The notes beneath the pieces are model-generated. The model was not told where the DNA came from, made no database searches, and saw nothing but the letters and a program-made list of their open reading frames with translations. Below, piece after piece: positions 1 to 64,000 of a DNA stretch of 64,000 bases. Positions within the stretch are counted from its first letter, which is position 1, and every line of letters starts with the position of its first letter. The DNA comes from Halobacterium jilantaiense. GTDB lineage: Archaea > Halobacteriota > Halobacteria > Halobacteriales > Halobacteriaceae. The translations under genes and the position numbers were made by a program. The stretch lies in NCBI RefSeq assembly GCF_900110535.1, contig NZ_FOJA01000002.1, forward strand, positions 62,001 through 126,000, read 5' to 3'.

Positions 1-2
1 TC

Positions 3-2936
3 CAACTACAGGATGCGGCACTCTGGCCGGTCACGGAACCAGATACAGATGACGATCCTGCGGAACCGCCCGGTGGGTTGATGCCAGAGGACCTCCACAC
101 AGCAAGGCCACTGATCACCGCCGACGAGCAACGCGGTGCGGCCAGCTATCTACCACGACTCGATCTCGACGAAATTATCGCAAGCATCGAGTCGCGGTTC
201 GATTCGGATGGAGAACTTCCGAGCGTCGACATCGCATCGCTGCCGAGAATGCTTGGTGCACGGCCGCTTGATGGACTAACCCCGGCCCAAGCGGCCGATC
301 GACTCAACGAGTTCTTAGCCAACCGTGCGGTTGCCGATACACATCGCACATACGACCATCAAGCGCTTTCGGCGATGGAATCCTCATGGGATTCCCAGTC
401 GAATACAGTGCCCACCTATGGATTGCTACGGCGGCTCACGGCGACCTCGCAAGTCAGTCGAAAACTCACTGATGAGGAACCCAAGCGCCAGTGGATTCGC
501 CGAGATATCTGGCATACTGGCGTTCGACTCCCAGTCCGATGGGCCGACGACTCGCTCATCCTCCACGTTGAGGAGGACATCCCACAAGTCGAGGAGCCTG
601 AGTTACGAATCTACACGCAGCAAATCCCACAGCATGCACGCGAGCAGTTCGCTAATGACGAGTCCATTGCGATCGTCGAACGGCCCAGTCGAGAGGCACG
701 AGCCATTGCATACCTGCTCGGGGGTGCCCCCGATGGGCCAATACCTCCGTTTGGAATTCAAACAGAGACGGAACAACCGGACCTCGGAGTTCCCGAAGAC
801 GAGTCCGAGCCAACAGCGCAAGAACAAGATGCGATAGAGGATCTCAAATCGACACTGGAGCCCCGGATAATCTATCTGCTAGCCGCATACGATGCAGATG
901 TATCTGAGCCCGACCATAGAGCCGTCTACAACCAGCTTAATGCGATCATCAACAATCCAATCGGGATCATTGAGAACCCAGAAGGTACGAGTTCGAGACG
1001 ATCAACGCAGTGGTCACCGCCAACCACTGCTGAGGAAAAGCCTAATCAGATCGCCATCTATCGGAGCGCAATCGACGAGCACAGTGACGATTCGACACAG
1101 ATCCCGCTATACCTCGTAGCAGATGGCCTTGCCCAAGTTATCGACCAATATTCGCTTAGGGATGTCTTCGAGAACATCCTCATCAAGCCGGATTACGCGC
1201 TCGATTACGATTACGCCGAACAGAAAGAGAATGTCCGCAAAGAACTCTCTGAGCTCCGAGAACAGCGATTCAAGCTGGTTCAAGCGGCACTAAGAACACT
1301 GCTTTCGAATATCGACGAGACGGCAAGCCCACCGGAGTTGCATATCGATCCGGACGACGATGTCGAATCGACGCTGGAGAAAATGGCGAACGCACCGAAC
1401 GGGACTGAGGACACGGTCGTCAATGCGTGGGTGGGGGCATTCACGACTGCAGGGCTTGCCGAACCGGTCACCCGGTATTGTATTGCGGCCGCAGCGACGG
1501 AGGAGTTCTACGCACGACTCCAACATGTTGCTACAGCACTCCAGAACGCCTCAGAGCTTCATCGCGATGACTTAAGAGACCACCAAGTTTGGGATGAACT
1601 CGATTCGTGGCCGACCAACAGCGACGTCGAGTCCCTCCGAAAGTACCTCACTGCCGTCGCCAAAATTGACGCCTTCTGGGCGACGTACACCGATAGCGAA
1701 TCAGATGCAGAAACCGCCTTCGCCCTAGCCGTCGAAACAGCTGCCAACCCAACAGCGCCACCGGCGCCACTGACACCAGTCATAGAGGGCATTCCCGCAG
1801 GCGACCGCGTGGCGACAGCGCTCAGGGACCGCTTACTGATCGAACTCCCAAAACAGAGTGACGGGCCCATTCCCGAGTCCATTATAACGACCGTCGCCGA
1901 ATGGCACGCAACCCGCCACGATACGTTCGCCGCCTCACTAAGTGAGGACGATGACACCAGCAAGCTCCTCAAGGCGTTCACAACGGCGCTCGAGAACCCC
2001 ACCGAGTCGCTCGCGACTGTTATTGACGCACTGAACAGGTATCGTGAGGACACTGGTGGCGGTGGCGGCACTACGAGCCACGCCAAGCGACGGGAGCTCA
2101 CCATGCAGTGGGTGTCAGCGTCGGATGCCGAGCTGGATGACGCGGTTAACTCATCTCTCACACTGGAGGATGCACCTGAAGATGGGGGCGCTCCCAGTAT
2201 TGGATCGACTTCATCTAGCACCCCGACATCAAACGCAGAGATTGCTGATGACCGAGGGCGTGAAGCCGAACTGCTGTGTCTGGCGCGTACGTGGAACCAG
2301 TTCCGGACGCAAGACCAATCAACACGAGAGCAAATCCTCGAGGAACTCACTCGATGGCGGAGCGCCGATATCTGGCGAATGAAACCGGTTGAAGCCATCG
2401 CCGATATCGAGACAGATGAGCCAGCAATCGTGGGCGAACGGCCGGAAGTGGTCCTTCGACAGGCAACAATCCCCGATGAATCAGCGTATCGGACTGCATT
2501 CCGCCTGTTGTTCGACGTCTCTGACGAGCGTGGGCCCGGATTCGATTATATCGACCCCTTCGCCGGCACGGACGAAAAAGCGAACTCGGACTGGCGTCCG
2601 GAACATATGAGACGGGTCGAAGTCAAGGCCGTTACACCGGATCGAGCGACTAATGGCCGCGTCAAATTGACCGGAAACGAGTTCCGGATGGCCCGCCGGC
2701 GAGGTCCCGATCCATTGGCGGGTGAGTTACCGAAGCAAATCCGTGAATCAACAGACCGCTACCTGCTCCGCTTAGTGAGTCTCCCGCGTGCGTGGCGCAG
2801 TAACAGTGCGAATGGCATCACGGTTAGAGACATTCAGGACTTCATTGACTACGGGAAATTTGAAGAGGATGATGAACCCCTCTGGGAGAAGCTGCGGGGT
2901 GGAGAGTTCTACGTGAGCTTTGGATCTGGCGACTGA
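3..2936 (+). CDS. Large protein with DUF3883-like C-terminal domain (5' partial)
   Basis: The reading frame is open to the left edge of the window, so the TTG/ATG at 78-83 is probably internal and the true start lies outside. About 978 residues are visible. The last ~110 residues carry a motif like DUF3883 (RVEVKAV, then KLTGNEF), a predicted PD-(D/E)XK-type fold found at the C-terminus of large defence and helicase-associated proteins. The rest is acidic, mostly helical, with a Gly/Ser-rich linker near residue 680, and no ATP-binding motif is visible in this part. The missing N-terminus could hold a helicase or a sacsin/HSP90-type ATPase. The DUF3883 assignment is by motif only; the overall function is unknown. 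Confidence 0.75.
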   Translation, partial: QLQDAALWPVTEPDTDDDPAEPPGGLMPEDLHTARPLITADEQRGAASYLPRLDLDEIIASIESRFDSDGELPSVDIASLPRMLGARPLDGLTPAQAADRLNEFLANRAVADTHRTYDHQALSAMESSWDSQSNTVPTYGLLRRLTATSQVSRKLTDEEPKRQWIRRDIWHTGVRLPVRWADDSLILHVEEDIPQVEEPELRIYTQQIPQHAREQFANDESIAIVERPSREARAIAYLLGGAPDGPIPPFGIQTETEQPDLGVPEDESEPTAQEQDAIEDLKSTLEPRIIYLLAAYDADVSEPDHRAVYNQLNAIINNPIGIIENPEGTSSRRSTQWSPPTTAEEKPNQIAIYRSAIDEHSDDSTQIPLYLVADGLAQVIDQYSLRDVFENILIKPDYALDYDYAEQKENVRKELSELREQRFKLVQAALRTLLSNIDETASPPELHIDPDDDVESTLEKMANAPNGTEDTVVNAWVGAFTTAGLAEPVTRYCIAAAATEEFYARLQHVATALQNASELHRDDLRDHQVWDELDSWPTNSDVESLRKYLTAVAKIDAFWATYTDSESDAETAFALAVETAANPTAPPAPLTPVIEGIPAGDRVATALRDRLLIELPKQSDGPIPESIITTVAEWHATRHDTFAASLSEDDDTSKLLKAFTTALENPTESLATVIDALNRYREDTGGGGGTTSHAKRRELTMQWVSASDAELDDAVNSSLTLEDAPEDGGAPSIGSTSSSTPTSNAEIADDRGREAELLCLARTWNQFRTQDQSTREQILEELTRWRSADIWRMKPVEAIADIETDEPAIVGERPEVVLRQATIPDESAYRTAFRLLFDVSDERGPGFDYIDPFAGTDEKANSDWRPEHMRRVEVKAVTPDRATNGRVKLTGNEFRMARRRGPDPLAGELPKQIRESTDRYLLRLVSLPRAWRSNSANGITVRDIQDFIDYGKFEEDDEPLWEKLRGGEFYVSFGSGD

Positions 2937-3065
2937 CTTGCCCCTCGATACATTCGGTGACTTGTCTGCGATCCAACCCCACCCCATACCACTACACGTC
3001 CGGCGCTATCAATAGAGTTCCTTTCTCAGGCCCCATTTACTCAATAGAAATCATGTTTCCAAGCC

Positions 3066-3375
3066 GCTAGAGGGTTCACGCAGAACACCCAGAACGTGGC
3101 GGCGCTAATGCGGGCTCGAGAGCAGAACCTCGCTGTCCACCCAGGACAGGACCCCGAGTACGTCGTCGTCGACAACGAGAAAACTCACGAGAGCGGGTCG
3201 CGTTGGCTCACGAGGAGATCGAGTCGTACGATGCGTCGTACTACGAGATACAACTCGTCAGAGCTGTCGAGAGCGTGCTGTCACCGCTCGGCTGGGATCG
3301 GACGGAGATTCAACGCGAAATTTCGGAAACCCGTGAAACGAACTTGGCCGCCTCACCGAGGTTGAAGGAAATTAA
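3066..3375 (+). pseudogene. polB: 3' remnant of a family B DNA polymerase gene
   Basis: Only the C-terminal ~100 residues of a haloarchaeal PolB remain. The frame starting near 3066 reads VHPGQDPEYVVVDNEK. After a frameshift at about 3186-3195 a second frame continues with RVALAHEEIESYDASYYE and AVESVLSPLGWDRTEI. A further shift near 3355 would give a natural-looking end (LTEVEGN) whose TAA stop at 3373-3375 lies inside the palindrome that follows. No polymerase catalytic motif is present, so this is a dead fragment. It sits next to the replication origin, where plasmid-borne polB genes can occur in haloarchaea. Confidence 0.8.
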
Positions 3376-3412
3376 CCAACAGTATCAGGGGTTTCAGGAG
3401 AGGTGTTGGTTA
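3372..3412. repeat. Palindrome copy a: TTAACCAAC-N23-GTTGGTTAA
   Basis: Perfect 9-bp inverted arms at 3372-3380 and 3404-3412 around a 23-bp spacer. This is one of five copies in the window. The left arm contains the apparent natural stop codon of the polB remnant, and the repeat marks the left border of the origin/orc1 module. Function unknown; see findings. Confidence 0.85.
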
Positions 3413-3460
3413 ATGACGAACTGGGAGACGGATTGGAAGCCGGAGAGGATACGTCACCCA

Positions 3461-3484
3461 CACACCCCTCGTCCAGAGTGAAAA
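3461..3484 (-). repeat. Origin recognition box 1 (inverted)
   Basis: On the minus strand this reads TTTTCACTCTGGACGAGG followed by GGTGTG. It is the only box facing left and, with the box at 3863, frames the likely unwinding region. Confidence 0.85.
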
Positions 3485-3862
3485 CCAATCAGGTGTGTGG
3501 GGGAAGGTCCACGGGAAACGAGGGTTCTCGTGGGAAGAGATCAACGAGAACCACGGGAAGACAGCCTGAGACGGGAAAACACGAGAGAAATGGAATAACG
3601 AACACGAGCAGCGGTTCAGAACCACCAGAATGAATGCCGCCTTCGTCCTTTTTACTGTGCTGAATACACTTGACGAGTGGTAGGAGGCAGGTAGTAATAA
3701 AACCCCTAGGTAATACTTTGGAGATTGGTATGTTCGGTTGGTCATCGACTGTTAGACGACTGCTGTAATAGGTGTACTCGTCCCACGTCTTGTGATTTCA
3801 GTGCTTTCCTGCCGACCTGTCGTGTGGTTTCCGTCGGTCCCACCGAGGTACTCTTTTCACCG

Positions 3863-3885
3863 TTTCACTCTGGACGAGGGGTGTG
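3863..3885 (+). repeat. Origin recognition box 2
   Basis: TTTCACTCTGGACGAGGGG then TGTG; identical in its core to the inverted box at 3461-3484, and the match extends a few bases further on each side. Confidence 0.85.
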
Positions 3886-4112
3886 TGGGTCCAATCTCGT
3901 TGTCCGTGTATTGTGAAACGTTAAAGGAACAATCGTCGTTTTGACTATTCTTCGGCCAGCAACCCGTCCTCTAAGCCAGTGTCGGGACGGGTATCTCCTG
4001 ATCTCCCCGTCAGTACGGCATCAAGATACCCGATTCCGACTGATCAGATTTCACCCTGCATTGCTTCAGCTGGAGATGCGGCCTGTATCTGTGGGTCTTC
4101 TACTGTCTCGTT

Positions 4113-4135
4113 ATTCACTCTTGACCAGGGGTGCC
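4113..4135 (+). repeat. Origin recognition box 3
   Basis: Variant core CACTCTTGACCAGGGGTG, shared with the box at 4347. Confidence 0.8.
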
Positions 4136-4195
4136 GACGAATGCTCGTCATCATCCCTCGATGTTCCCATTCGAAGCCAGTTCGTCACGCCGGCG

Positions 4196-4219
4196 TTTAC
4201 ACTCTGGACGAGGGGTGTC
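4196..4219 (+). repeat. Origin recognition box 4
   Basis: Consensus core CACTCTGGACGAGGGGTG preceded by TTTA. Confidence 0.85.
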
Positions 4220-4287
4220 TGCCGTGCGTCAGACGCCAAGTGCCGTTATGTTCTCTCATAGAACTGACTGATTCCTTCGTTCGGGAG

Positions 4288-4310
4288 ATACACTCTGGAT
4301 GGGGGGTGTG
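4288..4310 (+). repeat. Origin recognition box 5
   Basis: Core CACTCTGGATGGGGGGTG; two changes from the consensus. Confidence 0.8.
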
Positions 4311-4346
4311 GTCTCAACCAAGTGTTCCGGTCCCGGCTGGAGAGCT

Positions 4347-4369
4347 ATTCACTCTTGACCAGGGGTGTG
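4347..4369 (+). repeat. Origin recognition box 6
   Basis: Variant core CACTCTTGACCAGGGGTG, as in box 3. Confidence 0.8.
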
Positions 4370-4392
4370 ACAAACCCTCTACAGTCCGGCGT

Positions 4393-4415
4393 TTTCACTC
4401 TGGATTAGGGGTGCC
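4393..4415 (+). repeat. Origin recognition box 7
   Basis: Core CACTCTGGATTAGGGGTG, two changes from the consensus. Confidence 0.8.
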
Positions 4416-4525
4416 GGTCCGAGTTGGGAACTATCGCTCCGGATCCGATTTCACTCGGGACCGACTCGACTCTTTGTGAGGATGATACGGCAGCGACAAA
4501 ACATCAGAAGACGACCACAGCCCGA

Positions 4526-4548
4526 TTTACACTCTGGTCGAGGTAGCC
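4526..4548 (+). repeat. Origin recognition box 8 (degenerate)
   Basis: CACTCTGGTCGAGGTAGC keeps the left half but has lost the G-run. It lies 40 bp before the orc1 start, so Orc1 bound here could also repress its own gene (inference). Confidence 0.6.
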
Positions 4549-4587
4549 AAATCATTAAGTGGGTTCCATCCGCGATGTCTGATATTG

Positions 4588-5865
4588 ATGGCTGAGGAAC
4601 CGTCCCAACTTTCTGACTTCGACGGCCGATACGAGGACCCTGCCGACGATCCCCTCTTCGACTTTGATGAAGACGACCCCGACCGAGCCAACATTTTCGC
4701 TCGAAAGGAACTGCTGAAGGTGGGTCACGTCCCTGAAAGCGGGCGTATCGTCGGCCGAGATGACGAGATCAAGGCCGTTGCCGCTGAACTCAGGCCGATC
4801 GTTCGTGGTGATCCACCCAACAACGTGATTATTTACGGCAAAACGGGAACGGGGAAGTCACTGGTCGCCCGTCACGTCACCGAACGAGCTCGACGAGCCG
4901 CGGAGTCGAACGGTGTGTCTGTGGGCACGGTCTACGTCGACTGCGCGCAGCACAATACACAGACGCGTGTTGCCAGAACGGTAACTCGGTCACTCAACGA
5001 GACGGACGAGACTGACTTCGATATTCCACGCGCCGGGATCGGGAGCGGTGAATACTACGACTATCTCTGGGAGATTCTGGATACCGCCTACGAGTCAGTC
5101 ATCATTATTCTCGACGAGGTGGACCGACTCGATGACGATGATATACTGATGCAGCTGTCGCGGGCTCGCGAATCGGGGAAAGCAGATTGCCACTTGGGCG
5201 TCATCGCAGTCAGCAACAAGATCGAGTATCGCGACCAGCTGAACGAACGCGTCAAGTCCAGTCTTCGCGAGGAAGAGTTCGTTTTCCAACCTTACGACGC
5301 GAATCAGCTGCGCGAGATTATGAAGCACCGACGGGACGCGTTCCACGATGGCGTTCTCTCGGACGATGTGATCCCACTGACGGCGGCATTAGCCGCGCAA
5401 GAACACGGTGACGCCAGAAAGGCAATCGAGATTCTTCGTCACGCCGGCGAGCTAGCCGAGCGAGAAAATGTCGATACAGTCATCGAGGAACACGTTCGCG
5501 ATGCCCAGGAGTGGGCTGAAATTGACCGCTTCGAGGAGCTACTACGCGGCTCGACGACCCAGGTCAAATTCATTCTGTATTCTCTCGCGCTGCTCACCGA
5601 AGAGAATCCGAATGAGGACGGGTTTTCGACTAACCGGATTTACGAACGATATGAAGCGACGACAGAGAAAGCTGATGCGAAGACTCTCAGCGAGCACCGC
5701 GTCTATGAGCTGTTGAAAGAGCAGGCGTTCCTCGGTGTCGTCGAATCAACTCGGACCGGTGGTGGCCGGGGTGAAGGCAGTTTTCTCGAGCATCGGTTGG
5801 TTCAGGACACCGGTATCGTGTTGAAATCTGTCCTCCGGGACAGCCGGTTGGAAGACCTGGCTTAG
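4588..5865 (+). CDS. orc1: Orc1/Cdc6 replication initiator
   Basis: A 425-residue AAA+ initiator that binds origin boxes and loads the MCM helicase. Walker A is GKTGTGKS (near residue 92) and Walker B is IIILDEVDRL (near residue 175). The C-terminal third looks like the winged-helix DNA-binding domain of the family. I chose the ATG at 4588 over the TTG just before it. It lies 40 bp after the last origin box, as expected for an initiator working on its own adjacent origin. The acidic N-terminus is typical of haloarchaeal Orc proteins. Length is normal for the family. Confidence 0.95.
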   Translation: MAEEPSQLSDFDGRYEDPADDPLFDFDEDDPDRANIFARKELLKVGHVPESGRIVGRDDEIKAVAAELRPIVRGDPPNNVIIYGKTGTGKSLVARHVTERARRAAESNGVSVGTVYVDCAQHNTQTRVARTVTRSLNETDETDFDIPRAGIGSGEYYDYLWEILDTAYESVIIILDEVDRLDDDDILMQLSRARESGKADCHLGVIAVSNKIEYRDQLNERVKSSLREEEFVFQPYDANQLREIMKHRRDAFHDGVLSDDVIPLTAALAAQEHGDARKAIEILRHAGELAERENVDTVIEEHVRDAQEWAEIDRFEELLRGSTTQVKFILYSLALLTEENPNEDGFSTNRIYERYEATTEKADAKTLSEHRVYELLKEQAFLGVVESTRTGGGRGEGSFLEHRLVQDTGIVLKSVLRDSRLEDLA

Positions 5866-5956
5866 CTCTCGGTTCAGCAGTTCACCACACCCCCGATCAC
5901 GAGTGTATCTCTCGACACGTCGGAAACGTGGGGTGGGTGTCTTCCTGCATCGAGTT

Positions 5957-6280
5957 TTACTCGTCCGGGTTGACCGGGCCCTTGTACTGAGACCGAATCT
6001 TCTCTCCCTCTCGCCACTGCCAGTAGTAGTAGCGATTGTCGTTGATCTCCTTGATCGTGATCGTCGCTTTGGCAGGGACGTCGTCCGGAAGATCGTCTGG
6101 TCGCTCTTCGACCTCCTCTTGATCTGCTGACTCCTCGAGGCGGGCCTCACGTTCCTTGTGTTCGGCTAGCGCTTCAGCGTACGAAGCAACGTCTCGGAGC
6201 CGTTCCGGGTCTGACTCGTTGAGCGTGTTGACGATCTCCGTCGGGAGGGTCGCCGGTGGGGTCGGGGGTTCGTCGGACAT
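5957..6280 (-). CDS. DUF6788-like small protein, copy 1
   Basis: A 107-residue acidic protein. The C-terminal half has the signature NDNRYYYWQWREGEKIRSQY, typical of DUF6788 proteins, and the N-terminal half is helical and charged. Function unknown. It converges with orc1 (91 bp apart), and its start is 14 bp from palindrome copy b. A nearly identical second copy at 43767-44090 has the same palindrome at the same distance, so gene and upstream repeat were duplicated as a unit. Divergence is mainly confined to the middle and the extreme C-terminus. Confidence 0.8.
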   Translation of the reverse strand: MSDEPPTPPATLPTEIVNTLNESDPERLRDVASYAEALAEHKEREARLEESADQEEVEERPDDLPDDVPAKATITIKEINDNRYYYWQWREGEKIRSQYKGPVNPDE

Positions 6281-6294
6281 CGGCTGCTCTCGTG

Positions 6295-6335
6295 TTAACC
6301 AACATAACCCTTGGGCCCGTAGTTTTGTTGGTTAA
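6295..6335. repeat. Palindrome copy b: TTAACCAAC-N23-GTTGGTTAA
   Basis: Arms at 6295-6303 and 6327-6335 with a 23-bp spacer. It sits 14 bp upstream of the DUF6788 start and between that gene and the divergent lipoprotein gene. Its spacer partly matches that of copy c (shared TAGTTTT before the right arm). Confidence 0.85.
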
Positions 6336-6430
6336 GAATCGCCTCACCTGTTTCGGCTGCTAACCCCTAGTCATCGACATTCGAGCGATGAACCAGAATC
6401 CATACTCCAATTCACGCCTGACCAGTACTC

Positions 6431-7498
6431 ATGGATCGTCGAGCGTTCCTGAAAACCGCCGCAGGAGTGACTGGCGGCACAGTACTAGCTGGCTGTTTAG
6501 AACCGCTCGGCTTCGAAACACAGTCTGCGTGGCGTGACCCGCCCCTCGTTGAAAACCGTCCAGATGCCGTCTACTATCCTAGTATTGTCGAAGGGATGGG
6601 GATGTATGGGACAACAACAGCCGGTGACGTTGGGTTTGCCCTGATGCATTCGTTTCCACACCGGTTCTGGACGCTTACAGGAGACGACCGCACGAAAGTT
6701 GTCGTCACTGATACCGATTCACTTCATCTCATGGCTAGCGTGTGGGACACACAGACGGGTGCTGTGCTTCCACTTGACGTTTCCTTGGAACTGAGTATGG
6801 AAGACGGGACGACTAGGACGACGAACTTGTGGCCCATGGTCTCCCCAAACATGGGCTTTCACTACGGGGACAACATTGATCTTCCCAGTGAGGGACGTTA
6901 CGAAGCAACACTCCAGGTCGGAGGACTACAAGCTAACCGGGCACGTGGCTTCGAGAACCGAGTAACTAGTTCCCGTAAGGCTACAATCCCGTTCACATTC
7001 GATACACGTGAGACGTATGAACTTGAATATCGGCGATTGTCAGAGAAGGCTGGAACCCCTGGGACTGTTGGGCTAATGGAGATGGGTATGGTCCCCAAGC
7101 CAGTTGCTCCACTAGTCGATGAGCTGCCGGGTCGATTACTTGGTGCGCCCTCTTCAGGTGACGCAGAACTTCCGACTACACTCGTCTCAGCAGGAAATCC
7201 GTTTACCGAAAGTGGCCAGCCGTATCTATTGGTGTCTCCCCGAACGCCATACAATCGCGTCATGCTACCGAACATGGGACTCAGCGCCACAATCACCAGA
7301 GATGGCGAACGCTTCATCGAGGAGTCGTTGCAAGCGACTCTGGACTCCGATATCGGCCACCATTATGGCGTTCCTGTCCCGGAACTACAGCCTGGGGATA
7401 CAATTACGGTCACGGTGAATGCGCCACCCCAACTAGCTCGGCACGACGGATATGAAACTGCGTTTATGAATATGCCTCCGGTCGAGTTGACGTACTAA
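6431..7498 (+). CDS. P19/Tpd-like iron-transport-type lipoprotein
   Basis: A 355-residue exported protein. The N-terminus has a twin-arginine leader (MDRRAFLKTAAG) and a lipobox ending in AGC at residue 22, so it should be anchored outside the cell. The first half resembles periplasmic P19/Tpd proteins that bind metal for ferrous iron uptake: YYPSIVEGMGMYG near residue 47, Met/His-rich stretches, and LWPMVSPNMGFHYGDN near residue 135. The second half (from about residue 185) is probably a further beta domain. No permease of the FTR1 type is next to it; the neighbouring membrane protein is of unknown type. Family by motif, substrate inferred. Confidence 0.65.
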   Translation: MDRRAFLKTAAGVTGGTVLAGCLEPLGFETQSAWRDPPLVENRPDAVYYPSIVEGMGMYGTTTAGDVGFALMHSFPHRFWTLTGDDRTKVVVTDTDSLHLMASVWDTQTGAVLPLDVSLELSMEDGTTRTTNLWPMVSPNMGFHYGDNIDLPSEGRYEATLQVGGLQANRARGFENRVTSSRKATIPFTFDTRETYELEYRRLSEKAGTPGTVGLMEMGMVPKPVAPLVDELPGRLLGAPSSGDAELPTTLVSAGNPFTESGQPYLLVSPRTPYNRVMLPNMGLSATITRDGERFIEESLQATLDSDIGHHYGVPVPELQPGDTITVTVNAPPQLARHDGYETAFMNMPPVELTY

Positions 7499-7663
7499 GC
7501 TAGTTTTCAAACCAACTAGCAGGAACGCCGTCACAAGCATTGTTTCGCAGCCAGCTCCGCCACAAGCCTGTGGGTTTGCCGCTCTCTCTCCAATACCCTC
7601 GTTCAGAATATCTTTCTACCGTACTCACCGATACACTCCCTGAAATTTTAGATATCTTATCTT

Positions 7664-9091
7664 TCACCCTAGGTATGGCGGAACTGCGCCCGGTAAGGCG
7701 AGAATCCAGAGGCTGATGACCGTGTATCCAATCATCACGACAACGAACGGAATCTGGCTCCGAATCGCGACGGTGCGACTGGAGAAGAGTCGGAATGCAA
7801 CCGCGTGGGCTATCCAAATCGACACCAGATGGCCGACAAGGACGAATACGATCCCCAATGCGTCGAACCAAGCCGGTGGCGAGAGTACCAGTGGGTTGGC
7901 TGGTGGCGACAGCGGCGAAGTGAGTGCCGATAACATCGCTGGGCTGAGTGACACCGTCAAGCCCACGTAGTGAGCTAAGTGGTAGCCGGCAGCGATCGCT
8001 ACTAGTGGTGGTGCAAACTGTATCGCCAGCGACTCCGGCGTGATGTACGTGCCAACGATACGACGAGAGAGGTGGCTGGCAAGCCGATAGCCGCCAAGGA
8101 AGACGAGATACCCACCAATGAATAGCAGCGTGTACGCGAGCAGCGCACGCACGGTCTCACCAGCAAACCCAGCTGGCAAGGCGGTTACGACCCCCTTGAT
8201 TACGCCTGCGCCAGCTTCCGTCGTGATGAACCCGCTGTACGTAAGCTCCCACACGAGAGCAACTACGAACGCAACGTCGGAGGCGTGGGTCACGGCCGAC
8301 GACTTTCGCAAGTCACTCCCTGGAAGTTTCAAAACGAGCGTATCCGACTCGCGCTGAATCGGACTCATAGACCCATAGAACCGGAACAGTACGGACAGCG
8401 GGTCAGCATTAGCAAACCACGATCTGGGACCGAAGACGACTGCGCCAGTAAGGGTGAGCACAGAGTAGAGCAGAATCACATTGGCCAAGACCGACGGCAC
8501 GGTGCTGACGGGGAACACTACTTCTGTCCAGACAAGCGCCAACAGTCCAGCGACAGCCGGCCAGCGGTGTAGTGAAGCCGGATAATCGCGGAATCCAGAT
8601 GGCACCGCACGTGCGAGCGTCCGCCATGGGTTCAAGACCGGCCAGGCGTTCCCCAGCAGATACGTCAGCATTGGGAGGGCGCCTCGAACGCCAGCAAACG
8701 CGATTAGAATCGCGAAGTTTGCGGTCGGTAGTTCTGGCCCGGCGGTACCGAGGTATAGGGCAAATCCGAGGATAGCGACGCCGAGTCCGCGACCGAGCCA
8801 GATTGCGGGCTGGTGCCAACGGGCGGACTGGACCGCAGGCCACGACCAGGTGTGGAGATGGCGGACGAATGCGCGGTCAGTGACGAAACTGGCGAGAAGT
8901 GCTGATGCGCCGATTGTGGCCCCACCGGTTGCGAGGTAGAGCCAGCGTGGGACGGTCAGGGTTTTCCTGGGTTCCTGTGAAAGCGTGAGACCATTTGCCG
9001 CGGTAACTGTATCGACACACATGACGATCACGAGGGCCCAGGCGATGAATTGGCCGACAAATCGGAGTGGTGGAGAGCGGTTTCTAGTCAT
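7664..9091 (-). CDS. Polytopic membrane protein of unknown function
   Basis: A 475-residue, very hydrophobic protein with around ten to twelve predicted membrane segments and short loops, and no obvious cofactor or catalytic motif. I do not recognise the family. It lies 63 bp downstream of the zinc-finger membrane protein gene on the same strand, so the two are probably one operon. It converges with the P19-like lipoprotein gene. A role linked to metal or electron transport is a guess from context only. Confidence 0.7.
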   Translation of the reverse strand: MTRNRSPPLRFVGQFIAWALVIVMCVDTVTAANGLTLSQEPRKTLTVPRWLYLATGGATIGASALLASFVTDRAFVRHLHTWSWPAVQSARWHQPAIWLGRGLGVAILGFALYLGTAGPELPTANFAILIAFAGVRGALPMLTYLLGNAWPVLNPWRTLARAVPSGFRDYPASLHRWPAVAGLLALVWTEVVFPVSTVPSVLANVILLYSVLTLTGAVVFGPRSWFANADPLSVLFRFYGSMSPIQRESDTLVLKLPGSDLRKSSAVTHASDVAFVVALVWELTYSGFITTEAGAGVIKGVVTALPAGFAGETVRALLAYTLLFIGGYLVFLGGYRLASHLSRRIVGTYITPESLAIQFAPPLVAIAAGYHLAHYVGLTVSLSPAMLSALTSPLSPPANPLVLSPPAWFDALGIVFVLVGHLVSIWIAHAVAFRLFSSRTVAIRSQIPFVVVMIGYTVISLWILALPGAVPPYLG

Positions 9092-9154
9092 TGGGTGCGT
9101 GGCGTCTTGGTGTGGTCTGTTTCTGGAAGAGAGGCGCCGCGGAATTCTCGACGG

Positions 9155-9430
9155 TTAGATCTCAAGGGCATATACGATAAGAAATCCAAAATATACGAGA
9201 ATGAGCGCTGCCAGTGCTTTCAAGCGATACGTCTGGAGATCATCTTCTTCCGCAAGGTACGCGGATTCGAACGCATCTTCTTCCGCATCCTCGATATCTT
9301 CGTGGTGCTGCAACCCTTTGTGAAGGGCCAGTCGCTCGCTGGCCGGAAACGGCCGCGAACAGTACGGACAGCGATGTGCCGGTGACTCTGTGTCTGGGAC
9401 AGAGGTCTTGACTCGCGGCGACATCTTCAC
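9155..9430 (-). CDS. C2H2-type zinc-finger protein with C-terminal membrane helix
   Basis: A 91-residue protein. Residues 22-42 form a C2H2 finger (CPYC, then HKGLQHH) resembling haloarchaeal DUF7410-type proteins. The last ~22 residues are a single hydrophobic helix (ALAALILVYFGFLIVYALE). The protein is therefore likely a membrane-tethered zinc finger facing the cytoplasm. It is the first gene of the probable operon with the 475-residue membrane protein. Function unknown. Confidence 0.7.
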   Translation of the reverse strand: MKMSPRVKTSVPDTESPAHRCPYCSRPFPASERLALHKGLQHHEDIEDAEEDAFESAYLAEEDDLQTYRLKALAALILVYFGFLIVYALEI

Positions 9431-9993
9431 AGTCAGGTTTCCGTCGCCGCCTATTGTGTGAATCGGTTCAGGTTCATGCTTAGCGTTTCAGTCTGAGGTG
9501 GTGACTGGCATTCATCACCCTCGTGCACGGTCTTTTTCTAGATTCCAAGTCTGTGGTCGCTTTGGTGCCCATCTCGCCCGCAACTTCGCCATGCACATTG
9601 AGTGCGAACCTATGCGTAGTTGGAGGGGAGATCTCGTGGTGGACAATGCCTCCGTTGTCGTTTTTGTCGACTGCAGAGCGGGGAACGGACGGCTGTGGGT
9701 CAGCGGGATCACCCACACAAATATGTACTTTTGATTCAATATTTAAATGTGCTCTTTTCCTTTTAGCTGCGCTGATTCAGACGGCTCGGATCGAGCATTG
9801 GCGGCGAGCTCAATTCGCTCTCACTCAGGTGAGATCCTCCCCGCGGTAAACGGCGGGAATCCTCTCCGTCGAAAAGGGAGTGCCCGAGAACCATTTGAGC
9901 CAACTCTCCAGAGTGGGAGTGGTTTTTGGGTAGTTCGACATCTGCAATCGACGTTCCAAACAAGTATACTGCCCAAACGGCCATAGTACGCCT
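9431..9993. other. Intergenic region without a convincing gene
   Basis: Open frames on both strands here lack family-like motifs and overlap each other. An A/T-rich stretch lies at about 9725-9770. The only recognisable item is the IS200/IS605-type end remnant at 9829-9868. Confidence 0.5.
9829..9868 (-). mobile_element. IS200/IS605-type right-end remnant
   Basis: On the minus strand this reads ATTCCCGCCGTTTACCGCGG followed by GGAGGATCTCAC. It is a small hairpin plus a GGAGGAT tail like the 3' ends of haloarchaeal TnpB elements. No transposase gene is attached. It closely matches 22205-22244. Confidence 0.5.
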
Positions 9994-10455
9994 ATGGAAT
10001 CCGAATTCGACGAATTTGACCACGACTCGCACATGCGGGAAGCCCTCGAACTTGCGCGTGCGGCTGTCGACCGTGGTGACGAACCGTTCGGGTCTGTCCT
10101 CGTTCGCGACAATACAGTCATCATGAAAGAGTCGAATCAAGAACGTACCGAGGACGACATTCGCCGCCATCCAGAACTCCATCTTGCGTACCGTGCGTGC
10201 AGAGAGTACGATGCCGAAGAACGGGCGGAGATGGTGATGTACACAAGCACTGAGCCGTGTCCGATGTGTGCAGGCGGGATGACGACAGCAGGATTCGGGC
10301 GTGTTGTCTACAGTGTCGGGAGCGACGAGCTCGCGGACTTCACAGGAACTGCGCCGTCTGTTCGGTCTGCAGCAATTCTAGAGGGGGTCAGCGATGTTGT
10401 TGGAGGCGTCTTGAATGAGGCCGGTCGCCAACTCCATCAGGACTACGACTGGTGA
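9994..10455 (+). CDS. Nucleoside deaminase (CMP/dCMP-type zinc deaminase)
   Basis: A 153-residue cytidine-deaminase-fold enzyme. The zinc site is visible as HPELH (the H-x-E pair, near residue 56) and PCPMCAGG (near residue 88). PFGSVLV near residue 31 is the usual substrate-loop start. The family includes guanine deaminase and tRNA adenosine deaminase. The length fits a free base or nucleoside deaminase, but substrate cannot be decided here. It appears to stand alone. Confidence 0.85.
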   Translation: MESEFDEFDHDSHMREALELARAAVDRGDEPFGSVLVRDNTVIMKESNQERTEDDIRRHPELHLAYRACREYDAEERAEMVMYTSTEPCPMCAGGMTTAGFGRVVYSVGSDELADFTGTAPSVRSAAILEGVSDVVGGVLNEAGRQLHQDYDW

Positions 10456-10622
10456 TGGGCCGAAGTGTTGGCTCGGGCAAATCCTAGAATTAGCGGGGGT
10501 TGCCGTCCATTCCTCGATAGCTTGCTCAACAACTAGCTGCACAGAACGCTAGCCGGATACAGGTCCCCCACTGCAGAGCGATTTACCGATACGCCTAACG
10601 TCATGGCTGGCCCCCCTCCAGT

Positions 10623-11585
10623 ATGCCCGCCCAGAATTACCCGAACACGCTAGCGGCAATCGGAGAAACACCGATGATCGACCTCCCGTCACTTCGCCCC
10701 GAGGAGGGCGCGTCGGTCTCGGTCAAGTGGGAAGGAGCCAACCCAACAGGTAGTCTGAAAGACCGGATGGCACTCGCCATGATCGAAGCCGCCCGGGAAC
10801 GAGGGGACATCGCTTCCGGTGACCCTATCGTCGAGTTCACCGGCGGCAGCACGGGGACGAGTCTTGCGTTCGTCTGCGCCGTTCTCGACCACCCGTTCCA
10901 CGTCGTCACGGCAGACTGCGTCGCTGACGAGAAAATCGCCTCGATGCAGGCGCTCGGCGCCGAAGTAGAACTGCTCGAAACACCAAACGGGACCACATAC
11001 GACGGGCTATTCGATGACCTCCGTGAAAGAGCCCTCACGGTCCGCGACCAGACAGGTGCGTACTTCACAAACCAGTTCGAGAATGACGACCAGCTCGACG
11101 GATACGAGGCTTTTGGGGAGGAAATTCTCGACCAGTGTCCTGACGTCGACGAGTTCGTCATGATCGCTGGCACCGGTGGCTGTGCGATGGGGACCGCTCG
11201 GGCACTCCGTGCTGCCGACACTGAGGTCCGCATCTCAGTCGTCGAGCCCGCAGAGTCGCCCGTCCTCACCGAAGGTACGACCGGGGAACACAGCGTTCAG
11301 GGAACGGCAATCGTTGGCTCCCCGCCACTGGTGGATGATGACGCCTACGACCAGGTGTACACGATTCCGAATGCGGAGGGCATCGAGTACGTCCGCGAAA
11401 TAGCACGCCAAGAGGGGATGCTCGTCGGCACGAGCACCGGAATGAACGTTGCTGCCGCTCGACGAATTGCCGCGACACGGGACCCGGATGCGACTGTTGT
11501 GACGGTGGCTTGCGATACGGGGCTCAAGTACCTCTCTGATGGGCTCTACGAGGGCGTCGAGGAGTCGACGTTCTGTCTCTCTTGA
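10623..11585 (+). CDS. PLP-dependent cysteine-synthase-family enzyme
   Basis: A 320-residue fold-type II PLP enzyme. The Schiff-base lysine lies in NPTGSLKDRMA (K near residue 46), the phosphate loop is the GTGGC motif near residue 186, and the substrate loop is EFTGGSTGTS near residue 77. The family makes cysteine from O-acetyl- or O-phosphoserine, or cystathionine-type products. The C-terminus lacks a CBS domain. Which reaction it performs is not decided by sequence. No other sulfur-metabolism gene is nearby. Confidence 0.85.
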   Translation: MPAQNYPNTLAAIGETPMIDLPSLRPEEGASVSVKWEGANPTGSLKDRMALAMIEAARERGDIASGDPIVEFTGGSTGTSLAFVCAVLDHPFHVVTADCVADEKIASMQALGAEVELLETPNGTTYDGLFDDLRERALTVRDQTGAYFTNQFENDDQLDGYEAFGEEILDQCPDVDEFVMIAGTGGCAMGTARALRAADTEVRISVVEPAESPVLTEGTTGEHSVQGTAIVGSPPLVDDDAYDQVYTIPNAEGIEYVREIARQEGMLVGTSTGMNVAAARRIAATRDPDATVVTVACDTGLKYLSDGLYEGVEESTFCLS

Positions 11586-11738
11586 ACTGCGCCACACCGC
11601 AGTGCTCGGAACCGTAGGCCAATCGCTGTCCATCTCCTTTGTTGGGTCGTTCCTAATCACGGTCGGTGAATGAGGTAACTCCGAATCGTGAGGGCTGCTT
11701 CGAGAACCACAGCCTCCGTCACCGCGCTCCAGACGTCC

Positions 11739-11894
11739 TCAGGAAGCCGTTATTTTATCGCCAATCCAAAGCAGGCCGAGGAATGGCAGCAGGGGGACTA
11801 TCAGTACGAGGAGGGCGGCGAATATGAGTCGTCCAGCGGCTGTCATCTGTGTGTTCGAGACATCTGTTCGGAGGTTGGATACGGACCGTTGCAT
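11739..11894 (-). CDS. Small membrane protein (51 aa)
   Basis: A 51-residue ORF ending in one strong membrane helix (GRLIFAALLVLIVPLLPFLG). The ATG at 11894 is used here; a shorter start at 11846 would still keep the helix. It is divergent from the dehydrogenase gene at 11998, and two operator-like palindromes lie in the shared spacer. The same operator precedes another small membrane protein at 15955, which supports this as a real gene of the TetR regulon. Function unknown. Confidence 0.5.
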   Translation of the reverse strand: MQRSVSNLRTDVSNTQMTAAGRLIFAALLVLIVPLLPFLGLLWIGDKITAS

Positions 11895-11919
11895 ATGTGT
11901 TTTGCCCACCATACAGTAT

Positions 11920-11941
11920 ATATTGAATGTATATTCAGCAT
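11920..11941. promoter_or_regulatory. TetR-type operator, site 1
   Basis: TGAA-N6-TTCA (TGAA at 11924, TTCA at 11934) within the wider consensus ATACTGAA-N6-TTCAGTAT. It lies 26 bp from the start of the small membrane protein gene. Confidence 0.6.
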
Positions 11942-11973
11942 TTCGAAGACGGTGGCCAACGGAGAATACTTTA

Positions 11974-11995
11974 GTATTGAATAAATAGTCAGTAA
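11974..11995. promoter_or_regulatory. TetR-type operator, site 2
   Basis: TGAA-N6-GTCA (TGAA at 11978, GTCA at 11988), ending just before the ATG at 11998. A protein bound here would block the start of the dehydrogenase transcript. Confidence 0.6.
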
Positions 11996-11997
11996 CG

Positions 11998-12753
11998 ATG
12001 GTAGCCCAACTCAACAAGCACACCGCAGTCGTCACCGGCGCGGGATCAGGCATCGGTCGCGCAACCGCACAGGAACTCGCAGCTGACGGCGCAAATGTCG
12101 TCGTCGCCGACGTCGACGCAGAAGGCGGTCGAGAGACCGTCCGTCAAATCGAATCCGCTGATGGCGACGCGATTTACGTCGAGGTCGACGTCACCAAGGA
12201 AGCAGACGTCGAGGCGATGGTCGAAACTGCAGTTGACACCTACGGCAGCCTCGACATCGCGCACAACAACGCCGGCATTGAGGGGACTAACGCTCCTCTC
12301 TCCGAGCAATCAATCGAAGACTGGCACCAGGTGCTCGAAGTGAACCTGACCGGTGTCTGGCTGTGCATGAAACACGAACTCCCCGCGCTCACTAACGGCG
12401 ATGGGGGAACAATCGTGAACACGGCTTCGATCGCTGGCCTCGCAGCTGACGGAAGTGAACCATATACGGCCAGCAAGCACGGGGTGGTCGGTCTTACGAA
12501 AGCTGCCGCAGTCCGTCACGCCGAGGATGGAGTTCGCGTGAACGCGGTCTGTCCGGGCGTCGTCCGGACACCGATGGTCGAACGAACGATCGAAGAACAT
12601 CCGGACGCCGTCGATGCGATGACCGAAGACCAGCCACTCGGCCGAATGGCTGAACCCGAAGAAATCGCCAAAACTGTCGCTTGGTTGGCTTCCGACGAGT
12701 CGTCGTTCGTCAACGGCCACGCCCTTCCGGTCGAAGGCGGAAAACTCGCCTAA
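11998..12753 (+). CDS. Short-chain dehydrogenase/reductase 1
   Basis: A 251-residue Rossmann-fold SDR. The nucleotide motif is TGAGSGIGRA (near residue 15), the NNAGIEG motif near residue 90, a catalytic Ser in VNTASIAG, and YTASKHG (Tyr and Lys, near residue 155). The acidic residue after strand 2 (VVADVDAEGG) suggests NAD(H) preference. It is one of two similar SDRs in this cluster, with site 2 of the TetR-type operator directly before the start. Substrate unknown. Confidence 0.9.
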   Translation: MVAQLNKHTAVVTGAGSGIGRATAQELAADGANVVVADVDAEGGRETVRQIESADGDAIYVEVDVTKEADVEAMVETAVDTYGSLDIAHNNAGIEGTNAPLSEQSIEDWHQVLEVNLTGVWLCMKHELPALTNGDGGTIVNTASIAGLAADGSEPYTASKHGVVGLTKAAAVRHAEDGVRVNAVCPGVVRTPMVERTIEEHPDAVDAMTEDQPLGRMAEPEEIAKTVAWLASDESSFVNGHALPVEGGKLA

Positions 12754-12817
12754 CTGTACCCACGGAGCTCACTCCGTCATCGTGGTCAGCTGACTTGCGG
12801 TCGATCGGATAGTACCC

Positions 12818-13573
12818 TCACTTTTGCGTTTCGCCACCGTCGACTGGGAGTGAGTGGCCGGTGATGTACGACGCTTCGTCAGAACACAGCCAGACGATCG
12901 CGCTGGCCACCTCATCTGGTGACGCGGCCCGCTTCATCGGAACTTCGTCGATAATTGAACTGCGTTCTGACTCAGACATCGACTCCAGTGCCGTCGTTTC
13001 TACGATTGTCGGACAGACCGCATTGACGCGAACGTCCCTCGCTGCAGTCTCTAGGGCTGCCGTCCGTGTCAGGCCAACGACGCCGTGTTTGCTCGCTGCA
13101 TACGGGGCTCGACCAGGGCTTCCACGGATACCAGCCTTCGATGATACGTTAACGATGGCACCGCCACCGGAGTCGTACATCGCGGGGAGTTCGTATTTCA
13201 TGCCGACCCAGACGCCAGTCTGATTGACGTCGAGTACGCGGTTCCATTCGTCTTCGTCGATTTCTGGGACTTGTGCTGGGGTGTTTCCGATTGCGGCGTT
13301 GTTGACTGCGTAGTCGAGTCGACCGTGTTTGTTTAGCGTAGCACCAACAAGAGCGGAAACGGATTCACTGCGGCTGGTGTCGACCTCCATGAAGGTCGCC
13401 TCTCCGTCTTTGTCTTCTTCGATTTGGTTGGCAGTCTCTTGCCCGGCCTTCGTATCGATATCCGCGACGACGACGGTCGCGCCGTCGGCAGCGAAGCGCT
13501 TTGCGGTTGCGCGACCGATTCCGGAGCCTGCGCCAGTAACGAGTGCGACCGTGTTCTCGAAGTCGTACGTCAA
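12818..13573 (-). CDS. Short-chain dehydrogenase/reductase 2
   Basis: A 251-residue SDR, paralogous to the one at 11998 and convergent with it. Motifs: TGAGSGIGRA near residue 14, NNAAIGN near residue 90, VNVSSKAG, and YAASKHG near residue 155. VADIDTKAG after strand 2 suggests NAD(H). Its start faces the squalene/phytoene synthase gene, and the spacer between them holds two operator-like palindromes. Substrate unknown. Confidence 0.9.
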   Translation of the reverse strand: MTYDFENTVALVTGAGSGIGRATAKRFAADGATVVVADIDTKAGQETANQIEEDKDGEATFMEVDTSRSESVSALVGATLNKHGRLDYAVNNAAIGNTPAQVPEIDEDEWNRVLDVNQTGVWVGMKYELPAMYDSGGGAIVNVSSKAGIRGSPGRAPYAASKHGVVGLTRTAALETAARDVRVNAVCPTIVETTALESMSESERSSIIDEVPMKRAASPDEVASAIVWLCSDEASYITGHSLPVDGGETQK

Positions 13574-13579
13574 TTACTT

Positions 13580-13601
13580 ATGTTGAATATTTAGTCAAGT
13601 A
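13580..13601. promoter_or_regulatory. TetR-type operator, site 3
   Basis: TGAA-N6-GTCA (TGAA at 13584, GTCA at 13594), 7 bp from the SDR 2 start codon. Confidence 0.6.
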
Positions 13602-13680
13602 CCTTCCGGTATATGGGGCCAGGGGCAATTTTGGGACTCATTGAACCAACTCTGTTGTCTGATAAAGACGGTAAATATAA

Positions 13681-13702
13681 ATACTAACTATTTAGTCAAA
13701 CA
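13681..13702. promoter_or_regulatory. TetR-type operator, site 4
   Basis: ATACTAAC-N6-GTCA (TAAC at 13685, GTCA at 13695), overlapping the A/T-rich promoter of the squalene/phytoene synthase gene, about 50 bp before its ATG. Confidence 0.55.
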
Positions 13703-13751
13703 CGCGGGGATTGCCCCTCGAAAGCGCGACTCCGCGCCCCACCCAGAACAC

Positions 13752-14819
13752 ATGACGCGACACCACACAGACCCCTCCGAGTCGCCCCTCACGTACTGCC
13801 ACAACACAGTCACCGACGTCTCGCGTACGTTCGCTCTAACAATCGACGCACTTGACGCCCCACTGGACGATCAGATTTGCGTCGGCTACCTACTTTGCCG
13901 GATTCCAGACACAATTGAGGACGCCACCCACCTTCCAGCAACGGCACAGCAAACACTCCTCCAGACGTACTACGAGGCTCTTAGCCCTGATTCACCGACA
14001 TCAACTGAAGCGTTCACACGACACGCCAGACAGTGGACCCCAACTCAGTCTCCCTCCGCGGATTGGACGCTCGTCGAGAACACACCGACCGTGATGGCCG
14101 CATTTGACCAATTCTCACAGCGGACTCGGGAGGCAATGCGGTCTCCTATCCGTGAGATGATTCAGGGTATGCTCCGATTCGTCCAGCGATACACCGGTGA
14201 ACTTGGAATCCGAATCCAGACCACCACTGAACTGCGCAGCTACTGCCACTATGTTGCAGGGACTGTCGGGACGCTCATCACAAACCTCCTCGCCAGACAG
14301 TCGCTTGGTCACTCTCGTGAGGCCACCCTGCGGAAGAACGCCGAACACTTCGGTCGACTCCTCCAACTAGTAAATATCGCGAAGGACGTCCGCGACGACT
14401 ACGTGACCGAGGACAACGTGTACCTCCCGAATGAGTGGCTGGCAGCCGAAGGCGTTCCACAGGACGAACTCATTCACCCAGACTATCGTTCTGGCGCTAT
14501 CTCAGTCCTCTCTCGGACGCTCGATCGGGCACAGCAACATCTCGACCCTGCGCAATCCTACATCGAGAAGATGCCCCTTGGCGATGGGAACACCGCTGCT
14601 GCATGGGCTGTTCCGTATCTGTTAGCCGTCGGCACGCTCCGAGAACTCCGCGCAGACCCCGAGGCCGCGTTTTCTACAGCGGAAGTGAAGGTGTCTCGGC
14701 AGGAGGTTCAAACAATCATGAATACCATGTGTGCGACTGACCGCCAGTATCTCGGTGTCCTACAGGAACGGATTGCTGATAGCCCGCTTGAAGCCGCCCC
14801 GCAGGAGTTCGCAGAGTAA
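13752..14819 (+). CDS. Squalene/phytoene synthase family prenyltransferase
   Basis: A 355-residue trans-isoprenyl diphosphate synthase of the head-to-head class. The first Asp-rich motif is DTIED (CRIPDTIEDAT, near residue 55) and the second is KDVRDDY (near residue 215), followed by VYLPNEWL. RTFALTI near the N-terminus matches squalene synthases. Likely reaction: condensation of two farnesyl diphosphates to squalene, or a close variant. I prefer the ATG at 13752; an upstream in-frame start at 13641 would put operator site 4 inside the gene. Head-to-head isoprenoids feed carotenoid and menaquinone-associated lipid pools in haloarchaea. Confidence 0.85.
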   Translation: MTRHHTDPSESPLTYCHNTVTDVSRTFALTIDALDAPLDDQICVGYLLCRIPDTIEDATHLPATAQQTLLQTYYEALSPDSPTSTEAFTRHARQWTPTQSPSADWTLVENTPTVMAAFDQFSQRTREAMRSPIREMIQGMLRFVQRYTGELGIRIQTTTELRSYCHYVAGTVGTLITNLLARQSLGHSREATLRKNAEHFGRLLQLVNIAKDVRDDYVTEDNVYLPNEWLAAEGVPQDELIHPDYRSGAISVLSRTLDRAQQHLDPAQSYIEKMPLGDGNTAAAWAVPYLLAVGTLRELRADPEAAFSTAEVKVSRQEVQTIMNTMCATDRQYLGVLQERIADSPLEAAPQEFAE

Positions 14820-14915
14820 TTCCCTCAGAGAACAGGTCTTCAGCACGTCACCGATGCAGAATGAGCTGTGATGTCTCGCGTATCACGGAACCACGGACAC
14901 ATACAAAATCTAAGT

Positions 14916-15524
14916 CTATGTGCTCGCTGTTGAAATCCGGTCGATATGAGCGTCAATAGCTGCTTTCAACGTCTCAATCGACTGATCCGGGTCATAGACG
15001 GTGAGTCGGCGGGCACGAGTCCCCACGAGCAGTGAAAGCAGCGCCTCTGCTTCGACCTGGACGTCGACATCAATGAATTCGTTCGCTTTGATTCCCCGCC
15101 GGAGGATGCCCTCCAGGATTGTCCTAAGCTCCTCTTCGACCTCGAGGTACTGCTCACGAACAGCCTGGTCATGGGGTGCATTCATTCTAAGTTCGAACAT
15201 CGCCAGCATCAGGCGATAGGGTTCTTCGTCGACCGTCGTTGGGAGGAGGAGGTCGATGAGATCGTTGAGTTCTTCTCTGGGGGCAGTTCCTTCTTCGGGG
15301 AGGTTCGCGAGAAATCCGCCGAGTATGTACTCGAGGAAATCGACGAGCAGGTCGTCTCGACCGTCGTAGTGATAGTAGAGGAGAGATTTGCTACGGTCAA
15401 ACTCGTCGGCGATATCCTGGATGGTGAGATCACCGTAGCCGTGCTTTTTAACGGCACTGTGGGTGGCTTCCATGATATCCCGTTTCCCCGGGCTCATGTC
15501 CTCGCCATAGTTCTCGAGACTCAT
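14916..15524 (-). CDS. TetR/AcrR family transcriptional regulator
   Basis: A 202-residue repressor. The N-terminal helix-turn-helix spans about residues 15-60 (GYGDLTIQDIADEFDRSKSL, then LYYHYDGRDDLL), which is the TetR signature. The rest is an all-helical ligand-binding domain. The ATG at 15524 gives MSLENYGEDMSPGKR; a TTG 21 bp upstream is less likely. Five palindromes spaced like TetR operators lie before the neighbouring SDR, synthase and small membrane protein genes, so it is the obvious candidate regulator. The ligand may be an isoprenoid or a fatty substrate (inference). Confidence 0.85.
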   Translation of the reverse strand: MSLENYGEDMSPGKRDIMEATHSAVKKHGYGDLTIQDIADEFDRSKSLLYYHYDGRDDLLVDFLEYILGGFLANLPEEGTAPREELNDLIDLLLPTTVDEEPYRLMLAMFELRMNAPHDQAVREQYLEVEEELRTILEGILRRGIKANEFIDVDVQVEAEALLSLLVGTRARRLTVYDPDQSIETLKAAIDAHIDRISTAST

Positions 15525-15730
15525 TGGTCGTACTTGTCGTTTCAAGCGGCCTGTTCCTTTTGATTACGTCCGAATCGGCTGATATCCCGCCATCCCGACG
15601 GTAATTCATCACCATCGTTTCAAGTAGAAGACACTAGACACGCGGTTCGTTCGACAGTACGTACTGGGTTCCCGTAGCTGGATTGTCTTGAGTTGATGAC
15701 TGCTTAGTGTTTGTTGGCGGACGTTGTTGC

Positions 15731-15955
15731 CTAGAGGGTCGTCAGGTATGTAATCCAGAGGAGGACGGAGGCGGCTCCGACGCCACCCATGATGTAGGTG
15801 TAGAGCTTTCGTACTCTGCCGTGGATTTTGTAACTGCTGTAGACCGAGACGAGTCCAGCGACTGGAATCAGTACGACAGAAATGATTGCGCTGATTGTCC
15901 CGAGAATGAGGTACCGTCGGGTATTCGTTTGGTTTGTGGTGGGTGTTTCTGGCAT
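15731..15955 (-). CDS. Small membrane protein (74 aa)
   Basis: A 74-residue protein with two hydrophobic helices (about residues 16-38 and 50-72) and a short polar N-terminus rich in Thr and Asn. Operator site 5, the best palindrome of the set, ends its left arm 12 bp upstream of the start, so the gene is probably controlled by the TetR protein encoded next door. Function unknown. Confidence 0.65.
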   Translation of the reverse strand: MPETPTTNQTNTRRYLILGTISAIISVVLIPVAGLVSVYSSYKIHGRVRKLYTYIMGGVGAASVLLWITYLTTL

Positions 15956-15966
15956 TGCTCTACATC

Positions 15967-15988
15967 ATACTGAACATCTATTCAGTAT
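15967..15988. promoter_or_regulatory. TetR-type operator, site 5
   Basis: Perfect palindrome ATACTGAA-CATCTA-TTCAGTAT. It is the reference copy from which the weaker sites 1-4 were recognised. Confidence 0.7.
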
Positions 15989-16853
15989 TTAAACTAGTGG
16001 TTTTGGAGTGCACAAGCTCAGTGCAGAAAACCCCCAATCCCCGCCGAGAGGGCAACCAGAAAGAGAATCACCGAGCAATCGAATGGCGAAGTCGACGATG
16101 GCCGGCTCCCGGAGTGCAACGGGTTTCAGGAACTGGCAGCGGCATACGCAGGCCCAGGCTCTGTTCGTGCTTCATCGAGCAACTGCTTCAGCTGGTTAAG
16201 ATCACGGAGGACGCTGTCGAGATAGCCGTTCGAGTGTTGGTAGATTGGTGTGATGCGGTTGGTTTCGGCCTGTTCGTCTGCGGGCTCGCTCAATTGGATG
16301 GTTCAGAGTTGAGTTCGTGTCGACATCGGTCAACGCCGGTGCGTGTGCGCCAGCACCCATCAACGGCGCTCGAAAATCCCATTTCGCGACAGCCGAGCCT
16401 CAGGCCACTCCCACCCGTTCGACAGTGGTCATCCCGTCATCCGACGCGTAATCGGCCTCGAAGTCGACGATGAACGCGTTCGCCTCGTAGGCGGCATGGT
16501 AAGCAGAGTGAACGCTGAGGTGGAGTGAGTTCAGCGATCCTGCAAGATATCTTCGGTAGAGCTATGTTCAATGTCAAGGAGACCGAGGTACTAGCGTTGT
16601 CTGAGTATTTCTCCCTCGATTTTCTCGAAGGGGTCGAAGTGTTTCTCCCGGCGGAAACGGAGCGAACGCGAGACCACGAGCAACCGGAACTGATGCGTGG
16701 CCTCCTCCATTGCTAATACCACGATATCTACGGCATTCGTGCCCTCAAACGAGAGCTATGGAACACGTTAGTCTATTCACCAATAGTCTATCACATTGGC
16801 CGGCGAATCGATAGACGAGAACGGCCTCACCGACCGACGACAACCTAGATGGT
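15989..16853. other. Eroded region with short coding fragments
   Basis: No intact gene. On the minus strand 16126-16293 reads as a 55-residue fragment with NRITPIYQHSNGYLDSVLRD, and 16400-16561 as a fragment with AYEANAFIVDFEADYASDDG. A third stretch near 16600-16680 reads RSLRFRREKHFDPFEKIEGE. All three have haloarchaeal coding character but are interrupted by stops and frameshifts. They may be parts of one or two dead genes. I do not recognise them. Confidence 0.4.
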
Positions 16854-17183
16854 ATGAACGAAGCACAAAAGTACCCAGATGGTTCCGTCGTCCACGTGTT
16901 CCACATGCGGGCCAACCGCGACGCATACCCGTCTGGGTGCGGATACAAACTCTACCACGGCGCCACGGAATCAAATCCACCCCACAGGCTTGCCGATAGG
17001 ACGATTCGCTAGTACGGCAACTCGCACGAAGACACGAAAGGACACGAACGTCACGTCGCAGCAGACTCGAACCCAGACATCATCGAGTTCCCCCGGGAGG
17101 GCCAACTCTGGGTGCAGTTCTGGAGCGGAATCCCAAAACCCGAATTCGAACTCGCATGGCCCCATCACATCACGGTGATACCT
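16854..17183 (+). pseudogene. Broken TumE-like toxin gene
   Basis: The frame reads MNEAQKYPDGSVVHVF and later YGNSHEDTKGHERHV, matching TumE-type toxin proteins that pair with HVO_A0114-like antitoxins. A TAG codon at 17010-17012 interrupts it at residue ~53, exactly where homologues have an uninterrupted RYDNSHE motif. The frame has no stop before the antitoxin start and runs into it. The toxin is therefore probably inactive. Confidence 0.6.
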
Positions 17184-17632
17184 ATGACTGTCTCAACCCC
17201 GGCGCTGCACCCGATGGAGCGCGAACAGCTTCGCGCCGAATCAACCCTCTTCGTGACCGTGACTCCATCCAACGAATTCCACGACGACGTCACCGACAGC
17301 GTCGCGGCCCTCGAAGTAGGCGAGGCGATAGACTCAACGCCGACGCTCTCGTTCACCAGCTACGACGAGCTGATGGAAACACTGACTCCGCGTGTTCTTG
17401 AGGTCATCGGGGCCATCCGTCAAGAGGAACCGGCCAGCATCAACGAGACCGCACGAGTCGTTGACCGGGACATGAAGAACGTCCATGAAGAGTTCAGTCG
17501 GCTCGCCAGTTGGGTATTATCTTCTTGGAGGAAGACGGCCAGCGGAAGCGTCCGGTCGTCTGGTTCGACGAACTCGTCATCTCTCTCCCGTCCGATCCCA
17601 AGACTGACTATACGGCTGCCACTGCACCGTGA
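17184..17632 (+). pseudogene. Broken HVO_A0114-like DNA-binding antitoxin gene
   Basis: The first ~107 residues match the HVO_A0114 family: LSFTSYDELMETLTPRVLEV near residue 50, then INETARVVDRDMKNVHEE, the HTH region. At about 17505-17510 one base appears lost; the remainder (GIIFLEEDGQRKRPVVWFDE and on to a TGA at 17630) continues in the next frame. Together with the broken TumE-like gene upstream it forms a dead toxin-antitoxin pair. A single sequencing error could also explain the shift. Confidence 0.7.
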
Positions 17633-17936
17633 AACTAGGTCTAGAATCGTGATTTCTCGCCCTCAACCACCTTAGCAGACCACAAACCGAGTTCTTCCCT
17701 ACCGTCTTCCGATGGGTTGCTGTCTCTGGCTATCAGTAGTTGCTGGCGCGATTTCTTTATTCAGACGCGTCACCGAAACTGAAGCAACCGAAGCGGTACA
17801 TAGAGGCGATGCAAATATCACTGAATAGCTATCCAAGAAGATGCTCAGTTGGGTGATTACGTAGTGCTCGAATCGGATTCAAACACCTCTTTGAGTCTGC
17901 CGCAGTCACATAATACCGCAAACAGACAAGATAACT

Positions 17937-18581
17937 ATGTCTTCACTATTACCGTTGAAACCTGCTCCCGATACAGTTTCGGACCGTGAATTAGAGCCCA
18001 GACTCGTTGGATTTGAAGACGAATCTGCTGAACAGATTTTGTCAGCAGTCACCTCAACAACGGCACGCCGTATTCTTAATCAGCTATATCTAGAACCGAC
18101 CACCGTGTCGGATATTGCTACTGAACTTGACTCTTCAGTACAGAACGTCAGCTATCATCTCAACCGACTCCAAGACGCAGGTCTCGTAGAAGTCATCGAA
18201 ACGTGGTATTCCGAGCAGGGGCGTGAAATGGATGTATACGCTCCGACCAATAGTGCACTCGTCCTCTTTGCGGGAGCGGAGAGAATAACCCCGTCACTTA
18301 CGACCGCGTTGAGTCGTGTCTTCGGTGCAGTAGGTATTCTGGGAGTTGTCAGTGCAATCGTCCATACACGCTGGTCAGTGGTGACACCCTCACCGTCGCC
18401 CCGAGTTCCTGGACCGCCTGTACAGCAACCTGACCCAACCATGTGGGAGACGCTCGTTACGTTTGGAACTGGCCCCGGTGGGTTCGTTCTGGGGATCGGC
18501 ATCTTCCTGATCCTGTCACTCTTTGTGGTATGGTACTGGCGGACGTATCATCCTGCGCGGAGTCGCACCCAATCGATGTAA
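17937..18581 (+). CDS. Winged-helix regulator with C-terminal membrane helices
   Basis: A 214-residue protein. Residues ~30-105 form an ArsR-type winged helix (TTARRILNQLYLEPTTVSDI, then VSYHLNRLQDAGLVEV). Two hydrophobic segments follow: about 122-140, and 180-200 before a short basic tail, with a Pro/Ser-rich loop between them. This arrangement suggests a membrane-bound regulator that may sense the envelope. The next gene is a lipoprotein 71 bp downstream, perhaps its target or partner. Confidence 0.8.
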   Translation: MSSLLPLKPAPDTVSDRELEPRLVGFEDESAEQILSAVTSTTARRILNQLYLEPTTVSDIATELDSSVQNVSYHLNRLQDAGLVEVIETWYSEQGREMDVYAPTNSALVLFAGAERITPSLTTALSRVFGAVGILGVVSAIVHTRWSVVTPSPSPRVPGPPVQQPDPTMWETLVTFGTGPGGFVLGIGIFLILSLFVVWYWRTYHPARSRTQSM

Positions 18582-18652
18582 GCGGTTTTCGGGACTGAAA
18601 GACATCTTTGAATCTGAGATAGGGCAATGCTTGACCCCTCCAATGATAGCAT

Positions 18653-19618
18653 ATGAAACGGAGAACGTTTCTAGCAAGTGCTGGAATTGGTCTCACAACT
18701 GCAGCAGCGGGCTGCACCTCTCAAGGAACTTCGAGTGGAGCGTCTGAGACGAACTCAGAAACAACAACTACCACTTCTGAGGGTTCGCAGACTGAGACTA
18801 CACGAACGTCTGAGTGGACACTGGTTGGAGCTGGTGATACCGCTGAGCGGACTATCGGGACTGAATCACTCGAAGAGCGTGGCCTCAGAACCCCTCACCA
18901 CGTCACGTTCGGGAACCCAACGGAAGAGCCACATCAAGGAAATATTACGGTTTCGAAGGCTGGCGAGACCGTGTTTGAGGAATCCGTGGAGCTCGAAGCG
19001 AACGCGAGCATCGTTGCGTCACTCACTGACCTCGACACGTATACCGCTCGTGTGGCGGTTCCCGAATTGAATGCGGCTGAAGAGATTACGATAGCTCCAA
19101 GCCAATTCTCCTGTAATGTGACTAGGACGACGGTCAGCATTCAGGACGACGACACACTCGACTCGATGGGTATCTCGACGCGTATGGCGTGTCCCGGTGT
19201 TGTCACCGAAACCGCTTCCGCTGATGGACTAGCGTCGCACACGGTTGGTGACAATCCCATTCCCGCAGATACAGGAAACTTTAGCCACTCGCTCAGACTT
19301 CGAAACCCGTCGGACAAGACGTGGACGACCCGAATTCTCGTGGAGGAAGAATCGGTAGCACAGTTTGATGGAATCTACACGGTCGAACCTGAAGGGACAG
19401 TACTAATCACCCTCAGTGAAAGTGGAACATACTCCTTATCGATGAGTGTACTCGAAACAGAGGCGATGGAAACTGAACAAGTTCTGCCCGAGAACTTCGA
19501 CTGTAACGAATCCTCGACGCGGGCAGAGATTAACGCTGCGGGAGAACTCACGGCGAACACTGTTTCGACGCTTATGGCTTGTGACATCGAGACAAATTCG
19601 ACGAACGAATCCTCTTAG
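18653..19618 (+). CDS. Tat-exported lipoprotein, unknown function
   Basis: A 321-residue protein. The leader MKRRTFLASAG is of twin-arginine type, followed by a lipobox AAGC at about residue 20 and a long Ser/Thr/Glu linker to residue 50. The mature part has two repeated beta modules (residues ~55-185 and ~195-310), each ending in a Cys-containing segment (RMACPG and LMACDI, plus FSCNV and FDCNES), which hints at two disulfide-linked domains. Function unknown. Confidence 0.75.
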   Translation: MKRRTFLASAGIGLTTAAAGCTSQGTSSGASETNSETTTTTSEGSQTETTRTSEWTLVGAGDTAERTIGTESLEERGLRTPHHVTFGNPTEEPHQGNITVSKAGETVFEESVELEANASIVASLTDLDTYTARVAVPELNAAEEITIAPSQFSCNVTRTTVSIQDDDTLDSMGISTRMACPGVVTETASADGLASHTVGDNPIPADTGNFSHSLRLRNPSDKTWTTRILVEEESVAQFDGIYTVEPEGTVLITLSESGTYSLSMSVLETEAMETEQVLPENFDCNESSTRAEINAAGELTANTVSTLMACDIETNSTNESS

Positions 19619-19717
19619 TGAACCGCCTCGGGGTCAAGCCCCGAAGCACTCGGCCTGCTCCGCGCCCAACCGTAGCTGCTATTTTCCAACATAGAGTTAT
19701 ATTCGCATCTGTACTGA

Positions 19718-19978
19718 GCGGGCGTTTCACTCCTACCACTGAATAAAGAAACCGTATGGCAACTACTGCTATACGTAGTCACTGAACCGGTCTGGGGCGC
19801 CAGTGTACTCGGCCCAGCAGCGCTTTTAGCAGGGCTTCCCACGTTGGTTGGGGATCCCCTCATCAAGATCAGCTTGCTCGCCGCAGAGATCACACTCGGC
19901 GCTATGGCCGTGCATCCACCGGTCCGTCGACAGACCTTGCGTTTCGATATAGAGCTCATGAAGCACTCCTGGTATTAG
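19718..19978 (+). pseudogene. Hydrophobic ORF remnant without a usable start
   Basis: An 86-codon frame beginning right after a TGA and ending in TAG. It reads like membrane-protein coding sequence (VWQLLLYVVTEPVWGASVLG), but has no ATG, GTG or TTG before its middle. Probably the 3' part of a lost gene. The whole interval 19619-20593 holds only this and the remnant at 19985-20405. Confidence 0.35.
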
Positions 19979-19984
19979 CCCCAC

Positions 19985-20405
19985 CAGTATCTTCTCTCGG
20001 TCTGCCTCGTTTTTCCACTCGGGTGTATATAGGTCAACACCCAGTCCTGGCCTTCCTCACCGTCGCCGGCTGGCCCAGCGAGATAGTCTGTGCTAACTCG
20101 TCAGGGATGTAGTGCCATTCATTGTCCGCGAATCACAGATAATGGCCGTCTGGCCGTGAGTTATCGGGGTCGACGTCGCCGAAAAACCGGTTCGGGTTCG
20201 TGATTGGCTCCGGGAACCAGACAATCGCGTCGGCGCGCCGTTCATCAAGAAGGCTCGGCTCCTTCGACACATCGACGACGGATTCGAGGCCGAGGTCAGC
20301 GACGTCGAAGTCCACGAATCGCGTGCGGAGTCCAGAGACAGTGAGTGATTCCAGGCGTCGGTGCCGGTCGCTTTCACCGATGAAAATTATAGGTAACAGC
20401 CGGTG
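19985..20405 (-). pseudogene. Broken hypothetical gene
   Basis: On the minus strand one frame reads TVSGLRTRFVDFDVADLGLE and AIVWFPEPITNPNRFFGDVD down to GHYL. It is then interrupted by TGA (near 20138), continues FADNEWHYIPDELAQTISLG, and shifts frame once more. The text has clear coding character but I do not recognise the family. The gene is dead. Confidence 0.45.
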
Positions 20406-20593
20406 TCAGACTATGCTATGATTTCTTACCATTCCCCTAGCGTTCATCCTATACATAACGGTCGAAGTTGGCAGGGTCGGCTTCCCTCACCATCGAATAA
20501 TCTGTGAGGACTCTCTTTTCTCTGAGTCAGTGGAACCACTACCCAATAGCGGATGACTTACACAGGACAGTTTCCGAGATATGAGTAGAACAA

Positions 20594-21760
20594 ATGAAAT
20601 GGATACGGACACTTTGGAACACACCGGCAGTAGCAGTGATCTTTGCAAGCACGCTCGTCGCTGTCATGGGCGTCTCACTCATCAGCCCTGCACTCCCAGC
20701 GGTGCAGGATGCGTGGAATATCTCTGAGTCCCAGGCCAGTCTCTTGCTATCCGCGTTCACGCTTCCCGGGATATTTCTCACACTTCCCATCGGACTGCTG
20801 GCCGACCGAATCGGTCGGAAACCGGTTTTAATCCCGGCACTCAGCGTCTTCGGACTCAGTGGGGGCGCCATTATCGTCGTTTCCGATTTTACGCTGATTC
20901 TCGTTCTTCGAGCGATCCAGGGTGCGGCGAGTAGTGCGGTCGTGATGCTCACGGTCACACTTCTTGGCGATCTCTTCACCGGTGAACAGCGACGCGTGTT
21001 GATCGGAACTAATGCGGCGATTCTCGCGGTTGGTGCCGCCGGCTATCCGCTGCTCGGTGGAGCACTTGCAACACTCGCTTGGTGGGCTCCATTCGTATGC
21101 TTCCTCCTCGCCCTGCTGGTTGCGATCCCCGGGATAACTCTGCTGGAAGAGCCAAATCGGGACGGAATCAATTCGAATTCAAGCATTCGCGAGTTCCTTA
21201 CTGGACCAACTTCGATGACTCCCTTCGTTGTTCTTTATCTCGCGATCTTCGGGATATTCGTCATCCTCTACGGCGCACAGCTCACTGCTGTTCCGTTCCT
21301 GCTCGCCAACGAATATCAGCTCTCATCGGCAGGTATCGGCCTTCTCGTGGGATTGCCTGCGGTTACGATGGGAATGACCGCATTGCAGGGTGATCGAGTG
21401 CTTCAAGTATTCACGAGTTTCCAATCAATCGCACTCGGGTTCGTGAGTTACGGGATCGGACTCGCCGTTGTAGCCATTACAGACTCTATCTATGTGGTTG
21501 CTGGAGCACTCCTCCTGTTCGGTCTCGGCCAGGGGCTCGCAGAGCCGATTACGGATACGGCACTTAACGAGCGTGCACCGGACGAATTTCGGGGGAGTAT
21601 CATGAGTATTCGGACGAGTGTTCTTAGACTCGGTACGACCATCGGCCCGCCGCTCAGTGTTGGGGCTGCATCGGTGATCGGCTATCGACGGACGCTGTTG
21701 ATTTCGGGCTCTGGTGCCCTCATCATCGGTGCAAGTTGGTTTATGACAAGACGTTTCTGA
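20594..21760 (+). CDS. Major facilitator superfamily transporter
   Basis: A 388-residue protein with twelve predicted membrane helices. The MFS motif A appears as GLLADRIGRKPV in the loop after helix 2 (near residue 67). It resembles drug or sugar efflux members, but the substrate is unknown. Its TGA stop is also the first three bases of the inverted end of the IS-derived element at 21758, so the C-terminus may have been trimmed slightly by that insertion. No regulator is adjacent. Confidence 0.9.
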   Translation: MKWIRTLWNTPAVAVIFASTLVAVMGVSLISPALPAVQDAWNISESQASLLLSAFTLPGIFLTLPIGLLADRIGRKPVLIPALSVFGLSGGAIIVVSDFTLILVLRAIQGAASSAVVMLTVTLLGDLFTGEQRRVLIGTNAAILAVGAAGYPLLGGALATLAWWAPFVCFLLALLVAIPGITLLEEPNRDGINSNSSIREFLTGPTSMTPFVVLYLAIFGIFVILYGAQLTAVPFLLANEYQLSSAGIGLLVGLPAVTMGMTALQGDRVLQVFTSFQSIALGFVSYGIGLAVVAITDSIYVVAGALLLFGLGQGLAEPITDTALNERAPDEFRGSIMSIRTSVLRLGTTIGPPLSVGAASVIGYRRTLLISGSGALIIGASWFMTRRF

Positions 21761-22244
21761 CATCCTCCCACGGTCACAGATCGTGCCCACGGTGGAGTGG
21801 TTCCCAACTCGATGCACCGCGCGGTTGGGTTGTGGGCCGTGCCAGTACGGCCCCCGACCGAGATAGCGAGCTTCATCTACCGCCCCGCTGGCGTGCATAT
21901 CCTTACCTCGGACTCGGTATCACACCCAGACCTGTCGACAGAACCAGCATAGATGTTTCGGCCAGTATCGGATTCACCCCACGACTCAAGTCGTGGGCTT
22001 TCTCCTCGAACCACTGTAATGAGACGGTATCGGGAGTTCCACCCAGTCGTTCGACGGTACCCCATCGAATCGTCCGCTGCGGATACCGTCAGAAAACAAC
22101 CAAGATACGCCCGAATCCAGCAAGGATAGGGATAACGGGGGCGTGGCACGCCCTGTATCACGACGAGATACAAACCCAAGGTTCCCAACGCAACAAGGGC
22201 TACCCTTGTGGAAAGCCGCGCCGTTTACCGCGGGGAGGATGTCA
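21758..22244. mobile_element. 487-bp IS200/IS605-derived element with inverted ends
   Basis: The ends are a perfect 12-bp inverted repeat, TGACATCCTCCC (21758-21769) and GGGAGGATGTCA (22233-22244). Both match the right end of haloarchaeal TnpB-type elements. Inside are two hairpin regions: CCACGACT-CA-AGTCGTGG at about 21988, and a GC hairpin at 22215-22235. No transposase frame survives. It looks like two right ends in opposite orientation, forming a MITE-like unit with room for guide-type RNAs. The unit stands between the MFS gene and the broken pgs locus. Confidence 0.55.
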
Positions 22245-22320
22245 CCCGCTTCGGACTTCATCGTCGTCTACGGCCGCCGGCGTTGGCAACATCTTTGATA
22301 GCACGGCGACAGTATGAGGC

Positions 22321-23616
22321 ATGGAATTTGGGATTTCCCGTCGGCGCGTCCTCAAGTCGGCGGGAGCTGGTGGGCTGGCCTGTCTGGCTGGCTGCGGGTC
22401 GCCAGGGCCAGAGGGGGAAGAGAACACGTTCGTTCGTGGGAGGGTCACCGATCTGAGTGGGAACCCGATTGAGGATGCACGAGTGGAGGTGGTGAGGATG
22501 CCGGACCACACTGGCGAGGAGCGACGAAGCGACGGGAACGGAAAGTTCGAACTGCCAGTTGAGCGGTCTGCGTGGCTCCGGACATCCCACTCTGAGTATC
22601 TCACTCGCGTACGGGCAATCGCCTCCAGGGGCCGAAGCAGTCATCCGCCTCACGCAAGACACTGAATCGGTGGTGACTCTCGGGTTCGGGGGGGACGTCA
22701 TCCCGATCGACCGACCGGGCCCATACACGACACTGTACGAGAACATCAACGTCCTCCGGGAGTTCATTCCCGTCTTCGAGTCGTACTCACCAGAGAATGT
22801 CACTATCTTCGAGAATCAAGGCATCACCGAATACACGACACGTCTGTTCAATCAACGGTTTGTAAAGCCACACGTCGTTGTTATCGCAAATATTCGGCAG
22901 AACCACCAAGATACGCTCGGGAAGACTCGTCGAGAATCGCTCGTGCGTTCGCTCGGACGATTCCACGCGGAACACATGTTGTGAGTGGAGAGTTCCATCC
23001 AGTTCTCCACGAGTACTTAGCCGAGGAAATTGAGCAGGCTGGCGGGACACTGACGCAAGTCACGATTCCGGAAGATCAGCGCGGCCGGCTTGGGGCCGAA
23101 ACGGTGTATGCGGTAAACGACGTTCTTCGGTATCTGAATATGGATCCCGTCCCTGAGGAGCAGCTCAACGAGTACCTGAACGCAATTCAACCTCGCTGGA
23201 GTCGTGTGTCCGGTGGGCAGGTGTTCAACGGCGCGGAAATCAATGATATCGAGAGTACGGAAGCAATTCGGCGTGCGTTAGCCGGTGATAGGTACATTTT
23301 GCCGTTCGTGTATCTTCGAGCCGACCGGCGAAGCCGCACTGCGTCGTTCGCATCGTACCTCAACACGCTCGCGGACCGGGACCTAATCACCGAAGCACGT
23401 GCCGGTGGTGCGTTCACCGACGTGTTCGCCTCTTGGGTTGATGTGCCCGTGACTACACACGACCGCAGCGAAGATGCGGGGGCGGTCCTCGACGAGATGC
23501 TTGCGGGGGAGTACCCGGTGATGCTGATGGGGAACACTGTCGACGAATTCATGCGTGATATGAACGAAGAGATCGTTGACCGGGCCCAACAGATGGCAAT
23601 CGGTGAAGCAGACTAA
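22321..23616 (+). pseudogene. Broken fusion of poly-gamma-glutamate genes (pgsA/capA start, pgsB/capB end)
   Basis: The first part has a lipoprotein leader (RRRVLKSAG, lipobox LAGC), then a carboxypeptidase-regulatory-like domain (VTDLSGNPIEDARVE). After a frameshift near 22622 comes VTLGFGGDV, the start of a CapA/PgsA phosphoesterase domain. At about 22700 the text switches abruptly to the ligase CapB/PgsB (PIDRPGPYTTLYENINVLRE, then NVTIFENQGITEYTTR and IANIRQNHQDTLGKTRR). A last frameshift near 22980 puts the remaining ~210 residues in another frame. A deletion joining pgsA to pgsB explains this. No functional polymer synthesis is expected. Confidence 0.7.
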
Positions 23617-23937
23617 CTGACTGTCTTCCCGTAGTCCCACTGTGCCACGAGATGGGACTCCACCCGGTACTTGAGTCGGGTTCTTGGAAGAGCGTACGGT
23701 GAGCGTCAAGCATCAGCCAGATATTCAGACGGTAGGAGATGGGGCGCGTAGGGTCGAAGATATCTGAGCGATCTCGTTTAGCAACACGGTGAGCCAGGTG
23801 TGAATGGCCTGTTTCAGAGTACGTCGGTGAAGACGATGAGGGTACTGATGATTTGTGGCATCTCCAGATAGAACCGGTTCTGGTCACATCTACCTTACCA
23901 GTGAACCTAGTAGACGTGGTCTGTGTTGAACTGAATG
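23617..23937. other. Intergenic region, no recognised gene
   Basis: A minus-strand frame runs through here but has no recognisable motif. This position could once have held a pgsC-like gene, but I see no hydrophobic segments to support that. Confidence 0.4.
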
Positions 23938-26280
23938 TCAATCAATGAGTGGCACACTAATCGTAACGATGCTCCCCTGTGGGTCGGCGTCCCTGATGTC
24001 GATGGTTCCGCCGAGTTCAGTCACGACCCAGTTGACAAGCCACAACCCAAGCCCGTTCCCGTGAAGCAACGGCGTCTCTTCGCCCTCGCGTAAGACTGCT
24101 CGTTCCTGTTCGGGGATTCCTGGTCCGTTATCTCGAATCGTCACCGTTCCCCGCGGAGTGGCTTCACGACCCGTCGTTGCCACGGTCACCGCCACCGCGG
24201 CGTCCTCTGCATCGTTGTGCTTGAATCCGTTCGTAGTAAGTTCTCGAATCGCTCTCTCCAGGTCCCCTTCGACTTTGAGGGAGGTGTCTGGGATTGTCGT
24301 CGTAATAACACTATCCGGTGCGGTGGCGTCGGCCACCGCGTCCTGAACGACCGCATCGAGGGTGCGCATTGTTCGCTCCCCAGAGTCCTCAGTGAACGTC
24401 CTCTCGATACGCCGTGCCTGCCGGCTTATCTGGAGGAGGTCGTCGACTGCCTGAGAGATCTGTTCGAGTGCGGACCGCGGTCCACTCGTTCCCGAGTCTG
24501 CGAGCAGGTCAGCGTACCCCTCGATGACATTCAGTCGATTCCGCACGTTGTGCCGGAGGACACGGTACAATACTTGGAGTTGTTGCTGGCGTCGGCGTTT
24601 GTCCGTAATCTCGGCGTTGATCGCGACCAGGTAATCGATGCTGTCGGTTCCCATTTTGACGGGGGCAATCGTCTGATCGACGTGCTGGCGTCGCCCGCTC
24701 TTGTGGCGGTTGATAATTTCGCTCCGCCACGTTTCCCCAGACAGCACCGTCTGCCAGAGGTCGCGGTAGAACTCCTGGTCGTGTGCTCCCGATTCCAGAA
24801 TCCGTTGATTCCGGCCGAGCACTGCCTCTCTACTGTACCCCGTCATCTCGACGAACGCTGAGTTGACGTACTGGATCGTTCCGTCGGGGTCAGTGATATA
24901 AATCGCTTGACCGGCGTGTTCGACCGCGTGCTGGAATATCTGGGCGTCTTCTCTCGCTCGAATGTCCGCGATTGCGCGGCCGATTGTCTTCCCGAGATTG
25001 GCGAGGACGTCTCGTTCGTCACCGACGAACGCATCCTTGCGGTGAGTGTACAGGTTCAGGATGCTGAACACCTCGTCGTCGTAGTGAATCGGTATCGCAG
25101 CAGTCGATTTGACGCCAAACCTCGACAGGGATTCCCGCCATGGCTCCATCTCTGGGGCCGTGGAGACGTTCTGGACCGTGCAGACCGACGTGGTTTCGAG
25201 TGCCCGCCCAGAAGGCCCACGGCCTGTCGGTGTATCGTCGGTTGTTATCCCGGCATCGTCGAGGTAGTCTGCTGCATCGTCGCTCATGGCCCGTGGGACA
25301 ATGGTGTCGTCGTCTGATCGTTCACCGATCCAGGCGAACTGGTACGCACCTGACTCCGATAGGTTCCGGCAGACAGCCGTTTCGAGGTCGTCTCTGTTCG
25401 CTGCCTGCACGACTGCTCTCGTCGTCTCGTGGAGCGTTCGATTGATGCGGTTCAATTGTGCGGGGCGGTCCCGTTGACTCTCGATTCGACGAGCCCGCTC
25501 GGGGTGCTCCGTCACGTCACAGATGCTGAACACGACTCTCGAACCCGCTTGGCAATCTAAGGGGCTCGCTGAGGCCTCCACTTCGATTTCAGAGCCGTAG
25601 CCAGTCTTACAGACGAGCTCCACCGTCTGGCTCTTTCCCTCATCGATCACACGGTCGATGAAACACTCGTAGGCGTCCGCGTTCGTGGGATAGAGATCTT
25701 CCGCGGGAGACAGTGCTACGAGTTCTGACTCTGCGTACCCGAGGACGTCCGTTGCACGGGAGTTACAGTTGAGGACACTATCTTCCTCGGCGTCGATGAC
25801 GAGTATCGCGTCGTTGACCGCTTCGAAGACCGCGCTGTAGCGTGCCTCGGTACGCTCTAACGTGGTCGACCGATTCTCCGAGAGGCGTCGTCGCTCCATG
25901 AGATTCTCGAGGCGGTGTTCGAGCGTCGGTGGATCGACGGGGGCGGAGACTGTGTCATCAATAATCTCCCACACACTGTCGGTGAACGAGGGGTCATCCG
26001 TGGTGTAAACGAGGAGAATGGGGTAGAACTGTGAGTCCGCCTGATCTTTCCGGGACTGGAGCCAATCCTGATAACGTGCTACAGACGGCTCGTCGACGAC
26101 GACCAAGTCGGTTTCCGGAGGGGAAGCGGACGGCGAGAGTTCACGCGACGTAAACTCAGGTTGCTTCCGGAACCACGTCGCAAGCTGGCGGCAGTTTTCG
26201 TCGTTTTCGACCAAGAGCCCGACGAGGTCCGTATCACTGGCTGAGTTCGAGCCCACCGTGTGGATCTGGTCGTTGTCCAT
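23938..26280 (-). CDS. PAS/GAF sensor histidine kinase
   Basis: About 780 residues from the ATG at 26280 (an upstream in-frame start would overlap the next gene). Order: receiver-like N-terminal region without a clear phosphate site (~1-125), PAS (~145-265), GAF (~280-440, with AYQFAWIGERSDD), PAS (~455-580), then the dimerisation box VLRHNVRNRLNVIEGYA (~595) with the phosphate-accepting His, and an ATPase domain (N-box TTNGFKHND, DNGPGIP, GNGLGLWLVNW). Cytoplasmic, no membrane segment. GAF plus two PAS domains suggests redox, oxygen or light sensing. A HalX response regulator lies three genes upstream. Confidence 0.9.
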   Translation of the reverse strand: MDNDQIHTVGSNSASDTDLVGLLVENDENCRQLATWFRKQPEFTSRELSPSASPPETDLVVVDEPSVARYQDWLQSRKDQADSQFYPILLVYTTDDPSFTDSVWEIIDDTVSAPVDPPTLEHRLENLMERRRLSENRSTTLERTEARYSAVFEAVNDAILVIDAEEDSVLNCNSRATDVLGYAESELVALSPAEDLYPTNADAYECFIDRVIDEGKSQTVELVCKTGYGSEIEVEASASPLDCQAGSRVVFSICDVTEHPERARRIESQRDRPAQLNRINRTLHETTRAVVQAANRDDLETAVCRNLSESGAYQFAWIGERSDDDTIVPRAMSDDAADYLDDAGITTDDTPTGRGPSGRALETTSVCTVQNVSTAPEMEPWRESLSRFGVKSTAAIPIHYDDEVFSILNLYTHRKDAFVGDERDVLANLGKTIGRAIADIRAREDAQIFQHAVEHAGQAIYITDPDGTIQYVNSAFVEMTGYSREAVLGRNQRILESGAHDQEFYRDLWQTVLSGETWRSEIINRHKSGRRQHVDQTIAPVKMGTDSIDYLVAINAEITDKRRRQQQLQVLYRVLRHNVRNRLNVIEGYADLLADSGTSGPRSALEQISQAVDDLLQISRQARRIERTFTEDSGERTMRTLDAVVQDAVADATAPDSVITTTIPDTSLKVEGDLERAIRELTTNGFKHNDAEDAAVAVTVATTGREATPRGTVTIRDNGPGIPEQERAVLREGEETPLLHGNGLGLWLVNWVVTELGGTIDIRDADPQGSIVTISVPLID

Positions 26281-26281
26281 C

Positions 26282-26680
26282 TTATGGGCGGTCGGTCGTT
26301 GCCGGTGACTCGGAAGCGGTCTGCTTGAGGCTGACGTTCCACACCTCGAAACGCCCACCATCCGTCTCACTCTTCGTCATGGTAATGTTCTGAACATATG
26401 AGCTCGCGATGTACTCGACAATCGGCAACCAGAGACCAGTTCCATCTACGTGCGTACTATACCCTGACTCAAAGATGTCGGCGCGCGCTAAATAGGGGGT
26501 TCCTGCTTCATCGGCCGCGACGTAGAACTCGTCAGGGAGAATATCCGGTGTCACCCTCACTGGTGGGTTGTTATGCTCCCTGGCGTTCTGGTCAGGGTTC
26601 GTGAACAGCTCATTGAGTGTCCTCCGCATCGTCCGAATCGAGCAGAGAGCTTCGACTGTATCGATATTCGAGTAGCTTGC
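26282..26680 (-). pseudogene. Histidine kinase ATPase-domain remnant
   Basis: About 125 residues of a kinase C-terminus. TLNELFTN stands for the N-box, ADIFESGYSTHVDGTGLWLP for the G2 box, and VEYIASSY follows. The D-x-G-x-G motif is missing (AADEAGTPYLARADIF in its place) and there is no dimerisation domain, so it cannot be active. It lies between the intact kinase and the HalOD1 gene. Confidence 0.7.
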
Positions 26681-26714
26681 TCTTCGGCGGCGGTCGGTAA
26701 GCCGGTGGTGTCGT

Positions 26715-27110
26715 TCATGTACTCGCTGGAGTGTCTGGCTGGGTCTGAATCCATATCTCGCCGTCCCCGTGGACCGTTAAGAGGCAGCCACTGTACGGAA
26801 ACGTGACACAGCCCGACTCTCGGTCGAGGCCAGTTGATTCAACAGGGCCGAAAATCTGGTCCAATGCGTCGGAATCCACACGGTCGAAAAGTGGGGGTAG
26901 CTCGCTGATGTCAGCCTCTAGTATAGCCGCGACTGTAGTCACGAGCGTCGTACTGAGCGGCTCGTCTGCTTGCCAATCGTGGACTACAAGATAGGTCCCA
27001 GTCGTCGGGTTGGATTGGAGCGTAACGGTCCTTGAGCCGACCGATATCGTTGTTTCTGTCTCTAACAACCCGAACTCTTCATTACTGTCGGCTAGTGTGT
27101 TCTTGCCCAT
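26715..27110 (-). CDS. HalOD1 output-domain protein
   Basis: A 131-residue protein. The second half (ISELPPLFDRVDSDALDQIF, then GCVTFPYSGCLLTVHGDGEI) fits HalOD1, a haloarchaeal domain often paired with receiver or PAS proteins. I chose the ATG at 27110 because it follows the response regulator stop by 4 bp; the longer frame only reads through that gene. Probably co-transcribed with it and an output partner of the same pathway. Confidence 0.75.
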   Translation of the reverse strand: MGKNTLADSNEEFGLLETETTISVGSRTVTLQSNPTTGTYLVVHDWQADEPLSTTLVTTVAAILEADISELPPLFDRVDSDALDQIFGPVESTGLDRESGCVTFPYSGCLLTVHGDGEIWIQTQPDTPAST

Positions 27111-27114
27111 GTGG

Positions 27115-27711
27115 TTAATCACCTCGCTGCCGGTTCCCAAGGCAGCGAAGGATTCCGCGGAAGTCCTCATAATCGAAGCCCTCGTTCGTCTCTGCCAATG
27201 CCGCCTTGAGGTCAGAGATCTCAGATTCGAGTCGCGCGTATTCTTCGCTCTCTGAGCGTTCGACTTCGCTGAGCTCTGACTGTAGGATCGACCGCTTCCT
27301 GACGAGTGCATACAGGTCCTGGACCCGTTCCTCGTAGTCTCTCTGCTTCTCGAGTCGCTGAACTGCGTCAAGGAGACTGTCTTTGTCGATTGGCTTGAGA
27401 AAGTAGTCGTCGAAGGGCATGTCGACGATGTCGACGTCAGGATTGACTGCGGTTACCATCACCCGGCGACATTGCGGGTAATCCTGGGCAATCCAGTCCA
27501 AGACTTCGTCACCGGATTCTTCCGGGAGTCGTCGGTCGAGGAGCGCGACGTCGACATCCTCGTCGAACTTTTCGTATGCTTCCGCTGCCGTGTATGCGGT
27601 TCGGACGTCGTACGCTTCAGAAAGCCAGACCGTGTACAAGTCGGCAAGCCCTTCATCATCCTCGAGAACGAGCACTACTGTTTGCTTCGGGGGATCCGAA
27701 GGTGGGGACAT
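27115..27711 (-). CDS. HalX-type response regulator
   Basis: A 198-residue protein. The receiver domain (residues ~10-125) has the acidic pair ED-D at 17-19, the phosphate-accepting Asp59 in LLDRRLP, Thr in VMVTAV, and Lys in FLKPI. The C-terminal ~65 residues form a charged coiled coil of the HalX type (RSILQSELSEVERSES). There is no DNA-binding domain, so the output is likely through partner proteins such as the adjacent HalOD1 protein. The nearby kinases are candidate partners. Confidence 0.9.
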   Translation of the reverse strand: MSPPSDPPKQTVVLVLEDDEGLADLYTVWLSEAYDVRTAYTAAEAYEKFDEDVDVALLDRRLPEESGDEVLDWIAQDYPQCRRVMVTAVNPDVDIVDMPFDDYFLKPIDKDSLLDAVQRLEKQRDYEERVQDLYALVRKRSILQSELSEVERSESEEYARLESEISDLKAALAETNEGFDYEDFRGILRCLGNRQRGD

Positions 27712-27820
27712 GATAGGTATGCTCTCTCACTCAATACACCGACATAATATATTGGCTGATATATCCTTGGAGCGTTCTGGAAAGGGCTGATATATCCAGA
27801 TTTTTAAGTAGTATTTTATT

Positions 27821-30658
27821 TTACTCTGGATACTCCGTTGACCCCGGCCGGTGACGCCCCCCAATAAGTGCACCTAGGAGCTTTCGTTCTGCCGAACGAA
27901 GATGCGTGTTGAACGAGGACGAGGAGATTCCCATCTGTTCCGCCAGTTCCTGCCCGCTGAGCTCTTTTGGCGACTCGAAGTAGCCGCCGTGATACGCGAG
28001 CTCGACCACCTCCCGTTGACGGTCAGTTAACCGCAGCAGTGCCCGTTCGGCGAATTGGTTTCCACTCCAGAAGTCATCCGTCAGCTTTTCGGAGCCGAGC
28101 AGTGTTGCATTCGGGTACTCAGTAGAGACAATTTCGACCGCCCGATGCACCGGAATCGTCGGCGGGGTCACGACCCGAACGCGAACGCTGGACTGGTCGT
28201 CACCGATGATATTTTCGAGACGAATTCCATACTTCGCGAGGGTACTGGCGATAAACGTGTCCGAGATCGTAATCTGGAACAGGACATCATCCTCAGACTC
28301 CCTGACCTTCGTGACTGACGAGATGACTAAGGCTTGCTGCGTCTCCTCGAGGAAGGCCTTCGTCGAACACCCAAGTACTCGAACGAAGACCGTCGCTTCG
28401 TCACCGTCCTTCCCACGAAGCCCCTCGAATATGATTGTGCAGCCGCTATCTCGCGCGATGCGCAGGAGAGGGCACGCTTCGGATTCGATACTGAACCGCA
28501 AAGCGGTTCCCTGCTGGGACAGGAGGGCGTTCGTTCGTTCACTCTCCTTTATAGCGTACCCCATGAACCCACCCCAGTCCTCGAGGGCCTCCTGTAATCG
28601 GTGCGAGAACCCATCACGCGTCTCAGCATAAAGCGTCAGCACACCGTAGAAGACACCCTGAAACACGATCGGAACCGAAATTACCGACAAGAAGTTCCGG
28701 CGGGTCGCTTCACGCCGCCAGGGTTCCTGCTGGATGTCTCTCGCAGTATTATCGACCATAACCGACTCGTTGGTCTTAGCGGCCCGAACAGCCGGCTCCG
28801 ACGACCCGTCGTCCAGTGATAGCGAACAAGCATCGAGATACCCCTCGTTCCGACCGGACCAGGCCCGTGGCTGGAGTTCGTCACGCTCGGGTGACAACTC
28901 CGCGATCCAGCCGAACGCGAACGGGCCCTGGCTGCAGAGTGCATCACAAACCCTTTGTTCGAGTTCCGCTCGCGTCTCGGATTCCGTTGCACTCTGAGTG
29001 AGGTTCCGAATCTGCGAGTTGAGGTCCTCGACACGCTGAAGCGTCTCCGTTTGTGCTTCTAACTCCATCTCACGGCGACGGAGCTGTTGCTCGCGATTTA
29101 CTCGTGTAAACACGGACTCGGCATTCCGCGAGAGCAGTTCGAGCAGACGACGGTCCTCCTGGTCGAACGTGTCTACGGTCGTTGCACCACAGATGATGAC
29201 CCCGAACTCACCGATCGGGACGGCGAGCTGACTACGAATCGGTGTGTCAGGGTTGTAGACCGCTTCGTGGGCCCGGACATCGCCGACGCAGACCGTCTCG
29301 TTGCCGAGGAACGCCTCGCCGGCCACACTCTTCGTGAGCGGGTATGACGGCAGGTCGCCAACGACGTCTGGGACATCGTCGGAATACGCGATTGGCGACA
29401 GCAAACCTGCGTCGGTGTCGACAAGGTTGACGGAGACGAGTTCTAGTCCGAGACTGTCGATAGCTGTATCGACGATCGCCTGGGCGACCTCTGCTTCAGT
29501 CTCCGAGTGGACGAGTTCCCCGGCACTCTCGTGGAGTTCCTCCAGCGCCGTCTCGTACCAGACGTAGTTCGAGATGTTCTTGAACGACGCGTGAACGCGC
29601 TTCTCGCCGTCTTCGTCGATAACCGCGAGGCTGACTTCGACAGGAACGTGGGTGCCCTCGGCGTCGACAAGGTACATCTGGTCTCCGTTCGGAAGGTATC
29701 TCCTCGTCCCGCCTTCCGAGACGTGACTCCGGATACTCTCTTTGTACCGGTCTTCTTGTCCATTCGGGGCGAAAGCGAGTACGGAATCGCCGACCAGTTC
29801 ATCCCGTGCTCGTCCAGTCAGGGCCTCTGCGCTCTCGTTCAATTCTTCAATCCCCCCCTTCTCGTTAGTGACAAAAATCGGGACCGGGGCGTTTTCGATG
29901 AGCGACTCGTACCGATTCCGGGCCATCTGCAGTTCTTGTTCGCGCGCTCGCTGGGCTGTCACGTCCTGTGAAACTGTCATCCCGGCGACGATGGCTCCAT
30001 CGTCGTTCCTGATGGGGAGCACCTGCACATTGAAGAATCGGTCCTCGAGCGAAAGCGTGGTGGAGCCAACTTCGCCGCTGAGTGCCCCACGAAAGAGGGG
30101 GCGAAGCTCGTCTGCATTCTCCGTTGGGAATACATCCCGGAGCCGCTCTCCCCGGACGCAGTCGGGCGAAAGGTCGATGTCGTCGAAGACTGGGCCACCG
30201 ACGATGCGGAACCGAAGGTCGGCGTCAAAGAGCGTAATCAGCCCGTTCGGAAAATGGTCTACGAGAGCCTGGTACGGGTTAATGTCGTGCTCGAAGAATC
30301 TATCATCAGAAGAGGAGCGCTGTTCCGTGAGGCGTCCGATGATGGCCGTGCGATCGGCGCCATCGATGATATCAGCCCACAAAATTGTGCAGTCTCGATT
30401 CTCGGCAGTCCGAACCGTCGTCTCCCACTCTCCGGATTCTTGGGTCTCCGTGACCCGCTGATCGAACATCTGGCGGGCGTCCGTCCGCCTGTCTGCTGGG
30501 ACGAGTGTTTCAAAGAGATTCGCGCCGCGAAGACTATCATACCCGAGTTCGTCGCAGACCGCCTCGTCGCAGAATTTGATTTCCCCCTCTTTGGTCGCAA
30601 TCAGCGTTCCAGTTGCCCGTTGATCAGACGTAGGTTTAGAGGTACGTTGCCCACGCAT
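27821..30658 (-). CDS. Bat-like PAS/GAF transcriptional regulator (HTH_10)
   Basis: About 945 residues starting at the ATG at 30658. Three PAS domains (~25-130, ~140-250, ~260-385) are followed by two GAF domains (~390-530 and ~555-700), a bacterio-opsin-activator type region, and a C-terminal HTH_10 (LTDRQREVVELAYHGGYFES, then GISSSSFNTHLRSAERK). This is the layout of Bat, which activates bacteriorhodopsin and related genes under low oxygen or light. No opsin gene is in the window. Cytoplasmic DNA-binding regulator; the target is unknown. Confidence 0.9.
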   Translation of the reverse strand: MRGQRTSKPTSDQRATGTLIATKEGEIKFCDEAVCDELGYDSLRGANLFETLVPADRRTDARQMFDQRVTETQESGEWETTVRTAENRDCTILWADIIDGADRTAIIGRLTEQRSSSDDRFFEHDINPYQALVDHFPNGLITLFDADLRFRIVGGPVFDDIDLSPDCVRGERLRDVFPTENADELRPLFRGALSGEVGSTTLSLEDRFFNVQVLPIRNDDGAIVAGMTVSQDVTAQRAREQELQMARNRYESLIENAPVPIFVTNEKGGIEELNESAEALTGRARDELVGDSVLAFAPNGQEDRYKESIRSHVSEGGTRRYLPNGDQMYLVDAEGTHVPVEVSLAVIDEDGEKRVHASFKNISNYVWYETALEELHESAGELVHSETEAEVAQAIVDTAIDSLGLELVSVNLVDTDAGLLSPIAYSDDVPDVVGDLPSYPLTKSVAGEAFLGNETVCVGDVRAHEAVYNPDTPIRSQLAVPIGEFGVIICGATTVDTFDQEDRRLLELLSRNAESVFTRVNREQQLRRREMELEAQTETLQRVEDLNSQIRNLTQSATESETRAELEQRVCDALCSQGPFAFGWIAELSPERDELQPRAWSGRNEGYLDACSLSLDDGSSEPAVRAAKTNESVMVDNTARDIQQEPWRREATRRNFLSVISVPIVFQGVFYGVLTLYAETRDGFSHRLQEALEDWGGFMGYAIKESERTNALLSQQGTALRFSIESEACPLLRIARDSGCTIIFEGLRGKDGDEATVFVRVLGCSTKAFLEETQQALVISSVTKVRESEDDVLFQITISDTFIASTLAKYGIRLENIIGDDQSSVRVRVVTPPTIPVHRAVEIVSTEYPNATLLGSEKLTDDFWSGNQFAERALLRLTDRQREVVELAYHGGYFESPKELSGQELAEQMGISSSSFNTHLRSAERKLLGALIGGRHRPGSTEYPE

Positions 30659-30886
30659 TATCCGCTGCATAGCATAGCGGATACTTGAAGTATCGGGTGA
30701 GTGAGAGTCTCCATAACGCTCAGAACGTGCCAGGGAATCCGTGTGAACTATCGCTCACCCCAATTGGGATGCAGTTCCAACATCCGTTAGTATCCGATGA
30801 CGAGACAATTGAACGGGGACGTCTCACAAGATAACAGCACAGTATAGAGTATATGTGGCTTCAGACCGAGATTCGCCTTAGGATTC

Positions 30887-31564
30887 ATGGATATTTTTGA
30901 TTCCTCCAGAAGTCGACGACGGTTCATAGTGGCAAGCGTTGGGGTGGTAGTCGTTTTTGCTGGCCTGTACCTACTCGTGCGGCAACACCTGCCGTTCCTT
31001 ACCAACGGTGACGAACTCCGAGCGTTTGTCGCTGGCTACGGTGTCCTCGCCCCGCTCGTATTTATCGGCCTTCAGGCCGCACAAGTACTTATCGCGCCAG
31101 TCCCAGGGCAGATAACGGCATTCGTGAGTGGCTATCTCTTCGGAGGCGTCCTCGGGACGATTTATAGTTTGATTGGCGTTACAATCGGGAGCGCGATCGC
31201 ATTCTGGTTGTCCCGTCGGTACGGACGCCCCTTCGTCGAGAGCGTAATCCAAGACGACATAATGAAACGCTTCGATGCGTTCGTCGATAAGGCTGGACTC
31301 CCGAGCCTGTTCGCGTTGTTTCTCGTCCCTGGACTACCCGACGACATCCTTTGCTTTGTGAGTGGATTGACCGATATCCCGCTCTGGAAACTCATTACGG
31401 TGATGTTCCTTGGCCGAGCGCCCGCTTATGTGCTGGTCAATGTCTCGGGGGCAAGCCTCGCTGATAACAACCTCTCACTGACTGTAGCGCTCCTTATCGT
31501 GGTGCTTGGATTCTCTGCGTGGGGGGTCCTTCGACGCGATGAAATCATGGACGCCCTTTCGTAA
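30887..31564 (+). CDS. TVP38/TMEM64 (VTT-domain) membrane protein
   Basis: A 225-residue inner-membrane protein with about six hydrophobic segments and the VTT/DedA-type motif: VPGQITAFVSGYLFGGVLG (near 72-90), then FWLSRRYGRP and FLVPGLPDDILCFVSGL. The family acts in lipid scrambling or membrane homeostasis; its precise role in archaea is unknown. A TATA-like GAGTATATG at 30847-30855 gives a short leader. It stands alone among sensor genes on the opposite strand. Confidence 0.85.
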   Translation: MDIFDSSRSRRRFIVASVGVVVVFAGLYLLVRQHLPFLTNGDELRAFVAGYGVLAPLVFIGLQAAQVLIAPVPGQITAFVSGYLFGGVLGTIYSLIGVTIGSAIAFWLSRRYGRPFVESVIQDDIMKRFDAFVDKAGLPSLFALFLVPGLPDDILCFVSGLTDIPLWKLITVMFLGRAPAYVLVNVSGASLADNNLSLTVALLIVVLGFSAWGVLRRDEIMDALS

Positions 31565-31670
31565 CTGAGACCAGCTCGTTATGTCTTCTTCATATCGTAT
31601 ACGTCTCGGTCCGAGTTGCGGTCAATCATCGATTTGTTCCGCATTCCCCGGTCCCCCATCTTGACTCAGC

Positions 31671-31708
31671 GAGAGAATCCCCGCCGTTCACGGCGCGAAG
31701 AGGTTACA
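31671..31708 (+). mobile_element. IS200/IS605-type right-end remnant (degenerate)
   Basis: GAATCCCCGCCGTTCACGGC followed by GCGAAGAGGTTACAC resembles the hairpin end at 9829-9868 and 22205-22244, with several changes. No transposase is attached. Confidence 0.35.
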
Positions 31709-31753
31709 CTAGACATTTTCGGCTACTACACTGTTCGAGGCAGACAAACACGG

Positions 31754-33943
31754 TTAACGCTGTAATTCTATGCCGACGGTGTTCCCGGCTTGGGGGTTCC
31801 CTGAAACTAGGATGGTGCCATTCGACCGAGCAATGATCAGTTTGACAAGCCACAACCCGAGTCCACTCCCGTGGGATAGCGGTGTTTGGGCTGATTCACC
31901 CGTCAATAATTGCTGTTCCATCTCAGGAATCTCTGGGCCGTCGTCGCTGATTTCGATTCGGACTGTCCCATCTACCTGGGTTGCCGTGACTGTGACATCA
32001 GGTGTTGCGGAATCATTGTGGATGATGGCATTCGTGACGAGTTCTCCGATTGCCTGGTTTAACCGTACTGTCGCTTGAGCCGTGACTGCGTCTGGGCAGT
32101 CAAGAGTGATTACTGCATCCGGGTACTCCGATGTTAGCTCTGAAACAACTTGCTGCAGGCACTCGCAGATATCGAGCTCTTCATGCGATGGCTCCTCGCG
32201 CAACAAGGTCGTTATCTGTCGTTCCTTCTCGGTCAGCTCGAGGAGCTCATCGCTCGTGTCTATAATCTCGCCCGCAAACGTCATAATCTCGCCCTCAGCT
32301 TTCGACTGGATCGTCTCAGCGAGCCCTCGGACGAGGTTCATATCATTCCGGAGGTTATGACGCAACACTCGGTCTAGCACGGCTAACTGCTCTTGGCGTT
32401 GCTTCCGTTCGGTTACGTCCTGCTGGAAGCCAATCCAGTTCACAACGTCTCCATTACTGTCCTTCACGGGCGCAATATCGAGGCGGTTCCAGAACTCCGA
32501 CCCGTCTTTCCGGTAGTTCCGAAGCTCGGCTGAGACCGGTCTCTGAGAATCAATCGCCTCACGGATGTCGGCAACGCGACCCGGGTCTGTGTCCTCACCC
32601 TGAAGAAATCGACAGTTCTCGTCCAAAACCTCCTCGCGTTGGTACCCCGTCATTTCCACAAACGCATTATTCACATATATGAGTGGATTGTCCGGCCGAT
32701 TGGGGTCAGCAATACCGATGCCAACCGGGGCTTCATCGATTGCCTCTGTCCGTCGTGTAAGTGTCTCTTCCCGCTCTTTACGTTCCGTGATGTCGTCTTG
32801 GACTGCCACGAACGCGTGGATATCGTCACCGTCGGTGACCGGCGCAATCGTCTGGATCGCCGTGTACGTCTCGCCATTCTTCCGTCGGTTAACGATCTCC
32901 TCTTCCCACACATCGCCGGCCTGAATAGTACTCCAGAGGTCGTCGAAATATCCCGCCGGCATTTCCCCCGAGTTCAACACGTGTGGTGTTTCACCCTCGA
33001 CGTCCGCGGGAGTGAACCCGGTCAGCTCCTCGAACGCGGGGTTGGCGTACTCGATTGTCCCGTCTGTATCAGTGATGAAAATCGAGTGACCCGCGGATTC
33101 GACCGCTTGCTTGATCCGCTGGAGGTCGTGTTCCCGCTCTTTGCGCTCGGTGATATCCTGAATCGTCCCGCGAACGCGAGCCAGGTCCCCGTCGCGGAAC
33201 TGTGGTTCGCCCCGGGTACGAACCCACCGCTGATTGTCATCCGCATCAATAAGCCGGACTTCGACGTCATACTGTTCACCCTCCTCGACGGCCGCTTCGA
33301 AGGCGTCCTCGATGACTGGTCGGTCTTCAGGGTGGTACTGCTGGAGGCTCAGATCCGGAGACACGTCCGTGTCTTCCGAGAGTCCGTGAATCCGATACAC
33401 CTCTTCGGTCCACCATAACTTGTCAGCGCGAGCGTCGTATTCCCACGCTCCAACGTCAGCGATGTCCTGGGCTTTCTGAAACAGGTCGACTTGCCGTTCA
33501 AGTTCCTGTTCACGTTCCCGTAACGTGAGTGAGTTCTCTCGGAGCCGAAGTAACGCTGACAGCCGCCAGTGGAGTTCGGCCTGCTGCATCGGCAAGGTGA
33601 CAACCTCGTCGATTGTATCCACCACCACGTTGTCCGCCAACTGGCCAGCGTCTGTATCAATGATCTCTTGTTCGGACTTGGGAACCAACAGGAGATACGG
33701 TAGCAAGACGGGGGCTGCTGCTGATTTCTTTGTTTGGAGCGCGTCGAGGTGCTCCTCGAAGGCTCCGCGGTCGATGATGCAGATATCGAAGTCGGTCTCG
33801 TGAATGCTGTCGGCTAACTCGACGACCTCGTACGTGGGATGGCCGTCGAGCCACTCTTCGAGCAACTGGCGGTTGCCCGAGTCCGCGACGAGCGGTAGCA
33901 CGCGGCTGTGAGCGTCGGGTGCTCTGTCAGGTGTCGTTGTCAC
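31754..33943 (-). CDS. Multi-PAS sensor histidine kinase
   Basis: A 729-residue cytoplasmic kinase. The N-terminal ~120 residues are receiver-like and are followed by three PAS/PAC units (~155-270, ~275-395, ~400-520). The third has GYQREEVLDENCRFLQGEDT, close to LOV-type photoreceptors but without the flavin-binding Cys (NCRFLQG shows the site). The His box is VLRHNLRNDMNLVRGLA (~530) and the ATPase domain has NAIIHND and GSGLGLWLVKL. Last gene of a three-gene operon; it overlaps the preceding kinase gene by 17 bp. Confidence 0.9.
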   Translation of the reverse strand: MTTTPDRAPDAHSRVLPLVADSGNRQLLEEWLDGHPTYEVVELADSIHETDFDICIIDRGAFEEHLDALQTKKSAAAPVLLPYLLLVPKSEQEIIDTDAGQLADNVVVDTIDEVVTLPMQQAELHWRLSALLRLRENSLTLREREQELERQVDLFQKAQDIADVGAWEYDARADKLWWTEEVYRIHGLSEDTDVSPDLSLQQYHPEDRPVIEDAFEAAVEEGEQYDVEVRLIDADDNQRWVRTRGEPQFRDGDLARVRGTIQDITERKEREHDLQRIKQAVESAGHSIFITDTDGTIEYANPAFEELTGFTPADVEGETPHVLNSGEMPAGYFDDLWSTIQAGDVWEEEIVNRRKNGETYTAIQTIAPVTDGDDIHAFVAVQDDITERKEREETLTRRTEAIDEAPVGIGIADPNRPDNPLIYVNNAFVEMTGYQREEVLDENCRFLQGEDTDPGRVADIREAIDSQRPVSAELRNYRKDGSEFWNRLDIAPVKDSNGDVVNWIGFQQDVTERKQRQEQLAVLDRVLRHNLRNDMNLVRGLAETIQSKAEGEIMTFAGEIIDTSDELLELTEKERQITTLLREEPSHEELDICECLQQVVSELTSEYPDAVITLDCPDAVTAQATVRLNQAIGELVTNAIIHNDSATPDVTVTATQVDGTVRIEISDDGPEIPEMEQQLLTGESAQTPLSHGSGLGLWLVKLIIARSNGTILVSGNPQAGNTVGIELQR

Positions 33944-35069
33944 TGGTATTCGCCTCGGTTACTGCTTCGTTCTGGAGTTCGACGCCGATCCTTGTGCCGC
34001 CCAGGTCGGCATCCGTAATCTGGACTGTTCCGCCGTACTGCGTGACGAGTGTATCAACGAGATACAGGCCGAGTCCCGCAGCGGGATGGTCAAGCCCCTG
34101 CTCGGTTCGGCCCAAAACAGCGTCTCGCTGGGCCTGTGGGATCCCCGGGCCGTTGTCTGTGACCGTAGTTACGACCGTGTCGGCGTGTTCGCTGACAGTG
34201 ACCTCTACCCGCGGGGTGTCACTGCGGTTGTGCTGTACAGCGTTGTTTAGGAGATTCCTGTATACCGACGCCAAGAGGTCGTCTGCACGGACGTGCACGT
34301 CTGGAATGTCTCCCTGAACTGAGAAGTCGGCGTCCTCGAACGTTGAGCGTCGCTTCGTGAGTTCCTCGGACACCACACGGTTGAGATCGACCGGTTGCAG
34401 ATCCGGGTCACCGGCTGATTGGAGCGTGTCGACGAATTCCCGGACCGCTTTCGTTAGATCAACGACATGCTGGCTGCTGTCCAGGATTCGCTTGCGGATC
34501 TCCTCACCCGCGTCGTCTGTGTGGTCTGCGAGTTGCTCAGTCCAGCCGCTGATGACGTTCATGTCGTTTCGAATATCGTGACGCGTGATACGGTTCAACA
34601 GCAGTAGCTGGGCTGTCTTTTGCTCCAGTGCGATTGATTGGGCTCGAACACGCGTGAGTGTATCAAGCCGCCGCCGCAACTCGCTCGTATCGATCGGTGT
34701 CAGTAGCAGTTCATCAACGAGCTGCCAGGCACTCGAGTCCGCCTCGCCATCAGGGGACGTCTCCGGTGAATCACTGGCACCGCGAGGACTCACGAGGAGA
34801 ACCGGGAGAAACGCGTCGGCAGCCGCCGTTCTGCTCCGGAGCTCGGTGGCGTACTTGTGGAGGGAGTGCTCGTCGATAATACAGACGTCAAAGGTATCGG
34901 CTGCGGGGTCAGCGTCGGCATCCGGGACGACTTCGTACCGGTCCTGTTGGTGTATCCAGTCAGTCAGGACGCGCTGATTGCCGGAGTGCGAGAGGAGTGA
35001 CAAGATGCGGGCTGGTGATCCCGGGGACCCCCAGCGGTCAGTACTGCCACCGGTTGATGCGTCACTCAT
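33927..35069 (-). CDS. Sensor histidine kinase with receiver-like N-terminus
   Basis: A 380-residue kinase. Residues ~15-150 look like a degenerate receiver domain (ILSLLSHSGNQRVLTDWIH, FDVCIIDEHSL), a pattern shared with the next kinase. The His box is NRITRHDIRNDMNVISGW (~165) and the ATPase domain has NNAVQHN, DNGPGIP and GLGLYLVDT. It has no PAS domain. Its start overlaps the KaiC-like gene by 8 bp and its end overlaps the next kinase, so the three proteins are probably made from one transcript. Confidence 0.88.
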   Translation of the reverse strand: MSDASTGGSTDRWGSPGSPARILSLLSHSGNQRVLTDWIHQQDRYEVVPDADADPAADTFDVCIIDEHSLHKYATELRSRTAAADAFLPVLLVSPRGASDSPETSPDGEADSSAWQLVDELLLTPIDTSELRRRLDTLTRVRAQSIALEQKTAQLLLLNRITRHDIRNDMNVISGWTEQLADHTDDAGEEIRKRILDSSQHVVDLTKAVREFVDTLQSAGDPDLQPVDLNRVVSEELTKRRSTFEDADFSVQGDIPDVHVRADDLLASVYRNLLNNAVQHNRSDTPRVEVTVSEHADTVVTTVTDNGPGIPQAQRDAVLGRTEQGLDHPAAGLGLYLVDTLVTQYGGTVQITDADLGGTRIGVELQNEAVTEANTSDNDT

Positions 35070-36528
35070 CATGGCCGTTCCACGTCGGTGTTCCAGTGAG
35101 GATGCCCCGGAGCTCTGGTAACGATTCGCCGACGCGGAGCCCGTGTTCGGTGATCTCTAGTTCCCGGAGTTGGTTCTCGTAGTTACTGGTCCGCATCTTG
35201 AGCACGCCGATGACCTTCCGCAGCGAGCCCTTGTATTCGACGTGTCGCAGGACGATGATGCTGTCGGCAAGAAAGCTCATTCGCTGGTCGGTCGCACGGA
35301 ACTCGCCAGTTATCTGATGCACCTCGTTCGTGATGAGGCCGGTCACCCCCATGTTACGGAGATACCGACCGATTTTGACGAGATCACGCATTGGGTCTGC
35401 GCTGACACCACGCAGCGACTGTTCGAAGCCGCTGGTGCCGTCGATCATCACAATCTCCGCGCCGTTATCCTCAACTTCTGCTCGAATGCGATGGGTGAAT
35501 TCGTCGACAGAGAGTTCCTCCGGCCCGATTATTTCCACGGTGAGCGTTCCCTGGTCGATCATGTCGGTGATGGGAATGTTGACGGCTTCCGCACGCTCGA
35601 AGAGGGTGTGTCGGTCCTCCTCGAAGCTGTACAGAACGGAGCGTTGGCCTCGCCCCGCGGCCTCTTTCATGAACTGGAGACCGGTCGTGGTTTTCCCGAC
35701 ACCGGTCGGCCCGCTCAGGAACGTGATTGTCCCCGTAGTAATTCCACCGGACAGCAGCGAGTCTAATTCGGGAACCCCTGCGGAGAGTTTCGTCGAGGTG
35801 TGCTCCCGTTCGTGGCGGTTTGGGTCGAGTTGCGGCCACACCTGCAGTCCCTCGTCGCTGATCTGGAGCGTGTGATGACCAGACCGAACCGATGACCCGC
35901 GGAACTTGGAGACGCGTACGGTTCGGCGGTCTTCATTTTCGTCGATGTTGACGACAGCATCGACAAGAAATTGCAGGTCATCGTCCGGCATCGAATCAGC
36001 GGCCTGTGACGTAAGTAGGACGGTTGAGCCGGTGTTTTTGAGGAGTTTGACGAGGCTTAGAATTTGGGAGCGGAACTGGTGTTGATCGGGCGTCAGGTAC
36101 CGGAATTCAGTGACCGGGTCGATGACCACGCGGTCCGGATTGATCTCCTGAATCTCCGTGCGGATGTTTTCGACAAGCGACGGCGTCTCGACCTCACTGG
36201 ATTCGAAGAGAGTGTACGTCTCCTCACCCTGAAACTGGTCGCCAGAGGCAGAGAGATTGAGGAAATCGAGGCGATCGATATCGAGGCCGAAACCGCGGGC
36301 CGTCTCCTCGATGTAGTGTTCGGGTTCGCCGAGGTTGATGTACAGACCCGTCTCGCCGGCATCGAGCCCCGCCGCGAGAAAGTGCAACGAGAAAATCGAC
36401 TTACCGGAACCAGGCGGCCCGCGGACGAGCGTGGCAGTCTCAGAGAGATACCCACCGTTGAGGATACTGTCGAAGCCAGGAACGCCAGTCGAAATCCTCG
36501 ACTGCTGGTTGTTCGGTCCTGAATCCAT
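35062..36528 (-). CDS. KaiC-like double RecA-fold ATPase
   Basis: A 488-residue protein with two KaiC domains. First P-loop GPPGSGKS (near 37) with Walker B DRVVIDPV; second P-loop GPTGVGKT (near 270) with EIVMIDGTSG. KaiC-family ATPases act as signalling hubs and, in some archaea, in light/dark or phosphorelay control. Here the gene heads an operon with two histidine kinases, overlapping the next by 8 bp. That linkage implies a shared signalling complex. It is close to the length of typical two-domain KaiC proteins. There is no KaiA or KaiB gene in the window. Confidence 0.9.
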   Translation of the reverse strand: MDSGPNNQQSRISTGVPGFDSILNGGYLSETATLVRGPPGSGKSIFSLHFLAAGLDAGETGLYINLGEPEHYIEETARGFGLDIDRLDFLNLSASGDQFQGEETYTLFESSEVETPSLVENIRTEIQEINPDRVVIDPVTEFRYLTPDQHQFRSQILSLVKLLKNTGSTVLLTSQAADSMPDDDLQFLVDAVVNIDENEDRRTVRVSKFRGSSVRSGHHTLQISDEGLQVWPQLDPNRHEREHTSTKLSAGVPELDSLLSGGITTGTITFLSGPTGVGKTTTGLQFMKEAAGRGQRSVLYSFEEDRHTLFERAEAVNIPITDMIDQGTLTVEIIGPEELSVDEFTHRIRAEVEDNGAEIVMIDGTSGFEQSLRGVSADPMRDLVKIGRYLRNMGVTGLITNEVHQITGEFRATDQRMSFLADSIIVLRHVEYKGSLRKVIGVLKMRTSNYENQLRELEITEHGLRVGESLPELRGILTGTPTWNGHDE

Positions 36529-36888
36529 ATACCTAGTAATCCCACCCAGACTACTTACCCAGTTAGCCCGGTTCCACTATCTGGGAACAACTTCGGTTGA
36601 CGGATCCTGGCGGGGGTGGACCGGCCGGGATTCAGTGCAATCGGCTCGTTAATACGGATTTATGACGAATACACCCGTTATCTTGTGGTGAGGGAGTGTT
36701 TCGACAGTTCTCACAGCCTCGAAGAGAGCGGAGTGGCCCCTCCGAACCAATGTCTGTGGAGACTGCGCTTCCTCTGGCACCAATTCGGTATCTACAAAGT
36801 GCGTCGTGGAAAAAGGGACCCCTCCCTCAACGCGCGAACGGCGCCAGCCGTGAGCGAGTTTGAAACGTAGTTGCATAGTGGCTTTCGT

Positions 36889-37080
36889 CTAATATGGCAG
36901 GTCGTAGGGCGTCACCAGGTCGCTAGTTGCGCTCATCGTGTCGCACCCGGCGTCGAATGCTTCGTGTAGCCCCGCACGGTAGGTTTCAAGCAGGTCACAC
37001 AGCGTCCGCTCTTTATGTGCTGTCGGTGGGGGAAGTGGGGCTTCAAGCGTCCTCTTTGACCCGCTCGTGCAAGTCGCCAC
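36889..37080 (-). pseudogene. TnpB N-terminal fragment
   Basis: The minus frame reads TLCDLLETYRAGLHEAFDAG and ends LVTPYDLPY before a TAG, matching the N-terminus of haloarchaeal IS200/IS605-type TnpB proteins. The guided-nuclease domains are absent, so it is inactive. Confidence 0.55.
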
Positions 37081-37159
37081 TGTGCCCCATATTCATCCCT
37101 GTTGGCAGAAATATTCACACTCTTCAGTCACAATAAATGATTACGGGGAAACAAGCAGA

Positions 37160-37190
37160 AAGCCTCCCCCCTCAGGGCGGGGAGGATGGA
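37160..37190 (+). mobile_element. IS200/IS605-type right-end hairpin
   Basis: AAAGCCTCCCCCCTCAGGGC then GGGGAGGATGG: a CCTCCCC/GGGGAGG stem followed by GGAGGATG, like the ends of TnpB elements. It faces away from the TnpB fragment next to it, so the two are not one simple element. Confidence 0.5.
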
Positions 37191-37474
37191 AAAACATGGC
37201 TGCCGGGGGACTGGCCACTTCCCCGACTCGTGCGAAGACTCCCCACCCAGCTGTACGCCGACTTCTGTATTCTTCCTCACACTGAAACCGAATTACCGTC
37301 ACGCCAACCATCTTAAACCAGTCGTGTTCTTGGTCCGATTAGATAGTCTGGCCGCGATATGGAAAGATATCTTTGGGCAGTGGGCAGCCAGATTAGAGAC
37401 CTACAAATAAACGTTGTCTGGTGCAGTACTCGAATGCAAGAATCGTAACCTCACTCATAACTCAATAGGTCGTA

Positions 37475-38932
37475 ATGACATATATGAGCCCGACTCCAGT
37501 GCTGACAACCCTCGGCCCCGGGGTAATGCCGTTCCTCTCTGCGGAACTCGCTAGTCGCATGCAGTTCGGGTGGACCATCTCCGTTCACATTATCTTCGCG
37601 TCCCTCTCTATCGGCCTCGCACCGTTCATCGTCTACTTCACCTGGAAAGATGTCCGGACGAACGACGACCGGTACGCGCGACTGCGCTCGTTCTGGGTGA
37701 AAGTGTTTGCCGCCGGCTTCGTGATGGGGACAGTCACTGGAATTCCGATGAGCTTCCAGTTCGGTACGAACTTCCCGCAGTTCTCCGAAGTGGCCGGTGA
37801 ACTGATCGGCGGCCCGCTGACATTCGAGGCGAAGATGGCGTTCTTCCTCGAGGCCGTGTTCCTCGGCGTGCTTCTGTACGGCCGTGAGCGCGTCCGAGAC
37901 CGAACGTACGTCCTCTCGTCGGTACTCGTCGGCGTCGGAGCCTGGCTATCCGGATTCTGGATTCTGGTCGTCAACGCCTGGATGCAGACGCCACGGGGCT
38001 ACGAGATGATCACCCGAAACGGGATGGAGGTCGCGAAACTGACCGACCCGCTCGCCGCGTTCCTCACCCCGCGAATGACCTGGATGTACGTCCACATGAT
38101 GAATGCGTCAGTAATCTCAGTCGCACTGCTGGTCGCGGGCGTCTCCGCGTACGTCATCTGGAAGAAGCCCGACACCAACGCTTGGAACACCGCACTCAAG
38201 CTTGCTGTCGTGCTTCTAGTCGTTTCCGCACCGTTCCAAGCAATTCACGGCGACGCCTACGGCCGGCACGTCGAGGACACCCAGCCACAGAAGTTCGCCG
38301 CGATGGAGGCACACTACGAGACCGGTCAGGCTGATCTGCACCTACTCGCGTTCCCGAAGTCTGCCTCGGCACTCACTGACCCGCGTGCTGAGAATCTCGT
38401 CACCGTGAGTCTCCCCGCAGTCGGGTCATTCCTCGCCAGTGGCGGGGACTTCGATGCCGAGGTCATCGGATTGAACGAGTACGAAGAGAACCCACCCGTC
38501 GCGCTCGTGTTCTGGTCGTTCCGTTTCATGGTCGGGCTTGGGTTCCTGTTCATCGGGCTGGCGCTCTGGGGCGGCTACCTCACGTACCGAGGACGGTTGT
38601 CCGACAGCACACGCTACCTGAAGGCGATGATCGCGGCGTCGCCACTCGGCTACGCCGCACTTCTCACCGGCTGGTATGTCACCGAAATCGGTCGGCAACC
38701 GTGGGTTATCCAGGGTGAACTCAAGACTAGCGAGGCGGTCTCACCGACACTCACCGGGACAGAAGCAACACTAACGCTGGTTGGATTTGTCGTCGTTTAC
38801 GTGGGGTTGATTCTGACAGCTCTGTACATCCTGAAGTGGCTGGTCCGCGAGGAACTCCAGGCGCTCGGCGTCCGGGAGTCTAGCGACGGCCGCTGGCACG
38901 GCCCGGTTCCGGGGGTGAGCGACGATGACTGA
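37475..38932 (+). CDS. cydA: Cytochrome bd ubiquinol oxidase subunit I
   Basis: A 485-residue subunit with nine or so membrane helices. Landmarks: the His in TISVHIIFASLSIG near residue 33 (heme ligand region), SFQFGTNFPQFSE near residue 90, FLEAVFLGVLLYG, and TEIGRQPWVIQG near residue 400 (heme-binding W/P motif). It accepts electrons from quinol and reduces oxygen at the membrane without a large proton pump. It overlaps cydB by 8 bp. Confidence 0.95.
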   Translation: MTYMSPTPVLTTLGPGVMPFLSAELASRMQFGWTISVHIIFASLSIGLAPFIVYFTWKDVRTNDDRYARLRSFWVKVFAAGFVMGTVTGIPMSFQFGTNFPQFSEVAGELIGGPLTFEAKMAFFLEAVFLGVLLYGRERVRDRTYVLSSVLVGVGAWLSGFWILVVNAWMQTPRGYEMITRNGMEVAKLTDPLAAFLTPRMTWMYVHMMNASVISVALLVAGVSAYVIWKKPDTNAWNTALKLAVVLLVVSAPFQAIHGDAYGRHVEDTQPQKFAAMEAHYETGQADLHLLAFPKSASALTDPRAENLVTVSLPAVGSFLASGGDFDAEVIGLNEYEENPPVALVFWSFRFMVGLGFLFIGLALWGGYLTYRGRLSDSTRYLKAMIAASPLGYAALLTGWYVTEIGRQPWVIQGELKTSEAVSPTLTGTEATLTLVGFVVVYVGLILTALYILKWLVREELQALGVRESSDGRWHGPVPGVSDDD

Positions 38933-39920
38933 GTCGTTGTTGCCCGTCGACGCCTACCTCGTTGAGTCGCTGCCGGAGATCTGGTTCGGCGCCGTGCTGT
39001 TCGCACTCGGGATGTACGTCGTCCTCGACGGCTTCGACTTCGGTATCGGGATGCTGTACGCGACCCGGACGGACGAGCACGAGCGAGAGACGTTCCTCGC
39101 GGGGTTTGGCCCAGTCTGGGACGCCAACGAGGTGTGGCTGGTCGCCTTCGGGACGATGCTGCTGGCGGCGTTCCCGCGAGTGTACTCTCGGCTACTCGCG
39201 GACAACTATCTGCTCACAATTGGGTTCGTCCTCGCACTGCTGTTCCGCGGGCTCGGTCCGGAACTGCGCGAGCAGCGCGACGACGAACAGTGGCAGCGGT
39301 ACGCCGACTACGCCTTCGTCGGCGGCAGTGTGTTCGCCCCACTGCTGTTCGGGATGCTCGCCGGGCGCTGGCTGTTCGACGGGGCGACGCTGCCCATGGT
39401 GTTGACTGGCGTCGGCCTGGTTGCCGTCTCGGTCGTCACGGGTGCGGCGTTCCTCGCGGCTAAAACCGAGCCCGGCCTGGCAGCGGAGTTGCGTACGTAC
39501 GGCATCGGCGCGACAGTGGCGTATCTCGGTGGGGTGGTTGTGCTGCTGGGAACGGTCGTCCTGACCGACGCAGGCGGCGTCGCCGACACGATTCTCTCGG
39601 GCCCCGTAGCAGCAGTGGTCGCTCTCTCAGTCGCCGCCGGAGTAGGCGGGAGTCTGCTTGCCAGGCGCGGCCAGTACCGGGCCTGGCTGGTAAGCGCGCT
39701 GGCGCTCCCCACGCTGTTGACTGTCCTGATAGCACTTCTGCTGTATCCGGCTATCTACCCGCCGACCGGCCTGCTGGTTAGGGAAGCGGTCGTGTCACCG
39801 CTGGCGCTGAACCTCGTGACAGTCCTCGGTTTCCCGGTGCTGGTGGTGGTGCTGTGGTACTTCAAGTTCCTCTACGGCGTGTTCAGCGGTCCAATCGAGA
39901 GAGAAGGCTACGGGGGATGA
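38925..39920 (+). CDS. cydB: Cytochrome bd ubiquinol oxidase subunit II
   Basis: A 331-residue membrane subunit with about eight helices. The conserved early motif VLDGFDFGIGML lies near residue 33, followed by GPVWDANEVWLVAFGTML. It starts inside the last codons of cydA, so translation is coupled. The gene is GC-rich and looks ordinary. cydX/cydC/cydD genes are not present nearby. Confidence 0.95.
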   Translation: MTESLLPVDAYLVESLPEIWFGAVLFALGMYVVLDGFDFGIGMLYATRTDEHERETFLAGFGPVWDANEVWLVAFGTMLLAAFPRVYSRLLADNYLLTIGFVLALLFRGLGPELREQRDDEQWQRYADYAFVGGSVFAPLLFGMLAGRWLFDGATLPMVLTGVGLVAVSVVTGAAFLAAKTEPGLAAELRTYGIGATVAYLGGVVVLLGTVVLTDAGGVADTILSGPVAAVVALSVAAGVGGSLLARRGQYRAWLVSALALPTLLTVLIALLLYPAIYPPTGLLVREAVVSPLALNLVTVLGFPVLVVVLWYFKFLYGVFSGPIEREGYGG

Positions 39921-39979
39921 GGCCACCGACCGCGGTCGTAACACACTCTCCGCCCGGGTGTGTAGGAGCGACGTAGACA

Positions 39980-40300
39980 ATGTTGCAGTCGGTCAGCGAC
40001 TGGCTGAGTGGCGGTGAGGCGGCCGTCCTGCTCGCCGTGCTCGGGCTGGCGACGCTCGGAACAGCAGTGCTGTTCCTGACAGGGTTGGCCGGGTATCGGC
40101 GACGACAGTCGAAGGTGTACCTGTTGGTCGTGAGTGCACTTGGGCTGCTCCTCGCCCGGTCCATCATGGGGTTCGGGACCGTCCTGGACCTCGTCCCAAT
40201 GCCCGTCCACCACCTCGTCGAGCACGGATCGGACTTCGGAGTCGCGACGCTGATACTGTACGCGCTCTATAACGGTGACTCTTCATCGTCAGTGGAGTGA
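39980..40300 (+). CDS. Small membrane protein after cydAB (DUF7471-like)
   Basis: A 106-residue protein with three hydrophobic helices (~16-38, ~47-65, ~78-100). It fits a small haloarchaeal membrane family seen with winged-helix regulators. It is 59 bp after cydB and ends next to the following regulator gene, so it is probably part of the same operon. Function unknown; it might sense membrane or quinone state for the regulator (inference). Confidence 0.6.
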   Translation: MLQSVSDWLSGGEAAVLLAVLGLATLGTAVLFLTGLAGYRRRQSKVYLLVVSALGLLLARSIMGFGTVLDLVPMPVHHLVEHGSDFGVATLILYALYNGDSSSSVE

Positions 40301-40368
40301 GCTGTAGATTCTCACTGCCCGAGAACCGAACGTGCGCATTTGTGCCAGACGAGACTAGCACGCGATAC

Positions 40369-40881
40369 ATGATGGACGTGCGACGGGCAGTCGACGAGCA
40401 CGTCGAGTCGAACCCGGGCGTCCACTTCAACGAGCTCGCGCGGAACCTCGACATCGCGACGGGGCAGGCCCAGTACCATCTCCGGAACCTCCGAAAAGCT
40501 GGCAGTCTCGACGTTGAGGAGGTCCGCGGACGCACGCATTACTTCCCACCGGGATACGACCCATGGGAGCAACGAACCATTGCGTTGCTCCGCCGTGAGA
40601 CAGTCCGTAGTATCATTGTCGCGGCCCTCGAGGAGCCGGAGCCGTCCGCGGCGGACTTGGCAGCAGACCTGGACGTCGCGCGCAGCACGATCTCCTGGCA
40701 CGTCTCGACGCTTATCGAAGCCGATGTCGCTGAGAAGACCTACGACCAGAAAGGACGGAGCCACATCACGCTGACGCGACCAGCGGAGACCCGCCAGCTG
40801 CTAGGCGAGGTGACGCCGTCGCTCCCGGACCGGCTGGTCGACCGCTTCACGCGGCTCGTTGACGACACGCTCGTGGACTGA
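40369..40881 (+). CDS. Double winged-helix transcriptional regulator
   Basis: About 170 residues from the ATG at 40369; a GTG at 40297 overlapping the previous stop is a possible longer start. Two wHTH domains: ~10-65 (GVHFNELARNLDIATGQAQY, then HLRNLRKAG) and ~90-140 (SAADLAADLDVARSTISWHV). This arrangement is common in haloarchaeal repressors. It follows cydAB and the small membrane protein and probably controls them, in response to oxygen or membrane state (inference). Confidence 0.75.
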   Translation: MMDVRRAVDEHVESNPGVHFNELARNLDIATGQAQYHLRNLRKAGSLDVEEVRGRTHYFPPGYDPWEQRTIALLRRETVRSIIVAALEEPEPSAADLAADLDVARSTISWHVSTLIEADVAEKTYDQKGRSHITLTRPAETRQLLGEVTPSLPDRLVDRFTRLVDDTLVD

Positions 40882-40901
40882 GACGACAGCCGGCGGCCGT
40901 C

Positions 40902-41051
40902 TCACTCCAGAAGAGCGCCGCGGTACTCGCTGGCCAGTTCGCGGTCGAACGCCGACAGCTCGACGATGTCAGACTCGTCGAGTTCGTCGGACGCGTCGAC
41001 GTAGGCGACGGCGTCTTCTTGGTCCGCGAACGGTGCGGGGTTCACTCGCAT
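40902..41051 (-). CDS. Short ORF or gene fragment (49 aa)
   Basis: The minus frame reads MRVNPAPFADQEDAVAYVDA and ends LASEYRGALLE. It is acidic and has haloarchaeal codon usage. The frame continues a few codons upstream of the ATG before a TAA, so it could be the 3' end of a lost gene. No function can be given. Confidence 0.35.
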   Translation of the reverse strand: MRVNPAPFADQEDAVAYVDASDELDESDIVELSAFDRELASEYRGALLE

Positions 41052-41115
41052 TGGGTCCTCGAACCGCTCCGAGTCTGCCTCAAGGGCGTATTACGGCGTC
41101 ACCCCGTCGATGAGG

Positions 41116-41331
41116 TCACTTTTGCTCGATTGGCGGGCCGATTTGGTCCGCTGTTCTGGTCCTAAGCTCACTCTCCACCTCCTCCCAGAGATGGCTCCCC
41201 ACGAGTTCCATCTGCAGATTCTTTAACTCACTACCGGAGAGCGTTGAAAGATCCTCAACCCCCGCGAAGTACTTCTCTTCCAAATCCTCTACATATTGGT
41301 AAGTTTTCTTACCCGCTAAATAACGGGGTAT
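41116..41331 (-). pseudogene. ORF fragment without a clear start (71 codons)
   Basis: The minus frame reads AGKKTYQYVEDLEEKYFAGV and later LSGSELKNLQMELVGSHLWE, with good coding character, but no ATG or GTG lies near its beginning. It is probably the end of a truncated gene. The remaining ~260 bp up to the isomerase gene shows nothing. Confidence 0.35.
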
Positions 41332-41592
41332 TTATCGGCGTTTTGTGAGCATCCCGACCCGGGGGTTCCCCCCACTCATACGAAATAGTCCTTTTCAAGA
41401 CATACTCAGTCTTTGGGTGGTCTTCGTAGCTACTCAAAAACACTACCGCACTACGCAGTCAGAATGAGGTGTCGTAGGACCGGTGTATCACTCGTCTCAG
41501 GGCCATACGTACATGCTGGGTAGTTCTCAGAATAAAACGCCACATACCTCAACGCTTCCATAGTATCTTCGTGCAAGCTATGAAATACGGTA

Positions 41593-42675
41593 CTACTGGC
41601 TGCTAATCCGCTGTTCCATGTACTCGCGGGTTTCTGCCTGCAACACGTAATCAACCTGTTGAAGCTCATCAATCGAACCCGAACCGGTGACGAACATTGC
41701 GGTCTGCAACTCGGCAATCAGGTCCTCGACTCGTTCGATGACCGCGTCTGGCCCGTCTGTGGCTGGTTTCAGGAACGGTTTCGCCAACCCGCCGGCGTGG
41801 GCACCAAGAGCGATTGCTTTTGCTACGTCCAATCCTGTTCGTACACCACCACTTGCAATTACGCAGTCGTGTTCAGCAACACACTCGATCGTGCTTGCAG
41901 CGGTCGGGATGCCCCATTCCCGGAACAGGGTGCCGATGCGTTTCTGTCGCGGCGCGTTCGCGGCCGCTGCTCGATAGGCTTCGATTCCAGACCAGGTCGT
42001 CCCGCCTTTCCCAGCGACGTCGATCACGTCAACGCCTGCTGCAGTCAGTTGCCGGGCAGTTTTCCTGGAGATCCCGTTACCCGTTTCTTTAACGATAATC
42101 GGCACCGACAGTGCGTCAGAAACTCGTTCGATTGCAGCTAGACAGTTCCGGCCATCAACGTCGCCTTCGGGTTGTGTGGCTTCTTGGAGGAAGTTTAGAT
42201 GGACCGCCAGCGCGTCGGCGTCGACCATCTTGACTGCCCGCTCGACCATTTCGAGGTCGTACTCTCGGAGCTGTGCAGCGCCAAGGTTCCCGTAGATGAA
42301 CGCGTCGGGCGCAGCATCGCGGACGACAGTGTACGATTCGAGGACGCCTTCGTCGTCAAGTTCGAGGCCTGCTCGCTGACTACCGAGACCCATGGCGATA
42401 CCGGTCTCGCTGGCGGCTTGGGCTAGCGCCCGATTAATCTCCGTAGTGTTGTGGTGCCCACCGGTCATGCTCTCGATGACAATTGGGGCGGATAGGGTGT
42501 GGCTCAAGAAGTCGATGGAAGTGTCGATAGCGTCATAATCGAGTTCGGGAAGCGCGTTATGGATTAGTCGGACGTCATCGAAGCCCGTGCCTGTCGTTTC
42601 GACGTCACGCTCCTGAACAATTTGAAGGTGGTCATCTTTTCGGTCTTCTGTCTCCGAGGGGGCCTGTGCCGTCAT
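41593..42675 (-). CDS. fni: Type 2 isopentenyl-diphosphate delta-isomerase
   Basis: A 360-residue FMN- and NAD(P)H-dependent enzyme that interconverts IPP and DMAPP for isoprenoid synthesis. Landmarks: R-K-D-D-H near the N-terminus ([11 protein letters not shown]), [19 protein letters not shown] (FMN loop), [12 protein letters not shown], and [19 protein letters not shown]. Longer in-frame starts upstream lack homology, so I use the ATG at 42675. It may support the demand of the prenyl synthase at 13752, but the two genes are not linked. Confidence 0.92.
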
Positions 42676-42841
42676 GGCTTGCGTTTGTGAGACGGATTGC
42701 AAAACAGTACTGTTTAGAGCTGAAATAGCCAGCCAGTACAGAAGGTGTATTCTGCAGCCCGGCTCCCCTAGGCCAGCAGTTCTCAAGTGATAATTTGAGC
42801 CAGCCAAATTGTAGTTTGACTGGTCGCCCCACGTTGGTCTG

Positions 42842-43632
42842 ATGCCCTCTAGACGCCGCTTCCTGACTACCATTGGTACTGACGGCTCTGTTGGTTTGGC
42901 TGGCTGTATGGGTGGCGTTCGTGAGTACTTCGAGGACGAGACCACTGTGGAGGGCGCTTGTGATGGTTCCCCTGGTGCGTGGCCAACCGCTGGTGGTGAT
43001 TCCGGTCGCACCGGCCACACTGATACTGCTCCTCCGGCTACTGACGCCGACGCTGTCGATCTGCTTGCTGGCATCCACGAGGATGGACGACAGCAAGTTG
43101 CGGCCGCACTACCAGTCGTCGCAGACGGGACAGCATACGTGCCGGTGACGAGTGGGCTCATTGCGGTCAATCTTGAGCCCCTGAGGGATGGGGCGCACTG
43201 GACGTACGACCTCGACGAGCAGATCGAGGCGGTGCCACTGAGTACGTGTGGGGTTGTGCTCGTGCCCGGGCTGAATCGCCTAGCTGCGGTAGATCAGGGG
43301 ACTGGTGAGCGGTATTGGCGTGTTAGTTCTGGGAGTCGAGAGGCGACGTCCGTTGCGTCGCGTGATGAGACGATCTTCCTCGCGGGGCCGTCTCTGCGTG
43401 CTATCGATGTGCGGACGGAAGATCGCTTGTGGAGCGTTGATGGTGGGGACCACTCGACAACAGGCGCGTCTACAGCACAGAGAACGTCAATGGGTGGGGT
43501 GGCATCTACGGCCACGATCTCGATGGTGAACAGCGGTGGCATCTCTCATCTGGGAAGATTGTCAGGTCGGCGTCCGTGCGGGATGGGACGGTCTGGGTTG
43601 CGGACAATCGGGGAACCTGGTGTCCGGTCTAA
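42842..43632 (+). pseudogene. Broken PQQ-repeat lipoprotein gene
   Basis: The leader [10 protein letters not shown] and lipobox LAGC are followed by PQQ/WD-like beta-propeller repeats ([34 protein letters not shown]). At about 43465 the frame breaks; the next frame continues with NVNGWGGIYGHDLDGEQRW and SVRDGTVWVADNRGTW to a TAA at 43630. The protein is also shorter than typical propellers and may have lost its last blades. Confidence 0.65.
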
Positions 43633-43766
43633 AAGCTCAGGAAACGCGGGTTATGAAACTGGTATGGTTAGTTTTACGCATAGGTCTGCCTCGAGTTGAT
43701 ACTCGATATACCCCTCTTCACAATCTCCTAAGCTTCCAACGTCAACGACAACCATCTCACTGAAAC

Positions 43767-44090
43767 CTAGTCATCAGGATTGACCGGCCCCTTGTATTTG
43801 GAGGTAACTGTATCACCCTCCCGCCACTGCCAGTAGTAGTAGCGATTGTCGTTGATCTCCTTGATCGTGATCGTCGCTTTGGCAGGGACGTCGTCCGGAA
43901 GAACATCTGGACGCTGTTCGACCTCATCTTGATCTGCCGACTCCTCGAGACGGGCCTCTCGTTCCTTGTGCTCGGCGAGCGCTTCAGCGTACGAAGCAAC
44001 GTCTCGGAGCCGTTCCGGATCCGATTCGTTGAGCGTGTTGACGATCTCCGTCGGGAGGGTCGCCGGTGGGGTCGGGGGTTCGTCGGACAT
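43767..44090 (-). CDS. DUF6788-like small protein, copy 2
   Basis: A 107-residue protein nearly identical to the one at 5957-6280, differing mainly around residues 53-65 and 91-97 and in the last residue. It keeps the NDNRYYYWQWREG signature. Its start is 14 bp from palindrome copy c, as with copy 1. Copy 2 is divergent from a two-HTH regulator gene and convergent with the broken PQQ gene. Function unknown. Confidence 0.8.
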   Translation of the reverse strand: MSDEPPTPPATLPTEIVNTLNESDPERLRDVASYAEALAEHKEREARLEESADQDEVEQRPDVLPDDVPAKATITIKEINDNRYYYWQWREGDTVTSKYKGPVNPDD

Positions 44091-44104
44091 CGGCTCCTCT
44101 CGTG

Positions 44105-44145
44105 TTAACCAACACGACCCGCGAATCCATAGTTTTGTTGGTTAA
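44105..44145. repeat. Palindrome copy c: TTAACCAAC-N23-GTTGGTTAA
   Basis: Arms at 44105-44113 and 44137-44145. The spacer keeps the TAGTTTT of copy b but differs in the middle, so the arms are more conserved than the spacer. Confidence 0.85.
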
Positions 44146-44197
44146 GTCGGTGGAAACGGTTGCCGCGCCTGCTGTCTGTAACACTACCCGAAACTTC

Positions 44198-44205
44198 TTT
44201 ATATA
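44198..44205 (+). promoter_or_regulatory. TATA box TTTATATA
   Basis: It lies 24 bp before the GTG at 44229, which fits a leaderless transcript beginning at that codon and decides the start of the regulator gene. Confidence 0.6.
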
Positions 44206-44228
44206 GTAATTTCGTACTGTGTTACATT

Positions 44229-45149
44229 GTGCTCCGGCGCATCGAACTCGAGGTCCTCGCCACGGTCGACCGCGGCGACACGATCTCCGAACTCGCGACG
44301 AAGCTCGACCACAGCGAGAGCTACCTCTCTCGTGCCGTCGGCGACCTCGTCGAAAAGGGGCTCATCTACACGGAACGCGATGGCCGTCGAAAACGAGTCG
44401 TCCCGTCGGATGCTCGCGCCGTCGAACTCTACCGGGACCACGTCCGCCAGCACTCCCACATCGCCTTCCCCGAGCTGCTGACCGGGAAAGCACTCGAGGT
44501 GCTGTCCTACCTCGACCAGCCGCGAACCGTCTCCGAGATCGCCGATCGAAGCGACAACTACCGCAACACGGTCAACCGCGTCCTCAAGCGGTTTCGCGAC
44601 CGCGGTCTCGTCGGGACGGCCGACGGCCACTACGAGTTCAATGCCGACTTTGACCGCCTCCACGAGTTCGCCCGGGAACTCGCACACCATCTGCATCGTC
44701 ACCGCCTCGAAGCCGTTGCGCCGAAGGGGACGATTCTCTGGGAGGACTACGACGAATTCCTCGCCCAGGCCGAGACGGAGATCGACGCGGAGGGGTTCCA
44801 CGAAACCGGCCTCGCTCGATTCGCGGCCTTTGATCTCCAATTCTTGCTCACTGACCACCGCTACTACGTCTACTCCGAGGAGCTCGATGCCGTTTCGCCG
44901 GCGGCGCTCTGCTGTCACACGCTGGTAATCGACGACGGCAGCCGCCACCGCTCGTACTGTCTTCTCTTGCTCAGTCACGTCGACGTCGACGAGGACGACC
45001 TTCGAGAGCAGGCGGAAAAGTATGATCTCGAAGACGAAATCGACGTCTTGCTCCGCTACCTCAAGACGCGTGGCGAGATCGACGATGACTGGCTCCCGGA
45101 GTGGGACAAGTTCCAGGAGCTGGCGGCTGATTACAAAATCGAATCCTGA
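44229..45149 (+). CDS. Two-domain winged-helix regulator
   Basis: About 306 residues from the GTG at 44229. Two HTH domains: ~1-60 (TISELATKLDHSESYLSRAV) and ~85-140 (TVSEIADRSDNYRNTVNRVL). The C-terminal ~160 residues (ILWEDYDEFLAQAETEI, FLLTDHRYYVYSEELD) are of unknown fold and may sense or bind a partner. Similar proteins sit in haloarchaeal toxin-antitoxin neighbourhoods. It stands between palindromes c and d, next to DUF6788 copy 2 and before an MNT/HEPN block. Confidence 0.75.
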   Translation: MLRRIELEVLATVDRGDTISELATKLDHSESYLSRAVGDLVEKGLIYTERDGRRKRVVPSDARAVELYRDHVRQHSHIAFPELLTGKALEVLSYLDQPRTVSEIADRSDNYRNTVNRVLKRFRDRGLVGTADGHYEFNADFDRLHEFARELAHHLHRHRLEAVAPKGTILWEDYDEFLAQAETEIDAEGFHETGLARFAAFDLQFLLTDHRYYVYSEELDAVSPAALCCHTLVIDDGSRHRSYCLLLLSHVDVDEDDLREQAEKYDLEDEIDVLLRYLKTRGEIDDDWLPEWDKFQELAADYKIES

Positions 45150-45310
45150 TCGAGTGCCAATTTGGAACGAATTTCGGGAGTTACGCTAAAGGGGTGGGCT
45201 TCCGCTCGCTACGTGTCATTATCGTCCAAACTGACGCCCATAGCTGTGTGTTCGACTGAGAGTGGCAAAGCAGTTTACCCAAGAGTAAACTACGAAGATC
45301 CCGATCTATT

Positions 45311-45353
45311 TTAACCAACAAAACTCCGTCTTATCGCATCTTATGTTGGTTAA
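45311..45353. repeat. Palindrome copy d: TTAACCAAC-N25-GTTGGTTAA
   Basis: Arms at 45311-45319 and 45345-45353; the only copy with a 25-bp spacer. It lies between the 3' ends of two convergent genes, which does not suit a simple promoter operator. Confidence 0.85.
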
Positions 45354-45393
45354 TAAAGTCGCTATCTCCTCTCGACTGATAGAGACACATTCG

Positions 45394-45891
45394 TTACGTT
45401 GTCTCCCCGCAGATACACTCGTGCCCCTGGCGAGACCGCCCAGTAACGTAGGTATGAATCTCGGTGGCGAGTTCGTACATCGCTTCGGCACGCGCTGCTG
45501 AGGCGAGGCCATCCTGATAGTACGTTTTTGCTCGGTGGTCGCGCCAGAGATCTGCGAGATCAGCCGCCATCGATTCACCGAAAACGCCGGCCGCTGCCGC
45601 CTCCCGATAAACCCCAGGATGCGTGCCGGGAAGATCGTCCGGCTGCATCGTGCCGCGTTCGAGGAGGCGAAATTCCACGGTTCGTTCGATGGCGACGAAC
45701 GACGCTTCGATGACGAGCGTGTAGTAGCTGGCATCCTGCAGTGCCTCAGCACCGGCGAGCAAGCGACAGGCCTTCCGCAGCTGGAGGAGGGCGGAATCCT
45801 CGACGTTGAGTCCGGCTTCGATATCTGTTGGGCGGCGGTCGAACGCGGCTTGCACGTTGTCGATGAGTTGCTCGATTCGAGTACTACTCAT
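45394..45891 (-). CDS. HEPN-domain protein (probable toxin)
   Basis: A 165-residue mostly helical protein. The HEPN R-x4-6-H pattern appears as WRDHRAKTYY near residue 125 (RDHRAK). HEPN proteins of MNT/HEPN pairs are RNases or are kept inactive by AMP transfer from the MNT partner. The start ATG overlaps the end of the MNT gene by 8 bp, the usual order for such pairs. I used the ATG at 45891; longer frames in this register are shadows of the MNT gene. Confidence 0.75.
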   Translation of the reverse strand: MSSTRIEQLIDNVQAAFDRRPTDIEAGLNVEDSALLQLRKACRLLAGAEALQDASYYTLVIEASFVAIERTVEFRLLERGTMQPDDLPGTHPGVYREAAAAGVFGESMAADLADLWRDHRAKTYYQDGLASAARAEAMYELATEIHTYVTGRSRQGHECICGETT

Positions 45892-46564
45892 CGGCGATGA
45901 CCTCCTTTCGGAGCGAGTCAAGGTGGCCGCTGCCGTAGACGGTAATTCCTTCATCGAAGATTTCTCGGAGTTTTGACCCGGCTCTGCGTGCGCTTTCGGC
46001 AGATTCAACATACGGTTCGAACGCGAACCGGTCACCGTCGAATCGGTCCGATTGGAGATCTGCAACGACATCGGTAATCCGCCGGCGGGCTGTCGTCCGG
46101 TTCCCCTCGACGACCACGAAACAGTCGATGTCGCTCTGGCGGTCAGCTTCGCCCCGAGCGACGCTCCCGAAAATAACGATGCCGAGGAGAGCGCCGACGT
46201 CGTCGGCGTCAGTGAGCGTGGCTTGCACGCGGTCAACGAATGCCCGGATCGGTGCATAGAACTCCGACTGCGGAATGGCAAGTATCGGATCGCCCTTCTG
46301 GAGTCGGTTGGGGTCGATCGCGATGTGGTTTCGTTGTGGCGTCTCTCGAATTCGGATGGCTCCGATACCGTCGAGGAGGTCGACAGCCCGCCAGACCGTC
46401 GACCGGGTGACACCCGTGGCGTCGACGAGTTCGGGGATCGTAAACTCCGTATCGTGGGCGTCGGCGAGCAGTCGGAGGATGTCGTCTGCGGCACCGATAC
46501 GAAAGATATCGGTATCCGGGTCGGGATACGCATCGATGCAGACCGTTATATCCTGTTTCGCCAT
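45884..46564 (-). CDS. Winged-helix + MNT nucleotidyltransferase (probable antitoxin)
   Basis: A 226-residue protein. Residues ~25-75 form a winged helix (FTIPELVDATGVTRSTVWRA). Residues ~120-190 form the minimal nucleotidyltransferase with the motif FGSVARGEADRQSDIDCFVV (G-S-x10-D-x-D). The MNT partner in this class modifies and silences the HEPN toxin; the fused HTH could let it also repress the operon. Start ATG at 46564, 86 bp after the AbiEi-like gene. Confidence 0.85.
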   Translation of the reverse strand: MAKQDITVCIDAYPDPDTDIFRIGAADDILRLLADAHDTEFTIPELVDATGVTRSTVWRAVDLLDGIGAIRIRETPQRNHIAIDPNRLQKGDPILAIPQSEFYAPIRAFVDRVQATLTDADDVGALLGIVIFGSVARGEADRQSDIDCFVVVEGNRTTARRRITDVVADLQSDRFDGDRFAFEPYVESAESARRAGSKLREIFDEGITVYGSGHLDSLRKEVIADE

Positions 46565-46650
46565 TTCAGACACTATCTGATTTTGTGCAACGACATATAA
46601 ATAGATGGCGGCGTCACGCAGGCGGACGCTCTGGTCCTCGAGTGATCCGG

Positions 46651-47481
46651 TTAGGACTCCACCCTCTCCAGTTGCGCTGGTTCGACGTTGATTCGGAGGC
46701 GATACGTGCTGTCGGTCGAGCCCGTTTCAGGTTGCGTCGGATCCAGCAGCGAGTACCCACTCGTGAACGACGCGACGAGTTCGTCGTGGGCGGGGAGGTC
46801 GATGCCGAGCTGGTCGGCGAGGTAGACGATCCGCTTGGTCGCAGCGCCGTTGTCGAGGCGTTTGAGGTACTCGCCGACGGTCTCCCAGTCGCAGCCCCGT
46901 TCGTCGGCAGTTCGCATTGCTCTCGCGAGTTCCTGAAGACCACCACAGAATTCGGGATGGTCCGCACAGTCGACCAGCGTCTTTTCCAGGTCGCTGACCT
47001 GAACGGTCGTGCCCTCGATAGATGTCGGCTCAAAGCCGAAGAATTTCCGCTCGGTGACTGTCGTGACGCGGTACGGGACGCCGTGGATCTCTCGTCTTTG
47101 CGCCCGGGTCGGCGTGACGACGTACACCGTCTGGGGGACCTGTTCGGTCAGCCCGTGGTGGCTGAGGGCGCTGTAGTAGCCGATGTACATCGGCTCGGCA
47201 ACGTGGGCGGCGATGAGATACTCGTGGGTTGTGTACACGGCCTCCTCGCCGGCTGAGAGTGGCACGATGAGATACGTGCCCGGGAAGAGCCGGTCGAGCC
47301 AGCCCTTCTCGGTGAGCCGGGAGGCGATCTCGCGGGCGGTGTTCGGGGGGACCTCCAGCGTCGTCTCGATGTCGTCGACGGAGATAATCTGGTGACCCGC
47401 GCCAGCGAGCCGTACAAGGAGTCGACTTTCTCGAGTCGAGAGGCCTTGACGTATATTTTGTGACTGCTCTATTGTACTCAT
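46651..47481 (-). CDS. AbiEi-type antitoxin/transcriptional regulator
   Basis: About 276 residues from the ATG at 47481. The N-terminal ~70 residues are a winged helix (ISVDDIETTLEVPPNTAREI), followed by an AbiEi-like region (YIGYYSALSHHGLTEQVPQT, then VSDLEKTLVDCADHPEFCGG). AbiEi is the DNA-binding antitoxin that normally precedes the nucleotidyltransferase toxin AbiEii. Here no AbiEii gene follows; a HTH-MNT plus HEPN pair takes that place. It lies between palindrome e and the MNT gene. Confidence 0.8.
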   Translation of the reverse strand: MSTIEQSQNIRQGLSTRESRLLVRLAGAGHQIISVDDIETTLEVPPNTAREIASRLTEKGWLDRLFPGTYLIVPLSAGEEAVYTTHEYLIAAHVAEPMYIGYYSALSHHGLTEQVPQTVYVVTPTRAQRREIHGVPYRVTTVTERKFFGFEPTSIEGTTVQVSDLEKTLVDCADHPEFCGGLQELARAMRTADERGCDWETVGEYLKRLDNGAATKRIVYLADQLGIDLPAHDELVASFTSGYSLLDPTQPETGSTDSTYRLRINVEPAQLERVES

Positions 47482-47560
47482 ACCTGCGTTTCCTACATAG
47501 AGTATCAACACGGACCCGCTTTACCCTTGCGACTGCTACCGACGACCGAGATGAGCAGGC

Positions 47561-47601
47561 TTAACCAACGAAATCGAGGCGTAGAACCAAGCGTTGGTTA
47601 A
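47561..47601. repeat. Palindrome copy e: TTAACCAAC-N23-GTTGGTTAA
   Basis: Arms at 47561-47569 and 47593-47601. It overlaps the last codons and the TAA stop of the broken ArdC-like gene, and lies 80 bp upstream of the AbiEi-like gene. It marks the right edge of the toxin-antitoxin block. Confidence 0.85.
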
Positions 47602-48538
47602 GGACCCAAGCGCCGTCTTTGAGCACGTCGATGAGCTCTTCTGCTGTGGAACTGATTCGGACGAGGCGCTCGCGAACGACCTCGGGATCGTCGGACTCCC
47701 ACGCAGCGAGGTAGAACGCCGACCCGCTGGTGTCGAGCCCGCAGTAACGCCCGACGACGTACGCGACGGCTTCGGCCTCGACTTCGCGTTTGGCCCGCTC
47801 GGTGTCGTCGTCGACGTCGAAGTGGAGCAGGGCGTGGGCGTACTCGTGGATCAGCGTCCGGGCAAGATTGGCCTCGTTCTCGCGATCACGTACCTCGACA
47901 CGCGGTTGCATATTGACGAGACTCAGCTGCTCGCAGATGCCTTTCGCCTCGCCGTGGGTCTACTCCTCGGCTGGAACAATTCGCACCGTCACGCCGACCC
48001 CATCAGCGGCGGCAGTCAACTGGTCGACGAGGTCGCCGGCGTCCCCGGTGGCTTCCGTGTCCAAGTCGGGAAGCGGCTCGCCCTCCGTCTGGGAGACATC
48101 GAACACTGGCGCAGGCTTGAGCCCGACCAGCCCTTCGGACCACTCTTCGGGCGGCGTCTCGTCGTACTCACAGTCACTGTCCTCGTGGTAGCTCGGCGAG
48201 TTCTCGCACTCCGGGCACTGCGTGGTGATGATCGGCGCCCAGATCCAAATGGCCGACTCACCCTTCTAGACATGCCTGTCGAACTCCTCCTGCCACGTCC
48301 GGTAGCCCGCCACCCGGATCGCCTCGGGGTACTGCCGCTTGATGAGGAGCGTGTTCCGGTAGGAGTAGTCATGGAAGCGACTCTGAACGTCAAGCCACTT
48401 CTGGAACTCCGCGCTGGTCTGCGCGTCGTCGACGCCGGCGACGAGGTCGTCGATCCACTGTTCGATAGTGCTGTTCATCTCGTCTGATCGCGTGTCGGTC
48501 TGGTCGAAGGAGACCGACGAGTCACTGGTCGTAGCCAT
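47561..48538 (-). pseudogene. Broken ArdC-like antirestriction gene
   Basis: One minus-strand frame runs through from the ATG at 48538. N-terminal ssDNA-binding part (FQKWLDVQSRFHDYSYRNTL, RVAGYRTWQEEFDRHV), a zinc-ribbon-like CPECENSPSY section, then the metallopeptidase part (LIHEYAHALLHF near the HExxH site, VEAEAVAYVVGRYCGLD). Two in-frame TAG codons (near 48268 and 47963) interrupt it. The last ~13 codons are encoded by palindrome e, so the natural C-terminus was replaced there. ArdC proteins help plasmids evade restriction on entry. Confidence 0.75.
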
Positions 48539-48625
48539 TGTGTTCACCGAATCGAATTCACGGCGACTGCGTCTGTTCAGACCGCGCCGCACCCCTCCGG
48601 GGCGTTCAAAAAACCGAGCTGTCGG

Positions 48626-48926
48626 TCAGCGGAGCTCGTGGCGTTCGTCAGCGAAGCCGACCGTGACGAGATACTCGAGGAACTCGTCGAACCGCTCGAC
48701 GTCGCTGGGCGTGTCGGTCGCAAGGTGACGCGCCCATTCGATGGCCCACTGGAAGGCGGGATCCGAGCCGCCCTTGCCGTGAATGTACCACCACCGGGCC
48801 GCTTTCAGCACGACCAGCTGATTCGTCGGGGACGTCAGCGGAATCGACTTCTGCTGATTGCGTGGTATCGATATCGACCGGGATCTCGTCGATCGAGACG
48901 TTGTCGGGACTCTGTTGTTGACTCAC
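48626..48926 (-). pseudogene. Frameshifted small plasmid protein gene upstream of ArdC
   Basis: The first frame begins MSQQQSPDNVSIDEIPVDID. At a CCCC run near 48840 the text moves to the next frame, which continues VLKAARWWYIHGKGGSDPAF and DEFLEYLVTVGFADE. Joined, they give an ~95-residue protein. It lies just upstream of the ArdC-like gene on the same strand. One extra C in the run explains the break; a sequencing error cannot be excluded. Confidence 0.6.
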
Positions 48927-49130
48927 TGGAAGTCACCTCTGAGAGCTTTCGAAGGAGCCCTCGCCCTCTCAGGGGGCACGAAAAACAGAACGCAAAGTCA
49001 CACCGGCGAGACGTGGACATTCTGCACGCAGTCAGCGAAGTGAGGGCTGTGCAAAAGTCACTTGGCTGTAACTAGCGAATTCTGTTCATCAGGCGGAACG
49101 TATTTTCGCGTGACGATGGACGGACAGGGT

Positions 49131-49556
49131 ATGGAGATCGGCTTGGTGAGCTGTACGAAAGCAAAGGTGGATTCATCGTCGACGCCGAGGAAACTCTACG
49201 AGCCCTCTGCGTTGTTCCGGAAGGCTCGAAGCTACGCTGAGGAGAATCATGACGGGTGGTACGTGCTTTCGGCGAAGTACCATGTTCTCGATCCAGACGG
49301 CTCGCCGATCGAGCCCTACGACAAGACGCTGAACAACGCTAGCGTTGAAGAGCGGCGGGAGTGGAGTCAAAACGTCCTCAAACAGCTACGAGAGCGCGAC
49401 TTGCTTGCAGGGGGGAACACGCTCGTCATTCATGCCGGGAAGTCGTACTACGAGGAACTCCTGCCGCTGCTCGACGACAAGCCCGTCGACGTCAAGATTC
49501 CGACCGAGGGACTACGGATGGGAGAGACGCTGTCGTGGTATAATGAACGAATCTAG
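49131..49556 (+). CDS. DUF6884-domain protein
   Basis: About 141 residues from the ATG at 49131 (another ATG lies 15 bp upstream). Motifs of the family: IGLVSCTKAK at the N-terminus, LYEPSALFRKARSYAEEN, and WYVLSAKYHVLDPD, followed by PIEPYDKTL. The fold is thought to resemble YaaA-like proteins with a conserved Cys/Lys start; the biochemical role is unknown. It overlaps the next gene (tandem GIY-YIG) by 14 bp, so the two are translationally coupled. Confidence 0.8.
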   Translation: MEIGLVSCTKAKVDSSSTPRKLYEPSALFRKARSYAEENHDGWYVLSAKYHVLDPDGSPIEPYDKTLNNASVEERREWSQNVLKQLRERDLLAGGNTLVIHAGKSYYEELLPLLDDKPVDVKIPTEGLRMGETLSWYNERI

Positions 49557-50406
49557 GTTCCACGCCGCCGATTGGCTCGGTGTCAACTGGTCGAACTGGG
49601 GGACTCTCGATCCCGATGGTGACCATCTATCTACGTTCTCCACTGACGAGGGTCTCTACCGTATTCGCCACCCCGCCCGTGCCGGACTGGAGTACATCGG
49701 TGAGACTGGGCGGAGCCTTCGCGGGCGTGTTCGTTCGCTCGCCCACGGGGCGTTCGCTGACGAAATGCCGTATCGCGATCCACACACCGCGGCACCGTGT
49801 ATCTGGGCTGTCCAGCAGGAGGACGGCGAGAAGCTGGAGGTATCGGGTGCGACGCCGACACTCGCAGAGGACAAGCAGGCCCGAAAGGCGTTCGAGGACG
49901 CGCTGATTGCAGTATACCGACGCGAAACGGGTGAGAGTCCGACAGCGAATTTCGGTCGGATCATCAACGGCTACCGGCAGTCGACGTATCGCAGCGGAGA
50001 GGAACGCGGCGGCCCGCTTGAACCGGGTGAGACGGAGTCCAACACAGAGGATGGCGTTGGGCCGCTTGATTGGAGCAGGAGCGACGACGTGCTATCGGAA
50101 GACTGGATGGGCCTTTGGTGGGCGTCGCCGCGACCGCTGGCAAAGGCGGATACGTCGATTCCGACGGATGACGGGCTATACCGAATTTGGCGCGAGGACG
50201 AGGCACCACCTCTGGAGTACATCGGGCAGAGCTCGAATCTCAAGTCACGGCTGTATCGCCACCGGCGGAACCGGGATGAGACGTTGCTGTTCTCTTACTC
50301 GGAACTTGGGGAGCACGACGCTCAGCACAAGCGCGAGGAGGTTGAAACGGAGCTTATCGGTGTTCACTGGCTGGAGGTTGGGAAGAGTCCACGAGATCAG
50401 TTCTAA
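49543..50406 (+). CDS. Protein with two GIY-YIG-like nuclease domains
   Basis: A 287-residue protein with two repeated units. Unit 1: EGLYRIRHPARAGLEYIGET then RSLRGRVRSLA (residues ~35-65). Unit 2: DGLYRIWREDEAPPLEYIGQ then SNLKSRLYRHR (residues ~205-240). Each shows the GxY...YIG core plus a downstream Arg typical of GIY-YIG endonucleases. The two-nuclease arrangement suggests paired cuts or one active and one binding domain. It follows the DUF6884 gene by overlap and precedes Hachiman by 95 bp. Confidence 0.7.
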   Translation: MNESRFHAADWLGVNWSNWGTLDPDGDHLSTFSTDEGLYRIRHPARAGLEYIGETGRSLRGRVRSLAHGAFADEMPYRDPHTAAPCIWAVQQEDGEKLEVSGATPTLAEDKQARKAFEDALIAVYRRETGESPTANFGRIINGYRQSTYRSGEERGGPLEPGETESNTEDGVGPLDWSRSDDVLSEDWMGLWWASPRPLAKADTSIPTDDGLYRIWREDEAPPLEYIGQSSNLKSRLYRHRRNRDETLLFSYSELGEHDAQHKREEVETELIGVHWLEVGKSPRDQF

Positions 50407-50501
50407 ATGTCCTAATGCCTATCCCTCATATCCCATATGTCGTTCTGGAATAGGTTTTTGCCCCAGGGGCTGAATCTTCTTGCAACTAAACAGAATCCCA
50501 A

Positions 50502-51419
50502 ATGGAGAATGAAATAGAAGTTCCTTGGTCAGAGCACACCGTAATCGAGGAGTCAGAATTACTGGATAACCTCTCTGATGCTGGTGAATGGGGTGAAGAC
50601 AAAATCAAGGCGTCCTCTTTCATCGTCAGCCCAAGTTACGGAACCTTGGATTATGACGGCTTCGTGAGTTTTCTTCGGAACAAATTCATGTTCTTTGCGC
50701 TGTCGGAAGAAGAGATTCAGGAGTCTGAACGCCCCCATCTTGAAGCGCAGCAGCTCTCAGATTACAAGGATGATGCTAAGATGGATGGCAAGTGGGGGGA
50801 GCTGATTCTATTTACGATGGTTGAAGGTTTCCTTGACATCCCTATGATGTCACACAAGCTTGGATGGAAACAGAACCCAACTGACCAAGTAAAGGGGTCT
50901 GACGGTCTCTTCTTCGGGGAATACGAAGGAACTCCTACGTTGGGAATTGGTGAGGCAAAAATGTACACCGATTTGGATAGTGGAATTGAGGAAGCTCTTG
51001 ACAGCACAGATCGATTCCACGGAGAAGATAGTCAACTCCGAAATCAGCACGAGCTAACGGTTGCTATGGGTAATCCGAGCGACAATCTCTCGAAAGAGAA
51101 GATCGAACTGCTTTCATCTCTTTTCACAGGTGAATCTCAAGATTATCAAATGTTGCATCCCATCTTCGTTGGGTATGAAGATGAGGAGCTGGAGGAATTC
51201 CAGACAAAGCCGGTTGAGGACGATCAGGAACTAGTAGACCAGCTCCAAGACCATGTTGAGGATACTGACTTACTCTCCAAGGTAACGGACTCTCTGGAGG
51301 ATGACTACAGTCATCTTCGAAAGCACTGGCTGACCTTCTTTTTCCTCCCTCTAGAGGACAAAGATCGGTTTGTAGAGAACGTCAAAACGGCTATCTACCC
51401 CTGGACGACGAACCACTAA
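50502..51419 (+). CDS. hamA: Hachiman anti-phage protein HamA (DUF1837)
   Basis: A 305-residue protein with the HamA/DUF1837 signature: DGKWGELILFTMVEGFLDIP (near 98), VKGSDGLFFGEYEG (near 130), and LGIGEAKMYTDLDSGIEEAL (near 147). The E/D...E-x-K residues match a PD-(D/E)XK nuclease. In Hachiman HamA is the nuclease effector held by the HamB helicase. It shares a TAATG junction with hamB. Base composition is clearly more A/T-rich than the flanking genes, pointing to recent transfer. Confidence 0.88.
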   Translation: MENEIEVPWSEHTVIEESELLDNLSDAGEWGEDKIKASSFIVSPSYGTLDYDGFVSFLRNKFMFFALSEEEIQESERPHLEAQQLSDYKDDAKMDGKWGELILFTMVEGFLDIPMMSHKLGWKQNPTDQVKGSDGLFFGEYEGTPTLGIGEAKMYTDLDSGIEEALDSTDRFHGEDSQLRNQHELTVAMGNPSDNLSKEKIELLSSLFTGESQDYQMLHPIFVGYEDEELEEFQTKPVEDDQELVDQLQDHVEDTDLLSKVTDSLEDDYSHLRKHWLTFFFLPLEDKDRFVENVKTAIYPWTTNH

Positions 51420-53998
51420 TGTCTACTACATACGAAAACGCAGCGGACCTAGAATTCTTTAATGAATGTCTCGATACACTGATAAAAGATCTGCTCTATA
51501 ATGATCTCGGCGTTACTGATTATCGTTGGGATCACAATTCGGAGAGTAAACTCCAAAAGAGTGCTTGGGTAGCATCACTTCTCGCGTCCAGCGATGACGA
51601 GGAACACCAGTCCAAGGCTCTTTCTTTTGCGATTCTCGCATATATTGAGAAGCGAGGGACTGATGACGAGGAGATGTACGAACGGTACCTCTATATTGTT
51701 CTCTCTCGCATCGGAAATCTTCAAACGTTCAATACTGTTCGGCGAGAACAAGCAGATGTAAGCTTTGAGGAGAGGCTCATTTCATCGCTTGATTCTGCGT
51801 TGGGCCTTGAGCTGAGCTCTGACCTCCAGCAGCACGAGCTCGGTGATGGGACTGTACTGTCCTCCTTTCAGAAGGATATCCTAAATGCCCTTCAGGCAGG
51901 GAAGGATATCGCGATATCCGGTCCGACATCTTCCGGGAAGTCATTCATACTCCGGAAATATATCCAGAGAGAGCTTGAAAACCAGGATGGTTTTGAAGCA
52001 ATCTACGTCGTCCCGACTAGAGCACTCATTGCGGAGGTGAGTGAGAAACTCTCCAGTCTTAACGACTATCTAGAGGGAGAGCAAGAGATTGAGGTCAGAA
52101 CCGGCGCATATTTTGAGGAGGAATCGGAGGACCCAGATACAGATTCAAACTCGTTCTTGGTAGTTACACCTGAGCGGTGTCTGCGGCTCATTGATGAGGA
52201 CACTAGGGCGAGAATTGACCCAGACCTGATATTCTTCGACGAAATCCAGAATATCCAAGATGGGCAGAGAGGTGTCTTATTCGAAGATATCATCCAGCTA
52301 CTCAGCGAATCTTGGCCGGAAACTCAAATCGTCGCTGCCGGCCCCTATCTTGAGGAGCCACAGGATACTCTGAGCAATCTGACTGACCGAGAGGTCGTAC
52401 AGATCAAAACCGCATTTACACCGGTCCTTCAGATGAAGGCGATTATGCGGTTCAAGAGCGCAAAAAACCAATCCGGATCCAGGCGGATGGTCGATGTCGT
52501 CCTCTACAGTCCTTCTGGAGACAAATTAGAGTTCACGATAGCCGAACCGGACGATCTCACGTATACGACGGTCAACAAAAGCAAGACTAGAGCATTGACC
52601 ACTATAATCGATGAATATGGGCAGAATAGCCAGAATCTAGTATATGCCAGTAAAACTAATCTAGCTGAGGATCGGGCCGACGCAATCGCGAACAACCGGG
52701 ACCGCGAAATAACGTCTGCGAGAATCGATGAACTCACCGAATTCCTGAAGAATACGATCCACGAAAACTACCCACTTATCGATCATCTTAAAAAAGGAGT
52801 GGCCTTCCACCATGGTCGAGTTCCAAAGATTGCAAGGGAAGAGATAGAAGATCTCTATCGCTCGAAAGTGGGTTTAGACACAATCGTATGTACCTCCACT
52901 CTACTGGAGGGGGTGAACCTCCCCGCGGAGAAAATCTTTTTGACCAGTGCATATCGCGGAGACGATGAGCTGTCAGAACTCGACTTCCAGAACCTCGTCG
53001 GACGGGTCGGCCGCGTTGATTCCCGCTTGTACGGTTCTATCTATTGCGTTGAGGCTGAAGATGACGAGTGGGTAGATGAGAAATTGAATAGCGATACAGA
53101 GGAATCAGTCAACCCTGCTACCTCACAGGCTACTGATAATCCAAACAAACTCATTACCGCGCTCGGAAGCAATGACCTTCGGCAGCTCAAAGATGCCTCA
53201 ACTCGGTACACATCGATTCTCCTTCGTTCTCGTTACCTCAAATCTGACTACGATGTCGACGAATATCTCTCCAACAAGGGGCTCTCAGATTCGGATATCT
53301 CCTCAGCGAAAGACGAACTCGACCGGACTCTCGAAGATATTGAAATTCCGGAGAAACTGCTGAGGCGGAACCCAACTGTCGATCCCGTGGAGCAGAACAC
53401 GCTCTACAGGCTGGTAATGCAGAACCCGGAAAAATGGGTGATTGGTGAGAATACGACAGAATATAGCTATGATAAACTCATGCGGATCACCCAACAGTTG
53501 AATCAGGTCTTCAAGTTCACTAAGGATGATGAATACGGGATTGACCCCCCAAACCGAGAAACCAAGCACGGAGCACTAGAGCCGATAGTGGTAGTTGCAA
53601 ACCAGTGGCTTCGGGGAGAGACCTACCATTCCATGATTGATTCTAGGCAAGCAAACGTTGAGGATGAGGGGCTGAGTAAGTGTATCAGAACAATCCTTGA
53701 CCTCGTGAACGACGACGTTCGATTTATTCTGGTCAAGTATTACGGGATGCTGGTCGATATACTAGAAGAATCCGACTACGAGATGGGTAAGTGGGCAAGC
53801 AACTTCGACCAGATGCTAGAGATGGGGTCGATGAACTTTGGGGAGCTGCGTCTCATGTCGAAAGGTGTAGACCGATCGGTCGCGTTGCAGTTAGGAATCC
53901 CGCCTGGCGTCGATAATGTAGAAGATTTCCTTGAAAACCGCCGAGGGAAGATCCCCGAATTCTTCACTCGACACCTTCAGTCTCAGGGAGTCTTATAG
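51419..53998 (+). CDS. hamB: Hachiman helicase HamB
   Basis: An 859-residue superfamily 2 helicase. Walker A is GPTSSGKS (near 168), motif II is FFDEIQN (near 273; DEIQ box), and the C-terminal motifs include TSTLLEGVNLPAEKIF (near 500) and LVGRVGRVD (motif VI, near 530). The N-terminal ~130 residues and C-terminal ~300 residues are the partner-specific extensions of the HamB family. It senses DNA damage or invading DNA and releases HamA. Coupled to hamA by a 1-bp overlap. Confidence 0.9.
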   Translation: MSTTYENAADLEFFNECLDTLIKDLLYNDLGVTDYRWDHNSESKLQKSAWVASLLASSDDEEHQSKALSFAILAYIEKRGTDDEEMYERYLYIVLSRIGNLQTFNTVRREQADVSFEERLISSLDSALGLELSSDLQQHELGDGTVLSSFQKDILNALQAGKDIAISGPTSSGKSFILRKYIQRELENQDGFEAIYVVPTRALIAEVSEKLSSLNDYLEGEQEIEVRTGAYFEEESEDPDTDSNSFLVVTPERCLRLIDEDTRARIDPDLIFFDEIQNIQDGQRGVLFEDIIQLLSESWPETQIVAAGPYLEEPQDTLSNLTDREVVQIKTAFTPVLQMKAIMRFKSAKNQSGSRRMVDVVLYSPSGDKLEFTIAEPDDLTYTTVNKSKTRALTTIIDEYGQNSQNLVYASKTNLAEDRADAIANNRDREITSARIDELTEFLKNTIHENYPLIDHLKKGVAFHHGRVPKIAREEIEDLYRSKVGLDTIVCTSTLLEGVNLPAEKIFLTSAYRGDDELSELDFQNLVGRVGRVDSRLYGSIYCVEAEDDEWVDEKLNSDTEESVNPATSQATDNPNKLITALGSNDLRQLKDASTRYTSILLRSRYLKSDYDVDEYLSNKGLSDSDISSAKDELDRTLEDIEIPEKLLRRNPTVDPVEQNTLYRLVMQNPEKWVIGENTTEYSYDKLMRITQQLNQVFKFTKDDEYGIDPPNRETKHGALEPIVVVANQWLRGETYHSMIDSRQANVEDEGLSKCIRTILDLVNDDVRFILVKYYGMLVDILEESDYEMGKWASNFDQMLEMGSMNFGELRLMSKGVDRSVALQLGIPPGVDNVEDFLENRRGKIPEFFTRHLQSQGVL

Positions 53999-54060
53999 AC
54001 TACCCGACTCTCGCGTACAAGTCCAAGCACATCCTTATCGCCCGCTACCGCCGACTGGTT

Positions 54061-55221
54061 CTAGCCCATCGCCTCCTGGAACCGTTCACGAAGCGCATCC
54101 TCGCGCTCCTCGAACTGACCGACCTTCTCCTGCAGGTCGTCGCTGACTCGCTCGATACTCGCGAGCGCCCGCTCGCCGGCGAGGGATGCTTGCGATCCGT
54201 CGTCGCCGTCCCCCTCCAACTGCTCCTCGTAGGCCTGCTCGACGCGCTCGATGGTTCCCTCCGGGTTGAACAGGATGTCGTTGGCAATGCGGACGTACTG
54301 ATCGAGGGATGCGCCCTCCTTCCCTTGGAAGAAGTGGGTGAGTGCGTACGTCGCGCCGGAATGCAGTGTCCACATATCGATCTCGAAGGGAGACGCCGCA
54401 TTGGCTTCTGCATCGCCAGCGGCACGCTCGGCCAGGTATTCCGGGAAGCCCAGCAGCGTGTAGAACTCCGTGACGGTGAATGGGAGCTCTGAGAAGTCAA
54501 GGTCGATGTCTTGAGCGTCCCGGATGAATTCGAAGAGGTCGTCGGCGACGAGTTCGACCTGTGCGAGGAGCTCCTCCCACCAGGTCCGGAAATTCCGCAC
54601 GTCGCCGACGTGCTTGATGACCTCTTTGTCGGTGAGCGAGCGCATCGTGTTCGAGCAGTAGCCGTCCTGGGCGAACCCCTCCACGTAGACGGCGTGCTCG
54701 CCGAAGAAGTCGTAGCCCGACGTGACGCCCATCGTGATCGGGTCCGATCGGCCGGGGAGACGCACCTCGAGGCCGTCGAACATGATGTCCATGTGGACCT
54801 CGCCGCCACCCCGGTAGCGCCGAATTTCGCCGAACATCACCTCGCCTAGCGGCGTCCCGTCGATGGTCTCCTCGCGGAGGACCTCCTCCAGCGGGCCGTA
54901 GACGTCGACCGGGTTGATGATCGAGTAGGAGTCGGTCGGGATATGGAACAGCGGGTCCGTCTCATCGTCCGATTTCTGGGCCTGCGAGCGAGCCCGACTC
55001 GGTTCGACGAGCGCATTGAACCGCTCCGTTTCGACCCACTCGTCGGTGTACGGATTCTGGTACGCCACGGTCGTTTCGACGGCCTGCGGGAGCTCACGAA
55101 TCGCTTCGGCGAACGTCACGATTTCTGCATTCCCGCGACGCTGTCGGTACCACTCGGGTAGTTCGGTGTCGGTACGCCCATCGACGCCGGCGAAGATGGT
55201 TCTGGACTCTGGATCTTTCAT
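54061..55221 (-). CDS. DUF932-like plasmid protein
   Basis: A 386-residue protein with features of DUF932 phage/plasmid-like proteins: TDSYSIINPVDVYGPLEEVL near residue 97, GEVHMDIMFDGLEVRLPG near 140, GVTSGYDFFGEHAVYVEGF near 165, and a C-terminal coiled coil (ERVSDDLQEKVGQFEERE). Such proteins accompany plasmids and phages and are thought to act in DNA metabolism; the role is not established. It is convergent with hamB and divergent from the tandem nuclease gene. Confidence 0.7.
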   Translation of the reverse strand: MKDPESRTIFAGVDGRTDTELPEWYRQRRGNAEIVTFAEAIRELPQAVETTVAYQNPYTDEWVETERFNALVEPSRARSQAQKSDDETDPLFHIPTDSYSIINPVDVYGPLEEVLREETIDGTPLGEVMFGEIRRYRGGGEVHMDIMFDGLEVRLPGRSDPITMGVTSGYDFFGEHAVYVEGFAQDGYCSNTMRSLTDKEVIKHVGDVRNFRTWWEELLAQVELVADDLFEFIRDAQDIDLDFSELPFTVTEFYTLLGFPEYLAERAAGDAEANAASPFEIDMWTLHSGATYALTHFFQGKEGASLDQYVRIANDILFNPEGTIERVEQAYEEQLEGDGDDGSQASLAGERALASIERVSDDLQEKVGQFEEREDALRERFQEAMG

Positions 55222-55360
55222 TGCAGCACCTCAGAACAGGAACGGTCATCGACGAGCGCCTGCATCGTCTCGCGCCCTGCGCCCCTCTCCCGGGCGCAAA
55301 AACAACGCCAACGCGAATAGGTGGTTGTCTGGTTGTTCAGGTGCACTGCCCCCTGCTGAG

Positions 55361-57448
55361 GTGGATACCGCAACTGGGTTCAATAGAACCGGAACGCTTA
55401 CTCGCTATGACAAACTCCAGTCAACTATTGTGGCGTCATTCCTTGAGGCATTGGCCAAGCAGCGAGCTTGGCACTGGCTGGAGGAGTCTAAGGGATACAC
55501 AGTCGATGGTGAGGTCAATATCGGGACTGGTCGCATCGACCTGCTCGCGGAATCACCGTCGGGAGAGATTATCGGGGTCGAGCTGAAGCGAGCATCTGAA
55601 TTCGGGCTCGATAGAGATATTTATGCCCAAACTCATCGGTATCTCGACAGCGGAGCCCTCGATCAGTTGTACTTTGCTGCTCCCGACGCCGACAAACTTG
55701 GGACCAATCCGGAATCGGATCCTGTCGACCAGATGAGTATCCGTGCGATAAGCTATCGGTTAGCTGCGGGCGTTGATGAGGACTGGTACACACCGTCGGA
55801 GGTCATCACTCACATTCGAGATGCGATCTCTACAGACTTTCTTGCCTACTCGCTGGAGCATCGTACCGTTGAGGACCTAATTCGGCAGCTGTTAGGTCGT
55901 TCCCCCGAGGACAACGAGCCGATTTCTCTTGACGAGGCCGCTCAAGAGCTACGACGTACACGACTTCCGGAGGAGTTGGGTGTGATTCAGGTCCCAATCG
56001 AAAAGAACGGATCTAAATCCGACTTTTCGAGCCTGCTTACTCCCGGTGACGGTCCGACGCCGTCGATCGTCCGGGATGCCGAGCCAGTATGTGCTGGCGA
56101 TGATACCACTGGCCAGATTTCCTCGATTGAAGAACCGTGGGTGCGACATCATACTTGGACTCATTTTGGCGGCATCCCGGAAGCCCAGATCCCGAATGAC
56201 TTGGAGTCGGACACGCCCACCCGTCCAATCGACATTCTGGCCTTCGAAGGGGATATTGATCCGACTGCAGCGGTCGAAACTCCCGAATCGAATGCCGTCA
56301 TCGGTATCGAGGCAAAGGGTGAGAGCTCTTTTCCGGGTTCTCGGAAAACCGAGCAATTAGAACAGTTCTTAGCAACTGAAACTCTTTCAAAACTCTATCT
56401 TGCTGTTCCAACAACGCTTAGCGAGCGCGCAGTCACGTTTCTTGAGCAGCACGGATTTGATACAGTTGGCCTCATCACCGTAGACGACACCGGTGTCGTC
56501 GACATCGTTCGCGAAGCGACGCATCAGACGCCGAAGTACGATGGCTACCTAGAGAATCATCATGAACGGAAGGTCGGGTATGGAGATCTCGAATTCCCGT
56601 GGCTTGAGCCAGTATCGAACCTATACCTCACCGAGGAAGAAGCCGAACGGGTCGAGCATCCCGACCCCGTCGCTTACGCGAAACCCATTATCGAGTCAGC
56701 CGACTTGGATGTGTCCGCAGGGAGCTGGCTTGACATTGACGACTGGACAGGTTCCGACCGAACAGAAGATGAGTTCTCAAAGGAGCGAGTGCGATACTAC
56801 CTCCTCCGTGGAGTGAAAGCTGGCCCGTACCTCCTCGACTCCGATGTCGACCAAGATGAAATGATGGGCGGCTACACTCGCTTGGCCTTGGAGTGGTTCG
56901 AGGATACTGACGAGCCAGGGCTAAAGTTGAACTTTGGCGGTGGTTCGTGGGTGGGTGGATATCTCTGGTTCACTGGCGAGACTATCCAACAGCTGCTCAC
57001 GGTTCTGCTGAACATTACGAATCTCAATGGGGCGACGATCCGTGGACAGGGCAAAGTGATCGATTTGGCAACATTCCCGATTCGGGGCGACAGTGAACAC
57101 CTTCGGCTGCAGGGCCGCTTCGGGGAGGAGGATCTCTTAGAATTAGAGATCCGGAGTCTTGTCGACGAGGCCGAAGGCGACGAAATCTTCGAGGTGGACT
57201 TAGGTTCGGGGGAGAAAGCCGGCGTGACGGCGCAGTTTACCGAACCACAGTGGTACGATTTGGTGGCTACGCTGGATCACCTGCTGGCTGGTGGCACGTA
57301 TCGCGGGCTGCCTGGGGAGTTTGACTCGACTCCACGCATTGGCCCGTTAGGTGAGGACACCTGGGACATCGGGACAGATATTGAGGAAAGGTCGAATCCA
57401 GTCTCGATTGAGATGCGCAACTCGGATACCGACTTCCTCACGGAATAG
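55361..57448 (+). CDS. Protein with two PD-(D/E)XK-like nuclease domains
   Basis: About 695 residues from the GTG at 55361; longer frames upstream overlap the divergent gene and lack homology. Domain 1 (~25-130): GTGRIDLLAESPSGEIIGVE then LKRASEFGLDR, a D...E-x-K site. Domain 2 (~275-400): RPIDILAFEGDID, then VIGIEAKGESSFPGSRKTEQ, a second D...E-A-K site. Both are followed by a similar strand (DQLYFAAPDAD and SKLYLAVPTT). The C-terminal ~260 residues form a beta-rich domain. I do not recognise the full-length family. Confidence 0.65.
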   Translation: MDTATGFNRTGTLTRYDKLQSTIVASFLEALAKQRAWHWLEESKGYTVDGEVNIGTGRIDLLAESPSGEIIGVELKRASEFGLDRDIYAQTHRYLDSGALDQLYFAAPDADKLGTNPESDPVDQMSIRAISYRLAAGVDEDWYTPSEVITHIRDAISTDFLAYSLEHRTVEDLIRQLLGRSPEDNEPISLDEAAQELRRTRLPEELGVIQVPIEKNGSKSDFSSLLTPGDGPTPSIVRDAEPVCAGDDTTGQISSIEEPWVRHHTWTHFGGIPEAQIPNDLESDTPTRPIDILAFEGDIDPTAAVETPESNAVIGIEAKGESSFPGSRKTEQLEQFLATETLSKLYLAVPTTLSERAVTFLEQHGFDTVGLITVDDTGVVDIVREATHQTPKYDGYLENHHERKVGYGDLEFPWLEPVSNLYLTEEEAERVEHPDPVAYAKPIIESADLDVSAGSWLDIDDWTGSDRTEDEFSKERVRYYLLRGVKAGPYLLDSDVDQDEMMGGYTRLALEWFEDTDEPGLKLNFGGGSWVGGYLWFTGETIQQLLTVLLNITNLNGATIRGQGKVIDLATFPIRGDSEHLRLQGRFGEEDLLELEIRSLVDEAEGDEIFEVDLGSGEKAGVTAQFTEPQWYDLVATLDHLLAGGTYRGLPGEFDSTPRIGPLGEDTWDIGTDIEERSNPVSIEMRNSDTDFLTE

Positions 57449-57459
57449 CCACAGTTAGC

Positions 57460-57594
57460 TTACTCGTCGGTCGCCTGGTGCTTGGGTTCGTGCCGGTTAT
57501 TATACCGCTCCAGTTCGCGCCCGATTTTCTCGAGCGCCTCGACACCACGTTCGAGGAGCTGGTGGGTGGCTCGCGCCAGTCGAAGTGTCTCCAT
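57460..57594 (-). CDS. Short basic/acidic helical protein (44 aa)
   Basis: A 44-residue ORF (METLRLARATHQLLERGVEA) whose ATG overlaps the previous stop as TGATG, so it is coupled to the 211-residue gene. It is amphipathic and helical. The coupling argues for a real gene; function unknown. Too short for most gene finders. Confidence 0.5.
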   Translation of the reverse strand: METLRLARATHQLLERGVEALEKIGRELERYNNRHEPKHQATDE

Positions 57595-58229
57595 CAGTGC
57601 TCCCCCTCCGGGGGTTCGATGAGGTCGTTGCTCTCTTCGGCGAGTTCCCGGATTACCCGTTCCACGTCAGCCTCCTCGGCAACCGTCCGATGTACGAGCG
57701 GAGCAGGATATACACGGTCGCCCTGGCTGCAGAGAACGACCAGCCAATCGTCGCTTCCATCCCCGAGTACGATGTAGTGGTCGCGATCAGCGCGTTGGAA
57801 GACCCGCCGGTCCGGGCGAGAGACGGTTCGCCAGTTCTCGGGGAGCGTTGGTGACGGCCGTCCACCGTCGGGGAGCGCGACGACGTCGTCGGTAATGGTC
57901 GCCATCGCGGCGTCGATCTTCTCGCCAGTGAGGTGCCAGCACGCCGCTGCACCGTCACACTCCAACTGTGAGACCACCTGATTCCGGAACGCGATGTAGT
58001 GCTCACGGGCGAACTGCGCATCGTCGTAGTAGTCGAGCAGGAGTGCGCACGCGACGGTGACGGCGCCGCCGGCCAGGGCGAGCTCGACGAGGCCCAACGA
58101 AGCGAGTACAAACCCGACAGGGGCGTACGTAACCAGCGACGCGCCGTAGTGACCGAGTCGATGTACAGCCGAGTGTAGGCAGCGGTAGGCCTTCAGTTGT
58201 CTGCTGCCCCAGTAAAGACACTTCTCCAC
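57594..58229 (-). CDS. Membrane protein of haloarchaeal plasmid type, unknown function
   Basis: A 211-residue protein. Two hydrophobic segments (~27-45 and ~48-65) follow a short basic N-terminus, and the rest is a soluble acidic domain (CWHLTGEKIDAAMATITDDV, YIVLGDGSDDWLVVLCSQG). I do not recognise the family. It is followed by the coupled 44-residue gene. Confidence 0.6.
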   Translation of the reverse strand: MEKCLYWGSRQLKAYRCLHSAVHRLGHYGASLVTYAPVGFVLASLGLVELALAGGAVTVACALLLDYYDDAQFAREHYIAFRNQVVSQLECDGAAACWHLTGEKIDAAMATITDDVVALPDGGRPSPTLPENWRTVSRPDRRVFQRADRDHYIVLGDGSDDWLVVLCSQGDRVYPAPLVHRTVAEEADVERVIRELAEESNDLIEPPEGEH

Positions 58230-58504
58230 GACACAGCACCCTTAGCTTGTGTGTTGGTTGTTCCACTACCGACAGCCAGCGAACAATAGTCCGATTTGCC
58301 ACCTGAAGGCCGTTGTGTCGTGCGATTTGTTCCGTTTTCAAACGACATTGTAGATTTTGATGTCCATACAAGGTAGTCCTCTCGTCCTGCGGTTTCAGGG
58401 TTGGGCGTCTCAAACAACGACGATCAAGATTCGTAGCCCGTTTGGACCGGCTAACAAGCGACACCCTAGTAACAAATTTTACCCTTCAGCGAGCAGTGCT
58501 GATC

Positions 58505-60175
58505 ATGTCACGAAAATGGACCCCGGAATATCTTCGTAACGGGTTCGTTGACGAGGTAAAACAAAAACGAGCGGAACAGGGTTACAACACGAACGAGAAG
58601 CCGACCCACAAGTGGTTGCGTGAGAATGGTTTCGGGTACTTTCTACACCGCGTTCGGGAACTTGACACCCGCCCTGATGAGTGGCTCCTCGAAGAGTGTG
58701 GGTTTGAGCGGCGGTACAAAGACTATCCATGTAACAATCCCGAGACAGTTCGCCGCGTTGAAAGCTGGCTAGAGTACGTAGACAACGTCGGCGGCCGGCT
58801 CAATGGGAGGAGTATTCCCTCGACGCGAAGTCATATCCGGCGCTCGATGGAGATCGCCAAAGAGGCGATCGGCACAAGCGATATCTTCGAACTCGGCCGC
58901 GGCGAGCGCACGGTCTGTTTCAATCGGGCGAAACAGATGATGCGGGCCTTCAAGAACGAGTTCGAAACCGGTCAGTCGCGGTACAACTATGTGACGACAC
59001 TCCGCGATCTTCTCGCGCAGATGGAGGATGAAGACGTAATCGACCATGACCCGCTGACGCCGCTGGTCGAGAAGATTGGCTGGGGTGGAGATTCGACGCC
59101 GGTCACGGTTGCCCCTTCCACATCGCTCGTGAAGGCGTACTTCGACGCCTGCGAGACACGGACCGAGCAGATGGTGATGATCTGTCTGGCTGTGATGGGG
59201 TGGCGACCGAGTGACTTCTGTGATCCCGAGGCGATCCAGGACATCCACTTCGATGAGGTGCGGCCGTATGTCGAGTTTACAACTCATCGAAAGAATGGCC
59301 CCTCCCTCGTCCCTATCATTTTGTGCCAAGATTTTGTCAAGCAATGGGTCCGGTTCGTCGAGACTGTCCCGGGCAACGACACAGCGCTGTTTCCATCTGA
59401 CAGTTCCAACGACGGTGCACGGTCGACTCAGTGGGTTCGGGAGACTATCGAAGCGATTGGCGACCGCGTCGATGAGACGCTTCGTAACGGTGAGAAGCCG
59501 ACCCCGAGACATTTCCGTAACTTCTGGTACACTGAGTATACAACGGCTTACGCGGAGTTTCGTCGAGACAACGACTTTGCAGCCTCGGCGCAAGGGTCAC
59601 GGTCTGCTCGAATTCCGAGTACGTCGTACAACGACCCTCTTCATGGGAGCTGGTTCGATACGTTCGAACAGTTCGCCCATCCAAAACTATCTGAACCGGT
59701 CGCCGACCTCGAGCCTGCTGACGAGATCGGAAACATCGACACCGGCGACATTGATGGTGACGCGACGTTTGATCTCGTCGAGACAGCTAGACAGGCTACG
59801 CTGGAGGGCTGGGAAGAGGCGAAAGCATTGGTTCCCGGTGGCGGAGAGGTCGCCTACCTCACGAGTCACATGGCCGTCGCTGCTGGCCACACAGCAGCAA
59901 CGTGGGGAAATATCAAACACCGCGGGATGGCAATGCATCCAGATCTGGAGCACTACCCCAACATGAGCGTCCGACGGCAGGCAGGGATCGGACTGGTTCT
60001 CGGGTTCCTTCTCACGGTACTGCTTGCCTCGTGGCACTTGGATGGGACATTCACCAAACTGGCTACAGGAAAGCTCACAGCATGGGTTCCCGTAGCCTTT
60101 ACAGTTATATACGCGGCGTGGCTGTTCGACCGGGAGTTGCCCGGTCCTCATGACGCAGTCAAGGCTCTGAGGTAG
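58505..60175 (+). CDS. Tyrosine recombinase with C-terminal membrane helices
   Basis: About 556 residues from the ATG at 58505. Central part resembles haloarchaeal tyrosine recombinases: the first catalytic Arg in VMGWRPSDFCD (~225), Lys in THRKNGPS, FRNFWYTEY for box II, and ASAQGSRSARIPSTSYNDP with the candidate Tyr. The box II His (usually H-x-x-R) is not conserved, so activity is uncertain. The last ~100 residues include two membrane segments (IGLVLGFLLTVLLASW, VPVAFTVIYAAWL). An integrase fused to membrane helices is unusual. No att site was recognised next to it. Confidence 0.65.
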   Translation: MSRKWTPEYLRNGFVDEVKQKRAEQGYNTNEKPTHKWLRENGFGYFLHRVRELDTRPDEWLLEECGFERRYKDYPCNNPETVRRVESWLEYVDNVGGRLNGRSIPSTRSHIRRSMEIAKEAIGTSDIFELGRGERTVCFNRAKQMMRAFKNEFETGQSRYNYVTTLRDLLAQMEDEDVIDHDPLTPLVEKIGWGGDSTPVTVAPSTSLVKAYFDACETRTEQMVMICLAVMGWRPSDFCDPEAIQDIHFDEVRPYVEFTTHRKNGPSLVPIILCQDFVKQWVRFVETVPGNDTALFPSDSSNDGARSTQWVRETIEAIGDRVDETLRNGEKPTPRHFRNFWYTEYTTAYAEFRRDNDFAASAQGSRSARIPSTSYNDPLHGSWFDTFEQFAHPKLSEPVADLEPADEIGNIDTGDIDGDATFDLVETARQATLEGWEEAKALVPGGGEVAYLTSHMAVAAGHTAATWGNIKHRGMAMHPDLEHYPNMSVRRQAGIGLVLGFLLTVLLASWHLDGTFTKLATGKLTAWVPVAFTVIYAAWLFDRELPGPHDAVKALR

Positions 60176-60688
60176 CTACCGCACCCACAACCACTGGGTT
60201 GTCCTCTTTCTTACACAGGAAGTGCAACCCTTCTTCTGGCGCCAGTGCTCACCTATCGAGGGAAACGAGGCAGACGCGAATCACTAAGGGACAGGCACCA
60301 ACGATCGACGGGCGATTGCCGACACTAGAAGACGAACCGAGCGTGGGACTGACGAACTCCAACCGACGGCGCGGAAATACATTCTCACGTTGTCAGGGAC
60401 GGATAGCTCAGAACCGTCACGGCCATTCAAAAGATGGTCCGCAACAACTCCTGAGGTTGAGAGTCGACATCTTCCGTCACTGTCTCATTGCCTATCCCTC
60501 ATGTTTGACCTTCTTATGCACCGTTTACGGTGCGGAAGGTATCCTGATTGAACGGTGAGTTTTGTTTTGACCTCTTTTTGACCACCGAGTGGAACGGAGT
60601 GTTCTTAAGAGATAGGTAAACAGGATACTGGTATCGGAGAGTACAGCAACTCTGACTGTCGAATCGCTCGTAGTGAACTTGGGCTACA
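60176..60688. other. Intergenic region, no recognised gene
   Basis: One plus-strand frame spans 60199-60558 without family-like motifs. Local GC is lower toward 60560-60690. Nothing else is supported. Confidence 0.5.
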
Positions 60689-60696
60689 AATATAAA
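60689..60696 (+). promoter_or_regulatory. TATA box of the four-gene nuclease operon
   Basis: AATATAAA. Transcription would begin about 25-30 bp downstream, at roughly 60720, exactly where the hairpin leader starts. Confidence 0.55.
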
Positions 60697-60722
60697 CAGT
60701 AGTTCCTACACTACGAAGGATT

Positions 60723-60776
60723 AGCACGGCCCCAGAAAGCGACCTCCGGCGCTGTAGACGCCGGAAGCGCCGTGCT
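60723..60776 (+). promoter_or_regulatory. Structured 5' leader (nested hairpin)
   Basis: Outer stem AGCACGGC (60723-60730) with GCCGTGCT (60769-60776), inner stem CCGGCG (60746-60751) with CGCCGG (60759-60764) around a 7-nt loop. The whole predicted 5' leader is this structure, and it ends 8 bp before the ATG at 60785. Most haloarchaeal genes are leaderless, so a structured leader suggests post-transcriptional control, a toxin-binding RNA or a small RNA (inference). Confidence 0.55.
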
Positions 60777-60784
60777 GCCAACCA

Positions 60785-61078
60785 ATGACAGCAACGGAAA
60801 TTGACCGGGTCAGGAGTGATAACTTTGTCTCTCGGGAGGCAACGGTCACTCCAGAAACCGACCCACGACTACGGCGGATTGTACAGCTCGCTACCTATCC
60901 TGATGGACTCACCACGCGAAACGACAGTACCATCAATAGTGGCTTGCCACTCAATGCAGTTGGCGAGTACCTCGGGTGGTTGTGTCAAGACAACAACGGC
61001 CAGGTGCTTGCGGAGAGACAGACAATGATTGGCCTGCTCATCGGTCAGGGTGACGTTCTTACTGAGGGGATTTTCTGA
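60785..61078 (+). CDS. Unknown 97-aa protein, first gene of nuclease operon
   Basis: A 97-residue protein (LRRIVQLATYPDGLTTRNDS, then PLNAVGEYLGWLCQDNNGQV). I do not recognise it. It directly follows the hairpin leader and overlaps the next gene by 1 bp (TGATG). Its place as first gene of an operon ending in an Mrr-like nuclease suggests a control or small partner role. Confidence 0.65.
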   Translation: MTATEIDRVRSDNFVSREATVTPETDPRLRRIVQLATYPDGLTTRNDSTINSGLPLNAVGEYLGWLCQDNNGQVLAERQTMIGLLIGQGDVLTEGIF

Positions 61079-61458
61079 TGGCTCCTGAAGAGACAATGTC
61101 GTTGGCGATCCCAATGGATCCAGCCAGCGTCTTCGATGCGGTCTCGAACAGCCGCCGGCGCCGCGTAATCCTCTCGCTCTCACGGACCTCAGAAGCGGTT
61201 ACTGCCGGCGATCTCGCTGTCGAGATTGCGGCGATTGAGAACGAGATTGACCCCAGCCAAGTCGGTAGCGACGAACGGACATCGGTTTACATCGCACTCA
61301 CGCAGACTCATCTCGAAACGCTCGATGCAGTCGATGCAGTCGACTACGACGACCGGTCCAAGACTGTGAGTTCGGCGGACGCAACTGAACCGCTCGCGGA
61401 GTACATACGCCGGCTGCAGACGGCCTGCTACATCCCGGGCTCGGAGGAGACCACATGA
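61078..61458 (+). CDS. DUF7344-type HTH protein
   Basis: A 126-residue protein with the DUF7344 pattern: VFDAVSNSRRRRVILSLSRT (~18-38), AGDLAVEIAAIENEI, and YIALTQTHLETLDAVDAVDY. This is a winged-helix-like domain found in many haloarchaeal small regulators. It overlaps both neighbours (1 and 4 bp), so the genes are coupled. Likely the operon regulator. Confidence 0.75.
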   Translation: MAPEETMSLAIPMDPASVFDAVSNSRRRRVILSLSRTSEAVTAGDLAVEIAAIENEIDPSQVGSDERTSVYIALTQTHLETLDAVDAVDYDDRSKTVSSADATEPLAEYIRRLQTACYIPGSEETT

Positions 61459-62156
61459 CAGACTCACACGCTCGTACCCTCGAGACGCTTCGAGACATCG
61501 ACGCCCGCCTCCACCGGCTGTTTGAAGTCGTCGACGAGACTGATGAGACAGCAGCTCCACCGGATGCAGATCCGCTCGCCACACTGAGGCGCGCACGCTC
61601 GCAGGTCGACGCTGCACTGCTTGAGCACCAGCGCCAAGCAGCCGATGACATACGTCCTGGCGGTGGGTCGTGTGTTCTCCAATGGAATCCACCCGGTACG
61701 CCGCCGCGGCGACTGGTCCTCGACCCCGACAGCGGTGGCGACGGTTGGACTCGCCGTGAACTTGAGTGGACTGGCTCCGGCTGGCGGATGTGCGGACACG
61801 ACACTGTCCACGATGTTGCGATCAGTGCTCCTGCGGAACCACGCTATCCAGACCCCGTGGATCCCCCGACACTCGACACGCTCCTCGAATGGATCCGCGG
61901 CACTTGGCCGCACCCTGATCCGGATGTTCTCGTCTTCGATTCGACGGCGACAGCCGAACAAGGCGTGGTTGCGGCTGTCGACGATGAACTGCGATACCGC
62001 GAGCAGGATAGCCACCAGTGGTACACTGTCACCGACAAGGAGGAACTCTACCACCACCTCCAGCAGCAAGGCCAGCCCGCTGTCCAGTCGCTGTCAGAGA
62101 CGCCGCTGACGCGCCTGCAGTTCACTCCAAGCCCACTCACCAATGACGACGGATGA
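61455..62156 (+). CDS. Unknown 233-aa protein of nuclease operon
   Basis: A 233-residue acidic protein. The N-terminal ~70 residues are helical (RLHRLFEVVDETDE), and the remainder is beta-rich with many Trp (CVLQWNPPGTPPRRLVLDPD, LEWTGSGWRMCGHDTVHD). I do not recognise the family. It overlaps the genes on both sides (4 and 14 bp). Confidence 0.65.
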   Translation: MTDSHARTLETLRDIDARLHRLFEVVDETDETAAPPDADPLATLRRARSQVDAALLEHQRQAADDIRPGGGSCVLQWNPPGTPPRRLVLDPDSGGDGWTRRELEWTGSGWRMCGHDTVHDVAISAPAEPRYPDPVDPPTLDTLLEWIRGTWPHPDPDVLVFDSTATAEQGVVAAVDDELRYREQDSHQWYTVTDKEELYHHLQQQGQPAVQSLSETPLTRLQFTPSPLTNDDG

Positions 62157-63189
62157 GCACACTCCAGAGGAGTACGATGGCCGCCTGAGCCTGCTGACGG
62201 AGACAATCGAGGCACTCCGTAAAATGCTCGAGAGTGACCATTCGCTTCCCACCGACCAACGGATGTTCGCCCGTCGGCTTCTCTTCCTCGCGAGCCAGCC
62301 GATTACTGAAGCCGAACGGATGCTGCCCAAGCCAGACCGAGATGCTGACTCAGCAGACGAGCGCACTCCTGATTCATCGGATGACTACGCTGATGCAGTC
62401 ACCCACATCGAACGGCAGTTGTGCTGGCTGATTCGCTCACTCCGAACTGTACAGCCACCAGCCCACCACTACGACGAACAACCCGCCGAGAAGTTCACAA
62501 CAGCCCTCGAGTACGCCACAGCCCTCCGAGACATTCTGTCATCGGTCCCGGAAGACAGCCCGATTCTCGCCGACGCAGAGGACATCAATCCCGACAACGT
62601 TGATCCGCACGTCGGGGGGCGTGGTAATGGTGATGGACGGTGGCTCGAGTATCAACTTGAGCGTGCACTCGGACGCTGGGGATACCGTGCAGCGACACGC
62701 CAGCACCTCTACAGTCTGGAGGTAGATGTCGTCGCTAAACGACGGGAGAAACAGCAGCAGCCCAGCGACTGGATTGTCGCCCAGTGTAAAGATTGGACAG
62801 ACGACCCAATCACACCGACGGCGCTCTTCCGGTTGTGTACGGTGGCGTTTGCCTGTCGTGCGATGCCGGTGCTCTGTCACACGACTGAGCTGACGCCTCG
62901 GACCGAGAACTTGGCGCGTGAACTCGAGGTGCGCGTGCTTGAGCTACCAGATCTGGAGCGTGCAGAGCTGCCTGCCCCACAGATTGCCAAACCGACGATG
63001 GAATTCCGAGAGTGGGAGCCACAGTACCGGGCTCGCGATGATCGTGGCAGGTTCCCGTTGATGTTCCGCAGCGAGCCAGGGAAACGCTTCAGCTACGTTC
63101 CCGGGTTCAAGCCAGTCGGCAAAGACGCTGACTACGAACCGATCGAGAATGATCGGGATGGCGATGCGCATCCCGCTTCTGGCCATTAA
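62143..63189 (+). CDS. Mrr-like restriction endonuclease
   Basis: A 348-residue protein. The nuclease core lies at ~165-260: GRWLEYQLERALGRWGYRAA, then LYSLEVDVVAKRR (Asp of the site) and WIVAQCKDWTDDPITP (Q-x-K in place of E-x-K, as in Mrr-type enzymes). The N-terminal ~130 residues are helical. Mrr enzymes cut foreign or modified DNA. No methylase gene is next to it. It overlaps the preceding gene by 14 bp and closes the operon. Confidence 0.8.
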   Translation: MTTDEHTPEEYDGRLSLLTETIEALRKMLESDHSLPTDQRMFARRLLFLASQPITEAERMLPKPDRDADSADERTPDSSDDYADAVTHIERQLCWLIRSLRTVQPPAHHYDEQPAEKFTTALEYATALRDILSSVPEDSPILADAEDINPDNVDPHVGGRGNGDGRWLEYQLERALGRWGYRAATRQHLYSLEVDVVAKRREKQQQPSDWIVAQCKDWTDDPITPTALFRLCTVAFACRAMPVLCHTTELTPRTENLARELEVRVLELPDLERAELPAPQIAKPTMEFREWEPQYRARDDRGRFPLMFRSEPGKRFSYVPGFKPVGKDADYEPIENDRDGDAHPASGH

Positions 63190-63333
63190 GTCTCTACAGG
63201 ATTGGGCAGCGAGTGTCGAATTATACGTCTACTGGGCCAGCAGCGAAATCCTCTGAAATATCTTTAGGAGATCTGCTGAGGCATATCCGTCTGCGAAAAT
63301 CGTATTATCGTCCGCCGACAGATATTGGTACGG

Positions 63334-63789
63334 ATGCCCGTTCCGGTTGACGAACTCACGAGTGACGATCGGTTCCCGATCAAGCCGGACACGAACGAGT
63401 ACTGCGCTCTTAGCTTCCTTTTCGCACACCGCGAATACGGCTTCACCCCACGCGAAATCGCAGATCGAACAGCCCTCAACAAGACCGCCATCTCGAGCAC
63501 GATGGCTCGTCTCTTTGAGTACGGGCTTATCGAACGAGCAGACAACGTCTATTACGTCGACCCAATCCGAGCCAGTGAGCTAAAGCGACGGCTCGAATCG
63601 CTCGATTCACTCATTCACCTCTTCGAGTCAGCACCCGACGACAGCTACGCCGAGAAGGGCTGGGAACAGGAACTTCCGACCTTCGATCCAGATGAAAAAG
63701 CGGATGCCTCAGAGGGGAAATCCGAACCGGTAGAAGCACAAGCTGAAGCCCTCATCGAAGATATCGTAGACTGTCGTAGAACGGAATAA
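63334..63789 (+). CDS. MarR/HTH-family regulator, antitoxin-like
   Basis: A 151-residue protein from the ATG at 63334. A winged helix at ~20-75 (YGFTPREIADRTALNKTAIS, then TMARLFEYGLIERADN) is followed by an acidic tail (GWEQELPTFDPDEKAD). This layout is shared with haloarchaeal antitoxins that precede PemK/MazF toxins, but no toxin follows within the visible 210 bp. Stand-alone regulator or orphan antitoxin. Confidence 0.7.
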   Translation: MPVPVDELTSDDRFPIKPDTNEYCALSFLFAHREYGFTPREIADRTALNKTAISSTMARLFEYGLIERADNVYYVDPIRASELKRRLESLDSLIHLFESAPDDSYAEKGWEQELPTFDPDEKADASEGKSEPVEAQAEALIEDIVDCRRTE

Positions 63790-63910
63790 CCTCGATTCCG
63801 TGTTTAAATTCCGCGTCCATGTCTCAATACCGGTTTTCCAAGACCAAACCGGGGAGTTTGACGTCGCCCCGGTGAGCGTGAAATCGAGTGCCGTACTACT
63901 CTAGTGGAGG

Positions 63911-64000
63911 TCAGTGATTTTGCCAATCCAGCGGACGCCGCTGAGGGCAGGCGTGTTTTAGACGACCGATGTAATCTGGCCGTTCAGTTGTGACACGCTC
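63911..64000 (-). CDS. 3' end of a gene entering from the right edge
   Basis: The minus frame is open from the window edge to TGA at 63911-63913 and reads RVTTERPDYIGRLKHACPQR, then RPLDWQNH. Composition suggests coding, but only 29 residues are visible and no family can be given. Confidence 0.35.
   Translation of the reverse strand, partial: ERVTTERPDYIGRLKHACPQRRPLDWQNH

Follow-up and report, generated by a model that had tools for sequence, protein, structure and literature searches.

A plasmid cassette of Halobacterium jilantaiense encodes a protein with two PD-(D/E)XK modules that may act in DNA conflict

Here we describe a single gene, carried as a swappable cassette in a widespread haloarchaeal plasmid backbone, whose product joins two PD-(D/E)XK modules to a C-terminal domain resembling the PUR/Whirly fold. 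The gene lies in a stretch of 64,000 nucleotides from Halobacterium jilantaiense, termed the window, which belongs to a 132.8-kb contig (Table 1). The parts of the protein are known, and their combination is new to the libraries searched and the papers found: no model of Pfam, NCBIfam, PHROG or PADLOC covers the double-nuclease protein, and searches of the literature returned no published description of such a family. Little is known of archaeal defences beyond CRISPR and restriction-modification (PMC12988326), and we consider the evidence about evenly balanced as to whether this protein is a plasmid-carried, single-gene DNA-conflict nuclease directed against viruses or rival plasmids.

Table 1. 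Positions of the features discussed; coordinates are those of the window unless a locus (L) is named.
Feature	Position	Strand	Basis or remarks
HamA and HamB (Hachiman), separate cassette	50502..53998	+	Pfam/PADLOC
386-aa plasmid backbone gene, flank	54061..55221	-	found in 52 plasmid records, most without the nuclease
One-gene cassette in conserved plasmid backbone	55311..57487	.	DNA homology break against plasmids L058-L064
Double-nuclease gene, probable start	55430..57448	+	672 aa; 695 aa from the earlier start at 55361
Module 1, PD-(D/E)XK	55433..55696	+	residues ~25-112; E51, D60, E74-x-K76, Q90-x3-Y94
Helical linker between modules	55697..56116	+	residues 113-252; predicted secondary structure
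Module 2, PD-(D/E)XK	56117..56536	+	residues ~253-392; E274, D291, E317-x-K319, Q332
C-terminal PUR/Whirly-like domain	56768..57298	+	residues ~470-646; (4 strands + helix) twice
DUF6166 gene, other backbone flank	57594..58229	-	Pfam PF19663; common to nuclease-less plasmids
Mom-like two-gene cassettes	L058:4745-5829, L059:4745-5829, L061:4625-5829, L063:4188-5356, L064:4832-5829		
Beta-propeller genes	L030:6985-7974, L031:6998-7930, L033:6971-7927, L065:7876-8805, L118:6668-7603		

Two PD-(D/E)XK modules

The key residues of module 1 (E29, E51, D60, E74-L-K76, Q90 and Y94, followed by LYFAAP) and of module 2 (E258, E274, D291, E317-A-K319 and Q332, followed by LYLAVP) vary little or not at all across 14-17 relatives. 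The E, D, E-x-K and Q of both modules are kept in relatives down to about 25-30% identity, and every relative covering them keeps all the acidic and lysine positions. Comparison of the modules within the one protein gave 33% over 72 aa by BLASTP (E=1.6e-5) and a probability of 98.2% in profile-profile alignment (hhalign, E=2.9e-14); on these sequence comparisons the modules are homologous, with a likeness beyond chance. An earlier, sequence-only reading of this DNA had proposed two similar D...E-x-K modules, each with a matching LYFAAP or LYLAVP strand, and both are indeed there; its limits need one correction: the beginning of module 2 lies about 20 residues before the position given there.

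Structure prediction and fold search, which that reading had put forward as a check, found the PD-(D/E)XK core in both modules, neither being without it. The full-length model (mean pLDDT 77.5) has the order helix, three strands, helix, strand in each module, and conservation together with predicted fold places the core (alpha-beta-beta-beta-alpha-beta, with D...(D/E)-x-K) in both. PDB 3dnx was the top fold match for each, then PaqCI and XisH, with Z scores for module 1 of 13.6 (3dnx, in the whole model), 9.8 (PaqCI), 9.7 (XisH) and 8.8 (NucS). Module 2, folded separately at pLDDT 86 and pTM 0.84, matched 3dnx at Z 11.9 (121 residues at 2.6 A) by structural realignment, a step that was needed because Foldseek alone gave only weak PDB matches for this module. 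At the level of sequence, the Pfam matches of the protein (MTES_1575, NucS_C and PDDEXK_9) were weak and all below cutoff, a PDB sequence search returned no relative, and PADLOC v2.0.0 profiles gave no family match (best E 0.019, LmuA). Folds, conservation and profile searches thus support the earlier proposal of a fused pair of PD-(D/E)XK sites outside curated families, and the protein is likely, on its motifs and modelled folds, to have metal-dependent nuclease activity.

The known systems that it resembles differ in architecture. Viral MmcB-like models match, as 3dnx does, yet there is no MmcB profile match, and 3dnx and the MmcB-like proteins are single small domains with neither tandem fusion nor a PUR/Whirly domain. 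Module 1 shares G-R-I-D-L...E-L-K...Q-x3-Y with NucS/EndoMS (Z 8.5-8.8, 22-24% identity), whereas here two nuclease modules stand on one chain with another C-terminal domain. Identity with NucS was ruled out because the N-terminal NucS domain is absent (module 1 begins at residue ~25 with nothing folded ahead of it) and because scores fall far below the family cutoffs (12.9 against 24 bits for NucS_C, 13 against 216 bits for PRK04247). PaqCI and BsmI have the PD-(D/E)XK fold, the BsmI match spanning both modules (216-224 residues, Z 6.3-6.5), but the overall likeness is weak and the cassette described here holds no methyltransferase. HamA, a nuclease of the same superfamily with a weak fold match to module 2 (Z 4.5), differs in having a single module, a helicase partner and a separate cassette. 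In the copy on plasmid pJ7-I (L026), ten residues (EGDIDPTAAV) are tandemly copied in frame near module 2.

C-terminal domain

Predicted secondary structure agrees with the earlier description of a large beta-rich C-terminal domain. Its model resembles the PUR/Whirly fold of two beta4-alpha halves, with matches to PURA (Z 9.6), WHY1 (9.4), WHY3 (9.2) and the trypanosome proteins MRP1/MRP2 (8.2); this match is one of fold only, Z values near 9 are moderate and parts of the domain have low pLDDT. Pfam gave no sequence match for the domain, and no likeness between its two halves was detectable in sequence. PUR-alpha, Whirly and MRP1/MRP2 are single-stranded nucleic-acid binders; the fold is alike here (Z 9.2-9.6 for PUR-alpha/Whirly) but fused to nucleases. 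Several shorter relatives (about 350-560 aa) are without this domain, which indicates that the family can do without it. One of 507 aa (L018) ends instead in a zinc-ribbon-like cysteine stretch, and a relative from another class of the phylum has an AN1 zinc finger at its N-terminal end.

Gene start, cassette and plasmid backbone

An open frame of 695 codons occupies 55361-57445 of the forward strand, with its stop at 57446-57448, so that a frame of the size first reported is present. Translation probably begins at the GTG at 55430 (residue 24) instead of at 55361, because the Met of diverged relatives aligns exactly at residue 24, the 69 bases upstream (55361-55429) scarcely vary among close relatives, even at third codon positions, and residues 1-25 are poorly modelled (unfolded, pLDDT <50). 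Purifying selection acts on the gene (dN/dS 0.13-0.23).

Seven plasmids share the backbone and lack the nuclease (L058-L064). Their DNA homology with the window breaks off at 55306-55310, and six of the seven become homologous again from 57488; from these borders it follows that the nuclease gene is alone in its cassette, and this comparison with empty sites bears out the earlier suggestion of a one-gene unit. No methyltransferase or immunity gene is present in the cassette, and none of the gene tables, which are incomplete, annotates a methyltransferase within 8 kb in the plasmid loci. An ordinary restriction-modification pair was ruled out on the lack of a methyltransferase in the cassette. 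The divergent 386-aa neighbour was rejected as a partner since it is a backbone gene of plasmids that are mostly nuclease-less; it has relatives in haloarchaeal tailed viruses.

In the nuclease-less plasmids the same slot holds other cargo: a Mom-like DNA-modification gene with a zinc-finger-like companion in L058, L059, L061, L063 and L064, a metal ABC transporter in L060 and genes without recognised function in L062. The Mom-like gene comes first, and the second gene ends in the zinc-finger-like stretch. The Mom assignment derives from a PF25680 match (E about 2-4e-5) that lies below the Pfam cutoff (24 against 27 bits). Mom-like genes were present in 25 plasmid records, with no overlap with the nine records carrying the nuclease, and the genome of the nuclease itself had no Mom match.

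Relatives and their neighbourhoods

Among 392 genomes of the order, 15-16 contain relatives of the nuclease, as does one genome elsewhere in the phylum. Close copies (92-95% identity) are carried on plasmids of several haloarchaeal families, among them pJ7-I of Natrinema sp. J7-2 (94-95%; locus NJ7G_RS18190). No copy was found in phage records, nor in viral contigs, the latter by scans able to find close relatives only. The copy on a Haloarcula plasmid (L025) is interrupted and annotated as two genes, which indicates that the nuclease is dispensable there. More distant relatives have SIR2-HerA and Argonaute in their vicinity, adjoin the BREX genes BrxA and BrxC or, in two genomes, lie near HerA-NurA-Mre11-Rad50. 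A candidate defence protein, PDC-S39 (DUF4209), is encoded near the nuclease on pJ7-I (L026:13216-15006). Related proteins of 466-469 aa with a HEPN-like R-x4-H stretch, recognised by eye, adjoin or lie near other nuclease relatives (L070:1328-2734, L119:2056-3453), in L070 next to BREX.

In one branch (L030-L033, L065 and L118) a divergent beta-propeller gene of 310-330 aa sits beside the nuclease relative, and among plasmids this gene was found only with that branch. The nuclease relative of L071 has, immediately upstream and in the same direction, the gene of a 759-aa protein that combines beta-propeller with HEAT-like parts. The beta-propeller family is haloarchaeal, has C-terminal cysteines and includes relatives of ~740 aa. 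Solo members occur in other haloarchaea (L088-L103); several have UvrD-type helicase genes next to them and one has Mre11/Rad50-like genes there, as judged from the starts of the sequences. A search of the nuclease's own genome, run without a positive control, found no beta-propeller gene. As a general partner the beta-propeller was ruled out, because its nuclease partners form another branch and relatives of it occur solo elsewhere. The earlier statement that the nuclease stands alone is thus accurate for the window's branch, which has no partner, and does not extend to this other branch.

Proposed function and alternatives

The active sites, the folds, the selection and the cassette nature have been established by computation; we infer cleavage, a preference for single strands, the target and the sparing of host DNA. 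Two homologous PD-(D/E)XK domains on one chain would form a built-in (intramolecular) dimer, allowing one protein to cut both strands or to make two cuts. The PUR/Whirly-like domain would probably direct the nuclease to single-stranded or branched DNA such as arises when viruses or plasmids replicate, and the enzyme may act against viruses or competing plasmids. This reading is favoured by the conserved catalytic sets, the nuclease folds, the PURA/Whirly/MRP fold and the low dN/dS, by the exact cassette borders, the other cargo in the same place and the spread of close copies across families, and by the neighbourhoods of relatives (SIR2-HerA and Argonaute, BrxA/BrxC, HerA-NurA-Mre11-Rad50) with Hachiman nearby. 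Another haloarchaeal plasmid family is reported to carry defence systems near its core (PMC10818511). Against it stand the resemblance of the module folds to repair nucleases (NucS, MmcB-like), the lack of a cognate methyltransferase or immunity gene in the cassette, the absence of the C-terminal domain from several relatives, the purely structural nature of the match of that domain (Z 9-10) and the disrupted copy in L025. Defence neighbours are, moreover, common on haloarchaeal plasmids in any case.

A possible though doubtful alternative is that the nuclease serves plasmid maintenance or repair, resolving branched or mismatched DNA in replication or recombination, and has no part in defence. 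The likeness of module 1 to NucS/EndoMS and to MmcB-like repair proteins agrees with such a role, as do the HerA-NurA-Mre11-Rad50 genes adjoining two relatives and the established place of PUR/Whirly-type domains as single-strand binders in DNA maintenance; however, most plasmids with this backbone lack the nuclease and its slot also takes unrelated cargo, which argues that maintenance does not need it. It is unlikely that cutting falls to one module alone, with the other serving in DNA binding or regulation: the modules have diverged to about 30% identity, with an insertion between D291 and E317 in module 2, but the complete retention of acidic and lysine positions in both modules argues against the loss of either site. 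Still less probable is a modification-dependent (type IV-like) nuclease cutting hypermodified DNA, such as that of plasmids with Mom-like genes, since the alternation of the two cargoes without a shared record, the lack of a Mom match in the nuclease's own genome and the missing methyltransferase are offset by a common slot that makes exclusion trivial, a sub-cutoff Mom match and the absence of any recognised modified-base reader domain in the nuclease.

The reading as a DNA-conflict nuclease can be widened, speculatively and with more doubt than belief, to a new archaeal family of conflict systems in which a tandem PD-(D/E)XK nuclease is combined with exchangeable sensors (the PUR/Whirly domain, a zinc ribbon, an AN1 finger or a separate beta-propeller protein) and its slot trades with a Mom-like DNA-modification cassette. 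If so, plasmids would be equipped to cleave foreign DNA or else to mask their own. The slot, which alternates between the nuclease and a Mom-like DNA modifier, itself makes it possible to test whether plasmids exchange DNA weapons and shields. Because the active sites are clear, the borders are clean and J7-2 carries the pJ7-I copy, nuclease activity, the role of the second site and any exclusion of viruses or plasmids are directly testable; auxotrophic mutants of Natrinema sp. J7-2 have been made, and J7, the parent strain, serves as a virus-host model (PMC4454726, PMC5350488).

Hachiman and other genes of the window

Hachiman lies near the nuclease both in the window and in pJ7-I, and the sequence-only reading had set the two side by side. 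The Hachiman span is missing from L025, L027 and L029, all of which keep the nuclease; this proximity is therefore incidental, given a separate cassette and three close relatives in Hachiman-less plasmid loci. Membership of Hachiman was ruled out, as the nuclease is inherited apart from HamA and HamB. Elsewhere in the window, a 348-aa protein (62143-63189) with no Pfam or PADLOC match contains a D...Q-C-K stretch like that of Mrr-type nucleases (LEVDVVAKR...IVAQCKDW). Directly upstream of HamA, inside the Hachiman cassette, the gene at 49345-50406 encodes two GIY-YIG-like stretches (GLYRI...LEYIG, twice), seen by eye, and is a second tandem-nuclease candidate.
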